A DNA stretch of 64,000 nucleotides, from NCBI RefSeq assembly GCF_001010945.1, contig NZ_LBHB01000002.1, forward strand, positions 558,001 through 622,000, given 5' to 3'. Both the position numbers and the translations under genes were made by a program. Below the pieces are notes generated by a model. It saw only the letters and a program-made list of their open reading frames with translations. It ran no database searches and was not told where the DNA came from. Positions 1 through 64,000 of this stretch are shown here, in pieces; position 1 is the stretch's first letter; the number at the start of each line of letters is the position of its first letter. This DNA comes from Aurantiacibacter luteus. GTDB lineage: Bacteria; Pseudomonadota; Alphaproteobacteria; Sphingomonadales; Sphingomonadaceae.

Positions 1-61
1 CCTACGGGTCCGTCTCCTTCCTTTTCTTGCGCAGGCCAGTGTGTTGTGCGAATAATGCACC

Positions 62-559
62 ATGCACGACGACCTTATCGATCCCGTTCCTGACATCGAT
101 CCCGAGCCGCTGACGCAGCTTTCACCGTCCTACCGGACGATGATGCGGGTGCAGGGGGTGCTGGCGACACTGCCGCTGCTGGTGGCCGGCGGTGTGCTCG
201 CGCTGGCGGGGGACATCCCGGCTTGGGTGCCGGGCATCGCGGTGCTGCTGGTCGCGCTGGTGCTGATCGCCTACCTGCCGATGAAGCGGTGGCGGCATCG
301 CGGCTATCATATGGCGGCGGACAGGTTGCGTGTCGTGCGCGGGGTCATGTTCCATTCCGACAGCGTGGTGCCATTCAATCGCGTGCAGCACCTCGACGTC
401 GAGCAGGGGCCGCTCGAGCGCGCCTTCGGCATCGCGCGGCTGATCCTGCACACGGCGGGGACGCACGGCTCTTCGGTCGTGCTGCCGGGGCTCGACCACG
501 CGGTGGCGGTGGACATGCGCGAGGAGATCCGCGCCCACGTGCGGCGCGAAATGCTGTGA
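62..559 (+). CDS. bacterial PH-domain membrane protein (YdbS-like)
   Basis: 165 aa. Two membrane helices lie at about residues 31-50 and 54-72 and are followed by a bacterial PH (DUF304/bPH2) domain. The short motif VPFNRVQHLDVEQGPLER (about residues 101-118) is the hallmark of this domain, and the same pattern recurs in the next gene. The function of YdbS/YdbT pairs is poorly known; they are membrane proteins probably acting in envelope homeostasis. The stop overlaps the GTG start of the next gene by four bases (GTGA), so the two are translationally coupled. The biochemical role is not deducible from the sequence. Confidence 0.8.
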   Translation: MHDDLIDPVPDIDPEPLTQLSPSYRTMMRVQGVLATLPLLVAGGVLALAGDIPAWVPGIAVLLVALVLIAYLPMKRWRHRGYHMAADRLRVVRGVMFHSDSVVPFNRVQHLDVEQGPLERAFGIARLILHTAGTHGSSVVLPGLDHAVAVDMREEIRAHVRREML

Positions 560-2118
560 CCGAGGGCGCCGACCCCATCGTGATCGACGAATGGCGGCGG
601 GTCAGCCCGCTCTCCATCGCCGCGACCTCCGCGCGCGACCTCGTCAAGGGATTGCTCCCCGCCGCCTTCGTGCTGTTCGGCGCGGCGCGCAGCGAGAACT
701 TCGCCGCCGCCTGGATCGTCTTCCCGGTCCTCTTGGCGATTCTCGGCCTCCAGCTCGGCGTCGCCTGGCTGCAGTGGAGCCGCCAGCGCTACCGCATCGG
801 CGCGAACGACGTGCGGCTGGAGCAGGGCGTGCTCAGCCGCTCGGCGCGCTCGGTGCCCTACGACCGCATCCAGGACGTGAGCCTCGAGCAGAAGCTGCTC
901 CCGCGCCTGCTCGGCCTCGTCGAGGTGCGCTTCGAGACGGGCGCTGGCGGCAAGGAGGAGCTGAGGCTGGCCTACGTGCCCGAGGCCGAGGGCGAGCGGC
1001 TGCGCGAAGTGGTGCGCTCGCTCGTCGAGCACGCCGAGGAACCCGTTGCTACAATGGATGGCGAGATGGCCGAGGAAGCGCGGCCCACGCCTGCCGAAAG
1101 CGGTAGCACGCTGTTCGCCATGGGGCCGCGGCGGCTGTTCATTTACGGCCTCTTCAGCTTCTCGCTGGTGATCTTCGCCGTCATTCTCGGTGCGGCGCAG
1201 CAGTTCGATTTTCTGTTCGATTTCTGGGGCTGGGCGGACGACTTCGTCGAGGACGAGCGATATCGCGGGGCCGCCGAGGCGCTGGCCGGATACTCGCTCG
1301 CCGCGCAGGTCGCGGCGGCGCTCTACGCGGTGCTGACCGTCATCGTCGTCGGCATGGCGAGCGGCGTGGCGCAGGTTTTTGTGCGCGACTGGGGCTTCCT
1401 GCTCGAACGCACGGCCAAGGGCTTCCGCCGCCGCCGCGGGTTGCTGACGAAGACCGACGTGGTCATGCCCGTGCACCGCGTGCAGGCGCTGGTCGTTTCG
1501 ACCGGCTGGCTCCGTCGACGCTTCGGCTGGCACGGCCTCAGCTTCATCAGCCTGGCGCAGGATTCGGGCAAGAGCGACCACGAGGTCGCGCCCTTCGCCA
1601 AGATGCTCGAGATTGCGCCGATCGCAGTTGAAGCCGGTTTTGCCCTGCCCGATCAGGATGTCCGATGGTGGCGACCGGCGCCGGCCTACTATTTCGTGCG
1701 CGGCCTGGCCGTGACCCTGTTCGTCTTCGTGCTGTTGCAGATCGCGGTCATCGTGGCGGCCGCCGAGGGCGCGCGCATCTGGCCGCTGCTGCTGCTGATC
1801 GTCCCCGTCGCCGCGTGGCAGGCGGTGCGGCGCTGGTACCTGTGGCGGGTGGAGCGGCACGCGCTCGATGCCACGCAGGTGCTGTCAAAGCGCGGCTGGC
1901 TGTCGCCGCGGCTGCAAATCGCCAGCCGGGTCAAGCTTCACTCGGCCGCGATCACGCAGGGCCCGCTGGGCAGGTGGCTGGGATACTGCGACCTCAAGCT
2001 GGGGCTGGCAGGCGGGACGATGGCCTTCCATGGCCTTCGGCGCCAAGACGCCTACGCCCTGCGCGCCGAGGTGCTGAAAAGCATAGTCGCCGCCGATCTC
2101 GGCAGCCTGCCGCGCTGA
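556..2118 (+). CDS. multi-PH-domain membrane protein (YdbT-like)
   Basis: 520 aa from a GTG start that overlaps the preceding stop. The reading frame stays open further upstream, but that part lies inside the previous gene. Repeated units each consist of a pair of hydrophobic helices plus a bPH2 domain. PH motifs are seen at VPYDRIQDVSLEQ (about residue 97), VMPVHRVQALVVS (about residue 304) and a third degenerate copy near the C terminus (SRVKLHSAAITQGPLGR). Length and architecture match YdbT-type partners of YdbS. It is probably a membrane complex subunit, with role unknown. Confidence 0.8.
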   Translation: MTEGADPIVIDEWRRVSPLSIAATSARDLVKGLLPAAFVLFGAARSENFAAAWIVFPVLLAILGLQLGVAWLQWSRQRYRIGANDVRLEQGVLSRSARSVPYDRIQDVSLEQKLLPRLLGLVEVRFETGAGGKEELRLAYVPEAEGERLREVVRSLVEHAEEPVATMDGEMAEEARPTPAESGSTLFAMGPRRLFIYGLFSFSLVIFAVILGAAQQFDFLFDFWGWADDFVEDERYRGAAEALAGYSLAAQVAAALYAVLTVIVVGMASGVAQVFVRDWGFLLERTAKGFRRRRGLLTKTDVVMPVHRVQALVVSTGWLRRRFGWHGLSFISLAQDSGKSDHEVAPFAKMLEIAPIAVEAGFALPDQDVRWWRPAPAYYFVRGLAVTLFVFVLLQIAVIVAAAEGARIWPLLLLIVPVAAWQAVRRWYLWRVERHALDATQVLSKRGWLSPRLQIASRVKLHSAAITQGPLGRWLGYCDLKLGLAGGTMAFHGLRRQDAYALRAEVLKSIVAADLGSLPR

Positions 2119-2121
2119 TTA

Positions 2122-2424
2122 TCAGCTGGGCGTGTCGGCCAGCACGTCCGCCCAGTCCGCGTGGCGGCGGAACAGTGCATCGACGTAGGGGCATTGCGGG
2201 ACGATCTTGAACCCCTCCTCGCGCGCGTCGGCGACCATGCGCTCGACTAGCTTGGCCGCGATGCCCTGCCCGCGCGCCTCGGGCGGAGTGAATGTGTGGT
2301 CGGCCACCCGCGCCTCGCCCGCGGAGCGCCAGGTCAGCTCCGCCTTGCGATCGCTGCCCTCCACGTTGGCGCGGTAGGCACCGTGGGTCGTCTCGTCGGT
2401 CGCCTGGATGTCGATATCGGCCAT
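2122..2424 (-). CDS. GNAT-fold N-acetyltransferase (YjdJ/Acetyltransf_CG type)
   Basis: 100 aa. The start is the ATG at 2424, preceded by a strong AAGGAG site; the frame is open for a further 13 codons upstream without a better site. The segment TFTPPEARGQGIAAKLVE is the acetyl-CoA binding (R/Q)GxGxA loop of minimal GNAT domains, and C-P-Y near the end matches the CPYV motif of the COG2388 family. Substrate unknown. It converges on the PH-domain gene with only three bases between the stops. Confidence 0.85.
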   Translation of the reverse strand: MADIDIQATDETTHGAYRANVEGSDRKAELTWRSAGEARVADHTFTPPEARGQGIAAKLVERMVADAREEGFKIVPQCPYVDALFRRHADWADVLADTPS

Positions 2425-2474
2425 GAATTTCTCCTTCTTGCGCCAAACGGGCGGCATGGGCATGGCGTTCCGCG

Positions 2475-3470
2475 ATGCAGTTCCTCTCCGACAACGCCGC
2501 GCCCGTGCATCCCCGCCTGTGGGAAGCCATGCGCGCCGCCGATGCGCCGGACACCCCCTACGACACCGATGCCTTGAGCCGCGAGCTGGACGCGCGCTTC
2601 TCCGCGCTGTTCGGGCGCGACTGCGCGGCCTTGTGGGTGGCGACGGGGACGGCAGCGAACTGCCTCGCGCTCGCGACGATGGTGGAGCCGCACGGCGGCG
2701 TCGTCTGCCACCGCGAGGCGCATATCGAGATGGACGAATGCGGCGCGCCCGGCTTCTACCTTCACGGCGCGAAGCTGCTGCTGGCGGACGGCGAGGGGGC
2801 CAAGGTCACGCCGGAGAGCGTTTCCAAGGTGCTCTCCGGCATCACCCGCGGCGTGCATCAGGTGCCCGCACAGGCGCTCTCGATCACGCAGGCGAGCGAG
2901 AGCGGGCTGGTCTACCGCTCCGACGAACTGGTCGCGCTCGCGTCGTTGACGGACGCGCATGGCCTCGGCTTCCACATGGATGGGGCGCGCTTCGCCAACG
3001 CCGTGGCCTTTCTCGATTGCCCGCCTGCCGAGGCGGCCGGACCGGTCGACGCGCTTAGCTTCGGCTGCGTCAAGAACGGCGGCATGGGGGCCGAGGCGGT
3101 GGTGCTTTTCGATGTCGAGCAGGCCGAGCGGCTGCGCTATCGCCGCAAGCGCGCGGGGCATTTGCAGAGCAAAGGCCGTTTCCTGGCAGCGCAGGTGCTG
3201 GCCATGCTGGAGGACGACCTGTGGCTCGCCAATGCACGCGCCGCCAATGGCGCCGCCGCGCTGATCGCGGAGCGGGCGCAGGACCGGCTCGTTCACCCGC
3301 AGGAGATCAACGAGCTGTTCGTCCGCATGACGACGAGCGAGCGGGCCGTGCTGCGCGATCAGGGCTTCTCGTTCTATGACTGGGACGATGCGAGCATTCG
3401 CCTCGTCACCCACTGGGCCACCGATCCCGACCATGCCCGGGCCTTGGGCGAGGCCATCGCCCGGTTATGA
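2475..3470 (+). CDS. ltaE: low-specificity L-threonine aldolase (PLP-dependent)
   Basis: 331 aa, fold-type I PLP enzyme of the beta-eliminating lyase/threonine aldolase family, cleaving L-threonine or allo-threonine to glycine and acetaldehyde. The N terminus FLSDNAAPVHP is typical. The substrate/PLP region HMDGARFANA is followed by SFGCVKNGG with the probable PLP lysine K200. Length fits the family. The last four bases overlap the start of the DMT exporter (ATGA), suggesting co-expression with a transporter that might move an amino acid or related product (inference). Confidence 0.88.
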   Translation: MQFLSDNAAPVHPRLWEAMRAADAPDTPYDTDALSRELDARFSALFGRDCAALWVATGTAANCLALATMVEPHGGVVCHREAHIEMDECGAPGFYLHGAKLLLADGEGAKVTPESVSKVLSGITRGVHQVPAQALSITQASESGLVYRSDELVALASLTDAHGLGFHMDGARFANAVAFLDCPPAEAAGPVDALSFGCVKNGGMGAEAVVLFDVEQAERLRYRRKRAGHLQSKGRFLAAQVLAMLEDDLWLANARAANGAAALIAERAQDRLVHPQEINELFVRMTTSERAVLRDQGFSFYDWDDASIRLVTHWATDPDHARALGEAIARL

Positions 3471-4399
3471 GCAGCGCCCTGGCGGCGAAGAAGCCGCACG
3501 CCCTGCTGCGCCCGGCCATCGCGCTGCCGTTCCTGCTGATCGCGATGATCTGGGGCTCGACCTGGTTCGTCATCACCACCCAGATCGCCGCCGCGCCGAC
3601 TCTGTGGTCGGTCACCTACCGCTTCGCCCTCGCCGCGCCGGTGATGTTCGCCCTCGCGCTGGCGACCCGCCAGCCGCTCGCGATGCCGGGCGCGACGCAC
3701 CGGCTGGCGCTGGCGATGGGCCTGTGCCAGTTCGTCGGCAACTTCGTCTTCGTCTATCTGGCAGAGGAGCACCTGACCTCTGGCATCGTGGCGCTGCTCA
3801 TCGGCCTGATGTTCGTGCCCAACGCCGTGCTCGGCGCGAAGCTGCTGGGTGAGCCGATCACCGCGCGCTTCGTGCTCGGCAGCGCGCTGGCGGTGGCGGG
3901 AATCGGCCTGCTGTTGGTGAACGAGGCGCGCGTCGCGCCGCTCGGCGGCAACGTGCTGCTGGGCACGGCCTTCGGGGTCTTCGCCATGCTCGCCGCCTCG
4001 GTCACCAACGTCATCCAGGCGCTGCCCGCGGGCAGGCGGGTGCCGATCGTCACGCTGGTTGCCTGGGCGATTTTCTACGGCGCGCTGATGGACGCCGCGC
4101 TGGCGCTGGTCTTTGCCGGGCCGCCGGTCTTCCCCGAGGCGCCGGGCTTCTGGCTGGGCACGGTCTATCTCGCGGTGGTGGGCACCGTGGTGACGTTGCC
4201 GCTGTATTACCGACTGGTGCGCGAACTGGGCGCGGGGCGCGCGGCCTACAACGGGGTGCTGGTGGTGGTCTTCGCCATGACGCTTTCGACCCTGTTCGAA
4301 GGCTATCGCTGGACGGGCCTCGCGGTGGCGGGCGCGGTGCTGGCGCTGGCCGGCCTGATCGTCGCGCTCAGGGCGCGGCAGGTGGCGAAAGACAGCTGA
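3467..4399 (+). CDS. EamA/DMT-superfamily exporter
   Basis: 310 aa, about ten hydrophobic helices, with the N-terminal LLIAMIWGSTWFVI signature of EamA (DUF6) drug/metabolite transporters and an internal duplication. It is coupled by a four-base overlap to the threonine aldolase. The 3' end overlaps the convergent epimerase gene by 32 bases. The substrate cannot be told from sequence; amino acid or metabolite efflux is the usual role. Confidence 0.85.
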   Translation: MSSALAAKKPHALLRPAIALPFLLIAMIWGSTWFVITTQIAAAPTLWSVTYRFALAAPVMFALALATRQPLAMPGATHRLALAMGLCQFVGNFVFVYLAEEHLTSGIVALLIGLMFVPNAVLGAKLLGEPITARFVLGSALAVAGIGLLLVNEARVAPLGGNVLLGTAFGVFAMLAASVTNVIQALPAGRRVPIVTLVAWAIFYGALMDAALALVFAGPPVFPEAPGFWLGTVYLAVVGTVVTLPLYYRLVRELGAGRAAYNGVLVVVFAMTLSTLFEGYRWTGLAVAGAVLALAGLIVALRARQVAKDS

Positions 4400-5162
4400 G
4401 AAGCCCCTCGCGGTAGGTCGGATAGCGCGGGTTCCAGCCGAACACGCGCTTCGCCTTGCCGTTCGCGACCCGCCGGTTCTCGGCATAGAAGCCGCGCGCC
4501 ATGGGCGAGAGGTTCGCCTCCTCCAGCGATTGCATCTGCGGCGGTTCGATGCCCAGCAGCGAGCAGGCGTGCTCGATCACCGCGTTCTGGCTGGCGGGCA
4601 GGTCGTCGGCGAGGTTGTAGGCACCCGGCGGGGCATCGGGGGTCATCGCCGCCATGACGCCGTCGGCAATGTCCTCCACATGGACCCGGCTGAAGACCTG
4701 GCCCGGCAGGTCGATGCGGTGCGCCTTGCCTTCGGTAATGCGTTCGAAGGCGCTGCGGCCGGGACCGTAGATGCCCGGCAGGCGGAACACACGTGCACCC
4801 AGCGCCAGCCAAGCCGCGTCGGCCTCGGCCCGCGCCGTGCGCCGCCCGGTGCCGGTGGGCGCGCTCTCGTCCACCCACGCCCCGCCCGCATCGCCGTAGA
4901 CGCCAGTGGAGGAGAGATAGCCCAGCCACCTGCCCGCCAGCAGGTGGTGGTAACGCGCCAGCACCGGGTCCGCGCCATCGGCGGGCGGCACGGAGGACAG
5001 GACATGGCTCGCCAAGGCCAGCGCTCCCGCTACCGCTGCGGCATCGTCGAACGCCACATCGCCGCTGCCGCCCGTCGCCGAGACCCGCCAACCCAGCGCT
5101 CTTGCGCGTGCCGCCACGCGGCTCGCCGTGTAGCCGAGCCCGAAAATGAACAGATGCGCCAT
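4368..5162 (-). CDS. NAD-dependent epimerase/dehydratase family protein (SDR, YeeZ-like)
   Basis: 264 aa from the ATG at 5162; a TTG at 5189 is in frame but has no ribosome site. Extended or atypical SDR: the N terminus FIFGLGYTASRVA is the glycine-rich dinucleotide site, YLSSTGVYGD gives the catalytic Ser/Tyr context, and a PGIYGPGRS-type loop and HVEDIADG follow. The reaction is not known for YeeZ-like proteins. It is transcribed toward the DMT exporter and divergently from pepN. Confidence 0.82.
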   Translation of the reverse strand: MAHLFIFGLGYTASRVAARARALGWRVSATGGSGDVAFDDAAAVAGALALASHVLSSVPPADGADPVLARYHHLLAGRWLGYLSSTGVYGDAGGAWVDESAPTGTGRRTARAEADAAWLALGARVFRLPGIYGPGRSAFERITEGKAHRIDLPGQVFSRVHVEDIADGVMAAMTPDAPPGAYNLADDLPASQNAVIEHACSLLGIEPPQMQSLEEANLSPMARGFYAENRRVANGKAKRVFGWNPRYPTYREGLLSCLSPPAAP

Positions 5163-5215
5163 CTCGTGCGTTCTAGTCGCTCGACGCAAAACCCCAAGAG
5201 CTTTAGGCCCGAATC

Positions 5216-7864
5216 ATGGATATCGCCCGCACCCCCGCCACCCCCGACGGCAACCCCGAAATGGCCGACGCCGCCGTCGCGCCGAAGGACTTTGTCTCGA
5301 TCCGCCGCGAGGACTACATGCCCTTTCCGTGGCTCGTGCCGCAGGTGGCGATGGACTTTGCGCTGGGACTGGATGAGACGCGCGTCGTCACCACCCTTAC
5401 CGTGGAGCGCAACCCGGCGGCCGAGGCGAGCAAGACGATCCGCCTCAACGGCGACGAGATCGTGCCGGTCGAGGTCACGGTCGACGGCGAGGGCTGGAGC
5501 GACTGGTGCATGGACGGCGATGACCTCCTCGTTACGCTGCCGGGCGCGGCGCATACCATCGCCGTCACCACGCACATCGCGCCCGCCGCCAACACCAAGC
5601 TCATGGGCCTCTATGCCTCCGACGGCATGCTGTGCACCCAGTGCGAGGCCGAGGGCTTCCGCCGCATCGCCTTCTTCCCCGACCGGCCCGATGTGCTCTC
5701 GACCTACCGCGTGCGGATGAGCGGCGACAGGGAGGCCTTCCCCGTCCTGCTGTGCAACGGCAACCTCGAGGCCGAGGGCGAAGACGGCGAGGCCCACTGG
5801 GCCGAGTGGCACGACCCCTGGCCTAAGCCGAGCTACCTGTTCGCGCTGGTGGCGGGGCAGCTTGTCGCCAATTCCGACAGTTTCACCACTATGGGCGGGC
5901 GCGAGGTGGCGCTCAACATCTGGGTCCGTGACGGCGACCTGCCGCGCACCGGGCACGCGATGGAATCGCTCAAGAAGAGCATGAAATGGGACGAGGAGGT
6001 GTTCGGCCGCGAATACGATCTCGACCTGTTCAACATCGTCGCCGTCAGCGACTTCAACATGGGGGCCATGGAGAACAAGGGGCTCAACGTCTTCAACACC
6101 AAGTACGTGCTCGCCGACGAGGAGACCGCGACCGACGGCGACTTCGACGGCATCGAGGCGGTGATCGCGCACGAGTACTTTCACAACTGGTCGGGCAACC
6201 GCGTGACCTGCCGCGACTGGTTCCAGCTGAGCCTGAAGGAAGGCTTCACCGTGCTGCGCGACCAGCTGTTCAGCCAGGACATGGGCAGCGCGCCGGTCAA
6301 GCGGATCGAGGACGTGCGTATCTTGCGCGGGGTGCAGTTTCCCGAGGATTCGGGGCCATTGGCGCACCCCATCCGGCCCGATTCCTACCAGGAGATCAGC
6401 AACTTCTACACCAGCACGATCTACAACAAGGGCGCCGAAGTCATCCGCATGATGCGAACCATGGCGGGGCCGGAGCGCTTTCGGGCCGGCACCGACCTCT
6501 ACTTCGAGCGCCACGACGGCGAGGCGGCGACCTGCGAGGATTTCGTGCGCGCGATGGAGGACGGGGCGGGGCTCGACCTCAAACAGTTCCGCCTGTGGTA
6601 TGCGCAGGCCGGCACGCCGAAGGTGACCGCGCGACTGGAGCATTCGGGCGATACCGCTACGCTTCACCTCTCGCAGCACGTTCCCGCGACGCCCGGCCAG
6701 CCGGACAAAAAGCCCATGCCGATCCCGCTCAAGCTCGCGCTCTACGACCGCGACTCCCGCGAGCGCGGGGCGGAGCAACTGGTGGTGCTGGACGGCGAAG
6801 AGCTGACACTCGGCTATCCCGGCTTCGCCACGCGCCCGGTGCTTTCCATCAACCGCGGCTTCTCCGCGCCAATCGTGGTAGAGCGCGAGGTGTCGTCGGA
6901 CGAACTGGTCTTCCTCGCCACCCACGACGACGACCCCTTCGCCCGTTACGAGGCGCTGCAGGAACTGGTCGTGCGGCATCTCAAGGCCGGTGCTTCCGGC
7001 ACGCTGTCCGCCGAAGCGCGGCAGGAGGGCGAACTTGCCGTGGCCGACGCCATGGCTGCCGTGCTCGCCGACAGCGATCTCGACGACCTCATGCGCGGCG
7101 AACTGCTGCTGTTGCCGAGCGAGACCTATGTCGCCGAGACGATGGAGCGTGCCGACCCGGCAGTTATCCACGCCGAGCGGCAGGGTCTGCGCGCCAGCCT
7201 CGCCCGCGCGCTGGAGACGGAATTTCTCGCTCTGTACGAGCGCGCCGCAGCGGTGCCCTTCGCCATGAGCGCCGAAGCCAAGGGTGCGCGCAAGGTGAAG
7301 ACGCAGGCGCTCGCCTACCTCGCCGCCGCCTTTCCGGACCGCGCCGCTGAAATGGCCTTTGCGCAGTACGCAAGTGCCGACAACATGACCGACCGGCAGG
7401 GCGCCTTGATGGTGCTGACAGGTCTCGACGTCGTCGAGCGGACCAATGCGCTGATCGACTTCTACAACCGCTACCAGGGCAATGCGCTCGTCATCGACAA
7501 GTGGTTCGCGCTCCAGGCAAGTTCGATGCACCCGCATTGCCTCGAGCACGTGAGGGCGCTGGCGGACCATCGCGACTTCACGCTCAAGAACCCCAACCGC
7601 GTGCGCTCGCTCTACATGGCCTTTGCCGCCAACCCGCACGCCTTTCACGCCGCCGACGGCGAGGGGTATCGGATGATCGCCGACCTCATCCTCGCGCTCG
7701 ATCCGATCAATCCGCAGACCGCCAGCCGCTTCGTGCCGCCGCTGGGGCGCTGGCGGCGGATCGAGCCGGGGCGCTCGGCGCTTATGAAGGCGCAGCTGGA
7801 GCGTCTCGCCGCCGCCGATCTCTCGCGCGACACCGCCGAGCAGGTGAGCCGCAGCCTTGGCTGA
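5216..7864 (+). CDS. pepN: aminopeptidase N (M1 zinc metallopeptidase)
   Basis: 882 aa, the normal size for proteobacterial PepN. The exopeptidase motif GAMEN is at residues 283-287 and the zinc site HEYFH is at 319-323 with the third ligand E342. It removes N-terminal residues from peptides in the cytoplasm. The large C-terminal alpha-helical domain is intact. The stop overlaps a TTG start of the following pgeF gene, so the two may be translated together. Confidence 0.96.
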   Translation: MDIARTPATPDGNPEMADAAVAPKDFVSIRREDYMPFPWLVPQVAMDFALGLDETRVVTTLTVERNPAAEASKTIRLNGDEIVPVEVTVDGEGWSDWCMDGDDLLVTLPGAAHTIAVTTHIAPAANTKLMGLYASDGMLCTQCEAEGFRRIAFFPDRPDVLSTYRVRMSGDREAFPVLLCNGNLEAEGEDGEAHWAEWHDPWPKPSYLFALVAGQLVANSDSFTTMGGREVALNIWVRDGDLPRTGHAMESLKKSMKWDEEVFGREYDLDLFNIVAVSDFNMGAMENKGLNVFNTKYVLADEETATDGDFDGIEAVIAHEYFHNWSGNRVTCRDWFQLSLKEGFTVLRDQLFSQDMGSAPVKRIEDVRILRGVQFPEDSGPLAHPIRPDSYQEISNFYTSTIYNKGAEVIRMMRTMAGPERFRAGTDLYFERHDGEAATCEDFVRAMEDGAGLDLKQFRLWYAQAGTPKVTARLEHSGDTATLHLSQHVPATPGQPDKKPMPIPLKLALYDRDSRERGAEQLVVLDGEELTLGYPGFATRPVLSINRGFSAPIVVEREVSSDELVFLATHDDDPFARYEALQELVVRHLKAGASGTLSAEARQEGELAVADAMAAVLADSDLDDLMRGELLLLPSETYVAETMERADPAVIHAERQGLRASLARALETEFLALYERAAAVPFAMSAEAKGARKVKTQALAYLAAAFPDRAAEMAFAQYASADNMTDRQGALMVLTGLDVVERTNALIDFYNRYQGNALVIDKWFALQASSMHPHCLEHVRALADHRDFTLKNPNRVRSLYMAFAANPHAFHAADGEGYRMIADLILALDPINPQTASRFVPPLGRWRRIEPGRSALMKAQLERLAAADLSRDTAEQVSRSLG

Positions 7865-8543
7865 TGCACGCGAGGCGCTGACGGCAGGGGTGCTGGACGG
7901 CGTTCCGCACGCCTTCCTGACCGGCAAGGGCGGCGATGGCGAGCCCGATCCGCAGCGCCTGCTGCCGGGCGGGGCGCTGGTGCTGGTCAGGCAGGTTCAC
8001 TCGGCCCTTGCCGCAACCGCCGATGCGCCCTTCGATCCGCGGCCCGAGGCCGATGCCGTGGTGACCGCGACGCCGGGCCTCGTCCTCGGCATCGTCACCG
8101 CCGACTGCGCGCCGGTGCTGCTGGCCGATACCCGCGCGGGCGTGGTGGCCGCGGCGCACGCCGGGTGGCGCGGCGCGCATCACGGCGTGCTGGAGGCGAC
8201 GGTACGACGGATGGAGGCCCTCGGGGCCACGCGCGCCGGCATCGTCGCCGCGATCGGCCCGACCATCGCGCGGGACAGTTACGAGGTCGGCTGGGATTTC
8301 GTGGAGCAGTTCGAGGAGCGGCACGAGCGCTTCTTCCTCCGCGCCGACACGCCCGGCAAGTGGCATTTCGACCTGCCCGCCTACGTGCGCTGGCGGCTGG
8401 AATCGATGCGGCTGGCGGCGGTGGAGGACCTGGGCCTCGACACCTATGCCGACCCGCTGCGCTTCCACTCCTATCGCCGCGCGACCCACCGCGGGGAGCC
8501 GACCGAGGGCCGCCAGTATTCGCTGATCGGATTGCCCGCCTGA
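7857..8543 (+). CDS. pgeF: peptidoglycan editing factor / multicopper polyphenol oxidase-like PgeF
   Basis: 228 aa, YfiH/DUF152 family, with the metal or active-site residues VRQVHS, TADCAPVLL and AAHAGWRG in order. Members act on muropeptide precursors (removing L-Ser wrongly placed in the stem) and have purine nucleoside phosphorylase-like activity; which applies here is not shown. The start used is a TTG overlapping the pepN stop by eight bases; a GTG 12 codons further in is an alternative. Confidence 0.88.
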   Translation: MADAREALTAGVLDGVPHAFLTGKGGDGEPDPQRLLPGGALVLVRQVHSALAATADAPFDPRPEADAVVTATPGLVLGIVTADCAPVLLADTRAGVVAAAHAGWRGAHHGVLEATVRRMEALGATRAGIVAAIGPTIARDSYEVGWDFVEQFEERHERFFLRADTPGKWHFDLPAYVRWRLESMRLAAVEDLGLDTYADPLRFHSYRRATHRGEPTEGRQYSLIGLPA

Positions 8544-8735
8544 CGGGGCCGCGCCGCCGCGCGGGCGGGTTGTCGCAATAGTCCGAAAAGCCGGGTTGGC
8601 AGCGCCGATTTGCTCGTCTATCAGCCGCGCCAAGCCGCCGGGTGCATCCGCGCCCGGGCGGTGCATACAGGGTTTCTTTTCGGACCGTCCCAGCCCGCTT
8701 CTCGCGGCATCGGGATCGGCAGGCAAGGCAAGGAC

Positions 8736-9320
8736 ATGGCAACCACCACGGCTACCCCCGACGAGCACGCCGTCGTCACCGATGGCGTAGCGACAGAAGG
8801 CGTGCGCCGCCGCGACTTCATCGAGATCGCCGCGGTTTCCGCCGCCGGCATCGGCGGCCTGGTGATGGTCTATCCGCTGATCAGCCAGATGGCCCCCTCG
8901 GCCGATGTGCTGGCCGAAAGCACGACCGAACTCGATGTCGGCGCGCTCGAGGTCGGGCAGTCGATCAAGGCGATCTTCCGCAAGCAGCCCGTGTTCGTGC
9001 GCCGCCTCACCGCGCCGGAGATCGAGCAGGCCAATGCCACCGATGTCGGCGAACTGCGCGATCCGCAGACGCTGGCGGAACGCACGCTGGCCGATCATCC
9101 CGATCTGCTGGTGGTGATGGGCGTGTGCACCCATCTCGGCTGCGTGCCGCTGGGCGCCGTGGAGGGCGAGAACAAGGGTGATTACGGCGGCTATTTCTGC
9201 CCCTGCCACGGCTCGCACTACGATACCGCCGCGCGCATCCGCAAGGGCCCGGCCCCGCTGAACCTGCAGGTCCCCGACTATTCGGTCAACGGCACGACGC
9301 TGGTGATCGGCGAGGCGTAA
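8736..9320 (+). CDS. petA: ubiquinol-cytochrome c reductase Rieske iron-sulfur subunit
   Basis: 194 aa from the ATG at 8736 with AAGG just upstream. A Tat-type N-terminal anchor (RRRDF followed by a hydrophobic helix at about 32-50) tethers the protein. The 2Fe-2S cluster motifs are C131-T-H133-L-G-C136 and C155-P-C157-H158-G-S. It transfers electrons from ubiquinol to cytochrome c1 on the periplasmic side. First gene of petABC; the preceding 190 bases are non-coding and presumably hold the operon promoter. Confidence 0.96.
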
Positions 9321-9340
9321 GAGAGAGACGAGTAGAGACC

Positions 9341-10636
9341 ATGAGCTTTCCCTGGGCCAGGCAATACACCCCCTCCAACGGGCTGACGCGCTTCCTCGAC
9401 GAGAAGTTGCCGCTGCCGCGCCTCGTCTACAACGCGGTCGGCGCGGGCTATCCCGTGCCGCGCAACCTTTCCTACTTCTGGAATTTCGGCGTGCTCGCCG
9501 GCTTTTGCCTGGTGCTGCAGATCGTCACCGGCGTGGTGCTGGCGATGCACTATGCCGCCAACGGCACGGTCGCCTTCGATTCGGTCGAGCACATTATGCG
9601 CGACGTCAATTGGGGCTGGATGCTGCGCTACGCCCACGCCAACGGCGCGAGCTTCTTCTTCATCGTCATCTACATCCACATCTTCCGCGGCTTCTTCTAC
9701 GCCAGCTACAAGCCACCGCGCGAGATGATCTGGCTGATCGGCGTGGTGATCTTCCTCCTCATGATGGCGACCGCCTTCATGGGCTACGTGCTGCCCTGGG
9801 GCCAGATGAGCTTCTGGGGCGCCAAGGTCATCACCGGCCTGTTCGGCGCGATTCCCGTGGTCGGCGAAGGCCTCCAGGTGTGGCTGCTGGGCGGCTATGC
9901 GCCCGACAACGCTGCGCTCAATCGCTTCTTCAGCCTGCACTACCTGCTGCCCTTCGTGATCGCGGGCTGCGTGATCCTGCACATCTGGGCACTGCACATC
10001 CCCGGTTCGTCCAACCCGACGGGCGTGGAAGTGAAGCAGGAGAGCGATACCCTGCCGTTCCACCCGTACTACACCGCGAAGGACGGCTTCGGCCTCGGCG
10101 TGTTCCTGCTCGCCTACTTCCTGTTCGTGTTCTTCATGCCGAACGCGCTGGGCCACCCGGACAACTACATCCCGGCGAACCCGCTCTCCACCCCGGCGCT
10201 GATCGTGCCCGAGTGGTATTTCTACCCCTTCTACGCGATCCTGCGCGCCTTTACCTTCGACTTCATCCTGCCGGCGAAGCTGTGGGGCGTGCTGGCGATG
10301 TTCGCGGCGATCCTGGTGTGGTTCTTCCTGCCCTGGCTCGATCGAGGACCGGTGCGTTCGGGCCACTACCGCCCGCTCTTCCGCAAGTTCTTCTGGTTCG
10401 GGCTCATCCCCTGCATGGCCGCGCTGTTCTACCTCGGCGGCGCGCACGCGGAGGAGCCCTACATCATGCTCAGCCAGATCGCGACGGCCTACTACTTCCT
10501 GCACTTCCTCGTGATCCTGCCGATCGTCTCCTCGATCGAACGGCCCGATCCGCTGCCCTACTCCATCACCGAGGCGGTGCTGGGGTCGGACAAGAAGGCA
10601 GTGCTGGGCGAAAACGCCGAGCCGGTGGCCGTCTGA
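9341..10636 (+). CDS. petB: ubiquinol-cytochrome c reductase cytochrome b subunit
   Basis: 431 aa, the full-length fused cytochrome b of alphaproteobacteria with eight or more membrane helices. Motifs present include [12 protein letters not shown] (Qo region), [11 protein letters not shown] (the PEWY motif) and paired histidines for haems bL and bH. It follows petA after 20 bases and precedes petC, the usual bc1 operon order. Confidence 0.97.
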
Positions 10637-10668
10637 GCCAGCGTTACTGACTAAGGAAAGACGATAAG

Positions 10669-11562
10669 ATGATCCGCCTTGTTGGTATCCTCGTTGGCCT
10701 CGGCTTCGCTTTCGTGGCGCTGATCTCCTTTGCCTTCGGCATCGGCCCGGCCTTCTCGGTCCTGTCCGAGCACGGCCATTTCGTGGAACCCACCGCCGAG
10801 CACGAATTCCATCTCGAGGCGCGCGAGCCGGAGGGCGGTTTCGCCTTCGAAGGCCCCGTCGGCAAGTGGGACGTGGCGCAGCTCCAGCGCGGCTTCCAGG
10901 TTTACAAGGAGGTCTGCTCGGCATGCCACTCGCTCAACCAGGTGGCCTTCCGCGACCTGACCCAGCTCGGCTATTCCGAGGCGCAGGTGAAGGCCGAGGC
11001 GCTGACCTGGAACGTACCCGGTATCGATCCCGACACGGGCGAAGACGTGATGCGTCCGGCCCTGCCGACCGACTACTTCCCCAAGCCCTATGCCAATGCC
11101 ATCGCGGCGGCCGCTGCCAACCGCAATGCCATTCCGCCCGATCTCTCGCTGATGACCAAGGCGCGTCACGACGGCACGCACTACGTCTACTCGCTGCTGA
11201 CCGGCTACCGCGACCCCGCGACCTTCGGCCTGACGAGCGGCGAGACGCTGCGCGAGGAATTCCCCGAGTTCGAGACCCCGGAGGGGCTGCATTTCAACCC
11301 CTACTTCCCGAACCTCAACCTCGCCATGGCCGCGCCGCTCAGCGCCAACGCGGTCACCTATGCCGACGGTACCGAGGCCAGCGTGGACCAGATGGCGCAG
11401 GACGTCGCCGCCTTCCTGACCTGGACCGCCGAGCCGACGCTGGTGAAGCGCAAGCAGACGGGCTGGTGGATCATGCTGTTCACGCTGTTCGTCACCGTGC
11501 TCGCCTGGTTCGCCAAGAAGCAGGTCTGGGCCCCGGTCAAGCCGCACCGTCGCAAGGACTGA
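10669..11562 (+). CDS. petC: ubiquinol-cytochrome c reductase cytochrome c1 subunit
   Basis: 297 aa. An N-terminal signal/hydrophobic segment is followed by the haem c site C83-S-A-C86-H87 and the c1 family context SLNQVAFRDL. A C-terminal membrane anchor lies near residues 263-281 and ends in basic residues. It accepts electrons from the Rieske protein and passes them to soluble or membrane cytochrome c. AAGGA lies upstream of the start. It completes petABC. Confidence 0.96.
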   Translation: MIRLVGILVGLGFAFVALISFAFGIGPAFSVLSEHGHFVEPTAEHEFHLEAREPEGGFAFEGPVGKWDVAQLQRGFQVYKEVCSACHSLNQVAFRDLTQLGYSEAQVKAEALTWNVPGIDPDTGEDVMRPALPTDYFPKPYANAIAAAAANRNAIPPDLSLMTKARHDGTHYVYSLLTGYRDPATFGLTSGETLREEFPEFETPEGLHFNPYFPNLNLAMAAPLSANAVTYADGTEASVDQMAQDVAAFLTWTAEPTLVKRKQTGWWIMLFTLFVTVLAWFAKKQVWAPVKPHRRKD

Positions 11563-11584
11563 GGCTGGCCGGCAGGCTCACGGC

Positions 11585-12121
11585 GTGACGCCTGACGACC
11601 TTAAGGCACTCGTCCGCACAGTGCCCGGCTTTCCGAAGCCGGGCATCCTGTTCCGCGACATTACCACGCTGATTGCCCACGGCGAGGGCCTGCGCTCCAG
11701 CGTGGATGCGCTGGCCAATCTCGCGAACGGGCTGGGTGCGAGCGCCGTCGCCGGGATCGAGGCACGCGGCTTCATCTTCGGTACGGCGCTGGCCTTGGAA
11801 CTGGGCATGGGTTTCATCCCGCTCCGCAAGCCGGGCAAACTGCCCGTCGCCACGCTGCACGAGGACTACGCGCTCGAATACGGGACCGCACGGCTCGAAC
11901 TCGACCCCACGCTGGTAAACGCGGACGAGCGCGTGCTGCTGGTCGACGACCTCCTCGCCACCGGCGGCACCGCCATTGCCGCTGCGACCTTGCTGCGCCG
12001 CGCCGGCGCCGTGGTGGACCACGCGCTGTTTGTCATCGATCTGCCCGAACTTGCAGGCCGTACCGCGCTCGAGGATCATGGCCTCGCGACCCATGCGGTG
12101 ATGGCTTTCGACGGGCATTGA
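11585..12121 (+). CDS. apt: adenine phosphoribosyltransferase
   Basis: 178 aa from a GTG start. It converts adenine plus PRPP to AMP (purine salvage, cytoplasmic). The PRPP-binding loop VLLVDDLLATGGTA and the N-terminal FPKPGILFRDIT segment are characteristic, and the length is typical. It lies 22 bases after petC in the same orientation and may be read from the same message. Confidence 0.95.
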   Translation: MTPDDLKALVRTVPGFPKPGILFRDITTLIAHGEGLRSSVDALANLANGLGASAVAGIEARGFIFGTALALELGMGFIPLRKPGKLPVATLHEDYALEYGTARLELDPTLVNADERVLLVDDLLATGGTAIAAATLLRRAGAVVDHALFVIDLPELAGRTALEDHGLATHAVMAFDGH

Positions 12122-12205
12122 TCCCCGCTTGGCGGCACTTTCGGGGAAAGACTTGGCTCCTCGCTCATTGACCCCCTGACAGGGACAGGATTTCGGGGAG
12201 CATTC

Positions 12206-14089
12206 ATGGAACAGCAGGCGCTGGTGATCGCGCTGGTCGGCGTGCTCGGCATCGGCGCGCAGTGGCTGGCCTGGCGCACCGGCTGGCCGGCGATCGTGCT
12301 GATGCTGGCGGCAGGCTTCATCGCCGGGCCGATCATGGGCCAGCTCGGCTATCCGCTGATAGACCCGCGTGCGGCCTTCGGCGATCTGCTTGAGCCGATG
12401 GTGGCCATCGGTGTCGCGCTGATCCTGTTCGAAGGCGGCCTCAGCCTCGATTTCCGCGAACTGCGAAAGTACGGCGAGGGGGTCTGGCGGCTGGTCTTCC
12501 TCGGCGCCCCGCTTGCCTGGCTGTTCGGTTCGCTCGCCTGCTATTTCATCGCCGGTCTCGTGTGGCCGGTGGCGATCCTCTTCGCCGGCATCCTCGTGGT
12601 GACCGGCCCCACCGTGGTCATGCCCCTGCTGCGCCAGTCCGCCGTGCAGCAACGACCCGCCGCGCTGCTGAAATGGGAGGCCATCGTCAACGACCCCATC
12701 GGTGCGCTGTGCGCCGTGGTCGCTTATGAATACTTTCGCGCCACGGCAGAGACCGGCGGCACCGCCTTCGACGTTGTCCCGCAGATCGCGCTGGCGGGCG
12801 CCGTGGCCGGGGCCATCGGCTTCGCCGCCGCCTGGGTCATTGCCTACAGCTTCCCGCGCGGGCTGGTGCCCGAATTCCTCAAGGTGCCGGTGTTGCTCGT
12901 CGCTGTCGTTGGCACCTTTGTCCTGTGCAACAAGATCGAGCACGAGGCGGGGCTGGTGGCGGTGACGGTCATGGGCATTGCGCTCGCCAACATGCATGTC
13001 TCGAGTTTGCGGAGCATCCATCCCTTCAAGCAGAACATCGCCGTCCTGCTGGTCTCGGGCATCTTCATCCTGCTCTCGGCCTCGCTCGATCTCAACGAGC
13101 TGACCTATCTCAATCCCTTCGAGGTCTCGGGCCTCAGGCTCTACCTGTTCCTCTTCGCGCTGCTGTTCCTAGTACGTCCGGCGACCATCCTGCTCTCGCT
13201 CCTCGGCAGCTCGATCCCGTGGAACGAGCGCCTGTTCCTCTCGTGGATCGCGCCGCGCGGCATCGTGCTGGTCGCCATCAGCGGCCTGTTCGCGCTGCGC
13301 CTGAACGAGCTCGGCTACGGCGACGGTTCGATCCTCATCGGCCTCAGCTTCGCCGTGGTCGTGGCGACCGTCTTCGCCCACGGCTTCACCATCGACGTGG
13401 TCGCCAGGCTGCTCAAGGTAAAGGGTGCGGAGCGGCCCGGGGTGCTGCTGGTGGGGGCGACACCGTGGACGATAGCGCTCGCCGAGAAGCTGCACCAGCT
13501 CGAAACCCCGGTGCTGCTCGTCGATACATCGTGGCAGCGGCTGAAGCCCGCGCGGGCGAAGGGCCTGCCGACCTATCACGGCGAGATCCTCAACGAGGCG
13601 ACCGAGCACAACCTCGATCTCAACCCCTTCCAGTCGCTGGTCGCGGCCACCGACAACGAGGCCTACAACGCGCTCGTCTGTTCCGAATTCGCACCGGAGA
13701 TCGGCACCGACAAGGTTTACCAGCTGGGCGACGGGGTGGACGACGATTTCCGCGCCATCGCCGCCAGCCTGCGTGGCCGGGCGCTGTTCAAGTCCGGCTT
13801 CGGCGTGGAGGATGTGCTGGAGCGGCACGAGCAGGGCTGGATCTTCCGCCACACGCGACTGTCCGATCAGTACAAGCTCGCCGACGCGCGCGACACCCTG
13901 CCCGAGGCTGCGAACATGCTGCTCCTTCTGCGACCGTCCGGCGAGATGAAGTTCTTCACCCATGCCGCCGCGCCGGAGCCGCGCGCGGGCGACATCGTCA
14001 TCAGCTTTTCCCCGCCACGCAAGGCCGAGGAACGCGGAGCCAAGCGCGCCGCTGCCTCTGCCGCGACGGAAAAGCCGCAACCGGTTTGA
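12206..14089 (+). CDS. monovalent cation:proton antiporter (CPA1 type) with C-terminal nucleotide-binding-like domain
   Basis: 627 aa. About 12 membrane helices occupy roughly residues 5-400, with the transport motifs LILFEGGLSL, VTGPTVVMPLLRQS and WEAIVNDPIGAL. A soluble Rossmann-like TrkA-N domain follows from about 410 (VLLVGATPWTIALAEKL). This layout matches bacterial Na+/H+ or K+/H+ antiporters of the CPA1 family; the ion is not determined. GGGGAG lies just before the ATG. A short GC stem (12121-12146) separates it from apt. Confidence 0.88.
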   Translation: MEQQALVIALVGVLGIGAQWLAWRTGWPAIVLMLAAGFIAGPIMGQLGYPLIDPRAAFGDLLEPMVAIGVALILFEGGLSLDFRELRKYGEGVWRLVFLGAPLAWLFGSLACYFIAGLVWPVAILFAGILVVTGPTVVMPLLRQSAVQQRPAALLKWEAIVNDPIGALCAVVAYEYFRATAETGGTAFDVVPQIALAGAVAGAIGFAAAWVIAYSFPRGLVPEFLKVPVLLVAVVGTFVLCNKIEHEAGLVAVTVMGIALANMHVSSLRSIHPFKQNIAVLLVSGIFILLSASLDLNELTYLNPFEVSGLRLYLFLFALLFLVRPATILLSLLGSSIPWNERLFLSWIAPRGIVLVAISGLFALRLNELGYGDGSILIGLSFAVVVATVFAHGFTIDVVARLLKVKGAERPGVLLVGATPWTIALAEKLHQLETPVLLVDTSWQRLKPARAKGLPTYHGEILNEATEHNLDLNPFQSLVAATDNEAYNALVCSEFAPEIGTDKVYQLGDGVDDDFRAIAASLRGRALFKSGFGVEDVLERHEQGWIFRHTRLSDQYKLADARDTLPEAANMLLLLRPSGEMKFFTHAAAPEPRAGDIVISFSPPRKAEERGAKRAAASAATEKPQPV

Positions 14090-14099
14090 GGAGCAGGAC

Positions 14100-14783
14100 A
14101 TGATCACAATCCCCACCCGCAATACCCGGCATCTCGCGCCGCCGCTGGTGCTGGCCCTTTTCGCGCTGGCTGCCTGCGACGTGCGGCAGGACGGCGCGCC
14201 CGAACCCGGCCCTGCCGCGGCCGAGGAGACTGCTGCGCCGGCGCCGACGCAGACCACAACTCCCGCCGCCTCGATCATGCGCGACGACCTGCCCGAGGGC
14301 GAGGCGATGGACCTGCCGACGCAGCCCGTCGAACTGACCGTTCCGTTCCCTGACGGAGCCGACCTCAGCGACGGTGCCGAGCGGATGCTGGCGGGCATCA
14401 TGAACGAGGACGCGCTCGGAGAGACTTGGCCCGTCGTGCTGTCCGGCCACACCGATTCGGGCGGCAACGACCAGGCAAACCTCAGGGCTTCGCGCGCACG
14501 TGCCGAAGCGGTCGCGGCCTGGCTGGTCGAGCGCGGCGTGGCGGACGAGCGGATCGAGGTGATCGCGTTCGGCGAACAGAACCCGATCGCTCCCAATGCC
14601 TTGCCCGACGGGTCGCCCAACGAGGAAGGCCGCCGTCGCAATCGCCGTGTCGAATTGCGCATTGCACCGCCAGTGGCTCCACAGACAGCGACCGCACGTG
14701 AAGACAATGGAAGAGATCGTACCCCATCCGCCATTTCCCCCGCGACGGCCCGGACCTCCAGTCCGGCACGAGGTCAGCAATAG
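14100..14783 (+). CDS. OmpA-family peptidoglycan-binding lipoprotein
   Basis: 227 aa from the ATG at 14100 with GGAG upstream. A lipoprotein signal with LAAC lipobox (cleavage before about C25) is followed by an Ala/Pro-rich linker and a C-terminal OmpA domain. The OmpA domain has the TDSGGNDQANLRASRARAEA region and a GRRRNRRVEL end, which are the peptidoglycan (diaminopimelate) binding elements. Probably an outer-membrane anchor to the cell wall. The tail beyond the domain is low-complexity. The tRNA-Gly gene follows. Confidence 0.85.
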   Translation: MITIPTRNTRHLAPPLVLALFALAACDVRQDGAPEPGPAAAEETAAPAPTQTTTPAASIMRDDLPEGEAMDLPTQPVELTVPFPDGADLSDGAERMLAGIMNEDALGETWPVVLSGHTDSGGNDQANLRASRARAEAVAAWLVERGVADERIEVIAFGEQNPIAPNALPDGSPNEEGRRRNRRVELRIAPPVAPQTATAREDNGRDRTPSAISPATARTSSPARGQQ

Positions 14784-14829
14784 CGAGGCTTGACGAAGAC
14801 GAGCAGCCGGTGGCAAGCGGCACCAGAGC

Positions 14830-14903
<74 letters not shown>

Positions 14904-15275
14904 CTTTCCTGATCCAGCCGCAGAAAACCGCCATTCCGGAGGCGGTAGTGCGCACACCTTCGCTTACAGCTTCTTACAGAAGCTTGGGCCTGTTCCCCAA
15001 GTAGCTCTTTTTCCGAAGCGAAGTTCGGCGCCCTGTCCAGCAGAAATGTCTCTCGTCCGCTGAGGCGCTATCGAATTTTGCCTGAAATGTTCGGCATGCT
15101 GACCCATCACGATCGACCCTGTCGACGAGAACTTCGCCACTCTCGCGATCCTTGCCATGCCGAAATGCTGTTTGGCCTACGCGTGATGCTATCGGTGTTC
15201 CTACCGACTTTGCTCGTCGCGGCGCGCATGCAGTGTTGCGTTGATGTTGACGGTGCAGGCGCTACATAGCCCCGC
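14904..15275. other. intergenic region after tRNA-Gly with small stem-loops
   Basis: 372 bases without a supportable gene. It holds three short inverted repeats: ACCGCC/GGCGGT (14927-14946), AGCTTCT/AGAAGCT with a three-base loop (14968-14984), and TTGGG/CCCAA (about 14984-15000). The last is followed by a CTCTTTTT tract that could end the tRNA transcript. The remainder is A/T-richer than the flanking genes. No intact tRNA-derived repeat or integrase gene is seen. Confidence 0.5.
15241..15268 (+). promoter_or_regulatory. possible promoter of the trehalose operon
   Basis: TTGATG and TACATA hexamers are separated by 16 bases and end seven bases before the otsB ATG. If used, transcription would begin at or next to the start codon, giving a leaderless message; no Shine-Dalgarno sequence is present in front of otsB, which fits this. 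Recognised by eye only. Confidence 0.3.
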
Positions 15276-16013
15276 ATGGTTGCAACGGCCTCCGAGCCGC
15301 CGCCCTGCCTGCGGAACTTTTCAGCAGAGCACCCCGTGGCGCTATTCCTCGATTTCGACGGTACGCTGGTCGATCTCGCACCTACGCCCGAAGGCATCGT
15401 AGTGAGCGATGATTTGGCTGACGGTCTGGCCAAACTATCGGACCGGCTCGACGGTCGGCTTGCCCTTATCAGCGGGCGGGTGATTGCGGACCTCGAACGC
15501 CACTGTGGCAGTCTGACGGTCGCTTGCGGGGGATCACACGGTGCCGAACTTCGCGCCGCTACCGGACAAATGTTGGTCTCGGGAGAGCCGCTACCCGCGC
15601 CTGTGCTTCAAGAGGTATCGAACTGGGCACTTCCGCGCGACATTTTGGTAGAAGCGAAAGCGTATGGCATTGCGCTGCACACGCGAACACGACCTGCTAT
15701 GGAAGGCGAATGTGCGTTGTACCTTGAACAGGTCGCCCGGCGATCCGGGTTGGCGGTCAAGCTTGGCAAAAGGGTCGCGGAATTGATCCGCCCTGGCGCT
15801 GACAAGGGCGAGGCAGTCCGCCGTTTCATGGCGGAAATGCCATTTGCCGGAGCCTTGCCGATCTTCGTGGGTGACGACCTTACGGACGAAGACGGCTTCG
15901 AGGCCTGTTCGGCGCTAGGTGGGTTCGGCGTAGTAGTGGGTGACCGACCGAGCCAGGCTGCGCTGCACCGGCTCGACAATCCCAAGGCAGTCAGGGAGTG
16001 GCTTGAACTTTGA
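15276..16013 (+). CDS. otsB: trehalose-6-phosphate phosphatase
   Basis: 245 aa HAD-superfamily phosphatase removing phosphate from trehalose-6-phosphate. HAD motif I is D26-F-D28-G-T; motif II is the serine in LISGR; the conserved lysine lies in the GADKGEA region; motif IV is FVGDDLTDEDGF. Length matches OtsB. It has a four-base overlap with the next gene (TTGA) and leads the otsB-GH15-otsA operon. Confidence 0.93.
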   Translation: MVATASEPPPCLRNFSAEHPVALFLDFDGTLVDLAPTPEGIVVSDDLADGLAKLSDRLDGRLALISGRVIADLERHCGSLTVACGGSHGAELRAATGQMLVSGEPLPAPVLQEVSNWALPRDILVEAKAYGIALHTRTRPAMEGECALYLEQVARRSGLAVKLGKRVAELIRPGADKGEAVRRFMAEMPFAGALPIFVGDDLTDEDGFEACSALGGFGVVVGDRPSQAALHRLDNPKAVREWLEL

Positions 16014-17812
16014 CGAATGATACCTCCAATCTCGAGCTGTGGCCCATTGGCAACTGCCAGGTTTCGGGCCTCATCGACGAGGCTGCAGGGCTCGTCTGGG
16101 GCTGTGTTCCGCGCGTCGATGGCGACCCGGTCTTCTGCGCCCTGATCAACGGCGACCGGCAGGATGTCGGCGTGTGGCGGTTCGAACTGGAGGGACAGGT
16201 GAGCGCCGTGCAGCGTTACGAGCGCAACACGCCCATCCTCATTACCCGGCTGGAAGCCGACGACGGAAGCGCGGTCGAGATCACTGATTTCTGCCCTCGC
16301 TTCGAGCGCTCCGGCAGAATGTACAGGCCTGTGGCCTTCACCCGCGTGGTGCGCCCGGTGGCCGGGGCACCGCGCCTGAAGGTTCAATTGCGTCCGATGC
16401 ACGATTACGGCGCGGAAAAGGCTTCGAGCACCAACGGTACGAACCACGTCCGTTACCTCGTCGGTGAACAGGCAATGCGACTCTCGACCGACGCGCCCGT
16501 GGGGTATGTTCTGGAAGGGCGCGCCTACCGCGTCGAGAGCGACCAGCATTTTTTCCTCGGCCCCGACGAGCCCTTTTCCGGCAACTTGCGAGCCGTGGTG
16601 CGCGACATGGAGGCACTGACACGCAAGTACTGGCAACTGTGGGTTCGCGGCCTTGCCACGCCGCTCGAATGGCAGGACGAAGTCATCCGTTGCGCAATCA
16701 CGCTCAAGCTGTGCCAGCACGAGGAGACAGGCGCGATCGTCGCAGCGCTCACCACATCCATTCCGGAAGCTCCCGGCTCGGCTCGCAACTGGGACTATCG
16801 CTACTGCTGGATTCGCGATTCCTACTACACCGTCCAGGCTCTCAATCGTCTTGGCGCGCTCGACGTTCTGGAAAAATACCTCGCCTATCTGCGCAACATT
16901 GTGGACGCTGCCAAAGGTGGTCAGATCCAGCCGCTCTATTCGGTGATGGGCGATGCGCACCTGCATGAAAGCGAGGCGAAAAGCCTGGAGGGGTATCGCG
17001 GTATGGGGCCGGTGCGGATCGGCAATGCCGCATACCAGCAGGTGCAATACGACTGCTACGGTCAGATCGTTTTGCCCACGGCGCAAGCGTTCTTCGATCA
17101 ACGCCTCCTGCGCCTGGCGGATGAGCGAGATTTCGCAAGCTTGGAGCAGGTGGGCGAGTTGGCTTGGCAAAAACACGACCAGCCCGATGCGGGGCTGTGG
17201 GAGTTCCGCACCCGAAGGGAGGTCCACACCTATTCTGCCGTGATGTGCTGGGCTGCCTGCGACCGGCTGGAGAACGTAGCGCGCTGGCTGAACATGCCGG
17301 AACGCGCCGCTTACTGGGGTGAACGTGCCACCGCGATCCGCGCGCGTATCGATGCGCAGGCATGGGTCGATAATGACAATGGCGACCCGCACTACGGGGC
17401 CAGCTTCGAGACCGATTATCTCGACGCAAGCCTGCTGCAACTGGCGGAACTACGGTTCCTGCCACCCGACGATCCGAAATTCGTTTCCACCCTCACGGCG
17501 GTCGAGCGCGATCTGCGTCGCGGCGATCATATGCTCCGCTATGCCAAAGAGGATGATTTCGGCGCGCCCGAGACTGCCTTTAACATCTGCACGTTCTGGC
17601 TCATCGACGCGCTTGCGCGCAGCGGTCGACGTGACGAAGCGCGCAAACTGTTCTCGACCATGCTTGGGCACAAGACGCGATCGGGTCTCTTGTCGGAAGA
17701 CACGGATATCGAAACCGGCGAACTGTGGGGCAATTTCCCTCAGACGTATTCGCTGGTCGGGGTTATCAATTGCGCAGGCCTGTTATCCGAGAGTTGGAGC
17801 ACGGTGAGGTGA
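16010..17812 (+). CDS. glycoside hydrolase family 15 protein (glucoamylase/trehalase-like)
   Basis: 600 aa from a TTG start overlapping otsB, with GGGAG upstream. An N-terminal trehalase-like beta domain (about 1-230) is followed by an (alpha/alpha)6 GH15 catalytic barrel. The motif NWDYRYCWIRDSYY and the C-terminal ETGELWGNFPQTYSLVG segment mark the active site of bacterial GH15 enzymes, some of which are trehalases. Lying between otsB and otsA it may hydrolyse trehalose or control its level (inference). No signal peptide, so it is probably cytoplasmic. Confidence 0.88.
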   Translation: MTNDTSNLELWPIGNCQVSGLIDEAAGLVWGCVPRVDGDPVFCALINGDRQDVGVWRFELEGQVSAVQRYERNTPILITRLEADDGSAVEITDFCPRFERSGRMYRPVAFTRVVRPVAGAPRLKVQLRPMHDYGAEKASSTNGTNHVRYLVGEQAMRLSTDAPVGYVLEGRAYRVESDQHFFLGPDEPFSGNLRAVVRDMEALTRKYWQLWVRGLATPLEWQDEVIRCAITLKLCQHEETGAIVAALTTSIPEAPGSARNWDYRYCWIRDSYYTVQALNRLGALDVLEKYLAYLRNIVDAAKGGQIQPLYSVMGDAHLHESEAKSLEGYRGMGPVRIGNAAYQQVQYDCYGQIVLPTAQAFFDQRLLRLADERDFASLEQVGELAWQKHDQPDAGLWEFRTRREVHTYSAVMCWAACDRLENVARWLNMPERAAYWGERATAIRARIDAQAWVDNDNGDPHYGASFETDYLDASLLQLAELRFLPPDDPKFVSTLTAVERDLRRGDHMLRYAKEDDFGAPETAFNICTFWLIDALARSGRRDEARKLFSTMLGHKTRSGLLSEDTDIETGELWGNFPQTYSLVGVINCAGLLSESWSTVR

Positions 17813-17819
17813 GCGTAGG

Positions 17820-19205
17820 ATGAGCCGCCTCGTCGTCGTATCCAATCGCGTCGCTGTGCCGAGTGCATACGGCGAAAAGGGTGCACAAGGCGGGCTTGCA
17901 GGCGCTCTCGATGCTGCCCTGAAAGACACGAACGGACTTTGGTTCGGCTGGTCGGGAGAAGAAGCGGCGCAACCCGGACAGATACCCAATATCCAAACCA
18001 GTGACGGGGTGACTACGGCCACCATCGACCTGTCGCCGGGCAATCTTGAAGACTATTACAACGGCTACGCGAATTCCACGCTGTGGCCGCTTTTTCATTA
18101 TCGGATCGATCTGGCAAAATTCGAGCGCGAGACGGGTCGGGGCTACGAGCGGGTCAATCACCTTTTCGGCGAGGCTTTATCGCCTTTGATCGAACGGGAT
18201 GACATCGTGTGGGTGCATGACTATCACCTAATTCCCCTTGGTGACGACCTGCGCCACCGGGGCCTGACCAACCGCCTTGGCTTTTTCCTGCACACACCAT
18301 GGCCGCCGACGCGATTGTTGGTGTCGCTGCCCTACCATGAGCGCCTGGTGCGTTCGTTGCTGGCCTATGACCTTATCGGTTTCCAGTGCGAGGAATGGCT
18401 GACCAGCTTCCTCCATTACTGCCAGACCGAGCTGGGCGCAAAAATCGATCAACGAAGTGGTCGGATCCGTATCGAGGGGCGCACGGTGATTGCGCGGGCA
18501 TATCCCATCGGGATCGATTTCGAACAGTTCACCGCCCTTCGAAATTCCGGAGAGGCGCGTCAGGCCGGTCAGCGAGTGCTTTCGAGCACGCGGCGCCGGA
18601 CGGCCATGATCGGTGTGGACCGGCTCGACTATTCAAAGGGTCTGCCCGAGAGGCTCGACGGCATTGGGCGGTTCTTCGACCGCTATCCAGAGCGGGTCGG
18701 CGAACTGGTCTACATCCAGATCGCTCCGCCGAGCAGGAGCGACATCGGATCCTATCAGGACATTCGTGCCGAGCTCGAACAAAAGGCCGGCCAGATCAAT
18801 GGAGCCCGCAGCCGGATCGATCTCGTTCCGATCCGGTACGTCAATCAGGGTCATACTCCGGCAGAGCTCTACGGTATATACAACGCCTGCAAGATCGGCT
18901 TGGTCACACCCTTGCGCGATGGGATGAACCTCGTCGCTAAGGAATATGTCGCGGCGCAGGATCCCGACGATCCAGGCGTTCTGATCCTCAGCCGTTTCGC
19001 CGGGGCGGCCGAGCAACTCACGGAGGCCCTGATGGTCAACCCGCAGAGCCCCGACGACATCGCCTCGGCAATCCGGGATGCGCTCGATATGCCCTTGGAC
19101 GAACGCAAGGCTCGCTGGGAACCAATGCTAGCCAGCGTCCGCGATCAGAATGTCATCAAGTGGGCTGGAAACTTCGTGAACGACCTCGAGCAGGTAAAGC
19201 AGTGA
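17820..19205 (+). CDS. otsA: trehalose-6-phosphate synthase
   Basis: 461 aa GT20 enzyme joining UDP-glucose and glucose-6-phosphate. Signature segments are NGLWFGWSG, WVHDYHLIPL, FFLHTPWPP, GVDRLDYSKGLPERL and LRDGMNLVAKEY. Length is typical for OtsA. It is the third gene of the trehalose operon, starting eight bases after the GH15 stop. Its base composition is visibly less GC-rich than that of genes such as petB or pheT. Confidence 0.95.
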   Translation: MSRLVVVSNRVAVPSAYGEKGAQGGLAGALDAALKDTNGLWFGWSGEEAAQPGQIPNIQTSDGVTTATIDLSPGNLEDYYNGYANSTLWPLFHYRIDLAKFERETGRGYERVNHLFGEALSPLIERDDIVWVHDYHLIPLGDDLRHRGLTNRLGFFLHTPWPPTRLLVSLPYHERLVRSLLAYDLIGFQCEEWLTSFLHYCQTELGAKIDQRSGRIRIEGRTVIARAYPIGIDFEQFTALRNSGEARQAGQRVLSSTRRRTAMIGVDRLDYSKGLPERLDGIGRFFDRYPERVGELVYIQIAPPSRSDIGSYQDIRAELEQKAGQINGARSRIDLVPIRYVNQGHTPAELYGIYNACKIGLVTPLRDGMNLVAKEYVAAQDPDDPGVLILSRFAGAAEQLTEALMVNPQSPDDIASAIRDALDMPLDERKARWEPMLASVRDQNVIKWAGNFVNDLEQVKQ

Positions 19206-19465
19206 TCTTTTGGCCCTCACCGGTCCGCCCGCTCCGTGGCTGCCAAAGTATGCCGGCCGCAGGTACGGACGGTGAGGGCGATCAAGTGTGCGCCTTAAGG
19301 GTTTCGAGATTGAACATTAAAATCGGCAAAAAAGTTTGCCTTGATCATCCCCAATCGCAGGAAACCATCGCGCTTTCCGTCTCCTCAACCCTGCTCTCTT
19401 TCGCCTCCAAGTTGGCGCACGCGGCAAACAGCGCGCGTTTCAAAGGTTTGACGTGATTCTCTCCG
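19206..19465. other. intergenic region with a 10-bp inverted repeat
   Basis: 260 bases between the convergent otsA and amidohydrolase genes. GCCCTCACCG (19213-19222) and CGGTGAGGGC (19270-19279) form a perfect inverted repeat enclosing 47 bases, extendable by three further pairs across a one-base bulge. No T-tract follows, so a classical intrinsic terminator is not obvious. An open frame here has no coding character. Confidence 0.45.
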
Positions 19466-22400
19466 CTATCGGTTCCACCAATAGGCGCCGCGTCGCTCGT
19501 CACCCGTGATTATCTCGTTCATTGTCGCCGCGTCGTAGGCGCGTCCGCCAAGCACCACGGTTTCGACCCGCTCGGTATTGCGAATGTTCTCGAGCGGATT
19601 GCCGGAGAGGATGACGAGGTCGGCGAGCTTGCCCGGCTCCAGGCTTCCGATCTCGCGGTCCATGCCGAGCGAGCGGGCGGGCACGATCGTCGCCGCCTGC
19701 AGCGCCTGCAGCGGAGTCATGCCACCGCGCACGAAGGACCAGATCTCCCAGTGCGGAGCGATGCCCGCCTGCTGGCCGTGCGCGCCGATGGAGACCAGCA
19801 CGCCGCGCTCCGCAAGCCGGGCCGCTTCGCGCGCCACGTCGTCGTCGATGAAGTCGCTCTCGGGTGCGGTGGTCCGGCGCGCGTTCTGGGCGCGCAGCAG
19901 CGCCGGCGGGGTGTGCGCCATCAGCAGCGGCTGCTCGAACACGTTGGTTGCCTGCCGCCAGTAGGGATCGCCCGCCAGGCCGCCGTAGCCGACCACCAGC
20001 GTCGGCGTATAGCTGGTGCGCGACTGGGCGAAGAACTGCAGCACGTCCTCGTACATCCGCATGACCGGGATGTTGTGCTCCAGCGTGGAGTTGCCGTCGG
20101 CAATCAGGTTCAGGTCCATGCCGAAGAGCGAGCCGCCCTCGGCCACAACGAGCATGTTCTCCCGCCGCGCGGCCTCCACAACCATCTGCCGCTGGTCGCG
20201 GCGCGGCTGATTGTAGTTCTTGATGCTGGGCGCCCCTTCCGCGCGCAGGCGGCGGACGTGGTCGAGCGCGTCCTCGAGCGAGTCGATCTGCGCATAGGCA
20301 TAGGGGTTGCGCGCGCCGTAGATGATGCGCCCGGTCGAAAAGATGCGCGGGGCGAGGATCATGCCCGTGCGCTGCATGTCCTCCGCCACGAACACGGGCG
20401 TGTCGCTGGAGGGATCGTGCAGCGTGGTCGTGCCGAGCGCGAGGGCCTGGACGAGGTTCCAGTTGGTCTGCGGCACCAGTTCGTCTGCGGCGTAGGAGCC
20501 GTGGGCGTGGGCGTCGACGAGGCCGGGGATGATGGTGCGGCCGGCTGCATCGATGGTCGGCGTGCCCGCCGGTCTCGATACCGATCCGGCAGGGCCGACG
20601 GCGGCGATCGTGTCGCCATCGACGAGGATCATCCCATTCTCGATGATGCCGCCGTCGGCGCCCGCCATCGTGACGATGCGCGCGCCGGTGATGGCGAGGC
20701 GACCCTCGTGCCGGTCGGCCGCGACGGTGCGCAGCATGGAAACGCCGGACTGCGGCGGGGTGAACGAAGCCCGCTCCTGGCCCTCGGCGGGCGGGGCGGA
20801 GGGGAACAGCGCCGCAAGCTCGGCGGTGTAGAGCGTCGGCCCCAGGGACCAATGCAGGCGGTCGCCGTCATTCGACCAGTGCACGTAGTCCGCTCCCGAA
20901 TCCGAGACCTCGACCACCGGCAGGTTGCTCGCGCTGGCCGAGATCGTCACCGCCTGCCCGCCAGGCATCAGCGGCATGGCGTAGGCATCGTAGTTCTCGG
21001 TGAAGGCGAAGAAGCGGCCCGACGGCGAGACAGTGTAGCTCGTTACCAGTTCGCCCTTGGCATGGGTGCGCGCATCGAGCCCGTCGAGGTTGGTCGAGAC
21101 GAGCGTCTGCGATCCGCCTTCCGACCCGGTCATGAAAACCCGGTCGCTGTCCGCGCCGAAGTGGGGCCGGGCCATGTCGCGACTGACCAGCACCGGCTCT
21201 CCGCCCCATGCCGCGACGCGGTAGACGCCGGGGTTGTCGCTGTATTCGGGCGCGGTGAGGAAGCCGCCTTCGGCCTTTTCGAACACGATCGTGCGTCCGT
21301 CGGGCGAGAAGTGCGGGCGGGCGAAATGTCCGGGCTGGGTCGTCACCCGGGTGGAGCCGCGACCGTCGCGGCCGACCGTGCGGATCTCGCCCAGCCCCTC
21401 GTCGGTCCAGCGCACATAGACGATGCGCGAGCCGTCGCGCGACCAGCTGGGATAAAGCTCGAAGCCCTCGTCCTCGCTCGTCAGCCGGCGAATGGCGCCG
21501 CCGCCTGCTGGTATGGTGTAGAGATGGCCCAGGCTCTCGAACACCACGGTGCGGCCATCGGGCGAGACCTCGGCGAAGCGAGCCATCGTCACCTCGACGC
21601 TGTCCTGCGCAACGGGGATGACCGGATGCGGCGCGGGCAACTGGCCGCGCGTGTCGTCGATGGCGAAGGGAATCTCCGCCGCGCCCGATCCGTCGGCGTT
21701 GATCCGGCGGATCTTGCCGCCCGCCCAGAACACGATCGAGCGGCTGTCGGGCGTCCAGTCCATATTGGGATAGAGCCCGGTGACGGCCCAGGTCTCCTGC
21801 ACGTCGCGGTCGAGATCGGCGTAGATCATCCGCTCCGCCCCGCTCGTCAGGTCGCGCACGTAAAGGTGGGAGACGGTATTCTCGCGCCGCACGAAGGCCA
21901 TCATCCGGCCGTCGGGTGAGGGGGTCGGCCGCACGGCACCGCCCAGTCCGGATACCGCCGTCGTCACCTCGTCCGAGGCGAGATCGTAGCGCTCGATGTT
22001 GAACAGGTCCTGGTTGGAATCCTGCGCGTATTCGAAGATCGGGCCGGGCGTGATGTTGCGGGTGTAGTAGATCGCCTCACCGTCCGGCGAATAGATCGGC
22101 TCCCCCAGTTCCTTCTGGTGCTGCTCGTTCGGGCGTTCGACAAGCGCCACGCCGCTGCCGCCCGAAATGTGATAAATCCACACCTCGCCCGTGCCGAGCG
22201 AGCGACCGGTGGTGAAGTGCTTCTTGGCGGCGATGAACTGGCCGTCGGGCGACCAGGTGGGCTGGTTGAGGAGGCGGAAGTCCTCATTCGTCAGCTGGCG
22301 TTTATCGGAACCGTCGGCATTCATCAGCCAGATGTTGTCGCCGCCCCCGCGGTCGGAGGTAAAGGCGATGCGCGTTCCGTCGGGCGAGAAGCGCGGCTGC

Positions 22401-22819
22401 ACTTCCCACGCAAGGCCCTCGGCGATGCGCACGGGCGTGCCCCCGCCGATGGGCATGGTGTAAATGTCGCCGAGGAGCGAAAAGGCGATGGTGCGGCCGT
22501 CGGGAGAGACGTCGATGTCCATCCACGTGCCTTCGTTGACGCGGATCGGCACCTGCCTGATTGGCACGCCGGGCGGGTTATTGACGTCCCAGTCCTCGTC
22601 CGCGTCGCCGGCGGCGATGCTTTCGCCCGTGGCATCGTTCTCAGGCGACTGGCCGGGGGCGGGATCGGGCGGGGGCGCCTGGCGGGTGTTCTGATCTTCC
22701 GGCGCCTCGGTCTCCTCGACTGGATCGGGCTCCTGCGGCGGCTGCGCCTGCTGTGCGGCGCTGGCGGAAGCCAGCGCGAGGGAAGCTGCGGCGGAGAGGA
22801 ATGCGAATTTACGGATCAT
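19466..22819 (-). CDS. secreted TolB-like beta-propeller / amidohydrolase fusion
   Basis: 1117 aa from the ATG at 22819. A signal peptide (about 1-23) is followed by a Pro/Glu-rich linker to about residue 90, then many PD40/WD40-type repeats with the recurrent SPDG(R/T) turn up to about residue 690. A C-terminal metal-dependent amidohydrolase domain has the HxH site in PGLVDAHAHG and later histidines of the imidazolonepropionase-like group. It ends with the domain's usual EPGKLADLVIL motif. It is probably periplasmic or surface exposed. Substrate unknown; related proteins are annotated as prolidase- or peptidase-like. Confidence 0.85.
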   Translation of the reverse strand: MIRKFAFLSAAASLALASASAAQQAQPPQEPDPVEETEAPEDQNTRQAPPPDPAPGQSPENDATGESIAAGDADEDWDVNNPPGVPIRQVPIRVNEGTWMDIDVSPDGRTIAFSLLGDIYTMPIGGGTPVRIAEGLAWEVQPRFSPDGTRIAFTSDRGGGDNIWLMNADGSDKRQLTNEDFRLLNQPTWSPDGQFIAAKKHFTTGRSLGTGEVWIYHISGGSGVALVERPNEQHQKELGEPIYSPDGEAIYYTRNITPGPIFEYAQDSNQDLFNIERYDLASDEVTTAVSGLGGAVRPTPSPDGRMMAFVRRENTVSHLYVRDLTSGAERMIYADLDRDVQETWAVTGLYPNMDWTPDSRSIVFWAGGKIRRINADGSGAAEIPFAIDDTRGQLPAPHPVIPVAQDSVEVTMARFAEVSPDGRTVVFESLGHLYTIPAGGGAIRRLTSEDEGFELYPSWSRDGSRIVYVRWTDEGLGEIRTVGRDGRGSTRVTTQPGHFARPHFSPDGRTIVFEKAEGGFLTAPEYSDNPGVYRVAAWGGEPVLVSRDMARPHFGADSDRVFMTGSEGGSQTLVSTNLDGLDARTHAKGELVTSYTVSPSGRFFAFTENYDAYAMPLMPGGQAVTISASASNLPVVEVSDSGADYVHWSNDGDRLHWSLGPTLYTAELAALFPSAPPAEGQERASFTPPQSGVSMLRTVAADRHEGRLAITGARIVTMAGADGGIIENGMILVDGDTIAAVGPAGSVSRPAGTPTIDAAGRTIIPGLVDAHAHGSYAADELVPQTNWNLVQALALGTTTLHDPSSDTPVFVAEDMQRTGMILAPRIFSTGRIIYGARNPYAYAQIDSLEDALDHVRRLRAEGAPSIKNYNQPRRDQRQMVVEAARRENMLVVAEGGSLFGMDLNLIADGNSTLEHNIPVMRMYEDVLQFFAQSRTSYTPTLVVGYGGLAGDPYWRQATNVFEQPLLMAHTPPALLRAQNARRTTAPESDFIDDDVAREAARLAERGVLVSIGAHGQQAGIAPHWEIWSFVRGGMTPLQALQAATIVPARSLGMDREIGSLEPGKLADLVILSGNPLENIRNTERVETVVLGGRAYDAATMNEIITGDERRGAYWWNR

Positions 22820-22898
22820 GGTGCGCCCCGGACGATTGTCTGCGCTGCCTGCATAGCGCATCACTCCGATGGCGCAACGCACGCAAACCATCTCGGTA

Positions 22899-23675
22899 TC
22901 AACGCACTTCGACCGGGGGCTCCGGGCAGGGAAGCCAAGACGGACTTGATCGGCACCACGGCGATACCCCCGCTATCCGGATCAATTCGTCCCGATCCAG
23001 AATTGTCAGCTTCCGAGCCTTGATGACGGCAATGCCCCTTTCTCTCAATTCCTTGAGCAGAGCATTCATGTGTACGCCGGTGACTCCAATCAATTCGCCC
23101 AGTTCGCGCTGCGTGAGCGGCATGAAGAAACTGGCATCGGTATTTCGATCGATCTGGGCGTGACGCTCCTGCATGCGCAGGATGAGAGCGGAAAGCCGCG
23201 TCAGGGCGGATGCCTGCCCCATCAGCGCCAGCCGTTCCATCAACAGCGAGCGCTCCTCTTGCGATATGAGAAACATGAGCGCGGCAAGCCTCGGACTGTG
23301 GGCGAAGGCTTCGCCGATCTGTCGCGGTGAAATACCGATCACCTCGACATCGGTCAGGGCGATGACGGTATCGACCGGGTCGCGAACAGCCAGACCTGGC
23401 AGGCCCAGGATATCGCCCGGCAGATTGGCCGTGATAAGCTGACGTGAGCCATCTTCGACAATGACGGCGCTTGCCGCCCAGCCGTCGATAAGCAGGTAGA
23501 GATCGTGCTCGTTCTCGGAACGGATGATGTCGCCGCGTTCGAACCGGTATTCGCGACCGGCAAGAGCGACCAGCTGCTGAACTTCCGAGGGGTCGAGATC
23601 GACGAATCCCGCCAACCGCGAAATGACCTTTCTGCCCCTCTCGTCGTTGATCTCCTCACCCGGCGCAATGGCCAT
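22899..23675 (-). CDS. Crp/Fnr-family transcriptional regulator
   Basis: 258 aa. The N-terminal cyclic-nucleotide-binding-like beta barrel is seen as FERGDIIRSENEHDLYLLIDG, then NLPGDILGLPGL. A dimer helix precedes a C-terminal winged HTH (LTQRELGELIGVTGVHMNALLKEL). There is no cysteine set for an Fnr iron-sulfur cluster, so the signal is unknown. It lies downstream of a second Crp/Fnr gene with a 14-base gap, suggesting a pair. Base composition is lower in GC than most neighbours. Confidence 0.9.
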   Translation of the reverse strand: MAIAPGEEINDERGRKVISRLAGFVDLDPSEVQQLVALAGREYRFERGDIIRSENEHDLYLLIDGWAASAVIVEDGSRQLITANLPGDILGLPGLAVRDPVDTVIALTDVEVIGISPRQIGEAFAHSPRLAALMFLISQEERSLLMERLALMGQASALTRLSALILRMQERHAQIDRNTDASFFMPLTQRELGELIGVTGVHMNALLKELRERGIAVIKARKLTILDRDELIRIAGVSPWCRSSPSWLPCPEPPVEVR

Positions 23676-23689
23676 TCAACCCTCTCAAT

Positions 23690-24445
23690 TCATGTCGCCA
23701 TATGGCATCGACTTCGTGTTCTCGTCGCCGCCACGATAGCACCGATCGGCGGGGTGCGCGGCATCATATATGAAACGCCAGCGTGGCGCTCCAGAAGCGA
23801 CCTGTCCATGACATAGATCATCCCCCTCGTGCATTTGAGGCAGCCTTCGCCTTCGAGGATGTGCAACGCATCGGTCACGCTGGCGCGTCTGACCCCGAGC
23901 TGCCGCGCCAGTCCGCGATGCGTGAGCTGCAGGAAATCGCTGTCGACGCGGTCGTGCAGCATCAGCAGCCAGGCGCACAAACGTTGCCGGAAATTGCCGC
24001 AATCGCGCGCGCGTATCATCCAGCCGAGCTGGCTGGTAAACGATTGTAGGAATCGCAGCAGCGCCAGCGAAAAGGTTGCGCTGGCAAGGCAGGTGCCAAG
24101 CATGTCCTTCACCGAAATCGCCAGGGCCCATCCGCCCTCCATGAGGACGGTGGCTTCCAGATCCTCCTCCGCTGGATCGCCGAGCACGCCGCCCCAGCCG
24201 ACGATGCCCTCCCGTCCGACCAGCCCGACCCCGCATCGTTGATGGGCGAATTGCAGGCAAGCAACGAGCGTGACCGGAAAGAAAACCATGTCGCGGCTGG
24301 TCCCGATGCCGCCGAGGCGCTCGCCATTCCCGCATCGCACGCGGACCAGCAAGGGTTCGAGCAGCTTGCGATCGAGCGGGCTCAACGATGCCAGAAAGCC
24401 GTTGGCCGACCATGCGGTATCGTTTTCGGATAGTTCCAGCGGCAA
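23690..24445 (-). CDS. Crp/Fnr-family transcriptional regulator (second copy)
   Basis: 251 aa if started at the TTG at 24445, which has GGAGG five bases upstream; the frame also reaches a TTG at 24523 but that extension does not look like Crp protein. The sensor domain is divergent (FFPVTLVACLQF) and the C-terminal HTH reads LTHRGLARQLGVRRASVTDALHIL. This is the type often annotated as Crp/Fnr with an HTH_CRP domain. It diverges from the ferritin-like genes, which it might control (inference from position only). Confidence 0.85.
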   Translation of the reverse strand: MPLELSENDTAWSANGFLASLSPLDRKLLEPLLVRVRCGNGERLGGIGTSRDMVFFPVTLVACLQFAHQRCGVGLVGREGIVGWGGVLGDPAEEDLEATVLMEGGWALAISVKDMLGTCLASATFSLALLRFLQSFTSQLGWMIRARDCGNFRQRLCAWLLMLHDRVDSDFLQLTHRGLARQLGVRRASVTDALHILEGEGCLKCTRGMIYVMDRSLLERHAGVSYMMPRTPPIGAIVAATRTRSRCHMAT

Positions 24446-24664
24446 CGCGGCCTCCCTTTCGCCGCGCGTCGATGCTCTGCCGGCTTCGAACGATTGTCGC
24501 GACCGCAATGATCTAACCGACAAATCCCCGTCGAAAGATCAACTCGTTTAAGTTCCGAGGCTTGTGGGCAACTTTTTGTACGCTGGCGTACCCAGCGCTG
24601 TGCAACGCCCCATGCCCGGTACTCTCCGACCGTTCAGCAAGAGCGAGTCTCGAGGGAGTTTCCG

Positions 24665-25624
24665 ATGGCAGACGATAAACACATCATGGACGTGCTCGAA
24701 GCGCGGGAGGAGCGGCGCAGCAACCGTCGCGACTTGTTCCGCGGGTTCGCCGCGGCATCCGTTGCGGCGGGCGGTTTCGTTCTTGCCAGCAAGTCCAGCC
24801 CGGCCGCCGCGCAAAGCGTTTCCGATGGAGACATCCTCAACTTCGCGCTCAACCTCGAATACCTCGAGGCGCAATTCTACGTCCAGGCTGCGACCGGGTC
24901 CGGCCTGCCGGCCAACCTCCTGACAGGCACAGGCAACCAGGGCCAGGCGACCGGCGGCCGCCGCGTCACCTTCACCGACCCCGCGGTACGTGCCTACGCG
25001 CTCGAGATTGCCGCCGACGAGCAGGCGCACGTCGCCTTCCTGCGCGGCGCGCTCGGCAGTGCCGCAGTGGCCCAGCCGACGATCGACATCAGCGCCAGTC
25101 CCAACGGTGCCTTCTCCACCGCGGCGCGCGCCGCCGGACTGATCGGCCCCGGCCAGTCGTTCGATCCCTATGCCAGCGACGAGAACTTCCTCCTCGCGGC
25201 CTATATCTTCGAGGACGTTGGCGTCACCGCTTACAAGGGCGCCTCGCCGCTCATAAGCAACAAGACCTTCCTCGAGGCGGCTGCCGGCATCCTCGCGGTC
25301 GAGGCCTATCACGCCAGCCTGGTGCGCACGACGCTTTACGCCAAGGGCTTGCAGACGCCGTCGCTGATCGATGCCTCGATCGCGATCTCCAATGCCCGCG
25401 ACAGCCTCGACGGACCGACCGACCTCGACCAGGGGCTGACGACCACGCAGGCCTTCGGCGGCACGGCGAGCAACATCGCCCCGCTCGACGACAACGGACT
25501 CGCCTACAGCCGGTCCGCCGGACAGGTGCTGAACATCGTCTACCTCAACAGAATGGCCGTCACCGGAGGGGGATTCTTCCCCAACGGCGTCAACGGCACC
25601 CTGCGCATGAGCGCGGCGAACTAA
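24665..25624 (+). CDS. Tat-exported ferritin-like domain protein (copy 1)
   Basis: 319 aa with GAGGGAG before the ATG. A twin-arginine signal (R21-R22-D-L-F then a hydrophobic stretch ending in AAAQS) directs export as a folded protein. The body is a Ferritin_2/DUF4439-type four-helix domain; probable metal ligands lie in [34 protein letters not shown] and [10 protein letters not shown]. The family's role (iron handling or desiccation/oxidative stress) is not settled. A close paralogue follows 20 bases downstream. Confidence 0.9.
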
Positions 25625-25644
25625 TCGAGCGAGAGGACACGACC

Positions 25645-26664
25645 ATGAAAGACCGCGACATCATCCTTGAGGTCATGCAGGCCGGTGCCGACCGCCGGAT
25701 CGAACGCCGCCGCTTCCTGCACTACGCCGGGGCCAGCGCCGCGGCGGTATCGCTGGCCGGCTGCGGCGGCGGCAACGACGACGACATCATCGGCGGCACG
25801 CCCACGCCGACGCCCGGTGCGACGCCCACGCCGACCCCGACGCCCACCACCGCGCTGACCGATGCCGACGTGCTGAACTTCGCGCTCAATCTTGAATACC
25901 TCGAGGCGCAGTTCTACTCCTACGCCGCCATCGGATCGGGGCTGGCGAGCAACCTGCTCGACGGCGTCGGACCGCAGGGCCAGGCGACGGGCGGGCGCAA
26001 GGTCAACTTCACCGATCCGCTGGTGGCACAGTACGCCCGCGAGATCGCCTCGGACGAGCGTGCCCACGTCGCCTTCCTGCGCAGCGCGCTCGGCACGGCG
26101 GCGGTGGCGCAGCCGGCCATCGACATCGGCACGGCACCCAACGGGGCCTTCTCCTCCGCAGCAAGGGCCGCGGGTCTCGTCGGCCCGGGACAGAGCTTCG
26201 ACCCCTACGCCAACGACAACAACTTCCTGCTCGCCGCCTACATCTTCGAGGACGTCGGGGTGACCGCCTACAAGGGTGCCTCGCCGCTAATTACCAACAA
26301 GACCTTCCTTGAGGCGGCGGCCGGTATCCTGGCGGCAGAGGCCTATCACGCCGGCCTTGTGCGTACGGTGCTCTACCGCAAGGGCCTGCAGACCCCGGCG
26401 CTGATCGATGCGAGCGAGGCGATCTCGAACGCGCGCGACAGCCTCGACGGGCCGAGCGACCTCGACCAAGGCGTCCGCAACCGCAGCACCCCGTTCGGCG
26501 ACGGCAGCAACATCGTGCCGACCGACGCCAACGCCATCGCCTTCAGCCGGTCCGCCGGCCAGGTCCTCAACATCGCCTACCTTACGGCCATGTCGACCAC
26601 CGGCGGTGGGTTCTTCCCCAACGGCGTGAACGGCAACATCCGCATGAGCGCGGCCTCCGCCTGA
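25645..26664 (+). CDS. ferritin-like domain lipoprotein with Tat-type signal (copy 2)
   Basis: 339 aa, very similar to the preceding gene over the whole ferritin-like body, with the same E/H ligand motifs. It differs at the N terminus: RRRF plus a hydrophobic stretch is followed by the lipobox LAGC (C40) and a Thr-Pro repeat linker (about 52-68), so this copy should be tethered as a lipoprotein while copy 1 is free. It looks like a tandem duplication with diverged localisation, co-transcribed with copy 1. Confidence 0.9.
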   Translation: MKDRDIILEVMQAGADRRIERRRFLHYAGASAAAVSLAGCGGGNDDDIIGGTPTPTPGATPTPTPTPTTALTDADVLNFALNLEYLEAQFYSYAAIGSGLASNLLDGVGPQGQATGGRKVNFTDPLVAQYAREIASDERAHVAFLRSALGTAAVAQPAIDIGTAPNGAFSSAARAAGLVGPGQSFDPYANDNNFLLAAYIFEDVGVTAYKGASPLITNKTFLEAAAGILAAEAYHAGLVRTVLYRKGLQTPALIDASEAISNARDSLDGPSDLDQGVRNRSTPFGDGSNIVPTDANAIAFSRSAGQVLNIAYLTAMSTTGGGFFPNGVNGNIRMSAASA

Positions 26665-26698
26665 TCCCGGACGTGAGCACTTGAAAGGAGATACCCCC

Positions 26699-26953
26699 AT
26701 GTCCCATTCGCATGCGAGCTGCTTCAAGATCACCTGCTACAAGACGGGCAGCTATGCGCTTATGCACTTCATGGTGGCGATCACGGTCGCCTACCTGCTG
26801 ACGCAAAGCTGGAAGGCGGCGCTGGCGATCGGCGTGGTCGAGCCGCTGGTGCAGACCGTCGCCTTCTACTTCCATGACCGCGCCTGGAACGGGCCCGGAA
26901 AGGCGGGAGGGGCGACGGCCGCCGAGGCGGTCGAGCTGCGGCGGGCTGGCTGA
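26699..26953 (+). CDS. DUF2061 small membrane protein
   Basis: 84 aa from the ATG at 26699, with a perfect AAAGGAG eight bases upstream. Two membrane helices are present, with the DUF2061 pattern FKITCYKTGSYALMHFMVA and IGVVEPLVQTVAFYFHDRAW. Function unknown. Same strand and close spacing place it in the ferritin-like gene operon. Confidence 0.85.
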   Translation: MSHSHASCFKITCYKTGSYALMHFMVAITVAYLLTQSWKAALAIGVVEPLVQTVAFYFHDRAWNGPGKAGGATAAEAVELRRAG

Positions 26954-26966
26954 GCCGGGGAAAGCG

Positions 26967-27341
26967 ATGCCCTGCTGCCCCAACTGCGGCTTCGGCCTCA
27001 GCGAGGACGAGCCGCTGACCTACGGCAACGTCCGTTTCGTCGACGAGGGAGAGATCGTCTTCGAAGGCCGCCGGTTGCATCTCACCCGCGGTCTGCACGA
27101 AATCGCGCGGGCGCTGATATCGGTCCAGGGCCGCCCGCTCACGCGCGGGTTCCTGGCAGCGCGGTTGCAGGACGAATTGAGCGACGAGGCCGTGGTCAAA
27201 TCGATCGAGCGGCTGCGGCGCGTCTTTCGCGAACGCGACGCCGGGTTCGACCAGATCGAGACCCTGCGTGGCTTCGGGGCCTACCGTTGGCGGTTCAAGC
27301 CGGTCGACACCTCCCCGGAAACGTCAAGAGCGGTGAACTAG
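26967..27341 (+). CDS. zinc-ribbon plus winged-helix DNA-binding protein
   Basis: 124 aa from the ATG at 26967 with GGGGAAAG upstream. It begins with a CxxC pair (CCPNCGFGLS), then has an OmpR/PhoB-like winged helix (LTRGLHEIARALISVQGRPLTR ... ETLRGFGAYRW) without any receiver domain. Probably a small transcription factor of the ferritin-like operon, whose last gene it is; regulatory target unknown. Its TAG stop overlaps the stop of the convergent dehydrogenase in a CTAG tetramer. Confidence 0.75.
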   Translation: MPCCPNCGFGLSEDEPLTYGNVRFVDEGEIVFEGRRLHLTRGLHEIARALISVQGRPLTRGFLAARLQDELSDEAVVKSIERLRRVFRERDAGFDQIETLRGFGAYRWRFKPVDTSPETSRAVN

Positions 27342-28687
27342 CTCTCTCTCGCTGGGCTCGCCGCACTGCGGGTCGCCTCACTGGGTGCCCTTGTTCGGGC
27401 TCGTGGCGTGATGCTCCAAACGGTGTTGGAAACGTCGTCGGCCACCAGCAGGCGACCGCGCGGCGCATCGAACAACACGCCCACCGGCCGCCCGCGCGCT
27501 TCGCCGTCCGCCAGGAAACCGGTCAGGAAGTCGATGGGGTCGCCCGATGGTCGCCCGCCGCTGAAGGGCACGAAGACGACCTTGTAGCCCGAGCGGTCGT
27601 CGCGGTTCCAGCTGCCATGCTCGCCCACGAAAGCGCCTTCGGCAAAGCGGCCGCCCATGCCGCCATTGGTCACGAAGGTCAGCCCCAGCGCGGCCACGTG
27701 ACTGCCGAGCGCGTAGTCGGGGGAAATGGCCTTGGCGACCATGTCGGGTTTCTGCGGGTGTACGCGCGGGTCAACCGTCTGGCCGTAATAGCTGTAGGGC
27801 CAGCCGTAGAACCCGCCCTCGCGCACCGAAGTGAGATAGTCGGGCACCAGTTCCGGCCCCAGTTCGTCGCGCTCGTTGACCACCGACCACAGGCGGTTGC
27901 CCCAAGGGTCGAAGGCCAGCGCGGTCGGATTGCGGATGCCGCTGGCGTAGATACGACTGGAGCCGTCTTCGGGATCGACCTCCCAGATCACCGCACGGTC
28001 TTCCTCGGCATCCATGCCGCGCTCGCCCACGTTGCTATTCGAGCCGATGCCAACGTAGAGCCGGCTACCGTCGGGGCTGGCGGTCAGCGCCTTGGTCCAG
28101 TGATGGTTGATGGCGGCGGGCAGGTCGGTGACCTTTTCGCCCGGCGCGGTGATGCTCGTCGCGCCCTCGGTGTAGGGGAAGCGCATCAGGTCGCCCTGAT
28201 TGGCGACGTAGATGGCACCATCGACAAAGGCAAGGCCGTAGGGCGCGTCGAGGTCGGAGATGAAGGTGGTCTGCAGGTCGGTCCGCCCGTCGCCGTCGCT
28301 GTCGCGCAGCAGCGAGATGCGGTCGCCGCCCTTCACCGGGCTCTTGCCGCGACCTTTGAGGATGCCGGCGATGATGTCCTTCGGGCGCAGCTTGGGCGCC
28401 TTGCCGCCCGACCCCTCGGCCACCAGCACGTCGCCGTTGGGCAGGACGAGCATCTGGCGCGGGATCTGCAGGTCCTGCGCGATGGCGGTGACGGTGTAGC
28501 CTTCGGGCACCGTTGGCAGTTCGCCGTCCCAGCCGGTTGGCGGGGCGATGGCAATGGCCGGGATCAGGCTGTCCGCCTGTTCGGGAAGGACAGGCGATTG
28601 CCCCGTCTGGTCGAGCCCCTCGGACGAAGGTGCGCATGCGGCGACTAGCGCGATGAAAGGCAGGGCGGCGAGTGACAGGCGGGTCAT
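27338..28687 (-). CDS. PQQ-dependent sugar dehydrogenase-like lipoprotein (sorbosone dehydrogenase family)
   Basis: 449 aa from the ATG at 28687 (GGGAG upstream). The lipoprotein signal has a lipobox near VAACAPS. A six-bladed GSDH/sorbosone-dehydrogenase propeller follows, with the segments LVLPNGDVLVAEG, NHHWTKALTASPDGSRLYVGIGSNSN, RNPTALAFDPWGNRLWSVVNERDE and FVGEHGSWNR. It would oxidise a sugar or aldose using PQQ and feed electrons to the respiratory chain; substrate unproven. Four-base overlap (ATGA) with the DUF2231 gene, downstream of the oxidase cluster. Confidence 0.85.
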   Translation of the reverse strand: MTRLSLAALPFIALVAACAPSSEGLDQTGQSPVLPEQADSLIPAIAIAPPTGWDGELPTVPEGYTVTAIAQDLQIPRQMLVLPNGDVLVAEGSGGKAPKLRPKDIIAGILKGRGKSPVKGGDRISLLRDSDGDGRTDLQTTFISDLDAPYGLAFVDGAIYVANQGDLMRFPYTEGATSITAPGEKVTDLPAAINHHWTKALTASPDGSRLYVGIGSNSNVGERGMDAEEDRAVIWEVDPEDGSSRIYASGIRNPTALAFDPWGNRLWSVVNERDELGPELVPDYLTSVREGGFYGWPYSYYGQTVDPRVHPQKPDMVAKAISPDYALGSHVAALGLTFVTNGGMGGRFAEGAFVGEHGSWNRDDRSGYKVVFVPFSGGRPSGDPIDFLTGFLADGEARGRPVGVLFDAPRGRLLVADDVSNTVWSITPRARTRAPSEATRSAASPARES

Positions 28688-29121
28688 GCGCGGTTCTCCC
28701 GAACGACGGCCGTGGAATGGACGAGGAAGGCGGCGACCAGCGCCAGCACCGTGCAGACGATGGACATGACGAGGCCGGCCGTGCCGACTGATGCCCAGCC
28801 GTCCTTCGCATGCTGGAAGGCGTTGATTACGCCCGTCACGAACATCGCCGCGACGACGATCAGGTAGAGGGTGCTTCGTCCCCGAGCCATGCGCGCACGG
28901 CCGAAGAAGAACGAGATCAGCGCCCAGGCCAGCAGCAGGCCGGTGAAGAAGTCGGCGACGGCGATCAGCCACTGCGAGAAGTTGGTCCACTGCACGACGG
29001 CGGTGTTGAGATAGGTGATGTCGGTCGCCAGCGCGAAGGGGTAGAGTGCGACCGGAAAAGCCAGCAGGATGGCATGGATGGGGCTGGCGAGGGGTTCTGC
29101 GCGCGCTGCGTGTTCTGGCAT
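28684..29121 (-). CDS. DUF2231 membrane protein
   Basis: 145 aa from the ATG at 29121 with GGAG upstream. Four hydrophobic helices with the DUF2231 pattern: HAILLAFPVALYPFALATD at the start and a WTNFSQWLI loop. This family is often found beside cytochrome c oxidase or PQQ dehydrogenase genes, as here; no biochemical role is established. Coupled to the downstream dehydrogenase by ATGA. Confidence 0.8.
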   Translation of the reverse strand: MPEHAARAEPLASPIHAILLAFPVALYPFALATDITYLNTAVVQWTNFSQWLIAVADFFTGLLLAWALISFFFGRARMARGRSTLYLIVVAAMFVTGVINAFQHAKDGWASVGTAGLVMSIVCTVLALVAAFLVHSTAVVRENRA

Positions 29122-29191
29122 CCGAGGCTCCGGCTGATGAGGTCGATGTCCGATCAACAGGTATCGCGGCAAAAAGGTCCGGGCCGGCGGC

Positions 29192-29476
29192 TTAGCCTAC
29201 GAGGGCGGGCAGCGCTCCGAACAGGATGGCGACCGCGGACAGGCCGAGTGCCAGCGGCAGGACGAAGCCGCCGCCAATGTCTCTGCGCCTCCGCCAGACC
29301 AGAGCGAGCGCCGCGAGGGCCAGCACGGTGGCGACCAGCGCGATCCAGCGCGCGGCAGGATCGACGGGAAAGGCGCTGCTCGCGCCCCACAGCGCGGAGA
29401 AATGCGCCGCCCAGACGGAAAAGGCCCAGCCCGCCCCCTGCCAGTCGGTGCTTTCCTTGAAGGTGCCCGCCACCAT
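29192..29476 (-). CDS. small membrane protein of the oxidase cluster, unknown
   Basis: 94 aa with two to three hydrophobic stretches (about 16-32, 44-60, 70-90). The ATG at 29476 overlaps the stop of the fused oxidase gene by one base (TGATG), so it is translationally coupled. I do not recognise a family; the position suggests a small accessory subunit of the caa3-type oxidase (inference). Confidence 0.7.
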   Translation of the reverse strand: MVAGTFKESTDWQGAGWAFSVWAAHFSALWGASSAFPVDPAARWIALVATVLALAALALVWRRRRDIGGGFVLPLALGLSAVAILFGALPALVG

Positions 29477-32016
29477 CAGCCTCCCGGGAAGAAGCGCACG
29501 ACAAGCGCGGTGAGCAGGCCCTGTAGGGCGACGTAGCCGATGAAGCGCACGACGATGTCGAGCGTGACGTTGGCCGGACCCGTCAGGAGGCCCCGCCCGC
29601 TGCGATAGCCGAGGTAGTGCGCCATGATCACCGCGATGGCAGCGCATACGCCTTGGAACGCCGCCAGCGCGAAGACCGTCGCGCCCTGCCCGCTCGCCGC
29701 CGCATCGAGCCCCGCGTCCTGCCAGCCGGTCCAGTTGAGCCAGGCCGAAGCGGCGAGCGCGCCGCTGCCTAGTGCCGCGAGCAGCCACGGACCCTGCCCC
29801 GGGAACACGCCCTTGGGCGAGCGCGCGAGCACGGCGCGCGAAGCCCAGGCAAGGCCCAGCGCCGCAGCGGCAAGGCCCGCGACGAGGCCGCTCTGCCACA
29901 GCGGCGGCGGGGCGATCCAGACCTCGGGATGGATGCCGTAGAGATAGAGGTAGGCGAACACCGCCATGAAGGCGATCATGCCCATGACGACCATCAGCGT
30001 GTTGAGCGCCCACCATCCATGGCTGGACGGCCCGGTGATGGCGACCGGCAGCACGATGCCCGCGCCCACATCCGCCTCCTCGTGCTTCAGCGGTCGGTCG
30101 GTCTCCCACAGCCAGCGAAGCACGCAAGCCACGGCCACCAAGCCGCAGACCAGCGAGAAGCCGTAGGCCTGCACTGTCAGCGCGAGGAAATGCAGCGCCG
30201 TGCCGACCGCCGCCGCCAGCGGCCAGGGCGAGGGGCCGGGCATGATCTGGAGATACTGCGGCTCGGCATTGATCGGGCTGGTAATCAGCGTCTCGCGCAG
30301 GCCCGTGGCGCTGCCGGGGAGGAAATAGCGTCCCTCCTCCACTCGCCGGGCGAGGCCGGGATCGTCCCACAGCGGCTCCCGGCTGCGGACGAGCGGGATC
30401 GAGCGCGTGGAATAGAGCCCGGTCGGCAGCCACTCCAGCGTGCCGCCGCCGTAGACGTTGCCCGCTTCCTCCTCCGCCGAGAAGCGGAAGTTGCGGAAGA
30501 GGTCGACCACGAACAGCAGCACGCCCGCCGCGATGACGAAGGCGCCCACGGTCGAAACCAGGTTCAGCAGGTCCAACCCGCGGTCCGGCAGATAGGTGTA
30601 AACCCGGCGCGGCATGCCCATGAGGCCCGTCAGGTGCATCGGCAGGAACGTGATGTGGATGCCGGAAAAGATCAGCCAGAACACCCAGCCCCCCAGCCGC
30701 TCGCTCAAGGGGCGGGCGCTGGTCATCCCGAACCAGTAGTAGAACGCGCCGAACATCGGCAGCACCATGCCCCCGATGAGGACGTAGTGCAGGTGGGCAA
30801 CGATGAAGTAGGTGTCGTGCGCCTGCCAGTCGAACGGCACCATGCCGACCATCACGCCCGTCAGCCCGCCCATCACGAAGACCAGCAGCCCGCCGACCAC
30901 GAACAGCGCGGGCACGGACCAGCGTATCCTGCCGCTCGCCAGCGTGGCGATCCAGCAGAACACCTGGATGCCGGCGGGCAGGCTGACGGCCATGCTCGCC
31001 GCGCTGAAATAGCCGGTGGAGACGCGCGGCATGCCGGTCGAGAACATGTGGTGCGCCCAGACGCCGAAGCTGATGAAGCCGGTGGCGATAATGGCGAGGA
31101 CGTTGAGCCGGTATCCGACCAGTTCGGTGCGCGCGATGGTGGCGACCATCATGCTCATCAGACCCGCCGCGGGCAGGAAGATGATGTAGACCTCCGGGTG
31201 GCCGAAGAACCAGAACAGGTGCTGCCACAGCAGCGGATCGCCGCCGCGGGTGGGATCGAAGAACGGCCAGTTGAAGGCGCGCTCCAGCTCGAGCAACAGG
31301 GTGCCGAGGATGACGCTGGGAAAGGCCACCACGATCATCACGGCAAAGACCAGCATGGCCCAGGCGAAGATCGGCATCCGGCTCAAGGTCATGCCCGGCG
31401 CGCGGGTGCGCAGCACGCCGACGATAATCTCGATCGCGCCGGCGATTGCGGAGATCTCGATGAAGCCGATGCCCAGCAGCCAGAAGTCGGTGTTGATGCC
31501 GGGGCTGTAAGCGATGGAGGTGAGCGGCGGGTACATGAACCAGCCGCCGTCGGGCGCGAGGCCCACGAACAGCGAGCAGAAGAACAGCAGCCCGCCCACG
31601 AAATAGGCCCAGAAAGCATAGGCTGAGAGGCGCGGGAAAGGCAGGTCGCGCGCGGCCAGCATCTGCGGCAGCAGCAGCACCCCGATCGCCTCCACCATGG
31701 GCACGGCGAACAGGAACATCATCACCGTGCCGTGCATGGTGAAGAACTGGTTGTAGGTTTCCAGCGGCAGGAATTCCTGCATGGGGGCGGCCAGTTGCAC
31801 CCGCATGCCCAGCGACAGCACGCCCGCCAGCAGGAAGAACAGGAAGGCCGTGCCGACGTAGTAGATGCCGATGTAGTTGTTGTTGACCGCGGTCAGCAGC
31901 TGCCAGCCGGTGGGCTTGCACCAGATGCGCTCCAGCTCCTCCAGCTCGCCCTCGGGCCGGGGGCCTTGCGTGGGAAAGCGGTCGTAGAGGGCGTGGTCGA
32001 AGCCCGTCTCGCTCAT
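29476..32016 (-). CDS. cytochrome c oxidase subunit I/III fusion (caa3 type)
   Basis: 846 aa. Subunit I occupies about 1-590 and subunit III-like helices about 610-846. Haem-copper ligands: H95 (haem a), H273 with E275 and Y277 in GHPEVY, H322-H323 (CuB), H408 (haem a3) and H410 (haem a). D124 aligns with the D-pathway aspartate, but the usual D-pathway asparagines are not seen. The segment normally reading GIK(V/I)F reads GIQVF here (Q351), so the K-pathway lysine is replaced. ATGA overlap with coxB upstream. Terminal oxidase of the cytoplasmic membrane. Confidence 0.92.
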   Translation of the reverse strand: MSETGFDHALYDRFPTQGPRPEGELEELERIWCKPTGWQLLTAVNNNYIGIYYVGTAFLFFLLAGVLSLGMRVQLAAPMQEFLPLETYNQFFTMHGTVMMFLFAVPMVEAIGVLLLPQMLAARDLPFPRLSAYAFWAYFVGGLLFFCSLFVGLAPDGGWFMYPPLTSIAYSPGINTDFWLLGIGFIEISAIAGAIEIIVGVLRTRAPGMTLSRMPIFAWAMLVFAVMIVVAFPSVILGTLLLELERAFNWPFFDPTRGGDPLLWQHLFWFFGHPEVYIIFLPAAGLMSMMVATIARTELVGYRLNVLAIIATGFISFGVWAHHMFSTGMPRVSTGYFSAASMAVSLPAGIQVFCWIATLASGRIRWSVPALFVVGGLLVFVMGGLTGVMVGMVPFDWQAHDTYFIVAHLHYVLIGGMVLPMFGAFYYWFGMTSARPLSERLGGWVFWLIFSGIHITFLPMHLTGLMGMPRRVYTYLPDRGLDLLNLVSTVGAFVIAAGVLLFVVDLFRNFRFSAEEEAGNVYGGGTLEWLPTGLYSTRSIPLVRSREPLWDDPGLARRVEEGRYFLPGSATGLRETLITSPINAEPQYLQIMPGPSPWPLAAAVGTALHFLALTVQAYGFSLVCGLVAVACVLRWLWETDRPLKHEEADVGAGIVLPVAITGPSSHGWWALNTLMVVMGMIAFMAVFAYLYLYGIHPEVWIAPPPLWQSGLVAGLAAAALGLAWASRAVLARSPKGVFPGQGPWLLAALGSGALAASAWLNWTGWQDAGLDAAASGQGATVFALAAFQGVCAAIAVIMAHYLGYRSGRGLLTGPANVTLDIVVRFIGYVALQGLLTALVVRFFPGG

Positions 32017-33065
32017 CGCGGCGTGTCCAGCCACTCGGCGATGGCGGCGACATCCTGCGCCGAGAGCAGGTCGTAGCTCGGCATCCGGTTGCCCGGCTTG
32101 ATCGCCTGGCTGTCGGCAATCCAGCCCTGCAGGCTCCCTCGATTGTTGGGCAACACGCCAGCGGCCAGCGTCAGCCGGCGCGAGAGGTGCGTGAGGTCGG
32201 GTCCGGCAAGCCCGTTGGCCTCGGTCCCCGCGACGCGGTGGCAGGCCGCGCAGCCGTTCGCCATGAACAGCGCCTCTCCGTCCAAGGCGCCGCCCACCGC
32301 GCCGGCTTGCGCCGAGACCGGTGCGACGGCACCGGTGCGGCGCGCGAGGGCGGGCAGCTGGCCCGGCACATCCTGCTGTTCGGCGAGGGACGGCACGCCG
32401 AGCGGCTCCCCGGCGATGAAGCGGCGATAGTCCGCATCCTCGTGCGCGACTGCGACGAAGCCCATCAGCGCGTGCGGTCCGCCGCAGTATTCGGCGCAGA
32501 CCCCGCCGAAGTATCCCGCCTTCTCCGCCTGCACCTTGAGCAGGTTGGTGCGGCCGGGGATCATGTCCTTCTTGCCCGAGAGGTTGGGCACCCAGAAGCT
32601 GTGTATAACGTCGGCGCTGCGCAGTTCGAGGACCACGGGGCGGCCCACCGGCAGGTGCACCTCGTTGGCATCGCGCAGGACGACGCGGCCCTGGGCATCG
32701 AGATATTCGACATCCCACCACCACATGTGGCCCGTCACCCTGATGCGCTGCTCGTCGCCGCGGATGGGATCGGTCAGCGAAGCGGTGAGCGTCAGGCCCC
32801 AGACCAGCAGGCCCAGCAGGACCACGCCCGGAAAGGCGATGCCCATGATCCATACGGTCTTCTCGCCGCCGATGCGCGCCTTCAGCTTCGCCGGACCGAA
32901 CAGCGCGACGTAAAGCGCGGCAGCGACGATGGCGGTCACCACCGCCCCCATCGCGAACAGCGCCCAGGCGAGCACCGTCACGCTTTCGGCATAGGGTCCG
33001 GCGGGATCGAGCACCGGCGGCGGCCAGCCCCACCAGGCATCGAATACGGTCTGGGCGTCAGTCAT
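32013..33065 (-). CDS. coxB: cytochrome c oxidase subunit II with C-terminal cytochrome c (caa3 type)
   Basis: 350 aa from the ATG at 33065. Two membrane helices (about 30-55 and 70-93) are followed by the cupredoxin domain with CuA ligands H155, C190, E192, C194, H198 and M201. A fused cytochrome c domain has C272-x-x-C275-H276 and a probable axial M328. The fusion defines a caa3-type oxidase that carries its own electron donor. The start overlaps the stop of the small cytochrome c gene by eight bases. Confidence 0.93.
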   Translation of the reverse strand: MTDAQTVFDAWWGWPPPVLDPAGPYAESVTVLAWALFAMGAVVTAIVAAALYVALFGPAKLKARIGGEKTVWIMGIAFPGVVLLGLLVWGLTLTASLTDPIRGDEQRIRVTGHMWWWDVEYLDAQGRVVLRDANEVHLPVGRPVVLELRSADVIHSFWVPNLSGKKDMIPGRTNLLKVQAEKAGYFGGVCAEYCGGPHALMGFVAVAHEDADYRRFIAGEPLGVPSLAEQQDVPGQLPALARRTGAVAPVSAQAGAVGGALDGEALFMANGCAACHRVAGTEANGLAGPDLTHLSRRLTLAAGVLPNNRGSLQGWIADSQAIKPGNRMPSYDLLSAQDVAAIAEWLDTPR

Positions 33066-33405
33066 CGGCAATACCATAGAGATAGGCGGCGACATCGCGC
33101 GCCTCGGATGGGGTGATCGGCATGGCGGGCATCGTGCTGCCGGGCTTTGCCGCGGGCGCATTGCGGACGAAGGCCGCGAGGTTGCCGGGCGTGTTGGGCA
33201 GCGCCCCGGCAATGGGCCCGCGCCCGTCGAAGGCAGTCAGATCGGGTCCGGCGCGGCCCTGCGGCCAGTCGATGCCCGGCAGCCTATGGCAGGCCGCGCA
33301 GCCGGCGGCAGCGGCCACGATGCGCCCGCGCTCCGCCGCCTTGTCGTCGAAATCGTGCCGGCTTTCGGCGGGCGCCTTGCAGGCCGCGGCCATCGCTGCC
33401 AGCAC
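33058..33405 (-). CDS. small cytochrome c, probable lipoprotein (start uncertain)
   Basis: About 115 aa from a GTG at 33405. A single haem c site (AGCAACHRLPG) is followed by an axial methionine region near STMPAMP. A lipobox-like AAAC is present, but the first canonical start leaves only eight residues before it. Upstream codons continue a plausible signal sequence (L-H-L-T-A-A-I) with no ATG/GTG/TTG before the divergent gene, so the true start may be a rare codon or hold a sequence error. It is probably an electron donor or accessory c-type cytochrome for the oxidase cluster. Confidence 0.7.
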   Translation of the reverse strand: MLAAMAAACKAPAESRHDFDDKAAERGRIVAAAAGCAACHRLPGIDWPQGRAGPDLTAFDGRGPIAGALPNTPGNLAAFVRNAPAAKPGSTMPAMPITPSEARDVAAYLYGIADD

Positions 33406-33471
33406 GATGGCGGCCGTCAGGTGCAGCCTTACGGAACTGGCCCTGCGCGGTAAGGATTGAGAGCGAAACGC

Positions 33472-34197
33472 ATGACCGGACTGCCTTCCCTTTCGCCCGC
33501 CTTCGCCGTCCTGCTCGCGCTGGGGGCAGCGGGCTGCACCGATCCGGCCATCGTGCAGGACCCTTTCGAGGCCACCGGCGAGCTGATCGCCTTCAGCGGC
33601 GGAGAGGCCGGGGCCACGGGGGCCTGTTCCACCTGCCACGGCACGCAGGGGATGGGTGACAGCAATCTCGCCCCGCGCATCGCCGGGCTCGACCAGGGCT
33701 ATGCCCTGCGCCAGCTCGAGCATTTCGCTTCCGGCGCGCGGCAGCACCCGCAGATGTACACCATCGCCAAGGCGCTGGATGGCGAGGCGCGCGAAAAGGT
33801 CACGGCCTACTACGCCGCCGTGGACTGGGCAGTGGCCGACGCGCCGCCGCAGCTTCGCGAGGCGGCCGATCTGTGTTCGGGCGCGGCGATCTATCACGAG
33901 GGCATTCCCGCGCAAGGCGTGGCATCGTGCGCCAGCTGCCACGGAGCGGACGCGCTGGGCAATGCCGGCAACCCGCCGCTCGCCGGGCAGAGCACGCCGT
34001 ACCTCGCCCACCAGCTGGACGCCTGGGCCAGCAGCGAGCGGTACGGCGATGCGGGGGCCGCGATGACGTCCATCAGCCGCGCCCTCCATCCGGACGATCG
34101 GCAAGCGGTGGCGGCGTATGCCGCGAGCCTTGCGGGTGGTCGCGGTGATCGAGCACTTCCGGAAACATGCCTTCGAACACGTCGTCCCGGTCGATGA
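33472..34197 (+). CDS. dihaem cytochrome c (c4-like) lipoprotein
   Basis: 241 aa from the ATG at 33472; a TTG at 33457 is in frame and would add a basic N terminus (RAKR) but has a poorly spaced ribosome site. The lipobox is AAGC. Two cytochrome c domains carry ACSTCHG and SCASCHG. Cytochrome c4-like proteins shuttle electrons from bc1 to oxidases. It is on the opposite strand to the rest of the oxidase cluster, and its last 125 bases are antisense to the end of the b561 gene. Confidence 0.85.
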   Translation: MTGLPSLSPAFAVLLALGAAGCTDPAIVQDPFEATGELIAFSGGEAGATGACSTCHGTQGMGDSNLAPRIAGLDQGYALRQLEHFASGARQHPQMYTIAKALDGEAREKVTAYYAAVDWAVADAPPQLREAADLCSGAAIYHEGIPAQGVASCASCHGADALGNAGNPPLAGQSTPYLAHQLDAWASSERYGDAGAAMTSISRALHPDDRQAVAAYAASLAGGRGDRALPETCLRTRRPGR

Positions 34198-34741
34198 AGT
34201 GGTGCTTGAGCGCAGCGAGCGCATGGGCGGGCACCAGCAGCGCCAGCAGGATGACCGCCGCGACATGGATGTCCATTGCCCAGTCGAGCGCACGGAACTG
34301 CCACTCGCGCGACAGGTCGTAGAACGGCATCGGCGGGATCGGGATAAGGCCCGCGAGATACAGCGGCCGCGCCGGCTGGATGGCCGACCACATCGCCCAG
34401 CCCGACAGCGGCAGCACCGTGAACAGCGCATAGAAGATGCCGTGCGTAATGTGCGCGATGGTCGAGGGGAGACCGGGCTTGTCGGCATCGTTGATCGGCC
34501 CGGGCACAATCAGCCGCCACAGCAGGCGCAGCAGGCCGAGCACCAGCAGCGTCAGCCCGATCTGCGAATGCAGCGCATAGGCGGCCAGCTTCTCTCCGCC
34601 GACCAGGTAGCGCTGGATCCACCAGCCGGTACCGAGCTGGAAGATCACCACGACCGCCATGATCCAGTGAAAGGCCACGCCCACGGGAGTGTAGCGCCCC
34701 CGGTCGCGGTAGCTCTTCGCCCATTGGCCGAGGGAACTCAT
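34073..34741 (-). CDS. cytochrome b561-family membrane protein
   Basis: 222 aa with four membrane helices and histidines suited to two b haems: GVAFHWIMA (H25), YALHSQIGL, AHITHGIF and MDIHVAAVI. The start overlaps the stop of ctaG (ATGA). The C-terminal 30 or so residues after MFPE are hydrophilic and unconserved in appearance, and are encoded opposite the end of the dihaem cytochrome gene. It probably oxidises quinol or passes electrons to the periplasmic cytochromes of this cluster. Confidence 0.87.
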   Translation of the reverse strand: MSSLGQWAKSYRDRGRYTPVGVAFHWIMAVVVIFQLGTGWWIQRYLVGGEKLAAYALHSQIGLTLLVLGLLRLLWRLIVPGPINDADKPGLPSTIAHITHGIFYALFTVLPLSGWAMWSAIQPARPLYLAGLIPIPPMPFYDLSREWQFRALDWAMDIHVAAVILLALLVPAHALAALKHHFIDRDDVFEGMFPEVLDHRDHPQGSRHTPPPLADRPDGGRG

Positions 34742-35496
34742 GCGGAACGGGGCGCAACGTGCGGGCGGGCATCCGCGCCGAGGGCGCGCCACAGCATGAC
34801 CGAGGCCAGCAGCAGGTAGGCACCGCCCCCGCCGACCCACATGACGAGCCCCGCGACCTGCTGGTCCTCCAGCGCGCTGAGACCCCATGGCGCGGTCGTC
34901 AGCCAGTGCGGCGCGTAGAATGCCCGGCCGGCGAAGACGAGCAGCGCGCCCAGAGCACCCATCTGCACCATCTGCGCCAGCAGGGCGCCCGTGGCCGCGA
35001 GGGCCGGCGCTCGCCGCAGCGAGGCCCACCAGGCGGCGGCGCTGAGGGTAATCGACAGTTGCATCGCCCAGAAGACCAAGTCGTTCGACAGGGCCTGCGC
35101 ATAGAGGGCGGGCACGTGCCAGGCCCAGAAGATCGCGGCCTGCATCAGCGTGGCGGCGGTCAGCGGGATGCGCGGAAAGGCCTTGGGCCCGACGGCCCCG
35201 ACCAGCAGCGGTGCGAGCACCAGCGCAAGCGCCAGATGATGGACCGAGCGGGCGAGAAACAGAGCCGAACCCAGGGCACAAAGCGGGGTGACGAAAAGCA
35301 CGATCGTGCAGCCCGTCGCGGCCAGTTGCTCGCGGAACGTGGCACGAGAGGTCGTGAAACCGACGACCAGCAGGGCCGCAAGACAGCCGAGCAGCATCCA
35401 GTCCCAGTTCCAGTGCGACAGCCAATGGGCAGGTATCGGGGCCTCGCCGCAGTAGGGATGCCAGTTATGGGTCTGGAATGCGGCTGGGTGGCTCAT
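34738..35496 (-). CDS. ctaG: cytochrome c oxidase assembly factor CtaG (caa3 type)
   Basis: 252 aa, seven or so helices, of the caa3_CtaG family (different from the Cox11-type CtaG). Typical histidines in the membrane helices include ARSVHHLALALVLAP and FWAWHVPALY. Believed to aid copper insertion into caa3 oxidases. TAGGA precedes the ATG. First gene of the minus-strand oxidase cluster. Confidence 0.88.
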   Translation of the reverse strand: MSHPAAFQTHNWHPYCGEAPIPAHWLSHWNWDWMLLGCLAALLVVGFTTSRATFREQLAATGCTIVLFVTPLCALGSALFLARSVHHLALALVLAPLLVGAVGPKAFPRIPLTAATLMQAAIFWAWHVPALYAQALSNDLVFWAMQLSITLSAAAWWASLRRAPALAATGALLAQMVQMGALGALLVFAGRAFYAPHWLTTAPWGLSALEDQQVAGLVMWVGGGGAYLLLASVMLWRALGADARPHVAPRSA

Positions 35497-35638
35497 CCCG
35501 CCGTCCTATCGAAACCAGCGCCTCATGCAATCGCGCCAACGACCGGCCGCGAGTGAAATTTTCGCAAGATCGGCTTCACAATTCTGTTCGCCGTAGATCA
35601 AAATTCGACCCAACGCAGTATCAGGATGCGCTGATCGG

Positions 35639-36235
35639 TCAGCGATCATCCGCGTGATCCCTTATGTAATAGTCGATCGGCTTGAACGTGCCGCCGTTGG
35701 AGGCGTAGGCCGAGCACGCCGTCAGGCCCACGACCAGGTCCATCTCGGCGCGCAGGCGGATGAAATCGCCTGTCTTGCTGGTGGGCGGGTCGACGCGCAG
35801 CGTGCCGTCGGCGGCGAGGGGCACGTTCATGAACACGTTGAATGCGGTCGGGATATCGTCCTCGGTCACGCCGTAGGGAGCCAGCGCGGCAGCCAGGTTG
35901 CCGAAGCATCCCTGGTGCACGGGCTTGTCGGGATAGAAATGTTCAAATGTCGCGACGGAGCATGGCGTGAGGAGGAAATCGTGGGTGCCCACGGTATCTT
36001 CCAAGATCGTCAGCATGGGCCGCGAGCGGTTCGACCACAGCTGCGCGCCCGTCGTCAGGCGAATGGTCTCCTCGTAATCGAAAGTCCGGCCGTTGGAAAT
36101 GACTTCGCGCACGTCTGCGGCGTTGTAGGCGACGAGATCGCTGACCTGCCCGCCATCGGGATCGAGCACCACGAGCTCCGCCCCCTTGCCGAGCGCAAAG
36201 GCAACGCCGCTTCGCGGTTCGATGCGGTGGGTCAT
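35639..36235 (-). CDS. DUF1989 / urea carboxylase-associated family protein
   Basis: 198 aa from the ATG at 36235, coupled by ATGA to the preceding gene. The family pattern is GQVSDLVAYNAADVREVISNGRT, TPCSVATFEHFY, TAFNVFMNVPLAADG, and LTACSAYASNGG at the end. Some DUF1989 proteins are subunits of carboxyguanidine deiminase in guanidine breakdown; others are uncharacterised. Only one copy is present and no guanidine carboxylase is nearby, so function is open. It most likely works with the neighbouring YqcI/YcgG protein. Confidence 0.85.
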   Translation of the reverse strand: MTHRIEPRSGVAFALGKGAELVVLDPDGGQVSDLVAYNAADVREVISNGRTFDYEETIRLTTGAQLWSNRSRPMLTILEDTVGTHDFLLTPCSVATFEHFYPDKPVHQGCFGNLAAALAPYGVTEDDIPTAFNVFMNVPLAADGTLRVDPPTSKTGDFIRLRAEMDLVVGLTACSAYASNGGTFKPIDYYIRDHADDR

Positions 36236-36960
36236 GGCGCCCCGGCCTCTTTCGATCGCGGATCCGAGAACGGGCAACGCCAGTCGTCCCCGACCGCCCG
36301 GCCGCTGTACTGGCGCGCCTCGCTCGATTCGCCGTGCCGGGCGAGCATCGGGTTGATCGAACCGGCGAGGTCGCGGTCGCGCGTCAGGATGGCCTCGCGC
36401 ATCCGCTCGTACCGCTGCCGCTCGCGCAGGCGCTCGAACTGGTCGTGGAGGTTGAACACCAGCGTGGGGTAGGGGGTGCGCCGGGCCGGGCGCGAGGCGT
36501 TGGGGTGCATGCCCACGATGAAATAGGCCTCCCCGCCGAAACTGAGCGAAAAATGCGGGTCGGCCGGGTCGCTGCTGACCTGCGGCGCATAGTGCTGCCC
36601 GCGCCATCCGTCCTTCGCTGCGAACGATTGCAGTCGTTCCCACATGGCGCGTTCGAACGCGTGTTCGTCAAGATCGAGCGGGCCGGAGAAAACCACGGCG
36701 AAACTGCGCAGGCCCTCCCGATCGGCGGCGTAGTCGCGGCTCCAGCCAAGCAGGGCATCGTGAATCGCGACATCGTTCCACGCACTGGTCAATTGCCAAG
36801 CCGTGGCGATCTTCAGCCTGCCGGTGGATAGCGCGGACTTGGCCCCGACGCAGGGGAAGCCGCGCGCCTGCACGTGCGCTTCAAGCGAGGCACGCAAGGC
36901 TTCGTGGGGAAGGTCTTCCGGCTTTCCCGGGGATTCATTTAACAGGAGCACATGCAGCAA
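36232..36960 (-). CDS. YqcI/YcgG-family haem-dependent N-hydroxylase-like protein
   Basis: 242 aa from a TTG start at 36960; a GTG three codons in is the other option. Characteristic segments are FPCVGAKSAL near residue 35 and YFIVGMHPNASRPARR near residue 147, whose histidine is the expected haem ligand. Members include GntA of guanitoxin biosynthesis, a haem N-hydroxylase acting on a guanidino compound. It is coupled to a DUF1989 gene, and panC lies upstream on the same strand. Substrate unknown. Confidence 0.82.
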   Translation of the reverse strand: MLHVLLLNESPGKPEDLPHEALRASLEAHVQARGFPCVGAKSALSTGRLKIATAWQLTSAWNDVAIHDALLGWSRDYAADREGLRSFAVVFSGPLDLDEHAFERAMWERLQSFAAKDGWRGQHYAPQVSSDPADPHFSLSFGGEAYFIVGMHPNASRPARRTPYPTLVFNLHDQFERLRERQRYERMREAILTRDRDLAGSINPMLARHGESSEARQYSGRAVGDDWRCPFSDPRSKEAGAP

Positions 36961-36999
36961 AGCTTTCTAGGGCCGGAAAGTTTCTCCGTGCAAGAAAGA

Positions 37000-37887
37000 T
37001 CAATTCGGCTGAGATCGACCGATCGCCATGTTGTCGATCAGGCGCGTCGAGCCCATGCGCGCTGCGACGAACAGGCGGGCATTGCCGTTGTCGGCTGCCA
37101 GCAGTTCGAGCGTATCGGCGTCGCGAAGCTCGGCGTAGTCGACGCTGGCGAACCCAGCGCCCAGCAGTGCGTCTTCCAGCGCGGCGAGGGTTTGCGCGGC
37201 GTCCTGCCCGCCGGCGATTCGCGCCGCAGTCTCGCGCATCGCCAGCGGCAGGGTGGCGGCGGCCTCGCGTTGGAGGGGCGAGAGATAGGCGTTGCGGCTC
37301 GACATCGCGAGGCCATCGGCCTCGCGCACGATGGCGACACCGTGGATGGCATCGACGTGCGGCTGCGCCAGGTCGAGGTCGCGCGCCATGCGGCGGATGA
37401 CGGCGAGCTGCTGCCAGTCCTTTTCGCCGAAGAAGGCCATGTCGGGCCGCACCTGGTTGAACAGCTTGCACACCACGGTCGCCACGCCGTCGAAGTGCCC
37501 GGGCCGATCCGCCCCGCACAGTCCCGCGCTGACCCCCGCGACGCTGACGTTGGTGGCATATCCCGCCGGATACATGGCCTCCACGCCCGGTGCCCAGAGC
37601 AGCGCCACGCCCTCTGCCTCCAGCCTTGCGGCATCCTCGGCAAGGCGGCGGGGATAGGCATCGAGATCCTCGTTCGGGCCGAACTGGCGCGGATTGACGA
37701 AGATCGAGGCGACGACGTGGTCCGCGTGGCTCGCCGCCTCGCGCACCAGCGTCAGGTGCCCTTCGTGCAGCGCGCCCATCGTCGGCACCAGCGCCAGCGT
37801 CGCGGCCGCTTCTTCTGTCCCGCTGCGGGATGCGCGCAAGTCTTCCACAGCCTGGCGCAGGGCAGCGATTGTCGTGACGGTTTGCAA
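37000..37887 (-). CDS. panC: pantothenate synthetase
   Basis: 295 aa, TTG start with GGAGG nine bases upstream. It condenses pantoate and beta-alanine using ATP. The motifs VPTMGALHEGH, IFVNPRQFG, FFGEKDWQQLAVIRRM and MSSRNAYL are the conserved nucleotide and substrate sites. Length is within the family range. It diverges from mipZ. Confidence 0.95.
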   Translation of the reverse strand: MQTVTTIAALRQAVEDLRASRSGTEEAAATLALVPTMGALHEGHLTLVREAASHADHVVASIFVNPRQFGPNEDLDAYPRRLAEDAARLEAEGVALLWAPGVEAMYPAGYATNVSVAGVSAGLCGADRPGHFDGVATVVCKLFNQVRPDMAFFGEKDWQQLAVIRRMARDLDLAQPHVDAIHGVAIVREADGLAMSSRNAYLSPLQREAAATLPLAMRETAARIAGGQDAAQTLAALEDALLGAGFASVDYAELRDADTLELLAADNGNARLFVAARMGSTRLIDNMAIGRSQPN

Positions 37888-37955
37888 GGGTCCATGCCTC
37901 CGGTAGTCTTACGAAACGTGCTAGCCGCGCCGTTAACCCAGAGGAAGAGCCAGCC

Positions 37956-38780
37956 TTGTCCAGACCCCATCGCATCGTCTTCGCCAACGAGAAGGGCGGC
38001 ACCGGCAAGTCCACCACGGCGGTGCACGTGGCGGTCGCGCTGGCCTACCAGGGCGCTAAGGTCGCCGCGCTGGACCTCGACACGCGCCAGCGCACCTTCT
38101 TCCGCTATTGCGAGAACCGCGCCGAGACCCAGCGCCGCCGCAATATCGCGCTGCCCGGACCGACCTTCGACGTCTGCCACGGCGACACCATCGAAAGCCT
38201 CGAGGAGGAGGCCGAGCGGCTGGGGGAGGGGATGGACTTCCTGCTGTTCGACACCCCCGGCCGCGACGACCCCTTCGCCCGCCACGTGGCCGCCAGCGCG
38301 GATACGCTGGTGACGCCGATGAACGACAGCTTCGTCGACTTCGACCTGATCGGGCAGGTGGACGCGGAAAACTTCAAGGTCCGCCGCCTCAGTTTCTATG
38401 CCGAGCTCATCTGGGAGGCCCGCCTCAAGCGCAGCCGCGCGCAGATTGAGGAAGGGCGGCGCGAAATGGACTGGGTCGTCGTCAGGAACCGCACCGGCTT
38501 CACCGACGCGCGCAACCAGCGCCGCATCGACCAGGCTTTGACCGAGCTTTCGAAGCGCGTGGGCTTCCGTGTCTCGCACGGCCTTTCGGAGCGCGTGATC
38601 TACCGCGAGCTTTTCCCCTCGGGCCTGACCCTGCTCGACAAGGGGCAGCTGGGCGAGCTCGGCACCAGCCACCTCGTCGCCCGGCAGGAGGTGCGCAACC
38701 TCGTCGCCAACCTGCGTCTGCCGATGCCCGCGCCTGCCGAGCCGCAACAGGCGCGCCTGCCCGAGACCGTGGCGGCCTGA
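37956..38780 (+). CDS. mipZ: division-plane positioning ATPase MipZ
   Basis: 274 aa from a TTG start with GAGGAAG upstream. It is a deviant Walker A ParA/MinD ATPase: FANEKGGTGKSTTAVH. The Walker B-type region is FLLFDTPGRDDPFARH. The segments RNRTGFTDARNQRR and LSERVIYRELFP distinguish MipZ from other ParA proteins. In alphaproteobacteria it forms a gradient from the poles that blocks FtsZ assembly and so places the division site. Confidence 0.93.
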   Translation: MSRPHRIVFANEKGGTGKSTTAVHVAVALAYQGAKVAALDLDTRQRTFFRYCENRAETQRRRNIALPGPTFDVCHGDTIESLEEEAERLGEGMDFLLFDTPGRDDPFARHVAASADTLVTPMNDSFVDFDLIGQVDAENFKVRRLSFYAELIWEARLKRSRAQIEEGRREMDWVVVRNRTGFTDARNQRRIDQALTELSKRVGFRVSHGLSERVIYRELFPSGLTLLDKGQLGELGTSHLVARQEVRNLVANLRLPMPAPAEPQQARLPETVAA

Positions 38781-38784
38781 CGCG

Positions 38785-39069
38785 ATGCTGCGCTTCGTCG
38801 TCCTCGCCGGTGTGGTGGTGCTGTTCTACCGCTGGATCGTGGGCCGCTGGCCGTGGGAGGCGAAGACCTCCACCCGTTCGCAGGCCCTGTTCCGCGCCCG
38901 CCGCCTGCTGGGCGTCGAGGCCAATGCGGGGCGCGAGGAAATCCTCGCTGCGCACAAGCGCCTGATCGCCCTCGTCCATCCCGACCGCGGCGGGTCGAAC
39001 GACCAGGTTCACGAGGCCAATGCCGCGCGCGACCTGTTGCTGGACGAGTTGCCGCATCAGGTGCGCTAG
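38785..39069 (+). CDS. membrane-anchored DnaJ-domain protein
   Basis: 94 aa. One N-terminal membrane helix (about 2-18) is followed by a J domain with the HPD motif in LVHPDRGGSN. The arrangement resembles short J-domain proteins of alphaproteobacteria; the partner Hsp70 and the client are unknown. It starts five bases after mipZ, so probably the same operon. Confidence 0.87.
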   Translation: MLRFVVLAGVVVLFYRWIVGRWPWEAKTSTRSQALFRARRLLGVEANAGREEILAAHKRLIALVHPDRGGSNDQVHEANAARDLLLDELPHQVR

Positions 39070-39107
39070 GCTAGGCGCGAAGGGCAACTGACAAGGCCTT
39101 TCCCGCA

Positions 39108-40538
39108 ATGTCCCATATCTTCGATTCCACCGTGCTGCGCGAATACGACATCCGCGGCATCATCGGCGAAACGCTCGGCGCAGACGACGCGCGCGCCATC
39201 GGCAGGGGCTTTGGCAGCCTGCTGCGCCGCGACCTGGGCGTGGATGGCCCGGCGCCGCTGGTGGCCGTGGGCTACGACGGGCGGGTCAGCTCGCCCATGC
39301 TGGAACACGCGCTGGTCGAGGGGTTGACCGCCAGCGGCTGCAACGTGCGCCGCATCGGCATGGGGCCGACCCCGATGCTCTACTTCGCCGAGGCGTCAGC
39401 CGAAGAGGTACAGGGCGGCATTCAGATAACCGGCAGCCACAATCCCGCCAATTACAACGGCTTCAAGATGGTATTTCGCGGGCGACCGTTCTTCGGCGCA
39501 GACATCCGGCGGCTGGGCGCGATGGCGGCCGACGGCGACTGGCTGGACGGGGCCGGAGAGGTCGAAAGCCTCGACGTCATGGATGCCTACATCGACCGCC
39601 TGCTGAGCGCGCTGGAGGGGATCGACACAGCCGCCCTGGAAGGGCTGACGGTAGGCTGGGACGCGGGCAACGGGGCGGCCGGTCCGGCGCTGGAACGCCT
39701 CGCCGCGCGCCTGCCGGGCAAGCACCACCTGCTCTTCACGGATGTCGACGGAAACTTCCCAAACCATCATCCCGATCCCACTGTCGAGGCGAACCTTGAG
39801 GACCTCAGAACCCTGGTCGCCGAGAAGCCTTGCGACTTCGGAATAGCCTTCGACGGCGATGGCGACCGGATAGGCGCGATCGACGGGGAAGGCCGCGTCG
39901 TATGGGGGGATCAACTACTGATGATCTACGCCGAGGACCTATTGGGGAAACTACCTAACTCGACCATTATCGCCGATGTGAAGGCCAGCCGCGCACTGTT
40001 CGACCATGTCGAAACCCACGGCGGCAGGCCGCTGATGTGGAAGACCGGGCACTCGCTGATAAAGTCCAAAATGAAGGAAGTTTCCTCGCCGCTGGCGGGC
40101 GAGATGAGCGGACACGTGTTCTTCGCCGACGATTACTACGGTTACGACGACGCGCTCTATGCCGGCGTGCGGCTGATCGCCGCGAGCGCGCGGCTGGGCA
40201 AGTCGGTCACGCAGTTGCGCGGCGAAATGCCCGCCATGCTCAACACCCCCGAGCTGCGCTTCCAGGTCGACGAGACGCGCAAGTTCGCCGCCATTGACGA
40301 GGTCAAGGCGCGCCTCACCGGTCCGGACGTGCCCGATGGCGTGAGCGTGGATGCAACCGATGGCGTGCGGGTGAACACGCCCGATGGCTGGTGGCTGCTG
40401 CGCGCCTCGAACACGCAGGACGTGCTGGTGGCGCGCGCCGAGAGCGAGAGCGAGGCCGGGCTGGATCGCTTGCTGGGCCAGATCGACGACCAGCTCAGGC
40501 TGTCGGGCTTGGAGCGCGGCGAGAGCGTCGGGCACTAA
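39108..40538 (+). CDS. phosphomannomutase/phosphoglucomutase
   Basis: 476 aa alpha-D-phosphohexomutase. The active-site serine loop is TGSHNPANYNG, the Mg2+ loop is FDGDGDRIGA, the sugar loop is GEMSGHVFF, and the C-terminal phosphate loop is RASNTQD. It interconverts mannose or glucose 6- and 1-phosphates for polysaccharide and sugar nucleotide synthesis. Probably last in the mipZ-dnaJ group; a strong stem-loop follows. Confidence 0.93.
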   Translation: MSHIFDSTVLREYDIRGIIGETLGADDARAIGRGFGSLLRRDLGVDGPAPLVAVGYDGRVSSPMLEHALVEGLTASGCNVRRIGMGPTPMLYFAEASAEEVQGGIQITGSHNPANYNGFKMVFRGRPFFGADIRRLGAMAADGDWLDGAGEVESLDVMDAYIDRLLSALEGIDTAALEGLTVGWDAGNGAAGPALERLAARLPGKHHLLFTDVDGNFPNHHPDPTVEANLEDLRTLVAEKPCDFGIAFDGDGDRIGAIDGEGRVVWGDQLLMIYAEDLLGKLPNSTIIADVKASRALFDHVETHGGRPLMWKTGHSLIKSKMKEVSSPLAGEMSGHVFFADDYYGYDDALYAGVRLIAASARLGKSVTQLRGEMPAMLNTPELRFQVDETRKFAAIDEVKARLTGPDVPDGVSVDATDGVRVNTPDGWWLLRASNTQDVLVARAESESEAGLDRLLGQIDDQLRLSGLERGESVGH

Positions 40539-40556
40539 CCCCCGCCCAGCCTCAAT

Positions 40557-40589
40557 GCAAAAGGGGCCCGCCGCGGCGAGCCCCTTCCG
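40557..40589. terminator. bidirectional intrinsic terminator
   Basis: AAGGGGC (40561-40567) pairs with GCCCCTT (40580-40586) around a GC-rich loop that itself can fold. It is flanked by A's on the left and lies between two convergent stop codons (phosphomutase and BON-domain gene). It could serve both strands, although the T tract is short. Confidence 0.6.
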
Positions 40590-40607
40590 GTTGGTGTTTA
40601 CTTCAGC

Positions 40608-41417
40608 TTAGGCTTCGTTCGTCGGAGTTGTGCCGGCCCGCATCTCCGCCTGGGCGATGCGCAGGTTGTTCTGCACGTGCTTCACGCCTGAGATATCGTG
40701 CACGGCGTCTTCGGCCCGGCGCTTTTCCCAGCGCGTGTTGACGGTCCCATCGAGCGTGATCTCGTTGTTGTCGGCGGTCACCTGGATGTTGGTCGCATCG
40801 ACACCCCGGTCGCGGGTCAGGGTCTCGCAGGCCTCCTCGAGCAGCCGCTCGTTCGAGCGTGTGTAGTTGCTGGGTCCACGACCGCCGTGGTCCATGCGGC
40901 GGCGGCGCTCGGCCTCGTCGTCACCGAACCAGCTCGCGATCTCGTCACCCGCACGCTCGAAGAAGCCGCGGTCGTGATCGGAACGGTAGCCGCGGTCCGA
41001 GGTGCTGCCCGTATAGGCGGTTCCGCCTGTCGTCATGCCGTAGCCACGGCCGAATTCGCTCTGGCCGTAGGACCCGGCCATCGCCTCGCCACCGAAGCTG
41101 TCGCCACGGAAACTGCCGTGCATCCCCGTGGGCTGCTGCCGCGTCTGGCGCGAGGCATGATTATCGCTTGCCCGGTCGTAATCGTCGAGAGGTGAATAGC
41201 TGGAGCGATTGCCTTGGCGTGACTGGTAGCTCTGGCTCCCGAACTGGTCGCGGTCGCGCTGTAAGGGCTCGCGCTCCATGGTACGATTGTCGTAGCGGTC
41301 GCCGTCGAAGCGGTTCGATCGGTCGGACTGGAACTGCTCTTCCTGCCAGCTCGCGCGCTCTCGCGGCATCTCCTGGTTGGCGTAGCGGTTCTGGTTGCTG
41401 TTGTAGCGGTCTGCCAT
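40608..41417 (-). CDS. BON-domain protein with disordered N-terminal region
   Basis: 269 aa from the ATG at 41417 with GAGGA upstream. The first 160 residues are low-complexity and rich in Arg, Gln, Asn, Ser and Tyr. Then comes an acidic-basic SWFGDDEAERRRR segment, and a C-terminal BON domain from about 200 (EITLDGTVNTRWEKRRAED ... VKHVQNNLRI). BON domains bind phospholipid membranes; no signal peptide is seen here, so location is unclear. Function unknown; such proteins are often stress-induced. Confidence 0.82.
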   Translation of the reverse strand: MADRYNSNQNRYANQEMPRERASWQEEQFQSDRSNRFDGDRYDNRTMEREPLQRDRDQFGSQSYQSRQGNRSSYSPLDDYDRASDNHASRQTRQQPTGMHGSFRGDSFGGEAMAGSYGQSEFGRGYGMTTGGTAYTGSTSDRGYRSDHDRGFFERAGDEIASWFGDDEAERRRRMDHGGRGPSNYTRSNERLLEEACETLTRDRGVDATNIQVTADNNEITLDGTVNTRWEKRRAEDAVHDISGVKHVQNNLRIAQAEMRAGTTPTNEA

Positions 41418-41707
41418 GGTATGGTCCTCACCTGTCGCGAGGGAATTCTGAGCAGCCACCGGGACGGACAGGGTAGAACCCCGATGGCCGCTGGCGCGCT
41501 TCGCCGCGCCATATGTCCAATCAACGGTCGGCTGCGGTCGGCGCTCCACGGTTCGGCTTGCCTTTCGCGCAGCTTAACGAAACAACATGTTGTATTAGAA
41601 AGATAAAATATGACGAAGCGTGGCGCCGACGCGACCAGCCGTGGCCGGGCTGGACTCGCCTTCCGCCCATCTTGCGCGGGACCGCGGCAAGCCTCATTTC
41701 ACCTAAT
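41418..41707. other. intergenic region with an A/T-rich palindrome
   Basis: About 290 bases between the divergent BON-domain and helicase genes. It contains the perfect 12-base palindrome ACAACATGTTGT at 41582-41593, followed by an A/T-rich run (to about 41613) unlike the surrounding GC-rich DNA. It probably holds both promoters; no clear hexamers were assigned. Confidence 0.45.
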
Positions 41708-44167
41708 GTGAATTCGCCCGCCGTCCCGCCCGAAATTGCCCAATGGTTCGCCGGTCGCGGATGGCGCGTGCGGCGCCACCAGGCCGAAATGCTCGCCGCC
41801 AGCGATGCGGGCATGCACGCCATGCTGGTGGCCGATACCGGTGCGGGCAAGACGCTCGCCGGGTTCCTGCCGACGCTGGCCGCTTTCACGCCGTCGCGCA
41901 TCGCCGACGGCGCTCGGCCCGAAGGGCTTCACACGCTCTATGTCTCGCCGCTCAAGGCGCTCGCGCACGACGTGCAGCGCAACTTGCTGACCCCGATCGA
42001 GGAGATGGGGCTCGATATCACGGTGGAGACGCGCAGCGGGGATACGCCGTCGGACCGCAAGAAGCGCCAGCGCAGCCGCCCGCCCAACGTGCTGCTCACC
42101 ACTCCCGAAAGCCTGCACCTGCTGCTCAGCTTCGAGGACAGCTTCACGCTGTTCGCCGGGCTGAAGCGCGTGGTGGTGGACGAGATCCACGCCTTTGCCA
42201 CGCAGAAACGCGGCGACCTGCTGGCGCTCGCGCTGACGCGGCTGCAGGCCATCGCGCCGGACATGCAGCGCGCCGCGCTTTCGGCCACGCTGGCCGACCC
42301 CGAGGCGTTTCGCGGCTGGATCGCGCCGTGGGGCGATGTCGACAGCGTGGCCATGGTCGAGGGCGAGGAGGGAGCGGACCCGCAGGTGGAGATCCTGTTG
42401 CCCGAGGAGGAGCGCGTGCCCTGGGGCGGCCATGCAGCCACCTGGTCGATCGCCCAGCTCTACGAGCGCATCCGCGCCAACAACACGACGCTGGTCTTCA
42501 CCAACACGCGGTTCCTGGCCGAGTATATCTTCCAGCACCTGTGGGATGCCAACGAAGACAAGCTGCCCGTCGGCATCCACCACGGCTCGCTGTCGAAGGA
42601 GGCGCGGCGCAAGGTGGAAGGCGCGATGGCGCGCGGGGAGCTGCGCGCGCTGGTCTGCACCGCCAGCCTCGATCTGGGCGTGGACTGGGGGGACATCGAC
42701 CTCGTCGTGCAGATGGGCGCGCCCAAGGGGTCGTCGCGGCTATTGCAACGCATCGGCCGCGCCAATCACCGGCTCGACAGCCCCAGCCGGGCCTTGCTGG
42801 TGCCGGGCAACCGCTTCGAGTTCCTGGAGGCGACGGCGGCCAAGGAAGCGGTCGAGGAAGGCCAGCGCGACGGCGAGGACTTCCGCCCCGGCGGGCTGGA
42901 CGTGCTGGCCCAGCACGTGATGGCCTGCGCCTGCGCCGCGCCGTTCGAGGAAAAGGCGCTCCTGGCCGAGGTCCGCTCGTGCTGGCCCTACGCCATGATC
43001 GACGAGGACACCTGGTCGCGCGTCCTCGAATTCGTCGCTACCGGCGGCTATTCCCTGCGCGCCTACGACAAGTTCAAGCGCATCGTGCGAGGCAACGACG
43101 GCGTCTGGCGCCTCAGCCATCCGGAACAGGCCTACCGCCACCGGATGAATGCCGGGATCATCGTCGATTCCGAGATGCTCGAGGTGCGTTTCCGCAACGG
43201 TCGCAGCCTCGGCAAAGTGGAGGAACGCTTCGCCGCGTCGCTGCGCACGGGCGACACCTTCCAGTTCGCCGGCGTCAATGTCGAGGTCGAGCAGCTCAAG
43301 GACATGGAGCTAATCGTGCGCGCCAGCAGCAAGGCGGCGATGATCCCCTCCTACGGCGGGCTGCGGATGCCGCTGACCACCCATCTCGCCGAGCGGGTGC
43401 GGCACATGCTGGTGGATCGTGCGGGCTGGGCGCGCTTCCCCGACGACGTGCGCGAGTGGCTGGAGGTGCAGGACTGGCGCAGCCGCCTCCCCTCGCCCGA
43501 CAACCTGCTGGTCGAAAGCTTCCCCCACGCCAAGCGCCACTACACCGTCTACTACACCTTCGTCGGGTGGAACGCGAACCAGTCGCTGGGGATGCTCATC
43601 ACCAAGCGGATGGAGGACCTGGGGCTGATGCCGGGCGGTTTCGTGGCGAACGACTATTCGCTCGCCGTCTGGGGGCTGAAGCCGGTGGAGGATCCGCGCC
43701 CGCTGCTCTCGCCCGATATCCTGACCGAGGAGTTCATCGACTGGGTGCAGGACTCGCACCTGCTGCGCCGCGCCTTTCGCGAGGTGGCGGTGATCGGCGG
43801 GCTGGTCGAGCGCCAGCACCCGGGCAAGCGCAAGACCGGGCGGCAGGTAACCTTCTCCACCGACCTCATCTACGACGTGCTCAGGAAATACGAGCCCGAC
43901 CACGTGCTGATCGAGGCGGCCTGGCAGGATGCCCGCGCGCGGATGACCGACATCGGGCGGCTCGGCGACCTGCTCGACACCGCGGCGGAGCGACTGGAGC
44001 ACGTGACGCTCGACCGCGTCAGCCCGCTCGCGGTGCCCGTCATGGTGATGATCGGGCGAGAGAGCGTACCGCAGGGAGCGCAGGACGACGAATTGCTGCT
44101 GGAGGCCGAGACGCTGGCCGGTGCGGCGATGCGGGTGGAAGACCTGCCGGGCCTCCCACCGGACTAG
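41708..44167 (+). CDS. Lhr-like DEXH-box DNA helicase (ligase-associated DNA damage response type)
   Basis: About 819 aa from a GTG at 41708; the frame is open further upstream but that part does not look like helicase, and no good ribosome site was found for any start. Motifs: Walker A ADTGAGKTLAG, DEXH box VVVDEIHAF, motif III SATLAD, motif VI QRIGRANHR, followed by the Lhr-specific C-terminal winged-helix and core domain. These helicases are thought to act in DNA repair, often beside ligD or a phosphoesterase, which are not seen here. Confidence 0.87.
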   Translation: MNSPAVPPEIAQWFAGRGWRVRRHQAEMLAASDAGMHAMLVADTGAGKTLAGFLPTLAAFTPSRIADGARPEGLHTLYVSPLKALAHDVQRNLLTPIEEMGLDITVETRSGDTPSDRKKRQRSRPPNVLLTTPESLHLLLSFEDSFTLFAGLKRVVVDEIHAFATQKRGDLLALALTRLQAIAPDMQRAALSATLADPEAFRGWIAPWGDVDSVAMVEGEEGADPQVEILLPEEERVPWGGHAATWSIAQLYERIRANNTTLVFTNTRFLAEYIFQHLWDANEDKLPVGIHHGSLSKEARRKVEGAMARGELRALVCTASLDLGVDWGDIDLVVQMGAPKGSSRLLQRIGRANHRLDSPSRALLVPGNRFEFLEATAAKEAVEEGQRDGEDFRPGGLDVLAQHVMACACAAPFEEKALLAEVRSCWPYAMIDEDTWSRVLEFVATGGYSLRAYDKFKRIVRGNDGVWRLSHPEQAYRHRMNAGIIVDSEMLEVRFRNGRSLGKVEERFAASLRTGDTFQFAGVNVEVEQLKDMELIVRASSKAAMIPSYGGLRMPLTTHLAERVRHMLVDRAGWARFPDDVREWLEVQDWRSRLPSPDNLLVESFPHAKRHYTVYYTFVGWNANQSLGMLITKRMEDLGLMPGGFVANDYSLAVWGLKPVEDPRPLLSPDILTEEFIDWVQDSHLLRRAFREVAVIGGLVERQHPGKRKTGRQVTFSTDLIYDVLRKYEPDHVLIEAAWQDARARMTDIGRLGDLLDTAAERLEHVTLDRVSPLAVPVMVMIGRESVPQGAQDDELLLEAETLAGAAMRVEDLPGLPPD

Positions 44168-44170
44168 GGT

Positions 44171-44668
44171 TCAGCGATAGCGGTCGCATTCGCGGTGGCC
44201 GGGCGTCACGCGAATCGTGGTCGTCGGTCCCTCCACGGGGCGAAAGCCTGCGGCATTGGCGAAATGGAAGCAGTTGTCGGCGAGCCCCAGGCTTTCGACG
44301 ATGGCCAGCACCTGCGCGACCCGGCCGTAGGCGGCATCGCCTTCGGGTTCGAACCACAGAGCCGGCTGCTCGTCCAGAGTGCTCGTCTGTTCGAGAATGG
44401 CGCGCAGCTGGCGCTCGTCGACCGGTTCGGCGTTCCAGGTGACCTCGCCTGCGCTGTCGATGGAGAGGCGATTGCCGACCGGGGTGAGCGGGGCGAGGGT
44501 GTCGTCCTGCAGCAATGGCAAGTCGATCGTGACCGCGTGGGTCTGCATGGGATAGGTCATAGCTGTCATTGCTGCGACGATCAGCACGACGCTGGCGATC
44601 GGGGCAGCCGAGAGGCGGCGAATGGGCTGGCCATGGTCATAGACGGGGGTGGCGAGGGGGCGCGGCAT
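44171..44668 (-). CDS. ExbD/TolR-like protein lacking the membrane aspartate
   Basis: 165 aa from the ATG at 44668, one base after the preceding stop. The N-terminal membrane helix aligns with the other ExbD proteins here, but the residue at the conserved Asp of PLIDVLL is S26 (PIASVVL). The periplasmic part keeps the WNAEPVDERQLRAIL and WFEPEGDAAYGRVAQVL pattern of its neighbours. Without the aspartate it cannot follow the standard proton-coupling mechanism and may be a structural or regulatory partner (inference). Confidence 0.8.
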   Translation of the reverse strand: MPRPLATPVYDHGQPIRRLSAAPIASVVLIVAAMTAMTYPMQTHAVTIDLPLLQDDTLAPLTPVGNRLSIDSAGEVTWNAEPVDERQLRAILEQTSTLDEQPALWFEPEGDAAYGRVAQVLAIVESLGLADNCFHFANAAGFRPVEGPTTTIRVTPGHRECDRYR

Positions 44669-44669
44669 C

Positions 44670-45110
44670 CTAGTCCGCCTCCCAGTGCCGATACCGTTCA
44701 TTGCCGGCAAAGGCGAAGCGGTGGATGTCGGCCTCTCCAACGAGATGGATGACCTGCACCGATGCGTCGTAGCTCGCGTTGGCCTCGGGCTCGAAGCGGA
44801 TCACCTGCTCGGCAGGGCTGGCGGCGGCAGCGGCGAGACGGGCCTGCAGGGCGGGGCGGGACACCGGCTCGCCGTTCCATAGCACCGCGCCACCCTCGGT
44901 TACGACCAGCGCGATCTGTTCGGGTTCGGCAAAGACCTGCCGCGCGCCCGGCAGGTCGACCCGGGTCTGGTGGGTGGCGATGGGCACGCTGAGGATGACC
45001 ATGACCAGCAGGACCAAGAGCACGTCGATCAGCGGCGTGACGTTCAGGTCCATCATGGGGGAGGGAGTGGCAACCGTGTGCCGGCCCAGCAGTCTTGAAC
45101 GAAACGCCAT
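44670..45110 (-). CDS. exbD: ExbD/TolR-family biopolymer transport protein (third copy)
   Basis: 146 aa from the ATG at 45110 with GGAGG five bases upstream. The helix MMDLNVTPLIDVLLVLLV holds the proton-path D29. The periplasmic domain has WNGEPVSRPAL and FEPEANASYDASVQVI, as in the second ExbD. It energises TonB-type transport with ExbB. Separated from the tonB-exbB-exbD-exbD operon by a terminator and a TGTTGT-G-ACAACA palindrome that may be an operator. Confidence 0.9.
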   Translation of the reverse strand: MAFRSRLLGRHTVATPSPMMDLNVTPLIDVLLVLLVMVILSVPIATHQTRVDLPGARQVFAEPEQIALVVTEGGAVLWNGEPVSRPALQARLAAAAASPAEQVIRFEPEANASYDASVQVIHLVGEADIHRFAFAGNERYRHWEAD

Positions 45111-45124
45111 CGCATCCTCCGCTC

Positions 45125-45137
45125 TGTTGTGACAACA
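45125..45137. promoter_or_regulatory. 13-base palindrome upstream of third exbD
   Basis: TGTTGT (45125-45130) and ACAACA (45132-45137) flank a single G in an A/T-rich patch 15-27 bases before the exbD start codon. The location and dyad suggest a repressor site, perhaps for a metal-responsive regulator given the TonB context; the regulator is not identified. Confidence 0.35.
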
Positions 45138-45211
45138 TAACATCACGTAATGGGAGCGCTGTCAATCTGCGGTATGGGCCTGAATGCCTGCGCGTCCTGC
45201 GCGAGCAAACA

Positions 45212-45237
45212 AAAAGGGCGGCCGAAGCCGCCCTTTT
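45212..45237 (-). terminator. intrinsic terminator of the TonB operon
   Basis: A perfect 11-base stem, AAAAGGGCGGC / GCCGCCCTTTT with a four-base loop, lies 23 bases beyond the second exbD stop. On the minus strand it ends in a T run, so it should stop the tonB-exbB-exbD-exbD transcript before the next exbD pair. Confidence 0.88.
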
Positions 45238-45259
45238 CGTGAGGATGTCCAGCGCGAGA

Positions 45260-45715
45260 TCAGTTCGCGACGGGCGCGCAGCCACCGCAGTCGAACTGGC
45301 GATACTTCTCGTTGCCGACGAAGCCGAACTTGGTGACGCCCGACGCCTTGATGATGTTCAGCACGCGGGCCGACAGGTCATAGCTGGCGTTCGCTTCCGG
45401 CTCGAACTGCAGCTCCGGCTCCACCGCATAGGTCAGCGACTGTTGCAGGTTGCCGACCAGCTGATTGTCGTTGATCGCCTGGCCGTTCCACAGGATCTGG
45501 TCGGTGGGGGTGAGCACGATCTTGTTCTTGATCGGGTCGACCGGTGGCTGGTCCGGCGTGTTGCTCGGCGCGGGGAGGTCGATGTTCACCGCGTGGGTGG
45601 CGACCGGGATGGTGATGATGAACATGATGAGGAGCACGAGCAGGACGTCGATCAGCGGCGTCATGTTCATTTCCATCATCGGGCTGCCATCGTCTGAACC
45701 GCCAGACAGTGCCAT
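45260..45715 (-). CDS. exbD: ExbD/TolR-family biopolymer transport protein (second copy)
   Basis: 151 aa with TAGGAG nine bases before the ATG. Membrane helix MTPLIDVLLVLLIMF with D23. The periplasmic domain has WNGQAINDNQLVGNL and FEPEANASYDLSARVL, closely related to the third copy. It ends in a CGGC cysteine pair (FDCGGCAPVAN), unusual for ExbD. Fourth gene of the tonB operon. Confidence 0.92.
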   Translation of the reverse strand: MALSGGSDDGSPMMEMNMTPLIDVLLVLLIMFIITIPVATHAVNIDLPAPSNTPDQPPVDPIKNKIVLTPTDQILWNGQAINDNQLVGNLQQSLTYAVEPELQFEPEANASYDLSARVLNIIKASGVTKFGFVGNEKYRQFDCGGCAPVAN

Positions 45716-45752
45716 GATTGCGTACTCCTAGAAAGCCTGGACCCGGTGCCGA

Positions 45753-46289
45753 TCAGCCGTTGGGATCGACGGGGTTCGAGATGAAGGCCACGGTCGGATA
45801 ACCGGCGGCCTGGATGTTGAAGATCGTGCCAGCGACGCAGCGCCACGGCGCGTCCTTGTCGCCTCGGATGTGCACCTGCGGGATGAGGTCGGGATCCTGC
45901 ATGATGGCCTCGGGGCCACCGGCGCGCTGCACGATCGCATCGAGGCGGGCGAAGGCCGCGTCGTAGAGGTCCGCCGAATCCACCAGCGTGGTGTTGTTGA
46001 GGTAGATGCGGCAATCACCCTCGCGGATGGCGCCGGTATATCCCGACCGGATGGTGCGCGGGGTGCGACCCTCGGCATCGGTGGTGGTCACGGTGATCAG
46101 AAGGTTTTCCACCTTATCGTCCGATTCGCTCGAGGCGATGATCGGGATTTCGAGCTGCTCGACCGTCTGGATGGCCACCGGGACGGCGATCAGGAAGATG
46201 ATCAGCAGCACCAGCATCACGTCCACGAGAGGCGTGGTGTTGATGTCGGACATCGGGGTTTCTTCACCGGATCCCAATGCAATGGCCAT
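45753..46289 (-). CDS. exbD: ExbD/TolR-family biopolymer transport protein (first copy)
   Basis: 178 aa. The helix INTTPLVDVMLVLLIIF has the proton-path D23. The periplasmic domain is longer than in the other copies, with an insertion around 55-95, and ends in FISNPVDPNG. With ExbB it forms the proton-driven motor of the TonB complex. Third gene of the operon. Confidence 0.92.
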   Translation of the reverse strand: MAIALGSGEETPMSDINTTPLVDVMLVLLIIFLIAVPVAIQTVEQLEIPIIASSESDDKVENLLITVTTTDAEGRTPRTIRSGYTGAIREGDCRIYLNNTTLVDSADLYDAAFARLDAIVQRAGGPEAIMQDPDLIPQVHIRGDKDAPWRCVAGTIFNIQAAGYPTVAFISNPVDPNG

Positions 46290-46370
46290 GTGTCTATTCC
46301 TATCTCACGTATGACAGTTGAATGCGGCGGGCGCCCGCATGCGGAGGCGCCCGCCGGATATTCGCCTGGA

Positions 46371-47225
46371 TCAGCTCCGCGGCGTGGTCGTCGTGGTCGT
46401 GGTGGTCGCCGAGCCGGCCGGACGCGCGGTGGTAGGCGCCGTGGTCGAAGTGGCGGTCGTGGCCGTCGCCGGAGCGGTCTTGGCGGCCTTTCCGGCCTGC
46501 TGCGTCGAGGTACCGGTCATGATCGCCGGCTTCACCGCGCCGCGCGAGGTGATGTTCGCCTGCAGGTCGGTCGAGAAGCCCGCAAGCATCGCCGCGATGC
46601 GACGGTTGCGCGACTGCAGGTAGTTGTAGGCGAACACCGCGGGCACGGCGACGAGCAGGCCGATGGCGGTCATGATGAGCGCCTCGCCCACCGGACCGGC
46701 AACCTGGTCGATCGAGGCCGAACCGGTCGCGCCGATCTTAATCAGCGCGCGGTAGATGCCGATCACGGTGCCGAGCAGGCCGACGAACGGCGCGGTCGCG
46801 CCGACGGTGGCGAGGAACGGCAGGCCGCCGGCGAGCTTGGCGTTGATGGCCGCTTCCGAGCGGGCCAGCGTGCCGTGCAGCCAGTCATGCGATTCGAGGC
46901 TGTCGCTCATCTTGGAGGATTCGTCGCCGGCACGGATGCCGTCGTCGACCAGCTGGCGCCAGGCGCTGTTCTTGTCGAACTTGCCGGCACCTTCCTTGAG
47001 ATTGCCGGCACGCCAGAACGCGGCGCGATTCGTGTTGTATTCCTTCATCACCCGGTTCTGTTCCATGTACTTGGTGATGAGGATGTAGAACGAGCCGACC
47101 GACATGATGACCATGACGGTGAGGATGGACCAGGCGACCGGGCCGCCTTCTTCCATCGCCTGGATGAAACCGAATTCGGTCTGCGGCGCCTCGCTGCCGG
47201 CGGCAGCCAAAAGTTCGATGAGCAT
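46371..47225 (-). CDS. exbB: ExbB/TolQ-family proton channel protein
   Basis: 284 aa with GAGAGGA upstream. Three membrane helices; the conserved segment LATVGATAPFVGLLGTVIGI and the last helix ALIMTAIGLLVAVPAVFAYN with the functional threonine match ExbB. The C-terminal 45 residues are an Ala/Thr-rich tail ending in a run of eight threonines, probably unstructured. The N-terminal LLAAAGSEA resembles the signal-like start of TonB-system ExbB. Confidence 0.94.
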   Translation of the reverse strand: MLIELLAAAGSEAPQTEFGFIQAMEEGGPVAWSILTVMVIMSVGSFYILITKYMEQNRVMKEYNTNRAAFWRAGNLKEGAGKFDKNSAWRQLVDDGIRAGDESSKMSDSLESHDWLHGTLARSEAAINAKLAGGLPFLATVGATAPFVGLLGTVIGIYRALIKIGATGSASIDQVAGPVGEALIMTAIGLLVAVPAVFAYNYLQSRNRRIAAMLAGFSTDLQANITSRGAVKPAIMTGTSTQQAGKAAKTAPATATTATSTTAPTTARPAGSATTTTTTTTPRS

Positions 47226-47257
47226 GCTGAATGTCCTCTCTTAGAGAAATCTGGTGA

Positions 47258-47944
47258 TCAATTGAGTTGGTAGACGATGCTGGTCGAGAAGGTGCCCGAG
47301 GTCGGGTTGCCTGCCCGGTCCAGCGCCGGTGTATAGCGAGCGAAACGGGTCATGCCGTCGCAGGCGGCAGCGTCCAGTTCCGGATCGGCCGGTCGGGTCA
47401 CGCGGCAGCTGGTGACGCGGCCGTCGGGCCCGACGGTACCGGCGACGCCGACCGTACCCTGGATTTCGCGACGCAGGGCGCGCGAAGGGTAGTTCTCCTG
47501 GATGCGGCGAGCCCAGCGTGCCTGGCCGTCGGGCGCCGCGGCGCGCGAACGGTCCACTGCCGGAGGCGGCGGAGGCGGCGGCGGGGGCGGCGGAGCGACT
47601 GCTGCCGGCGGGGCGGGCGGCGGAACGATGCGCGCAGGCGGGGCCGGCGGCGGAATGTTCGGCTGCACCTGTACCGGCGGCGGATTGGGCGCGATGCGGA
47701 TCGGCGGCGGCGGCGCGACCGGCGGCGGAGGCGAGACGACCTCTTCCGGCGGAGGTGGCGGCGGCTCTTCCTCAGGTGGCGGCGGCTCCTCGATATCCAC
47801 GGTCGTCACGCGCTCGACGGCTTCCTTGAAAGCCGAGTAGGCGAGACCCGTAACCAGCAAATAGCCGATTCCGACGTGGATGAGGGCAACGATGATAATC
47901 GCGGCTATGCGACTACCGCTCATTTCTTGGTCAGCGTAAGCCAT
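47258..47944 (-). CDS. tonB: TonB energy transducer
   Basis: 228 aa with AAGGGA before the ATG. One N-terminal membrane helix (about 12-36), a long Pro/Glu then Pro-rich spacer (about 52-128) that spans the periplasm, and a C-terminal TonB domain (YPSRALRREIQGTVGV ... FSTSIVYQLN). It contacts outer-membrane receptors to power uptake of siderophores or other ligands. First gene of the operon. Confidence 0.94.
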   Translation of the reverse strand: MAYADQEMSGSRIAAIIIVALIHVGIGYLLVTGLAYSAFKEAVERVTTVDIEEPPPPEEEPPPPPPEEVVSPPPPVAPPPPIRIAPNPPPVQVQPNIPPPAPPARIVPPPAPPAAVAPPPPPPPPPPPAVDRSRAAAPDGQARWARRIQENYPSRALRREIQGTVGVAGTVGPDGRVTSCRVTRPADPELDAAACDGMTRFARYTPALDRAGNPTSGTFSTSIVYQLN

Positions 47945-48280
47945 CCAGTCCCTTCACTCCGTTTTGCTTGCCGACGAAAAGTCGGCTTGTGCGACCCACA
48001 AGTTTAACACTCTGCCAGCCGCAACCTTCGATTGTCCAGCCCGGATTGCCCTTGTCGGCGCCGACCGCCGGAGCACGAATCGTGCTCCAAAAGCAACACC
48101 GGGCTTATTTTCGTTCTTTTCCGGGCTCGTTCGACGGGCTCTTAACCGCCAGATAAGGTATGGGCAAACCCTTTGTCGGTTCAGTCGCAATTCAAGGCGG
48201 CTGCCCTGTTTGCAAAGCTTGAGAAGGCGGGCAAAGGGATTTGCACCCTTTCCGCGACAGGCCACAACAGGAGAAGCCGC
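47945..48280. other. divergent intergenic region with a 19-base palindrome
   Basis: 336 bases between tonB and the lipoprotein gene. It contains a stem-loop GCCGAC/GTCGGC (47970-47986) in the tonB leader and a perfect dyad GGAGCACGA-A-TCGTGCTCC at 48070-48088, likely a protein-binding site since the loop is a single base. Promoters for both genes should lie here. No coding sequence is convincing. Confidence 0.5.
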
Positions 48281-49171
48281 ATGAACCCCCGTCCCCGCAA
48301 ACCGCTGCTGCGCCGTCTCGTGATGGCGGGCACGGCTTCGCTGGCGGCGGCTCTGCTGGCGGCCTGCGCCGCGACCCTGCCGGGCTCCCCGGAGGAGCGC
48401 GTGGTCATGGAACTGCCGCCTGAGGCCGAGCCGACCTACGCCGACTTGGTCACCTTTGCGCTGGCCGCCGACCTCGTCGCCATCGTGACGGTGGACGAGC
48501 AGACCCGCTTCCCGCCCGAGCGCGCACCCGATGTCGCCCCGGACAAGGTCCGCCTCTACATCGAATCGCTCACCCGCAACCTGCTCGTGGGTCCGAGCGG
48601 CGTAGGCGGTTCTCTGGTCTTCGTGACCGACCTGCCGCGCGACGCCGACGGCGATGCGCCCGAACTGGAAGGCCGCGACTACGTCATTTTCGCCGATCCC
48701 GTGCGCAATCGTCCGGGCGAGGTGCAGCTGGTGGCGCGCAACGCGCTGTTCCCCGCGGGTCCGCGAATCGAGGGCCGGGTGCGCTCCATCCTGCGCGATC
48801 TCGCCGACCCCGATAGCCCGTCCGCCATCACCGGCGTGCGCGACGTGATCTCGGTGCCGGGAAACCTCGCCGGCGAGGCGGAGACGCAGATGTTCGTGGA
48901 AACCCAGAGCGGCGCGCCCGTGTCGCTCAGCGTCGTGCGACGGCCGGGGATGCGGCCGGAATGGGGCGTGTCGCTGGGCGAGATCGTCGACACCGCCGCG
49001 CGCCCGCCGGCGCGCGATTCGATCGCCTGGTACCGCTTCGCCTGTTCGCTGCCGCGCCAGCTGCCGGACGAGGCCTTCCTGCAGACCGACCGCCAGGCCC
49101 GCGCCCGGGCGCGCGAGGACTATGCCTTCGTGCTCGCCGAGCTGGGCGAATGTTCCCGCCGGTTCACCTGA
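48281..49171 (+). CDS. conserved lipoprotein of unknown function
   Basis: 296 aa from the ATG at 48281 with AGGAG upstream. The basic N terminus (RPRKPLLRR) plus hydrophobic stretch ends in the lipobox LAAC. The mature protein is soluble and mixed in character, with no motif I recognise; two cysteines near the end (FACSLPRQ and GECSRRF) might form a disulfide. Probably periplasmic or outer-membrane attached. It stands alone, 92 bases before hom. Confidence 0.75.
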   Translation: MNPRPRKPLLRRLVMAGTASLAAALLAACAATLPGSPEERVVMELPPEAEPTYADLVTFALAADLVAIVTVDEQTRFPPERAPDVAPDKVRLYIESLTRNLLVGPSGVGGSLVFVTDLPRDADGDAPELEGRDYVIFADPVRNRPGEVQLVARNALFPAGPRIEGRVRSILRDLADPDSPSAITGVRDVISVPGNLAGEAETQMFVETQSGAPVSLSVVRRPGMRPEWGVSLGEIVDTAARPPARDSIAWYRFACSLPRQLPDEAFLQTDRQARARAREDYAFVLAELGECSRRFT

Positions 49172-49263
49172 AGCCGGGCTTCGCGCGGGCGAAGTTTTGC
49201 GGGGGTGGCCAACCGGGCACGCGCTGACTAGTCCGCCCTGACACGGATACGGACGGGAGCGAC

Positions 49264-50574
49264 ATGGCCGAACCTTTGCGCATTGCCCTCGCGGGCCTCG
49301 GCACGGTGGGTGCGGGGGTGATCCGCCTGCTCGCGGCCAACGGCGACCTGATCGCCCGGCGCGCGGGCCGCTCGATCGAGATCGTCGCGGTCTCAGCCCG
49401 CGAGCGCGGCAAGGATCGCGGCGTTTCGCTGGACGGATTTCGGTGGCTTGACGACATGACCGAGTTCGCCGCGCTCGACGAAGTCGACGTGGTCGTCGAG
49501 CTGGTCGGCGGTTCGGACGGCCCCGCGCTGGCCTTGGCGCGCAAGGCGCTTGCCGCGGGCAAGGGGCTGATCACCGCCAACAAGGCGATGATTGCCCATC
49601 ACGGCATGGAACTCGCCGCCCTGGCCGAGGCCAACGCCGCGCCGCTCAGATACGAGGCGGCGGTGGCGGGCGGCATCCCGGCGATCAAGGGGCTGGCCGA
49701 AGGTGCGGCGGCCAACCGGATCGAACGGATCTACGGCGTGCTCAACGGCACCTGCAACTTCATCCTGTCCGAGATGGCCACCACCGGGCGCGACTTCGGC
49801 GATGTGTTGGCGCAGGCGCAGGCGCTGGGCTTCGCCGAGGCCGATCCTGCCTTCGACATTGAAGGCACGGACGCGGCGCACAAGCTCGCCATCCTCGCCG
49901 CGCTGGCCTTCGGCACCAGGCTGGATTTCCCCAGCGTCGACGTGACCGGCATCGACCGCATCCGCGCCGGCGACATCGCCCAGGCCGGCGCGCTGGGCTA
50001 CGTCATCCGGCTGCTCGGCATCGCCGACTGCGAGGATGGCGCGGACACGGCGCGGCTGTTCCAGCGCGTCGCGCCGTGCCTGGTCCCCGTCAGCCACCCG
50101 CTCGCCGGCGTGACCGGGGCGATCAATGCCGTGGTGGCCGAGGGCAATTTTGCCGGGCGACTGCTGTTCCAGGGCGCGGGCGCCGGTGACGGGCCGACCG
50201 CGAGCGCGGTCGTCGCCGACCTCATCGATGTCGCGCGCGGCAACGTCCCGCCGCCATTTTCGCTGCCGGTCGCCAGCCTCGCGGCGAGCGCGCCCGCCGA
50301 CCCCGGTCATCGCCGCAACCGCGACTACGTGCGTTTCATGGTCGACGACCGGCCCGGCGTGCTGGCCGAGATCACCGCCGCCATGCGCGATGCCGGGGTC
50401 TCGATCGAGAGCTTCATCCAGCAGGGCCACCCTGACGAACGGGACGGCCGCCCCGTGCTCGTCTCGATGGTGACGCACGAAGGGCCGGAGGCAGGGGTGG
50501 CCAAGGCGCTCTCGCTGCTCGACGGATCGCCAAGCATGGTCGAAGCGCCACTGGTGATGCGCCTGCTGGGCTAG
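49264..50574 (+). CDS. hom: homoserine dehydrogenase
   Basis: 436 aa. N-terminal NAD(P) domain (IALAGLGTVGAGVIRLL), then the catalytic segment GGIPAIKGLAEG, the NGTCNFIL loop and the AEADPAFDIEGTDAAHKLAILA block. A C-terminal ACT regulatory domain begins at about residue 355 (YVRFMVDDRPGVLAEI) and is expected to bind threonine. It reduces aspartate semialdehyde to homoserine. Confidence 0.96.
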   Translation: MAEPLRIALAGLGTVGAGVIRLLAANGDLIARRAGRSIEIVAVSARERGKDRGVSLDGFRWLDDMTEFAALDEVDVVVELVGGSDGPALALARKALAAGKGLITANKAMIAHHGMELAALAEANAAPLRYEAAVAGGIPAIKGLAEGAAANRIERIYGVLNGTCNFILSEMATTGRDFGDVLAQAQALGFAEADPAFDIEGTDAAHKLAILAALAFGTRLDFPSVDVTGIDRIRAGDIAQAGALGYVIRLLGIADCEDGADTARLFQRVAPCLVPVSHPLAGVTGAINAVVAEGNFAGRLLFQGAGAGDGPTASAVVADLIDVARGNVPPPFSLPVASLAASAPADPGHRRNRDYVRFMVDDRPGVLAEITAAMRDAGVSIESFIQQGHPDERDGRPVLVSMVTHEGPEAGVAKALSLLDGSPSMVEAPLVMRLLG

Positions 50575-50969
50575 TCGGCCCGCGATACCGCGGCGGCCTC
50601 CTCGACAGGAAGCGGCGCGGGAAAGGCTGTCATGTCGACCATCACCGCGCGCTCTACAGGACCGCCGATGCCCTTGGCGCACCAGCTGAGCGGCGGGGCG
50701 TGGATGCAGGGCGGCAGGGTGCTGACATCGACCGGCTCGCGCACGTCGCCATACATATCGACGGGCGGCGGGATGACCGAAACGTAGTCCTCGGTCTCGT
50801 CCCGCTGGCCGCACACCACGATATCGCCCTTGGCCCCTGGCGCGCCTCCACAATCGACCTGGGGGACGTGGACGTCGCGGTAATCCTCCAGGTCGAAGCG
50901 TCGCGCCTCCTGTGCTGCCGCGGCGGACGGGAGCAGCATCGATACCATGATGACCGCGCCACCCCTCAC
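50571..50969 (-). CDS. small secreted protein, IVVCG-motif family (copy 3)
   Basis: 132 aa from a GTG at 50969 that overlaps the upstream stop (GTGA) and gives a complete signal peptide ending in AAAAQ; an ATG at 50948 gives a truncated one. The mature part has DCGGAPGAKGDIVVCGQRDET, then a Pro-rich section, two cysteines, and MVDMTAFPAPL. It shares this order with the two upstream genes. Four conserved cysteines suggest disulfides in the periplasm. Function unknown. It overlaps the end of hom by four bases. Confidence 0.75.
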   Translation of the reverse strand: MRGGAVIMVSMLLPSAAAAQEARRFDLEDYRDVHVPQVDCGGAPGAKGDIVVCGQRDETEDYVSVIPPPVDMYGDVREPVDVSTLPPCIHAPPLSWCAKGIGGPVERAVMVDMTAFPAPLPVEEAAAVSRAD

Positions 50970-51367
50970 TCGCTGTCGGCCCGGCTGACCGCCGCCGCGG
51001 TCTCCTCGTCCAGTTCGTGCGGGAAGGCGGTGACGTCGACCATGATCGCGGGTTCCGGCGCCCAGCCCATCCGCACGCAGCCACTTTCGCACGAGGTATC
51101 CGTCAGGCCCTCGATCACGCGCCTGTCGGACCGGACCGGGCGGCGGATGACGCTGCGCACCTCCTCCGTCTCGTCGCGCCTGCCGCAAACCACGATGTCG
51201 CCGGCCGCGCTGGCGACCCTTGTGCCGGTGGCCGCATCGCAATCGGGCGGAGGCGGATGCAGGTCGCGGTAATCGGCCAAGTCGAATTCGTCGGGATGGA
51301 CGCCCGAGGCATCCTGCGCCGCCAAGGGGGCCGGGACGAGAAGGGCCAGTGCGAGCGCGGCGCGCAT
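50966..51367 (-). CDS. small secreted protein, IVVCG-motif family (copy 2)
   Basis: 133 aa; the ATG overlaps the upstream stop by one base (TGATG). Signal peptide to about AAQ20. The mature part reads DCDAATGTRV..GDIVVCGRRDET, RPVRSDRRVIEGLTDT, CESGCVRMGWAPEPAIMVDVTAFPHEL. The GWAP..MVD segment is shared with copy 1 and the GDIVVCG motif with copy 3, linking all three. Function unknown. Confidence 0.78.
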   Translation of the reverse strand: MRAALALALLVPAPLAAQDASGVHPDEFDLADYRDLHPPPPDCDAATGTRVASAAGDIVVCGRRDETEEVRSVIRRPVRSDRRVIEGLTDTSCESGCVRMGWAPEPAIMVDVTAFPHELDEETAAAVSRADSE

Positions 51368-51837
51368 CAGTCCTCCGACAGGTCGATGGCGACGCGCCGT
51401 CCGGTGACGGGCTCGGGCGCGATGACGGGCGGACCTTCGGCGGTGACGACGTGCGCGGCTTCCTCCTCGGTCAGGTCCTCGGGATAGATGCTGAGATCGA
51501 CCATCAGCGCGGGAGGCGGGGCCCAGCCCATGCGGATGCAGACCATCTCGCCCTTCGATTGGACCCAGCACGGCGGGTCGGTCAGTCCGGGAATAATCGT
51601 GCGGTCCGACTGGACGGGGCGCGGCAGGGGTGAGCGGTAGCGTTCGGTGTCGGGAAGTTCGCGGCAGACGAGGATCGCCCCGTCCTCGCGCGCCTCGGTC
51701 TCGCAGGGGTCGGTGGCACTCACCGGCTCTTCCGGTTCGGCGCTTTCCGCGGCCGCTGTGGGACCATAGGCCTGCTGCGCCAGCGCCGGGCACGGCAGCA
51801 GCGCCAAGGCCAAAATCACCGCCAGCCATCTCGACAT
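51367..51837 (-). CDS. small secreted protein, IVVCG-motif family (copy 1)
   Basis: 156 aa with a clear signal peptide (ALALLPCPALAQQ). The mature part has DPCETEAREDGAILVCRELPDT, RPVQSDRTIIPGLTDPPC, VCIRMGWAPPPALMVDLSIYPEDL. The cysteine pattern and the RxVxSDRxIxxGLTD and GWAPxPAxMVD segments match copy 2. First gene of a three-gene tandem array lying antisense between hom and glpX. Confidence 0.78.
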   Translation of the reverse strand: MSRWLAVILALALLPCPALAQQAYGPTAAAESAEPEEPVSATDPCETEAREDGAILVCRELPDTERYRSPLPRPVQSDRTIIPGLTDPPCWVQSKGEMVCIRMGWAPPPALMVDLSIYPEDLTEEEAAHVVTAEGPPVIAPEPVTGRRVAIDLSED

Positions 51838-51893
51838 TGCGGCCCCCTCGACCTAAGCGAGCCGCCAAGTTGGGATGGGAGCCTGAATTGCCA

Positions 51894-52880
51894 ATGAATT
51901 CCGCCAAATCTTCGCAAGTCCTCGACCGCGTGCTGGTGATGGAAATGGTCCGCGTGACCGAGGCCGCCGCCATCGCCGCCTCCGACCTCATCGGTCGTGG
52001 CGACGAGAAGGCCGCCGACGCCGCTGCCGTGGAAGCCATGCGCCGCGCTTTCGACACGCTCGAGATCGACGGCACCGTCGTCATCGGCGAGGGCGAGCGG
52101 GACGAGGCGCCCATGCTCTACATCGGCGAAAAGGTCGGCGGGGCGCAGGGCAAGGGGCCGCGCATCGACATCGCGCTCGATCCGCTGGAGGGCACCACCA
52201 TCACCGCCAAGGCCGGGCCCAACGCGCTCGCTGTGCTGGCGGCGGCAGAAGAAGGCTGCCTGCTCAACGCGCCAGACGTCTACATGGACAAGATTGCCGT
52301 GGGGCCGGGCTATCCCGAAGGCGTGATCGACCTCGCCAAGACGCCGACCCAGAACGTCGAGGCCGTGGCCGCCGCCAAGGGCGTGCAGCCCAAGGACATC
52401 AACGTCTGCGTGCTCGACCGGCCGCGCCATGCCGACCTGATCGCCGAACTGCGCGGCATCGGCTGCGGCGTCGTGCTGATCGGCGATGGCGACGTGGCGG
52501 GCGTGATCGCCACCACCGACCCCGAAACCACCGTCGACCTCTACATGGGATCGGGCGGCGCGCCCGAGGGCGTGCTGGCCGCCGCGGCGCTGCGCTGCGT
52601 GGGCGGGCAGTTCAACGGCCGACTGCTGTTCCGCAACGACGACGAGCGCCGCCGCGCCGCCAAGTGGGGCATCGAGGACCTCGACCGCATCTACAAGCTC
52701 ACGGACCTCGCGCGCGGCGACTGCATCTTTGCCGCCACCGGCGTCACCAGCGGCTCGCTGCTCGATGGGGTGAAGCGCCTGAAGCGCAACGGGGCCATGG
52801 TGATGACGACCGAAAGTGTTGTGATGCGCGCGAGCAGCGGAACCGTGCGCTGGGTGCGGGGCGAGCACCGGCTGGGTTGA
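51894..52880 (+). CDS. glpX: fructose-1,6-bisphosphatase, class II
   Basis: 328 aa from the ATG at 51894. GlpX-type phosphatase motifs: VVIGEGERDEAPML, IALDPLEGTTITAKAG (metal and phosphate site), GDGDVAGVI, MGSGGAPEGVLAAAALRC and FAATGVTSG. Gluconeogenic enzyme, or sugar bisphosphatase, in the cytoplasm. In sphingomonads glpX usually follows hom directly (from memory); here three antisense genes intervene. Confidence 0.95.
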   Translation: MNSAKSSQVLDRVLVMEMVRVTEAAAIAASDLIGRGDEKAADAAAVEAMRRAFDTLEIDGTVVIGEGERDEAPMLYIGEKVGGAQGKGPRIDIALDPLEGTTITAKAGPNALAVLAAAEEGCLLNAPDVYMDKIAVGPGYPEGVIDLAKTPTQNVEAVAAAKGVQPKDINVCVLDRPRHADLIAELRGIGCGVVLIGDGDVAGVIATTDPETTVDLYMGSGGAPEGVLAAAALRCVGGQFNGRLLFRNDDERRRAAKWGIEDLDRIYKLTDLARGDCIFAATGVTSGSLLDGVKRLKRNGAMVMTTESVVMRASSGTVRWVRGEHRLG

Positions 52881-53102
52881 GCGGGGCGCGACGAGCCGGG
52901 GCGAAGTTGACACTGTCAATTTTGCTTTCCGGAATAATCGAGCCATTCCAGCGCCTTGCGACGATTGGCTGCTTGACACTTCGTGTGGACGGCGCAGAAA
53001 ATCATTGGCTTTCCCTGTGGAGAGCCGAGGGGTCTGACGGACCTGCCGGGATGTAGGAAACCGGTTTGCGCTGGAGGGCTCGCCAGCCACGCGACCTGCC
53101 TG
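52881..53102. other. non-coding stretch with palindrome and hairpin
   Basis: 222 bases after glpX. It holds TTGACA-C-TGTCAA (52907-52919), a perfect palindrome, and a second TTGACAC (from 52974) with a GAAAAT hexamer 18 bases on that could be a promoter. It is followed by a perfect 10-base hairpin GCGACCTGCC/GGCAGGTCGC (53091-53119) that runs into the end of the minus-strand gene. A small RNA is conceivable; nothing proves it. Confidence 0.35.
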
Positions 53103-53351
53103 TCACTCCGGCAGGTCGCCCCTATAACCCAGCCCGCGAAGCTCCTCCGCCCGGCCCTGCGCCACGAGATCGGCGACGGTCGCCTCGGTCCCGAGCCGCG
53201 CCAGCGCCTCGGCGGTCCACAGCTCCTCGCCCTCCAGCGGCGGCGCATCGGCAGGCGGAGCGCGCGGCTTCTCCGGCGCGGGGCCAGCCCACAGGCGCAG
53301 CGCCAGCAGCAGGCTGCCCCCGGCAAACAGCGCGATGAGCCACCAGTCCAT
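53103..53351 (-). CDS. small membrane-anchored protein of unknown function
   Basis: 82 aa. One N-terminal membrane helix ([19 protein letters not shown]), then a Pro/Ala linker and a short helical C-terminal region ([20 protein letters not shown]). I do not recognise a family. It lies antisense between glpX and prs. Overlapping frames on the plus strand have no protein character, so this strand is preferred. Confidence 0.55.
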
Positions 53352-53458
53352 GCGCGCATCCTAATCCCCCGCATGGCCCGCAGGCAATGTTGCAATCGGG
53401 GCCTCGTGCGCTAGGCGGGCCTCGTCATCAGCACCGCACACGAGGATTCGCTCAGCCC

Positions 53459-54394
53459 ATGAAGATCATGTCCGGCAATTCGAACCTGTCGCTCGCCCGC
53501 GCCATCGCCGGTTACCTGGAAGTGCCGCTGACCGATGCCAGCGTGCGCCGCTTCGCCGACGAGGAAATCTTCATCGAGATCCACGAGAACGTGCGCGGCG
53601 AGGACGTGTTCATCTGCCAGTCGACCAGCTATCCGGCGAACGACAACCTGATGGAATTGCTGATCGGCATCGACGCGCTGCGCCGTGCCAGCGCCGCGCG
53701 CATCACTGCGGTCATCCCCTATTTCGGCTATGCCCGGCAGGACCGCAAACCCGGCCCGCGCACCCCGATCTCGGCCAAACTGGTGGCGAACCTCATCACC
53801 GAGGCGGGCGCCGACCGGGTGCTGGCGGTGGACCTGCACGCGGGGCAGATCCAGGGCTTCTTCGATATCCCGACCGACAACCTCTACGCCGCGCCGACCA
53901 TGGCCGCCGACATCCAGGCGCGTTATGGCGGGCAGGAACTGATGGTGGTTTCCCCCGACGTGGGCGGCGTGGTGCGCGCCCGCGCGCTCGCCAAGCGCCT
54001 CGACAATGCCCCGCTCGCCATTGTCGACAAGCGGCGCGACCGGCCGGGCGAATCGGAGGTGATGAACATCATCGGCGACGTGAAGGGGCGACACTGCATC
54101 CTGATCGACGACATCGTCGATTCGGGCGGCACGCTGTGCAACGCGGCGCAGGCGCTGCTCGATGCGGGCGCGAAAAGCGTGGCCGCCTACATCACCCACG
54201 GCGTGCTGTCGGGCGGCGCGGTGGCGCGGGTCGATGCCTCGGCGCTGACCGAGCTCGTCATCACCGACACCATCGCCGCCACCGATGCCATGCGCGATTC
54301 CAGCCGCATCCGCGTCCTCACCATCGCCCCGCTGCTGGGGGAGGCGATTCGCCGCATCGCCGACGAATCGAGCGTCTCCAGCCTGTTCGACTAG
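53459..54394 (+). CDS. prs: ribose-phosphate pyrophosphokinase
   Basis: 311 aa from the ATG at 53459. It makes PRPP from ribose-5-phosphate and ATP. Conserved segments: [30 protein letters not shown] (ATP loop), [12 protein letters not shown] (Mg2+ and ATP site), [23 protein letters not shown] and [16 protein letters not shown] (PRPP loop). Length is normal. Confidence 0.96.
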
Positions 54395-54403
54395 CGCCTG
54401 CGC

Positions 54404-55333
54404 TCAGCGCCAGGGGGCCTGGGCGGTGCTGTCCAGCCTCCCGAGCGCTTCCAGTCGGCGCGCCTGCCGCGCTTCCAGCGCCAGCGCCATGATCGGGTCC
54501 GAACGGCGGGCGAACTCGCTGGGCGTCATGCCGAACAGGTCGCGAAAGTCGCGGTTCAGGTGGCTCTGGTCGTAGAAGCGCAGGGCGTGTTCCTCGGCCT
54601 CGGCGCGGTCGGCGAAACCGATGATCTGGCTCGCCATGTCGAGCGCGCGGGCGCGGCGCAGCACGCTCTTGGGCGACATTCCGAAATCGCGCACGACCAC
54701 GCGTTGCAGGGTTCGGAGCGAAACGCCGAAATGCCGGGCAAGGCCCGCGAGCGCGACCGAGGGATCGCGAAAGGCCGCTTCGTCGAAGGCGATGGCGAGC
54801 GGTGCCGGAGCCTTTGCCCCCGAGGCTTGCAGGAGCGCGCGGAACCGGCCCTCCACCGCCGCGAGCAGCACCTCGGGTTCGGCGGCATCGTCGGCGGGGG
54901 CGAACAGGCTCTCCCAGTCCGCCGCGCCGGAAACGCGGCCGATGTCGTCTATCCGGTCCAGCCAGTCCGCGAGGTTGGGCCCGCCGAGCGCCGCCACGGC
55001 ACCGGGTCGCAGGGCAATGCCGTAGGTGCCGATCGGCCCCGCGACCGTCAGCGGCATCCGGCGCGTCTGCGGTCCGAAGAACAGCGCCCCGCGCGAACGT
55101 ATGACGGGGCCGCGGGCGGTTTCGGCCCGCCAGTCGCCCGCAATCAGCGCGCGCAGGAAGACCGTGTCGTTGAAGATGCCGGTGCCCAGAACCTGTCCGG
55201 CGGGCTGGTGCGCCAGCGTGACGAACAGGCGGGCAATCCAAGGCGAGAGGTCGGCGGCCGGCGCGCGGTTGTACGACAGGGGACGTCCATCCCTGCTGCG
55301 CCCGCTGATGCCGATAACCCCTGTCTGCGTCAT
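54404..55333 (-). CDS. AraC-family transcriptional regulator (copy A)
   Basis: 309 aa. The N-terminal sensor region has FFGPQTRRMPLTVAGP. The C-terminal double HTH (about 180-290) has the AraC signature FYDQSHLNRDFRDLFGMTPSEF. It is a paralogue of the gene immediately upstream, which has the same motifs. Ligand and targets unknown. Confidence 0.88.
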   Translation of the reverse strand: MTQTGVIGISGRSRDGRPLSYNRAPAADLSPWIARLFVTLAHQPAGQVLGTGIFNDTVFLRALIAGDWRAETARGPVIRSRGALFFGPQTRRMPLTVAGPIGTYGIALRPGAVAALGGPNLADWLDRIDDIGRVSGAADWESLFAPADDAAEPEVLLAAVEGRFRALLQASGAKAPAPLAIAFDEAAFRDPSVALAGLARHFGVSLRTLQRVVVRDFGMSPKSVLRRARALDMASQIIGFADRAEAEEHALRFYDQSHLNRDFRDLFGMTPSEFARRSDPIMALALEARQARRLEALGRLDSTAQAPWR

Positions 55334-55354
55334 CCGCCCCCTAGTCCGGGCACA

Positions 55355-56353
55355 TCAGGCCCGGTTTTCAGCACCGTCCTGATGCGTATGCGCCTGGGTA
55401 GCGGGTTCGCTCGCCGGATCGCGCCAGGGGCCGAGCTCACCAGGTGCGAGCGCGCGCAGCACCTCGAGCCGCCGCCGCTGGCGCACCTCGAGGCTGAGGG
55501 CGAGGACGGGGTGCGGGCGCTTCTGCAATTCGCCCGGAGAAATGCCGAAGATGGCGCGCATTTCCTTGATGCGGTGCGACTGGTCGAAATAGCGGTCCTC
55601 TATCTCCGGTTCGTCCTCGGGCCGGGCGACGCCGAGCAGGGCGGCGCCGAAATCCTGCGCCCGCGCGCGGCGAAGTGCGTGCTTGGGATTGACCCCGAAG
55701 GCCTTCTTGATCACCCGCTCCACCGTGCGCTTGGAAACGTCCTGCCGGTCGGCGAACTCTTCCACCGTCATCTCGGGATTGGTAAGGCAGGCGGTCTGGA
55801 AATCGGCGACCAGTTGGGCGGGCTCGACCGCGCCTTTCACCAGCGGGCGCAGGAAGCATTCCTCGATGGCTTCCGCCCACTTGTCGTAGGTGGCATCGCG
55901 CGGCACGAGCGAGGCGACCGGCTCGCTGCGGCCGAGCAGATCGTCGAGATCGTAAACCCTGTCCAGCGAGTCGGCAGGATCGGGGAATCCGAGCAGCTGC
56001 GCCGCTCCGGCCTGGAACAGGATCGAAATGACGATCCACCTGCCTGCGATGGAAAGCGGCATGCAGCGGGTGTGCGGGCCGAAGTAGAAGGCCCTGCCGT
56101 CCGGACCCGGGTCGAGCACCTTGACCCCGTCGGCATCTTTCGCGGTCCAGGCATCGTGAAACAGGATCGTGATGCTGGGATGTTCTATTATACGCCCGCA
56201 ATCGATTCGAACGCCGGCTGCGATCTCCGCTTCGGCCACCGTTATCCAGTAGACCCAGGGCTGCAAATCCGGCGCCGCAGCGCGCGAAATTGCCAACGGC
56301 GCCCCCCGATGCGTCGCCCCGGTATGCGATTTGATAGGCGGCCCGCTTTGCAT
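55355..56353 (-). CDS. AraC-family transcriptional regulator (copy B)
   Basis: 332 aa if begun at the ATG at 56353; an ATG at 56404 is also in frame but leaves just 14 bases before the divergent hisN-like gene and adds unconserved-looking residues. Neither has a strong ribosome site. Sensor motif FYFGPHTRCMPLSIAG and AraC signature YFDQSHRIKEMRAIFGISPGEL match copy A. It is transcribed ahead of copy A with a 21-base gap, so the two probably form an operon. Confidence 0.82.
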   Translation of the reverse strand: MQSGPPIKSHTGATHRGAPLAISRAAAPDLQPWVYWITVAEAEIAAGVRIDCGRIIEHPSITILFHDAWTAKDADGVKVLDPGPDGRAFYFGPHTRCMPLSIAGRWIVISILFQAGAAQLLGFPDPADSLDRVYDLDDLLGRSEPVASLVPRDATYDKWAEAIEECFLRPLVKGAVEPAQLVADFQTACLTNPEMTVEEFADRQDVSKRTVERVIKKAFGVNPKHALRRARAQDFGAALLGVARPEDEPEIEDRYFDQSHRIKEMRAIFGISPGELQKRPHPVLALSLEVRQRRRLEVLRALAPGELGPWRDPASEPATQAHTHQDGAENRA

Positions 56354-56418
56354 TGCGCGTGTTGTTGCGTTTGTTACGTGTGAAATGCAACTTTTGTGCA
56401 CCATAACGGACCAGTTTC

Positions 56419-57204
56419 ATGATTTCCAGAAATGACATTGCCCTTGCCCAGCGCCTTGCCGATGCCGCCGGGGCGGAAATTCGCCCGCTTTTCCGCAGCG
56501 GACTGGACGGTGAGGCGAAGCAGGACGCCTCGCCCGTGACCAAGGCCGACCGCGCGGCGGAGGCGATCATGCGACGCCTGCTGGAGGCGGAGGCTTCCGC
56601 CGACGGCATCCATGGGGAGGAATTCGGGGTGAAGGAGGGCGTGTCGGGCCGCCAGTGGGTGCTCGACCCGATCGACGGCACCACCGCATTCCTTGCCGGG
56701 CGGCCGATCTTCGGCACGCTGATAGCGCTGCTGGTGGATGGCTTCCCGGTGCTGGGCGTGATCGACCAGCCGATCAGCGGGGAGCGCTGGCTGGGTGTGT
56801 CGGGGCGGCAAACGCTGTTCAACGGCGAGCCCGTCTCCTGCCGCCCGTGCCCCGACCTTGCCGCCGCCACCATCGCCACTACCGGCCCGCATTATTTCTC
56901 GGTGCCACAGGGGGATGCCTTCATGGCGCTCGCCGGGCAGACCGATCACAAGCGCATGGTGATGGGGGGCGACTGCTACAACTACGGTTGCCTCGCCAGC
57001 GGCAACCTTGATGTGGTGGCCGAGGCGGGCCTGAAGCTGCACGACTACGCCGCGCTCGTCCCCGTGGTGGAGGGTGCGGGCGGAGTGATGAGCGACTGGC
57101 GGGGCGAACCGCTCCACGCCGGCAGCGACGGAACGGTGCTGGCGCTGGGCGACCCGGCGCGGCTGGAGGACGTGGTGGAGATCCTTTCGGGCGCCGCCGG
57201 TTAG
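56419..57204 (+). CDS. hisN: inositol monophosphatase-family protein, probable histidinol-phosphatase
   Basis: 261 aa. Metal-binding motifs of the IMPase fold: HGEEFG, WVLDPIDGTTAF and a C-terminal LHDYAALVPVVEGAGG. Alphaproteobacterial HisN proteins, which dephosphorylate histidinol phosphate in histidine synthesis, have this length and FLAGRPIFGTLIAL context; other IMPase-family substrates cannot be excluded. The TAG stop overlaps the TAA stop of the convergent rhodopsin gene (TTAG). Confidence 0.85.
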   Translation: MISRNDIALAQRLADAAGAEIRPLFRSGLDGEAKQDASPVTKADRAAEAIMRRLLEAEASADGIHGEEFGVKEGVSGRQWVLDPIDGTTAFLAGRPIFGTLIALLVDGFPVLGVIDQPISGERWLGVSGRQTLFNGEPVSCRPCPDLAAATIATTGPHYFSVPQGDAFMALAGQTDHKRMVMGGDCYNYGCLASGNLDVVAEAGLKLHDYAALVPVVEGAGGVMSDWRGEPLHAGSDGTVLALGDPARLEDVVEILSGAAG

Positions 57205-57911
57205 GCCCCGGCGACGACCGAGCCCTCCTCGTCGGCGGGCACCGTCTTGAAGCGCGCGGTGGCGACGAAGCCGTAGACGACCTTGGCCGTCACATCGAGC
57301 ACGAGCACGGCCCAGTTCTCCAGCCCGATGGCGATGACGCCCAGCCCTTCCGGCCCTAGCGCGAAGACCAGCGGATAGACCAGCCAGACGGCGGTGAGGA
57401 ACACGAGGTTGCCGCGATAGACCTGCTCCAGCCGGCCGCCCAGCCTGTCACCGATGGCGCGCACCGGGCCCCAGAGCATGAACAATACGCCGGCAAAGGC
57501 CGCGCAGGACCAGCCGAACCAAACCCATTTCGCAGTCTCGTCCGCCGAGAGCGCGGCGGCGAGACCGGTGGCGATCATGATGACGTCGAGCACAATGGCG
57601 GGCAGAATGTAGGTCGAATGACGCGGATGCTCGTGCAGGCCCGTCAGGATGAGGCCCGCGAGCAGGATCGGCGTGGTCGTGGCCCAATCGGCATAGCGCG
57701 CGAGATAGACCGGCGCCCCGTCCGGCCCGTCGATGGTGCCGGTACCCAGCCACATGGCGAGATAGGCGGTGGCGGCGATGAAGGGGACGACGGAGTGGAA
57801 CTGTGCGTGGTGGCGGAATTCCTGCCGCTTGTCGCCGTGCAGGTAGATCGCGAGCGATGCCAGGGCCATGACGACGAAGCCGACGAGGAAGGGAAGCTGC
57901 TCTGCACTCAT
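57201..57911 (-). CDS. DTG-motif microbial rhodopsin, predicted outward proton pump
   Basis: 236 aa from the ATG at 57911; seven helices. The retinal Schiff-base lysine is K210 in LDVTAK with counter-ion D206. Helix C reads RYADWATTTPILLAG, so the motif positions are D75, T79 and G86 (bacteriorhodopsin D85, T89, D96). The cytoplasmic donor is therefore glycine, and helix B has H39 at the position of bacteriorhodopsin T46. Proton-release glutamates E188 and E198 align with E194 and E204. F132 sits where xanthorhodopsin has the antenna glycine, so a carotenoid antenna is unlikely. No retinal or carotenoid genes are in the window. Confidence 0.92.
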   Translation of the reverse strand: MSAEQLPFLVGFVVMALASLAIYLHGDKRQEFRHHAQFHSVVPFIAATAYLAMWLGTGTIDGPDGAPVYLARYADWATTTPILLAGLILTGLHEHPRHSTYILPAIVLDVIMIATGLAAALSADETAKWVWFGWSCAAFAGVLFMLWGPVRAIGDRLGGRLEQVYRGNLVFLTAVWLVYPLVFALGPEGLGVIAIGLENWAVLVLDVTAKVVYGFVATARFKTVPADEEGSVVAGA

Positions 57912-58116
57912 GAGCGATCTCGATATGGTTGCGCTCCGCAACGCACCTGCGAGCAGCGCGGTTCCGGCGGCGGGACAGCGCGCTTGCATTTTTTCCGCGA
58001 GCCGCTATTGGCGCGCCCTTCATCGACACGCATCACCTAGCCGGCCTGGCCACAAGGGCTGCCAGGGCTGGCCGTAGCGTGTCTCTGACCCCAACTTCTC
58101 TGGTAAGGAGACGAAA

Positions 58117-58320
58117 ATGCCCAAGTTGAAGACCAAGAGCGGCGTGAAGAAGCGCTTCAAGCTCACCGCCACGGGCAAGGTCAAGCATGGTGTCGCCGGC
58201 AAGCGCCACCGCCTGATCAGCCACAACGCGAAGTACATCCGCCAGCAGCGCGGCACCAAGACCCTTGCCAAGGCCGACTGGGCCGCGGTCAAGGCTTGGG
58301 CGCCCTACGGGCTCGACTGA
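58117..58320 (+). CDS. rpmI: 50S ribosomal protein L35
   Basis: 67 aa, [20 protein letters not shown] being the standard N terminus. TAAGGAG precedes the ATG. It is followed after 14 bases by rplT, the usual pair; infC, often upstream, is not seen here and the 205-base leader before rpmI is non-coding. Confidence 0.97.
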
Positions 58321-58334
58321 GGAGGTACTGAACC

Positions 58335-58694
58335 ATGTCACGCATCAAACGCGGCGTCACCACGCGCGCCAAGCACAAGCGGATCCTCGAACAGGCCAAG
58401 GGCTATCGTGGCCGCCGCAAGAACACCATCCGCGTCGCCCGTCAGGCCGTCGAGAAGGCCGGCCAGTACGCCTATCGCGACCGCAAGGTGAAGAAGCGCA
58501 ACTTCCGCGCCCTGTGGATCCAGCGCATCAACGCCGCCGTCCGGGCCGAGGGCCTGACCTACTCGCAGTTCATGCACGGCGTGAAGCTGGCCGGCATCGA
58601 ACTCGACCGCAAGGTGATGGCCGACCTCGCCATGAACGAGGCGGGTGCCTTTACCAGCATCATCAAGCAGGCCAAGGATGCGCTTCCCGCCTGA
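58335..58694 (+). CDS. rplT: 50S ribosomal protein L20
   Basis: 119 aa, with [24 protein letters not shown] typical of the family's 23S rRNA-binding N terminus. GGAGG lies upstream. A strong terminator stands between rplT and pheS. Confidence 0.97.
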
Positions 58695-58718
58695 TTGTGA
58701 TGCCTTTTGAAATACAGG

Positions 58719-58746
58719 AAGCGCCATCCGAAAGGGTGGCGCTTTT
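58719..58746 (+). terminator. intrinsic terminator after rplT
   Basis: AAGCGCCATCC and GGGTGGCGCTT form a stem of about ten pairs (one G-T pair) around a short GAAA-type loop, followed immediately by a T run. It stands 25 bases after the rplT stop and would separate ribosomal protein from pheST transcription, or attenuate readthrough. Confidence 0.88.
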
Positions 58747-58775
58747 TGTTTGTCCTCACTAAGCGAGCCCGCATC

Positions 58776-59879
58776 ATGAGCACCCAGCACGAACAGCAGG
58801 CAGAGGCGACCCTGACGCGCCTTGAGACAGTCCAGAGCGCAACCGAGGTCGAGGCCATTCGCGTGGAGGCGCTGGGCAAGGCGGGCTGGATCAGCGCGCT
58901 GATGAAGACGCTGGGCGGCATGTCGCCGGACGAGCGGCAGGTCCAGGCGCCGCGCATCCAGGCCCTGCGCGCCCGCGTAGCCGATGCCATCGAGGCGAAG
59001 AAGGCCGCGCTCGAGGCCGCCGAGCTCGAGGCGCGGCTGGCGAGCGAAACGCTCGACCTGACGCTGCCCGCCCCAACCACCCCGAAGGGCAGTGTCCACC
59101 CGGTCAGCCAGGTGATGGACGAGCTGGCGGAGATCTTCGCCGACCTCGGCTTCGCCGTCGCCACCGGGCCGGAGATCGAGGACGACTGGTACAACTTCAC
59201 CGCGCTCAACATGCCAGAGAGTCACCCGGCGCGGGCCATGCACGACACCTTCTATTTCCCCGACACCGCGCCGAAGGGCGGGCGGATGCTGCTGCGCACG
59301 CACACCTCGCCGGTGCAGATCCGCTCGATGGTCGAGCAGGGCGCGCCCATCCGCATCATCGCGCCGGGCCGCGTCTATCGCAGCGACAGCGACGCCACGC
59401 ACACGCCGATGTTCCACCAGATCGAGGGACTGGTCATCGACCGCGACATCCACTTGGGTCACCTCAAGTGGACGCTCGAGACCTTTCTCAAGGCGTTCTT
59501 CGAGACCGACGACATCGTCCTGCGCCTTCGTCCCAGCTACTTCCCCTTCACCGAGCCCAGCGTGGAGGTCGATGTCGGCTTCCGCTGGGATAACGGCAAG
59601 CGGGTGCTGGGCGGCAGCGGCGATGCCGAGGGGCACGGCTGGATGGAGCTGCTCGGCAGCGGCATGGTGAACCGCCGGGTCATCGAATACGCCGGGCTTG
59701 ATCCCGACGAGTGGCAGGGCTTCGCCTTCGGTGTCGGCGTGGACCGGCTCGCCATGCTGAAGTACGGCATGGACGACCTGCGCGCCTTCTTCGACGGCGA
59801 CGGTCGCTGGCTGGCGCACTACGGTTTCAGCGGGCTCGACCAGCCCACGCTTTCCGCCGGGATAGGAGCGGGCGCATGA
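58776..59879 (+). CDS. pheS: phenylalanyl-tRNA synthetase alpha subunit
   Basis: 367 aa from the ATG at 58776. Class II aminoacyl-tRNA synthetase: the N-terminal coiled-coil is followed by motif 2 ([10 protein letters not shown] region) and motif 3 ([17 protein letters not shown]). The [12 protein letters not shown] segment is typical of PheS. Four-base overlap (ATGA) with pheT. Confidence 0.97.
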
Positions 59880-62242
59880 AGTTCTCGCTCGAATGGCTGA
59901 AGGACTATCTCGACACCGATGCCTCGGTCGCCGAAATCTCGGCCGCGCTCAACGCCATCGGCATCGAGGTCGAGGGGATCGAGGACCCGGCCGACAAGCT
60001 CGCCGGTTTCCGCGTCGCCGAAGTGCTGACCGCCGCGCCGCATCCCGATGCCGACAAGCTGCAGGTGCTGACCGTCTCGACCGGTGAGGGCGATCCGCTC
60101 ACCGTCGTCTGCGGCGCGCCCAATGCGCGCGCGGGGATCAAGGGCGTCCTCGGCCTGCCCGGCGCGGTCGTCCCGGCGAACGGGATGCAGCTGCGCAAGA
60201 GCGCCATCCGCGGCGTCGAATCGAACGGCATGATGTGCTCGGTACGCGAGCTGGAGCTCGGCGACGCGCACGAAGGCATCATCGAGCTGCCCGCCGATGC
60301 GCCGGTGGGCGCGGACTTCGCGGCCTACAACGGCGCGAGCCCGGTGTTCGACGTGGCGATCACCCCCAATCGGCCCGACTGCATGGGCGTGATGGGCATT
60401 GCGCGCGATCTCGCCGCGGCTGGCCTCGGCACGTTCAAGCCTGCCGAGGTGCCGCAGATCGCGGGCGAGGAGGCCTGCGCAGTCGAGGTCCGCACCGATG
60501 ACGCCGAGGGCTGCCCGGCCTTTTACGCGCGCACGGTGCGCGGCGTGAGCAACGGCGCGAGCCCCGAATGGATGCAGCGCCGCCTGCTCGCCGCGGGCCA
60601 GCGCCCGATCTCGGCGCTGGTCGATGCGACCAATTACCTGATGCTCGCCTGTGGCCGCCCTGCGCACGTCTACGACATGGCGAAGCTGACCGGCCCAGTG
60701 GTCGCGCGGCGTGCGCGCGATGGCGAGCAGGTCGAGGCGCTGAACGAGAAGACCTACACCCTCGACGAGAGCATGACGGTCATCGCCGACCAGGCGGGCG
60801 TGCACGACATCGGCGGCATCATGGGCGGGGAGGACAGCTCCGTGCAGCCGGAGACGACCGACGTGCTGCTGGAAATCGCGTACTTCAATCCCGAGAGCAT
60901 CGGGGTGACGGGCCGCAAGCTGGGCCTCGCCACCGATGCCCGCACGCGGTTCGAGCGCGGGGTTGACCCGGCGTTCCTCGACGACGGGCTGGCGATCCTG
61001 ACCGGCCTCATCCTCGAGGCCTGCGGCGGCACGCCAAGCGAGGTTATGCGCGCAGGCCAACCTCCGGTCGAAGCGAAGGTCATCGCTTTCGATCCCGCGC
61101 TGACCGCAAGGCTGGGCGGCGTCGAGGTGGCGAAGGCCGAGCAGCGCCGCATTCTCGAAAGCCTCGATTTCAAGGTTGACGACGATTGGCAGGTCACCTG
61201 CCCGCCGCGCCGCCACGACATCGAAGGGCCCGCCGACCTCGTCGAGGAGGTGGTCCGCATCCACGGCCTTGACAAGGTGGCGAGCGTCGCCCTGCCGCGC
61301 GCGGAAGGCGTTGCGAAGCCCACCGCCACGCCCGCGCAGAAGCTGGAGCGCCGCCTGCGCCGCGCCGCCGCCGCGCGCGGACTGAACGAGGCGATCACCT
61401 GGAGCTTCATCTCCGAGCGCGAGGCAGACCTTGTCGGCGGCGGGCGCTGGGTGCTCGACAACCCGATCAGCGAGGACCTCAAGGTCATGCGTCCCTCGCT
61501 GCTCCCCGGCCTGCTCTCGGCTGCCCGGCGCAACCTCGACCGCGGCGCGAACTCGCTGCAACTGTTCGAGATCGGGCGGCGCTATCTGGAGGACGGCGAA
61601 CATCCCTCGCTCGCCTTCGTGCTGGTCGGTGCCAAGGGCGCGCGCGACTGGCGCAGCGGCAAGCCGAAGCCTTTCGATGCCTTCGATGCCAAGGCCGTGG
61701 TCATGGACCTGCTCGAAGCCGCGGGTGCGCCGGTGGCGAACCTGATGGTGATGGGGGAAGCTGGCGACGTCTACCACCCCGGCCAGTCGGCGACGCTGCG
61801 GCTCGGCCCGAAGAACGTCATTGCCAGCTTCGGCGCGGTCCATCCCTCGCTGCTCAAGGCCTTCGACATCGACGTGCCCGTCGTGGCGGGCGGCATCCAC
61901 CTGTACGCCATCCCCCAGCGCAAGAGCAGCGGCTTCGCCCGCAGCGCCTATGCGCCGCCCGCGCTGCAGGCGGTATCGCGCGACTTCGCCTTTCTCGTCG
62001 ACGCGGCCCTGCCCGCCGGCGACCTGCTGCGCGCGGTGCGCGGGGCAGACAAGGCCAGCATCGTCGATGCGCGCATATTCGACGTGTTCGCCGGGCAGGG
62101 TGTGCCCGTGGGCAAGAAGTCGGTGGCGGTCGAGGTCACTCTTCAGCCGGGCGAGGCGAGCTTCAAGGATGCTGATCTCAAGGCGATCTCGGACAAGGTC
62201 GTCGCCGCGGCGGCGAAGCTGGGGGCGGAGCTGCGGGGCTGA
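59876..62242 (+). CDS. pheT: phenylalanyl-tRNA synthetase beta subunit
   Basis: 788 aa from the ATG at 59876. Domains in order: N-terminal [11 protein letters not shown], tRNA-binding EMAP-like domain (about 40-150), B3/B4 editing region with [18 protein letters not shown]5 domain, catalytic-like core, and a C-terminal ferredoxin-fold anticodon-binding domain ([10 protein letters not shown] ... [10 protein letters not shown]). It forms the alpha2beta2 enzyme with PheS. Confidence 0.97.
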
Positions 62243-62245
62243 GGG

Positions 62246-62839
62246 CTAGCTGCCCCAGTCGCCGCCGCCTTCGTCCGCCCAGTCGCTTCCGGTATCGAAG
62301 CCGCCTTCGGGCAGGTCCTGCCCCATCCGCGACACGGCCTCGGCCGCCTCGTTCGCCTGCGCCACCTGCTCGCGCACGTCGGCGGGCATGGCTGCGACCG
62401 CCACGGGATTGGTGGCGAACATGAGGTCGAAGGGGCGGCCCTCGATGGCGGCGGCGACGTGTTCCTGCGCGAGGCTTTCGAGCAGGCCGCTGGCGTAGGC
62501 GCCGAGCGCGTTCTGCGCGGCCGCCTTGTTCGCTTCCTCGCTCAGCACCACCTCGGTCGCCACGCGCGACCCGCTGCCTTCGGCCACCACGGTCGAGACG
62601 AACCGCGCCCGCTCCACGCCGTCCGCATCGAGCAGGGCGGTGATGATCGCGCCGTCCTCGCCCTCGAACACATGGCTGCGCTTGATCGCGCTGCCGAGCA
62701 CGGCAGTCGGCAGCACGGCGGATTTCAGCGCGGCTTCCACCTCGGCGGGCGAGCGCTCGTAATAGGTGCCGCTCTCCCCGCAGGCGGCCAGCGCCAGCGC
62801 GACACCCAGAGTGAGCGCGAAAGTTCCGATGCGACCCAT
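62246..62839 (-). CDS. conserved lipoprotein of unknown function
   Basis: 197 aa from the ATG at 62839 with GGGGAG upstream. Lipobox LAAC at about residue 20. The rest is a soluble mostly helical domain with the acidic Gly/Asp/Trp-rich end SDWADEGGGDWGS. No known domain recognised. Convergent with pheT, with three bases between the stops. Confidence 0.75.
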   Translation of the reverse strand: MGRIGTFALTLGVALALAACGESGTYYERSPAEVEAALKSAVLPTAVLGSAIKRSHVFEGEDGAIITALLDADGVERARFVSTVVAEGSGSRVATEVVLSEEANKAAAQNALGAYASGLLESLAQEHVAAAIEGRPFDLMFATNPVAVAAMPADVREQVAQANEAAEAVSRMGQDLPEGGFDTGSDWADEGGGDWGS

Positions 62840-62946
62840 GGTGCTCCCCTTTCCCTGTTCCATCGCCGACCTAGCGCAGGCGGGTATAAGCCCGGTTAAG
62901 CCCCTGCTGGACCGAAGGGCGCATCGCTGGTAGCGGCGCGCGCACC

Positions 62947-64000
62947 ATGCCGAACCCCCGCCGAACCTTTGCCATCATCTCGCACCCCGACGCCGGCAAG
63001 ACCACGCTGACCGAGAAGCTGCTGTTGCAGGGCGGCGCGATCCATCTCGCGGGCGAGGTCAAGGCGCGCGGCGCGGCCAGGCGTGCCCGGTCCGACTGGA
63101 TGAAGATCGAGCAGCAGCGCGGCATCTCGGTCACCTCCAGCGTGATGACCTTCGAGAAGGACGGCGTGACCTTCAACCTGCTCGACACGCCGGGCCACGA
63201 GGACTTTTCCGAGGACACCTACCGCACGCTGACCGCCGTCGATTCCGCCATCATGGTGATCGACGCGGCCAAGGGCATCGAGCCGCAGACGCTCAAGCTG
63301 TTCGAGGTCTGCCGCCTGCGCTCGGTGCCGATCATCACCTTTGTCAACAAGGTCGACCGCGAGGGCCGCGACCCGTTCGAGACGCTGGACGAGGTGGCCG
63401 ACAAGCTGGCGCTCGACGTCAGCCCGCAGATGTGGCCCGTGGGCATGGGCGGCCTGTTCGAGGGGCTGCTGGATTTCCGCACCGGAGAGATCGCGCGGCC
63501 CGAGGGCAGCTCGAAGGAATATCTCGGCACCCGCGACACGGCCGAGATCCCCGGGGAATATGCCGAGCAGATCGAACTGGCGCAGGTCGGCTATCCGGAG
63601 CTCGACCTCGAGGCCTACCGGAATGGCGACATGACGCCAGTATATTTCGGCAGCGCGCTCAAGAACTTCGGGGTGGAGGAGCTGATCGACGCCATTGCCC
63701 GCTACGCCCCGCCGCCGCGCCCGCAACCCGCGGGCGACGCGCAGATCAGCCCGACCCGCGACGAGGTGACCGGCTTCATCTTCAAGGTGCAGGCCAACAT
63801 GGACCCCAACCACCGCGACCGCATCGCCTTCATGCGGCAGGTGTCGGGCACCTTCAAACGCGGCATGAAGCTGACGCCCTCGGGCCTGGGCAAGCCCATC
63901 GCCGTCCACTCGCCGATCCTGTTCTTCGCGCAGGACCGCGAGATCGCCGACACCGCCGAGCCCGGCGACATCATCGGCATTCCCAACCACGGGACGCTCC
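62947..64000 (+). CDS. prfC: peptide chain release factor 3 (partial, runs off the window)
   Basis: The first 351 residues of an RF3 GTPase; the gene continues past the right end. G1 loop SHPDAGKTT, switch I QQRGISVTSS, G3 and RF3 signature DTPGHEDFSEDTYRTL, G4 NKVDREG. It recycles RF1/RF2 from the ribosome after termination. It starts 107 bases upstream of and divergent to the lipoprotein gene. Confidence 0.94.
   Translation, partial: MPNPRRTFAIISHPDAGKTTLTEKLLLQGGAIHLAGEVKARGAARRARSDWMKIEQQRGISVTSSVMTFEKDGVTFNLLDTPGHEDFSEDTYRTLTAVDSAIMVIDAAKGIEPQTLKLFEVCRLRSVPIITFVNKVDREGRDPFETLDEVADKLALDVSPQMWPVGMGGLFEGLLDFRTGEIARPEGSSKEYLGTRDTAEIPGEYAEQIELAQVGYPELDLEAYRNGDMTPVYFGSALKNFGVEELIDAIARYAPPPRPQPAGDAQISPTRDEVTGFIFKVQANMDPNHRDRIAFMRQVSGTFKRGMKLTPSGLGKPIAVHSPILFFAQDREIADTAEPGDIIGIPNHGTL

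Follow-up and report, generated by a model that had tools for sequence, protein, structure and literature searches.

A mirror-type DTG rhodopsin of Aurantiacibacter luteus, a predicted outward proton pump, carries a bacteriorhodopsin-like pair of glutamates at the putative proton release site

Several previously documented microbial rhodopsins carry no carboxylic residue at the cytoplasmic donor position of helix C, among them the mirror proteorhodopsins (mPRs). According to the report on SpaR (PMC10154332), through which Harris et al. 2015 and Cho et al. 2021 are also cited here, the SpaR-like clade comprises 103 proteins with the motif DTG, DTS or DTT and is marked by H32 and H33, S121 and S199 being present in the vast majority of its members but not defining. 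SpaR and PspR are described there as outward proton pumps, and the traits of the class are outward proton pumping at acidic pH only and inhibition by Zn2+. In SpaR, D73 is the proton acceptor and the pK of the donor was put at 5.8; the proton release route of the clade was called elusive and was supposed to differ from that of bacteriorhodopsin (BR). DTG sodium pumps of the MpR-like kind are placed in a separate clade, distinguished by acidic residues at MpR positions 32, 33 and 35. The hosts named in the discussion of that report are Sphingomonas, Pantoea and Pseudomonas; the loci that we found extend this range to Erythrobacteraceae, Aureimonas and one Erwinia. PMC7979833 gives absorption at 533-541 nm for DTG rhodopsins from two Sphingomonas, one Rosenbergiella and one Rubrobacter.

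In the window analysed here, a 64-kb stretch of A. luteus DNA, a DTG rhodopsin gene of 236 codons for amino acids is located at 57201..57911 on the minus strand, as defined by translation, Pfam, alignments and the tree. The candidate start is the ATG at 57911 and the stop is the TAA at 57203-57201. A second in-frame ATG upstream, at 57989, would add 26 residues; the 236-residue form is near the chain sizes of the solved relatives (239 and 238 residues), and the starts of the other relatives were set at the nearest Met, so that their lengths are no guide to this start. Because the Pfam model Bac_rhodopsin matches residues 3 to 219 with 158.9 bits (E 1.7e-46), the frame is no chance open reading frame, and its codon divergence from the four nearest relatives, which is higher at third positions (0.39-0.44) than at second positions (0.16-0.18), is of the kind seen when selection preserves the protein. 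NCBIfam assigned no family to either of the two rhodopsins of the genome, and a promoter scan, to which we attach no weight, gave no sigma-70-like site in 57850-58150.

A PDB search with the deduced protein returned 8anq (SpaR) with E 1.2e-68 and 7w74 with E 7e-64, the next entry following at 2.8e-32. We take 7w74, which is titled 'Bacteriorhodopsin-like protein', to be PspR, the DTG rhodopsin of Pseudomonas putida of Harris et al. 2015. Identity amounts to 52-53% with SpaR, 51-52% with 7w74 and 31-32% with BR, for which the reference sequence agrees with the full 249 residues of PDB chain 1o0a. The earlier note on this DNA had assigned D75, T79 and G86 to the three functional helix-C positions and H39 to BR T46, and had regarded the carboxylic helix-C donor as missing and the retinal lysine as present. 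The alignments with BR and SpaR bear this reading out: D75, T79 and G86 fall at BR D85, T89 and D96, H39 falls at T46 and K210 at K216. Likewise, R72, Y73, Y50 and D206 correspond to BR R82, Y83, Y57 and D212, and E188 and E198 to E194 and E204. In the comparison with SpaR, H34/H35 align with H32/H33, H39 with H37, G86 with S84, E94 with E92, A120 with S121, I195 with D196 and E198 with S199. The stretch from E188 to D206 contains no gap relative to either BR or SpaR, and E188 and E198 therefore sit at BR E194 and E204; the spacings of 10 (E188-E198) and 8 (E198-D206) residues equal those of BR 194-204-212. The A. luteus rhodopsin thus lacks the BR-type carboxylic donor in helix C and has the BR-type E194/E204 pair. 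Three of the six outer-cavity residues of SpaR that are listed in PMC10154332 are changed in A. luteus, two of them to non-polar residues.

To place the protein among its relatives, mPR loci were collected by exact match to either of two short peptide patterns, a procedure by which divergent members are under-represented. This gave 66 intact non-redundant mPRs (A. luteus and 65 others), a count reached after dropping duplicate locus identifiers and the TAG-interrupted gene of Parapontixanthobacter (L007/L090); it includes neither the PDB sequences nor the plasmid copies H1-H3. In a tree of 75 rows, the 68 mPR rows, including A. luteus, 8anq and 7w74, were separated from seven outgroup rows with a support of 99/98, and A. 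luteus fell into a five-row subclade (100/92, starred) together with Erythrobacter sp. HI0063, Erythrobacter sp. CG_2015-16_64_20 and two other genomes. In a second tree of 38 rows that included two Methylobacterium DTG proteins, the same subclade received 99/92 and the 31-row mPR group 88/91 (not starred). The identity of the A. luteus protein to its four nearest mPR relatives is 68-72%. R72, D75, T79, D206, K210 and H39 are each invariant in 66/66 mPRs. The motif is DTG, as in A. luteus, in 52 of the 66, DTS in 13 and DTT in one; a histidine occupies the H34 site in 51/66 and the H35 site in 65/66, A. luteus having both. The commonness of S121 and S199 does not extend to A. luteus, which has A120 (Ala in 20/66) and E198 (Glu in 1/66) at these sites. 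Since the S121 site is also Ala in the named Erythrobacteraceae rows that were counted, this change is not special to A. luteus. The assignment of the protein to a described group of DTG rhodopsins with a helix-B histidine is upheld, as 8anq and 7w74 are its best solved relatives and it nests in their clade; the group is an already known kind, the mPRs. The histidine had also been considered unique to this group of proton pumps, which does not hold: two Methylobacterium DTG rhodopsins of the MpR type have it too, and this residue alone therefore cannot separate an mPR from an MpR-type protein.

Some of the collected loci have peculiarities of their own. The mPR gene of Parapontixanthobacter aurantiacus (L007 6001-6684; L090 is the same gene) is broken by an in-frame TAG, reflecting either a decayed gene or an assembly error. 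A locus recorded as Arthrobacter sp. TPD3018 (L014) has an mPR that groups with Sphingomonas, and the record is probably misnamed. Two mPR genes each were found in Sphingomonas sp. BK345 (L019/L054) and Aureimonas phyllosphaerae (L031/L060). Plasmids of 395-557 kb with mPR-like genes (H1-H3, 51-52% identity) occur in Sphingomonas parapaucimobilis and two Pantoea, and on the S. parapaucimobilis plasmid (L137 4007-5562) the rhodopsin and blh genes have a single base in common.

The A. luteus rhodopsin gene converges with a 4-base overlap on a gene of the inositol-monophosphatase family (56419..57204, plus strand; Pfam Inositol_P, 159.9 bits), and the two genes are neighbours throughout the five-member subclade. 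On the other side, rpmI for ribosomal protein L35 (58117..58320, plus strand) is divergent from the rhodopsin gene and is followed by the gene for ribosomal protein L20 (58335-58694) and then by a phenylalanyl-tRNA synthetase gene. The seven near neighbours are completed by the ribose-phosphate pyrophosphokinase gene prs and two tandem AraC-like regulator genes (54404-56404), the latter being positioned between prs and the phosphatase gene. In their matching parts the two regulators share about 32-36% of their residues; of the congener loci, some have a single regulator and others have none within the fetched flank. A blh-like match was found downstream of the rhodopsin gene in 54/61 named mPR loci, for which 6-kb flanks were inspected where the contig allowed. 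The seven named loci without such a match (L002-L007 and L009) all belong to the Erythrobacteraceae and are the nearest named kin of A. luteus, so that the blh neighbour is missing in 7/8 named loci of this family, Croceicoccus (L008) being the one that has it. Among five extra mPR loci, inspected with 1.5-kb flanks, a blh-like match was present at L093 and absent at L068, L087, L089 and L091.

The earlier note had seen neither blh nor crt genes in the window. In line with this, a search at E 1e-4 gave zero blh-like matches in it, and the five genome-wide matches to the phytoene-synthase and lycopene-cyclase families all lie outside. The suggestion that retinal could come from elsewhere proved compatible with the A. 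luteus assembly (2,887,216 bases, 22 contigs), where we found crtY, crtI and crtB and a blh-like gene beside a second rhodopsin. The three crt genes lie together on the same contig as the window (C11), about 380 kb past its end. CrtY (490 bits) and the CrtI family (669 bits) are both above their cut-offs; the phytoene synthase is above the Pfam cut-off (223 bits) and below that of the NCBIfam CrtB model (295 bits versus 480). Pfam detects two rhodopsins in this genome, the gene at 57201..57911 and one at C18:43214-43903, in whose translation the residues at the BR 85/89/96 sites were read by eye as N-T-Q. The best PDB match of this second rhodopsin (173.5 bits) is 8qle, titled 'Bacteriorhodopsin-like protein', which we take to be the sodium pump ErNaR; PDB entries named 'Chloride pumping rhodopsin' scored 165.9 bits and below. 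On account of its NTQ motif, the second rhodopsin is a predicted chloride pump. PMC7979833 also records an NTQ rhodopsin from Sphingopyxis baekryungensis. The blh-like gene follows directly after the NTQ rhodopsin gene (C18:44140-44790); it is the single match to the Pfam BCD (blh) family in the genome and scores above the Pfam cut-off (32.9 bits versus 28) and below that of NCBIfam (51.6 versus 95.25). An mPR and an NTQ rhodopsin thus occur together in one organism, which has one blh match. Retinal would then be made from beta-carotene through the cell's own crt genes and the blh-like enzyme encoded beside the NTQ rhodopsin.

At E 1e-10, matches to the A. luteus rhodopsin were obtained in 12/396 genomes of the order, two of the 12 showing only 35-39% identity (xenorhodopsin-like), in 6/60 genomes of the genus to which the nearest relative (G258) belongs, in 1/10 of the genus of G1024 and in 1/385 of the class; at E 1e-40, 9/397 genomes of the family matched. 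The order, family, class and genus samples overlap. A search for MpR-type members in the 385 class genomes matched at E 1e-10 in the A. luteus genome only, and the same was true for this rhodopsin in the 40 genomes of the genus, its own included. Rhodopsins above the Pfam cut-off are present in 7/40 genomes of the genus, with NTQ in five genomes (A. luteus included), NDQ in three and DTE in three, and one further weak match (G393) lies below the cut-off. Genomes of the order also contain rhodopsins in which Pro takes the place of BR D212, a feature of xenorhodopsins (L073-L076), and G191 and G314 each have such a rhodopsin elsewhere in the genome in addition to an mPR. We fetched 29 of the 39 congener loci around the phosphatase gene. 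In 23/29, rpmI lies within 1.5 kb of the phosphatase gene with no rhodopsin match between them, the slot being short or occupied by other open reading frames. A search for a fossil rhodopsin gave a best E of 1.8 over 23 stretches, namely 17 bounded phosphatase-rpmI gaps and 6 flanks in which rpmI was not reached, six gaps under 180 bases being left out. Across L095-L123 the stretch between the two genes differs in content and in length (about 0.13 to 1.3 kb in the loci that include both genes) and looks like a tolerant insertion site. The pattern at the slot could stem from an old rhodopsin gene that was lost many times or from recurrent exchange at a single site.

The earlier note had described both extracellular release glutamates as kept. 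They are indeed present, E188 being encoded by GAA (57348..57350, minus strand) and E198 by GAG (57318..57320, minus strand) according to the codon comparison; the relatives indicate, however, that they were probably not kept. Among the 66 mPRs, the residues at the BR E194/E204 sites are E/S in 45, E/T in 13, Q/D in six, Q/N in one and E/E in A. luteus only. The four other members of the subclade all have E/S, with the Ser codon AGC in place of GAG, which amounts to three base differences. Because these four nearest relatives are E/S and E/E occurs in 1/66, the pair was probably regained on the A. luteus branch, although it may also occur in relatives outside the sample. The Q/D combination, with an acid at the other position, is seen in the sister group of the subclade (L003-L006, L068) and separately in L091; the protein of Qipengyuania aestuarii is one with Q/D. 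No report of an E/E variant was found in the accessible portions of the literature on mirror proteorhodopsin, PspR and the DTG rhodopsins of Erythrobacter/Qipengyuania. A similar pair in the cyanobacterial CyR proton pumps was called a putative release group in PMC7541481.

Based on the present data, we consider it probable (about 0.8) that the A. luteus gene encodes an outward light-driven proton pump of the mPR (SpaR/PspR, DTG) clade. The assignment of proton pumping, with D75 as acceptor, is made because close homologues have reported pumping; from the comparisons with these homologues we also infer the direction of pumping, its pH range, the order of release, the roles of H39 and of the glutamate pair, and the retinal route. 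Light would isomerise the retinal on K210, and the Schiff base proton would be passed to D75. Reprotonation would occur from the inside via a cavity that is open to the cytoplasm and has H34, H35 and E94 in its lining, where H39 may act as proton donor or gate and so substitute for the absent helix-C acid. On the outside, the proton would exit past R72 to E188/E198, which replace the E/S of the relatives and could confer a BR-like proton release. A tentative extension of this scheme, to which we give only about one chance in three, is that the protein is a natural hybrid pump that joins the His-gated, acid-side cytoplasmic half of the mirror type to a re-evolved BR-like release pair.

Alternatively, the protein may be an ordinary mPR that releases protons as SpaR does, with no BR-like pair, E198 having arisen neutrally where the sequence is variable; this is a serious contender that falls just short of an even chance. 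The segment 183-206 shows 52% identity to the four nearest relatives (rank 23 from the bottom among 209 windows of 24 residues) and is thus among the less conserved stretches, so that loose constraint could account for E198; the idea that this segment is the most divergent part of the protein was rejected, since identity is lower still in the BC region (54-82) and at the C-terminus. The occurrence of Q/D (6/66) and Q/N (1/66) at these sites argues that the region tolerates change, and BR S193, beside the release pair, is missing in A. luteus, being Pro there (P187) as in SpaR. However, 58/66 mPRs have Ser or Thr at the E204 site, the change from AGC to GAG requires three base differences, and the hydrophobic residues I195 and L197 match the L/I of BR and archaerhodopsin-2 and not the D/T of SpaR. 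On the cytoplasmic side, H39 might serve only as a gate, with the Schiff base being reprotonated directly through the open cavity, an option that we regard as plausible but lean against. The SpaR data point both ways (PMC10154332): replacement of H37 by K, R or N caused no dramatic impairment, so that gating rather than proton donation may be the task of the histidine, and M decay tracks the bulk pH above pH 6; yet M decay is nearly pH-independent at pH 4.6-6.0, suggesting an internal donor, and pumping is blocked in H37F and H37L.

Two further readings would deny that the protein pumps protons at all. It is very unlikely that it is a light sensor or regulator: the absence of an adjoining blh gene sets it apart from most named mPR loci, and the NTQ rhodopsin could serve ion transport in this organism, but D75, D206 and R72 are kept and no transducer domain was found among the seven near neighbour genes. 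A Na+/Li+ pump like MpR, the DTG rhodopsin of Methylobacterium populi, is more improbable still. DTG and the helix-B His are common to A. luteus and two Methylobacterium relatives, and a tree holding A. luteus with this pair, 8.4 log units worse, survives the AU test at 0.05 (p-AU 0.123). This test alone does not exclude the reading, which was rejected on residues and identity: the acids E32/E33/D35 of MpR are replaced by F32/R33/H35, identity to the two Methylobacterium proteins is 37-40% against 68-72% to the four nearest mPRs, and the free tree groups A. luteus with the mPRs (subclade 99/92). The two proteins, taken from plasmid records (L135, L136), were typed as MpR by their E-E-A-D residues, and their function is predicted. 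In L135, the rhodopsin gene and a blh gene (1420-3624) lie on a 40-kb plasmid near an IS91 transposase and possibly form a mobile two-gene light module.

Compared with SpaR of Sphingomonas paucimobilis (8anq), the proton pump proposed for A. luteus has the helix-B His, the H32/H33 pair, E92, the counter-ions and the retinal Lys in the same places, but DTG where SpaR has DTS, and A120/I195/E198 where SpaR has S121/D196/S199; a blh-like gene adjoins the rhodopsin gene in S. paucimobilis (L037) and not in A. luteus. It shares DTG and the helix-B His with 7w74, which unlike A. luteus has G/H at the H34/H35 sites and Thr at the E204 site. The MpR-type proteins resemble it in DTG and the helix-B His as well, but have E-E-A-D where A. 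luteus has F-R-H-H, and D/A and D/G at the release sites. The mPRs of Erythrobacteraceae, such as that of Erythrobacter sp. HI0063, have DTG and up to 72% identity, and differ in having E/S, Q/D or Q/N at the release sites; the two named Erythrobacter members of the subclade share with A. luteus the slot beside the phosphatase gene and the lack of blh in the fetched flanks. If the hybrid interpretation is correct, release should be early (with M), and the pair should set the pH range, uptake still being limited by the histidine. With the BR pair in one member, the relatives with E/S, E/T, Q/D and Q/N constitute a natural series, so that the role of a release group in this clade can be tested on natural proteins. 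BR itself (1o0a) has in common with the A. luteus rhodopsin D85, T89, D212, K216, R82, Y57, Y83 and the pair E194/E204, and differs from it at D96, T46 and S193, which are G86, H39 and P187 in A. luteus.
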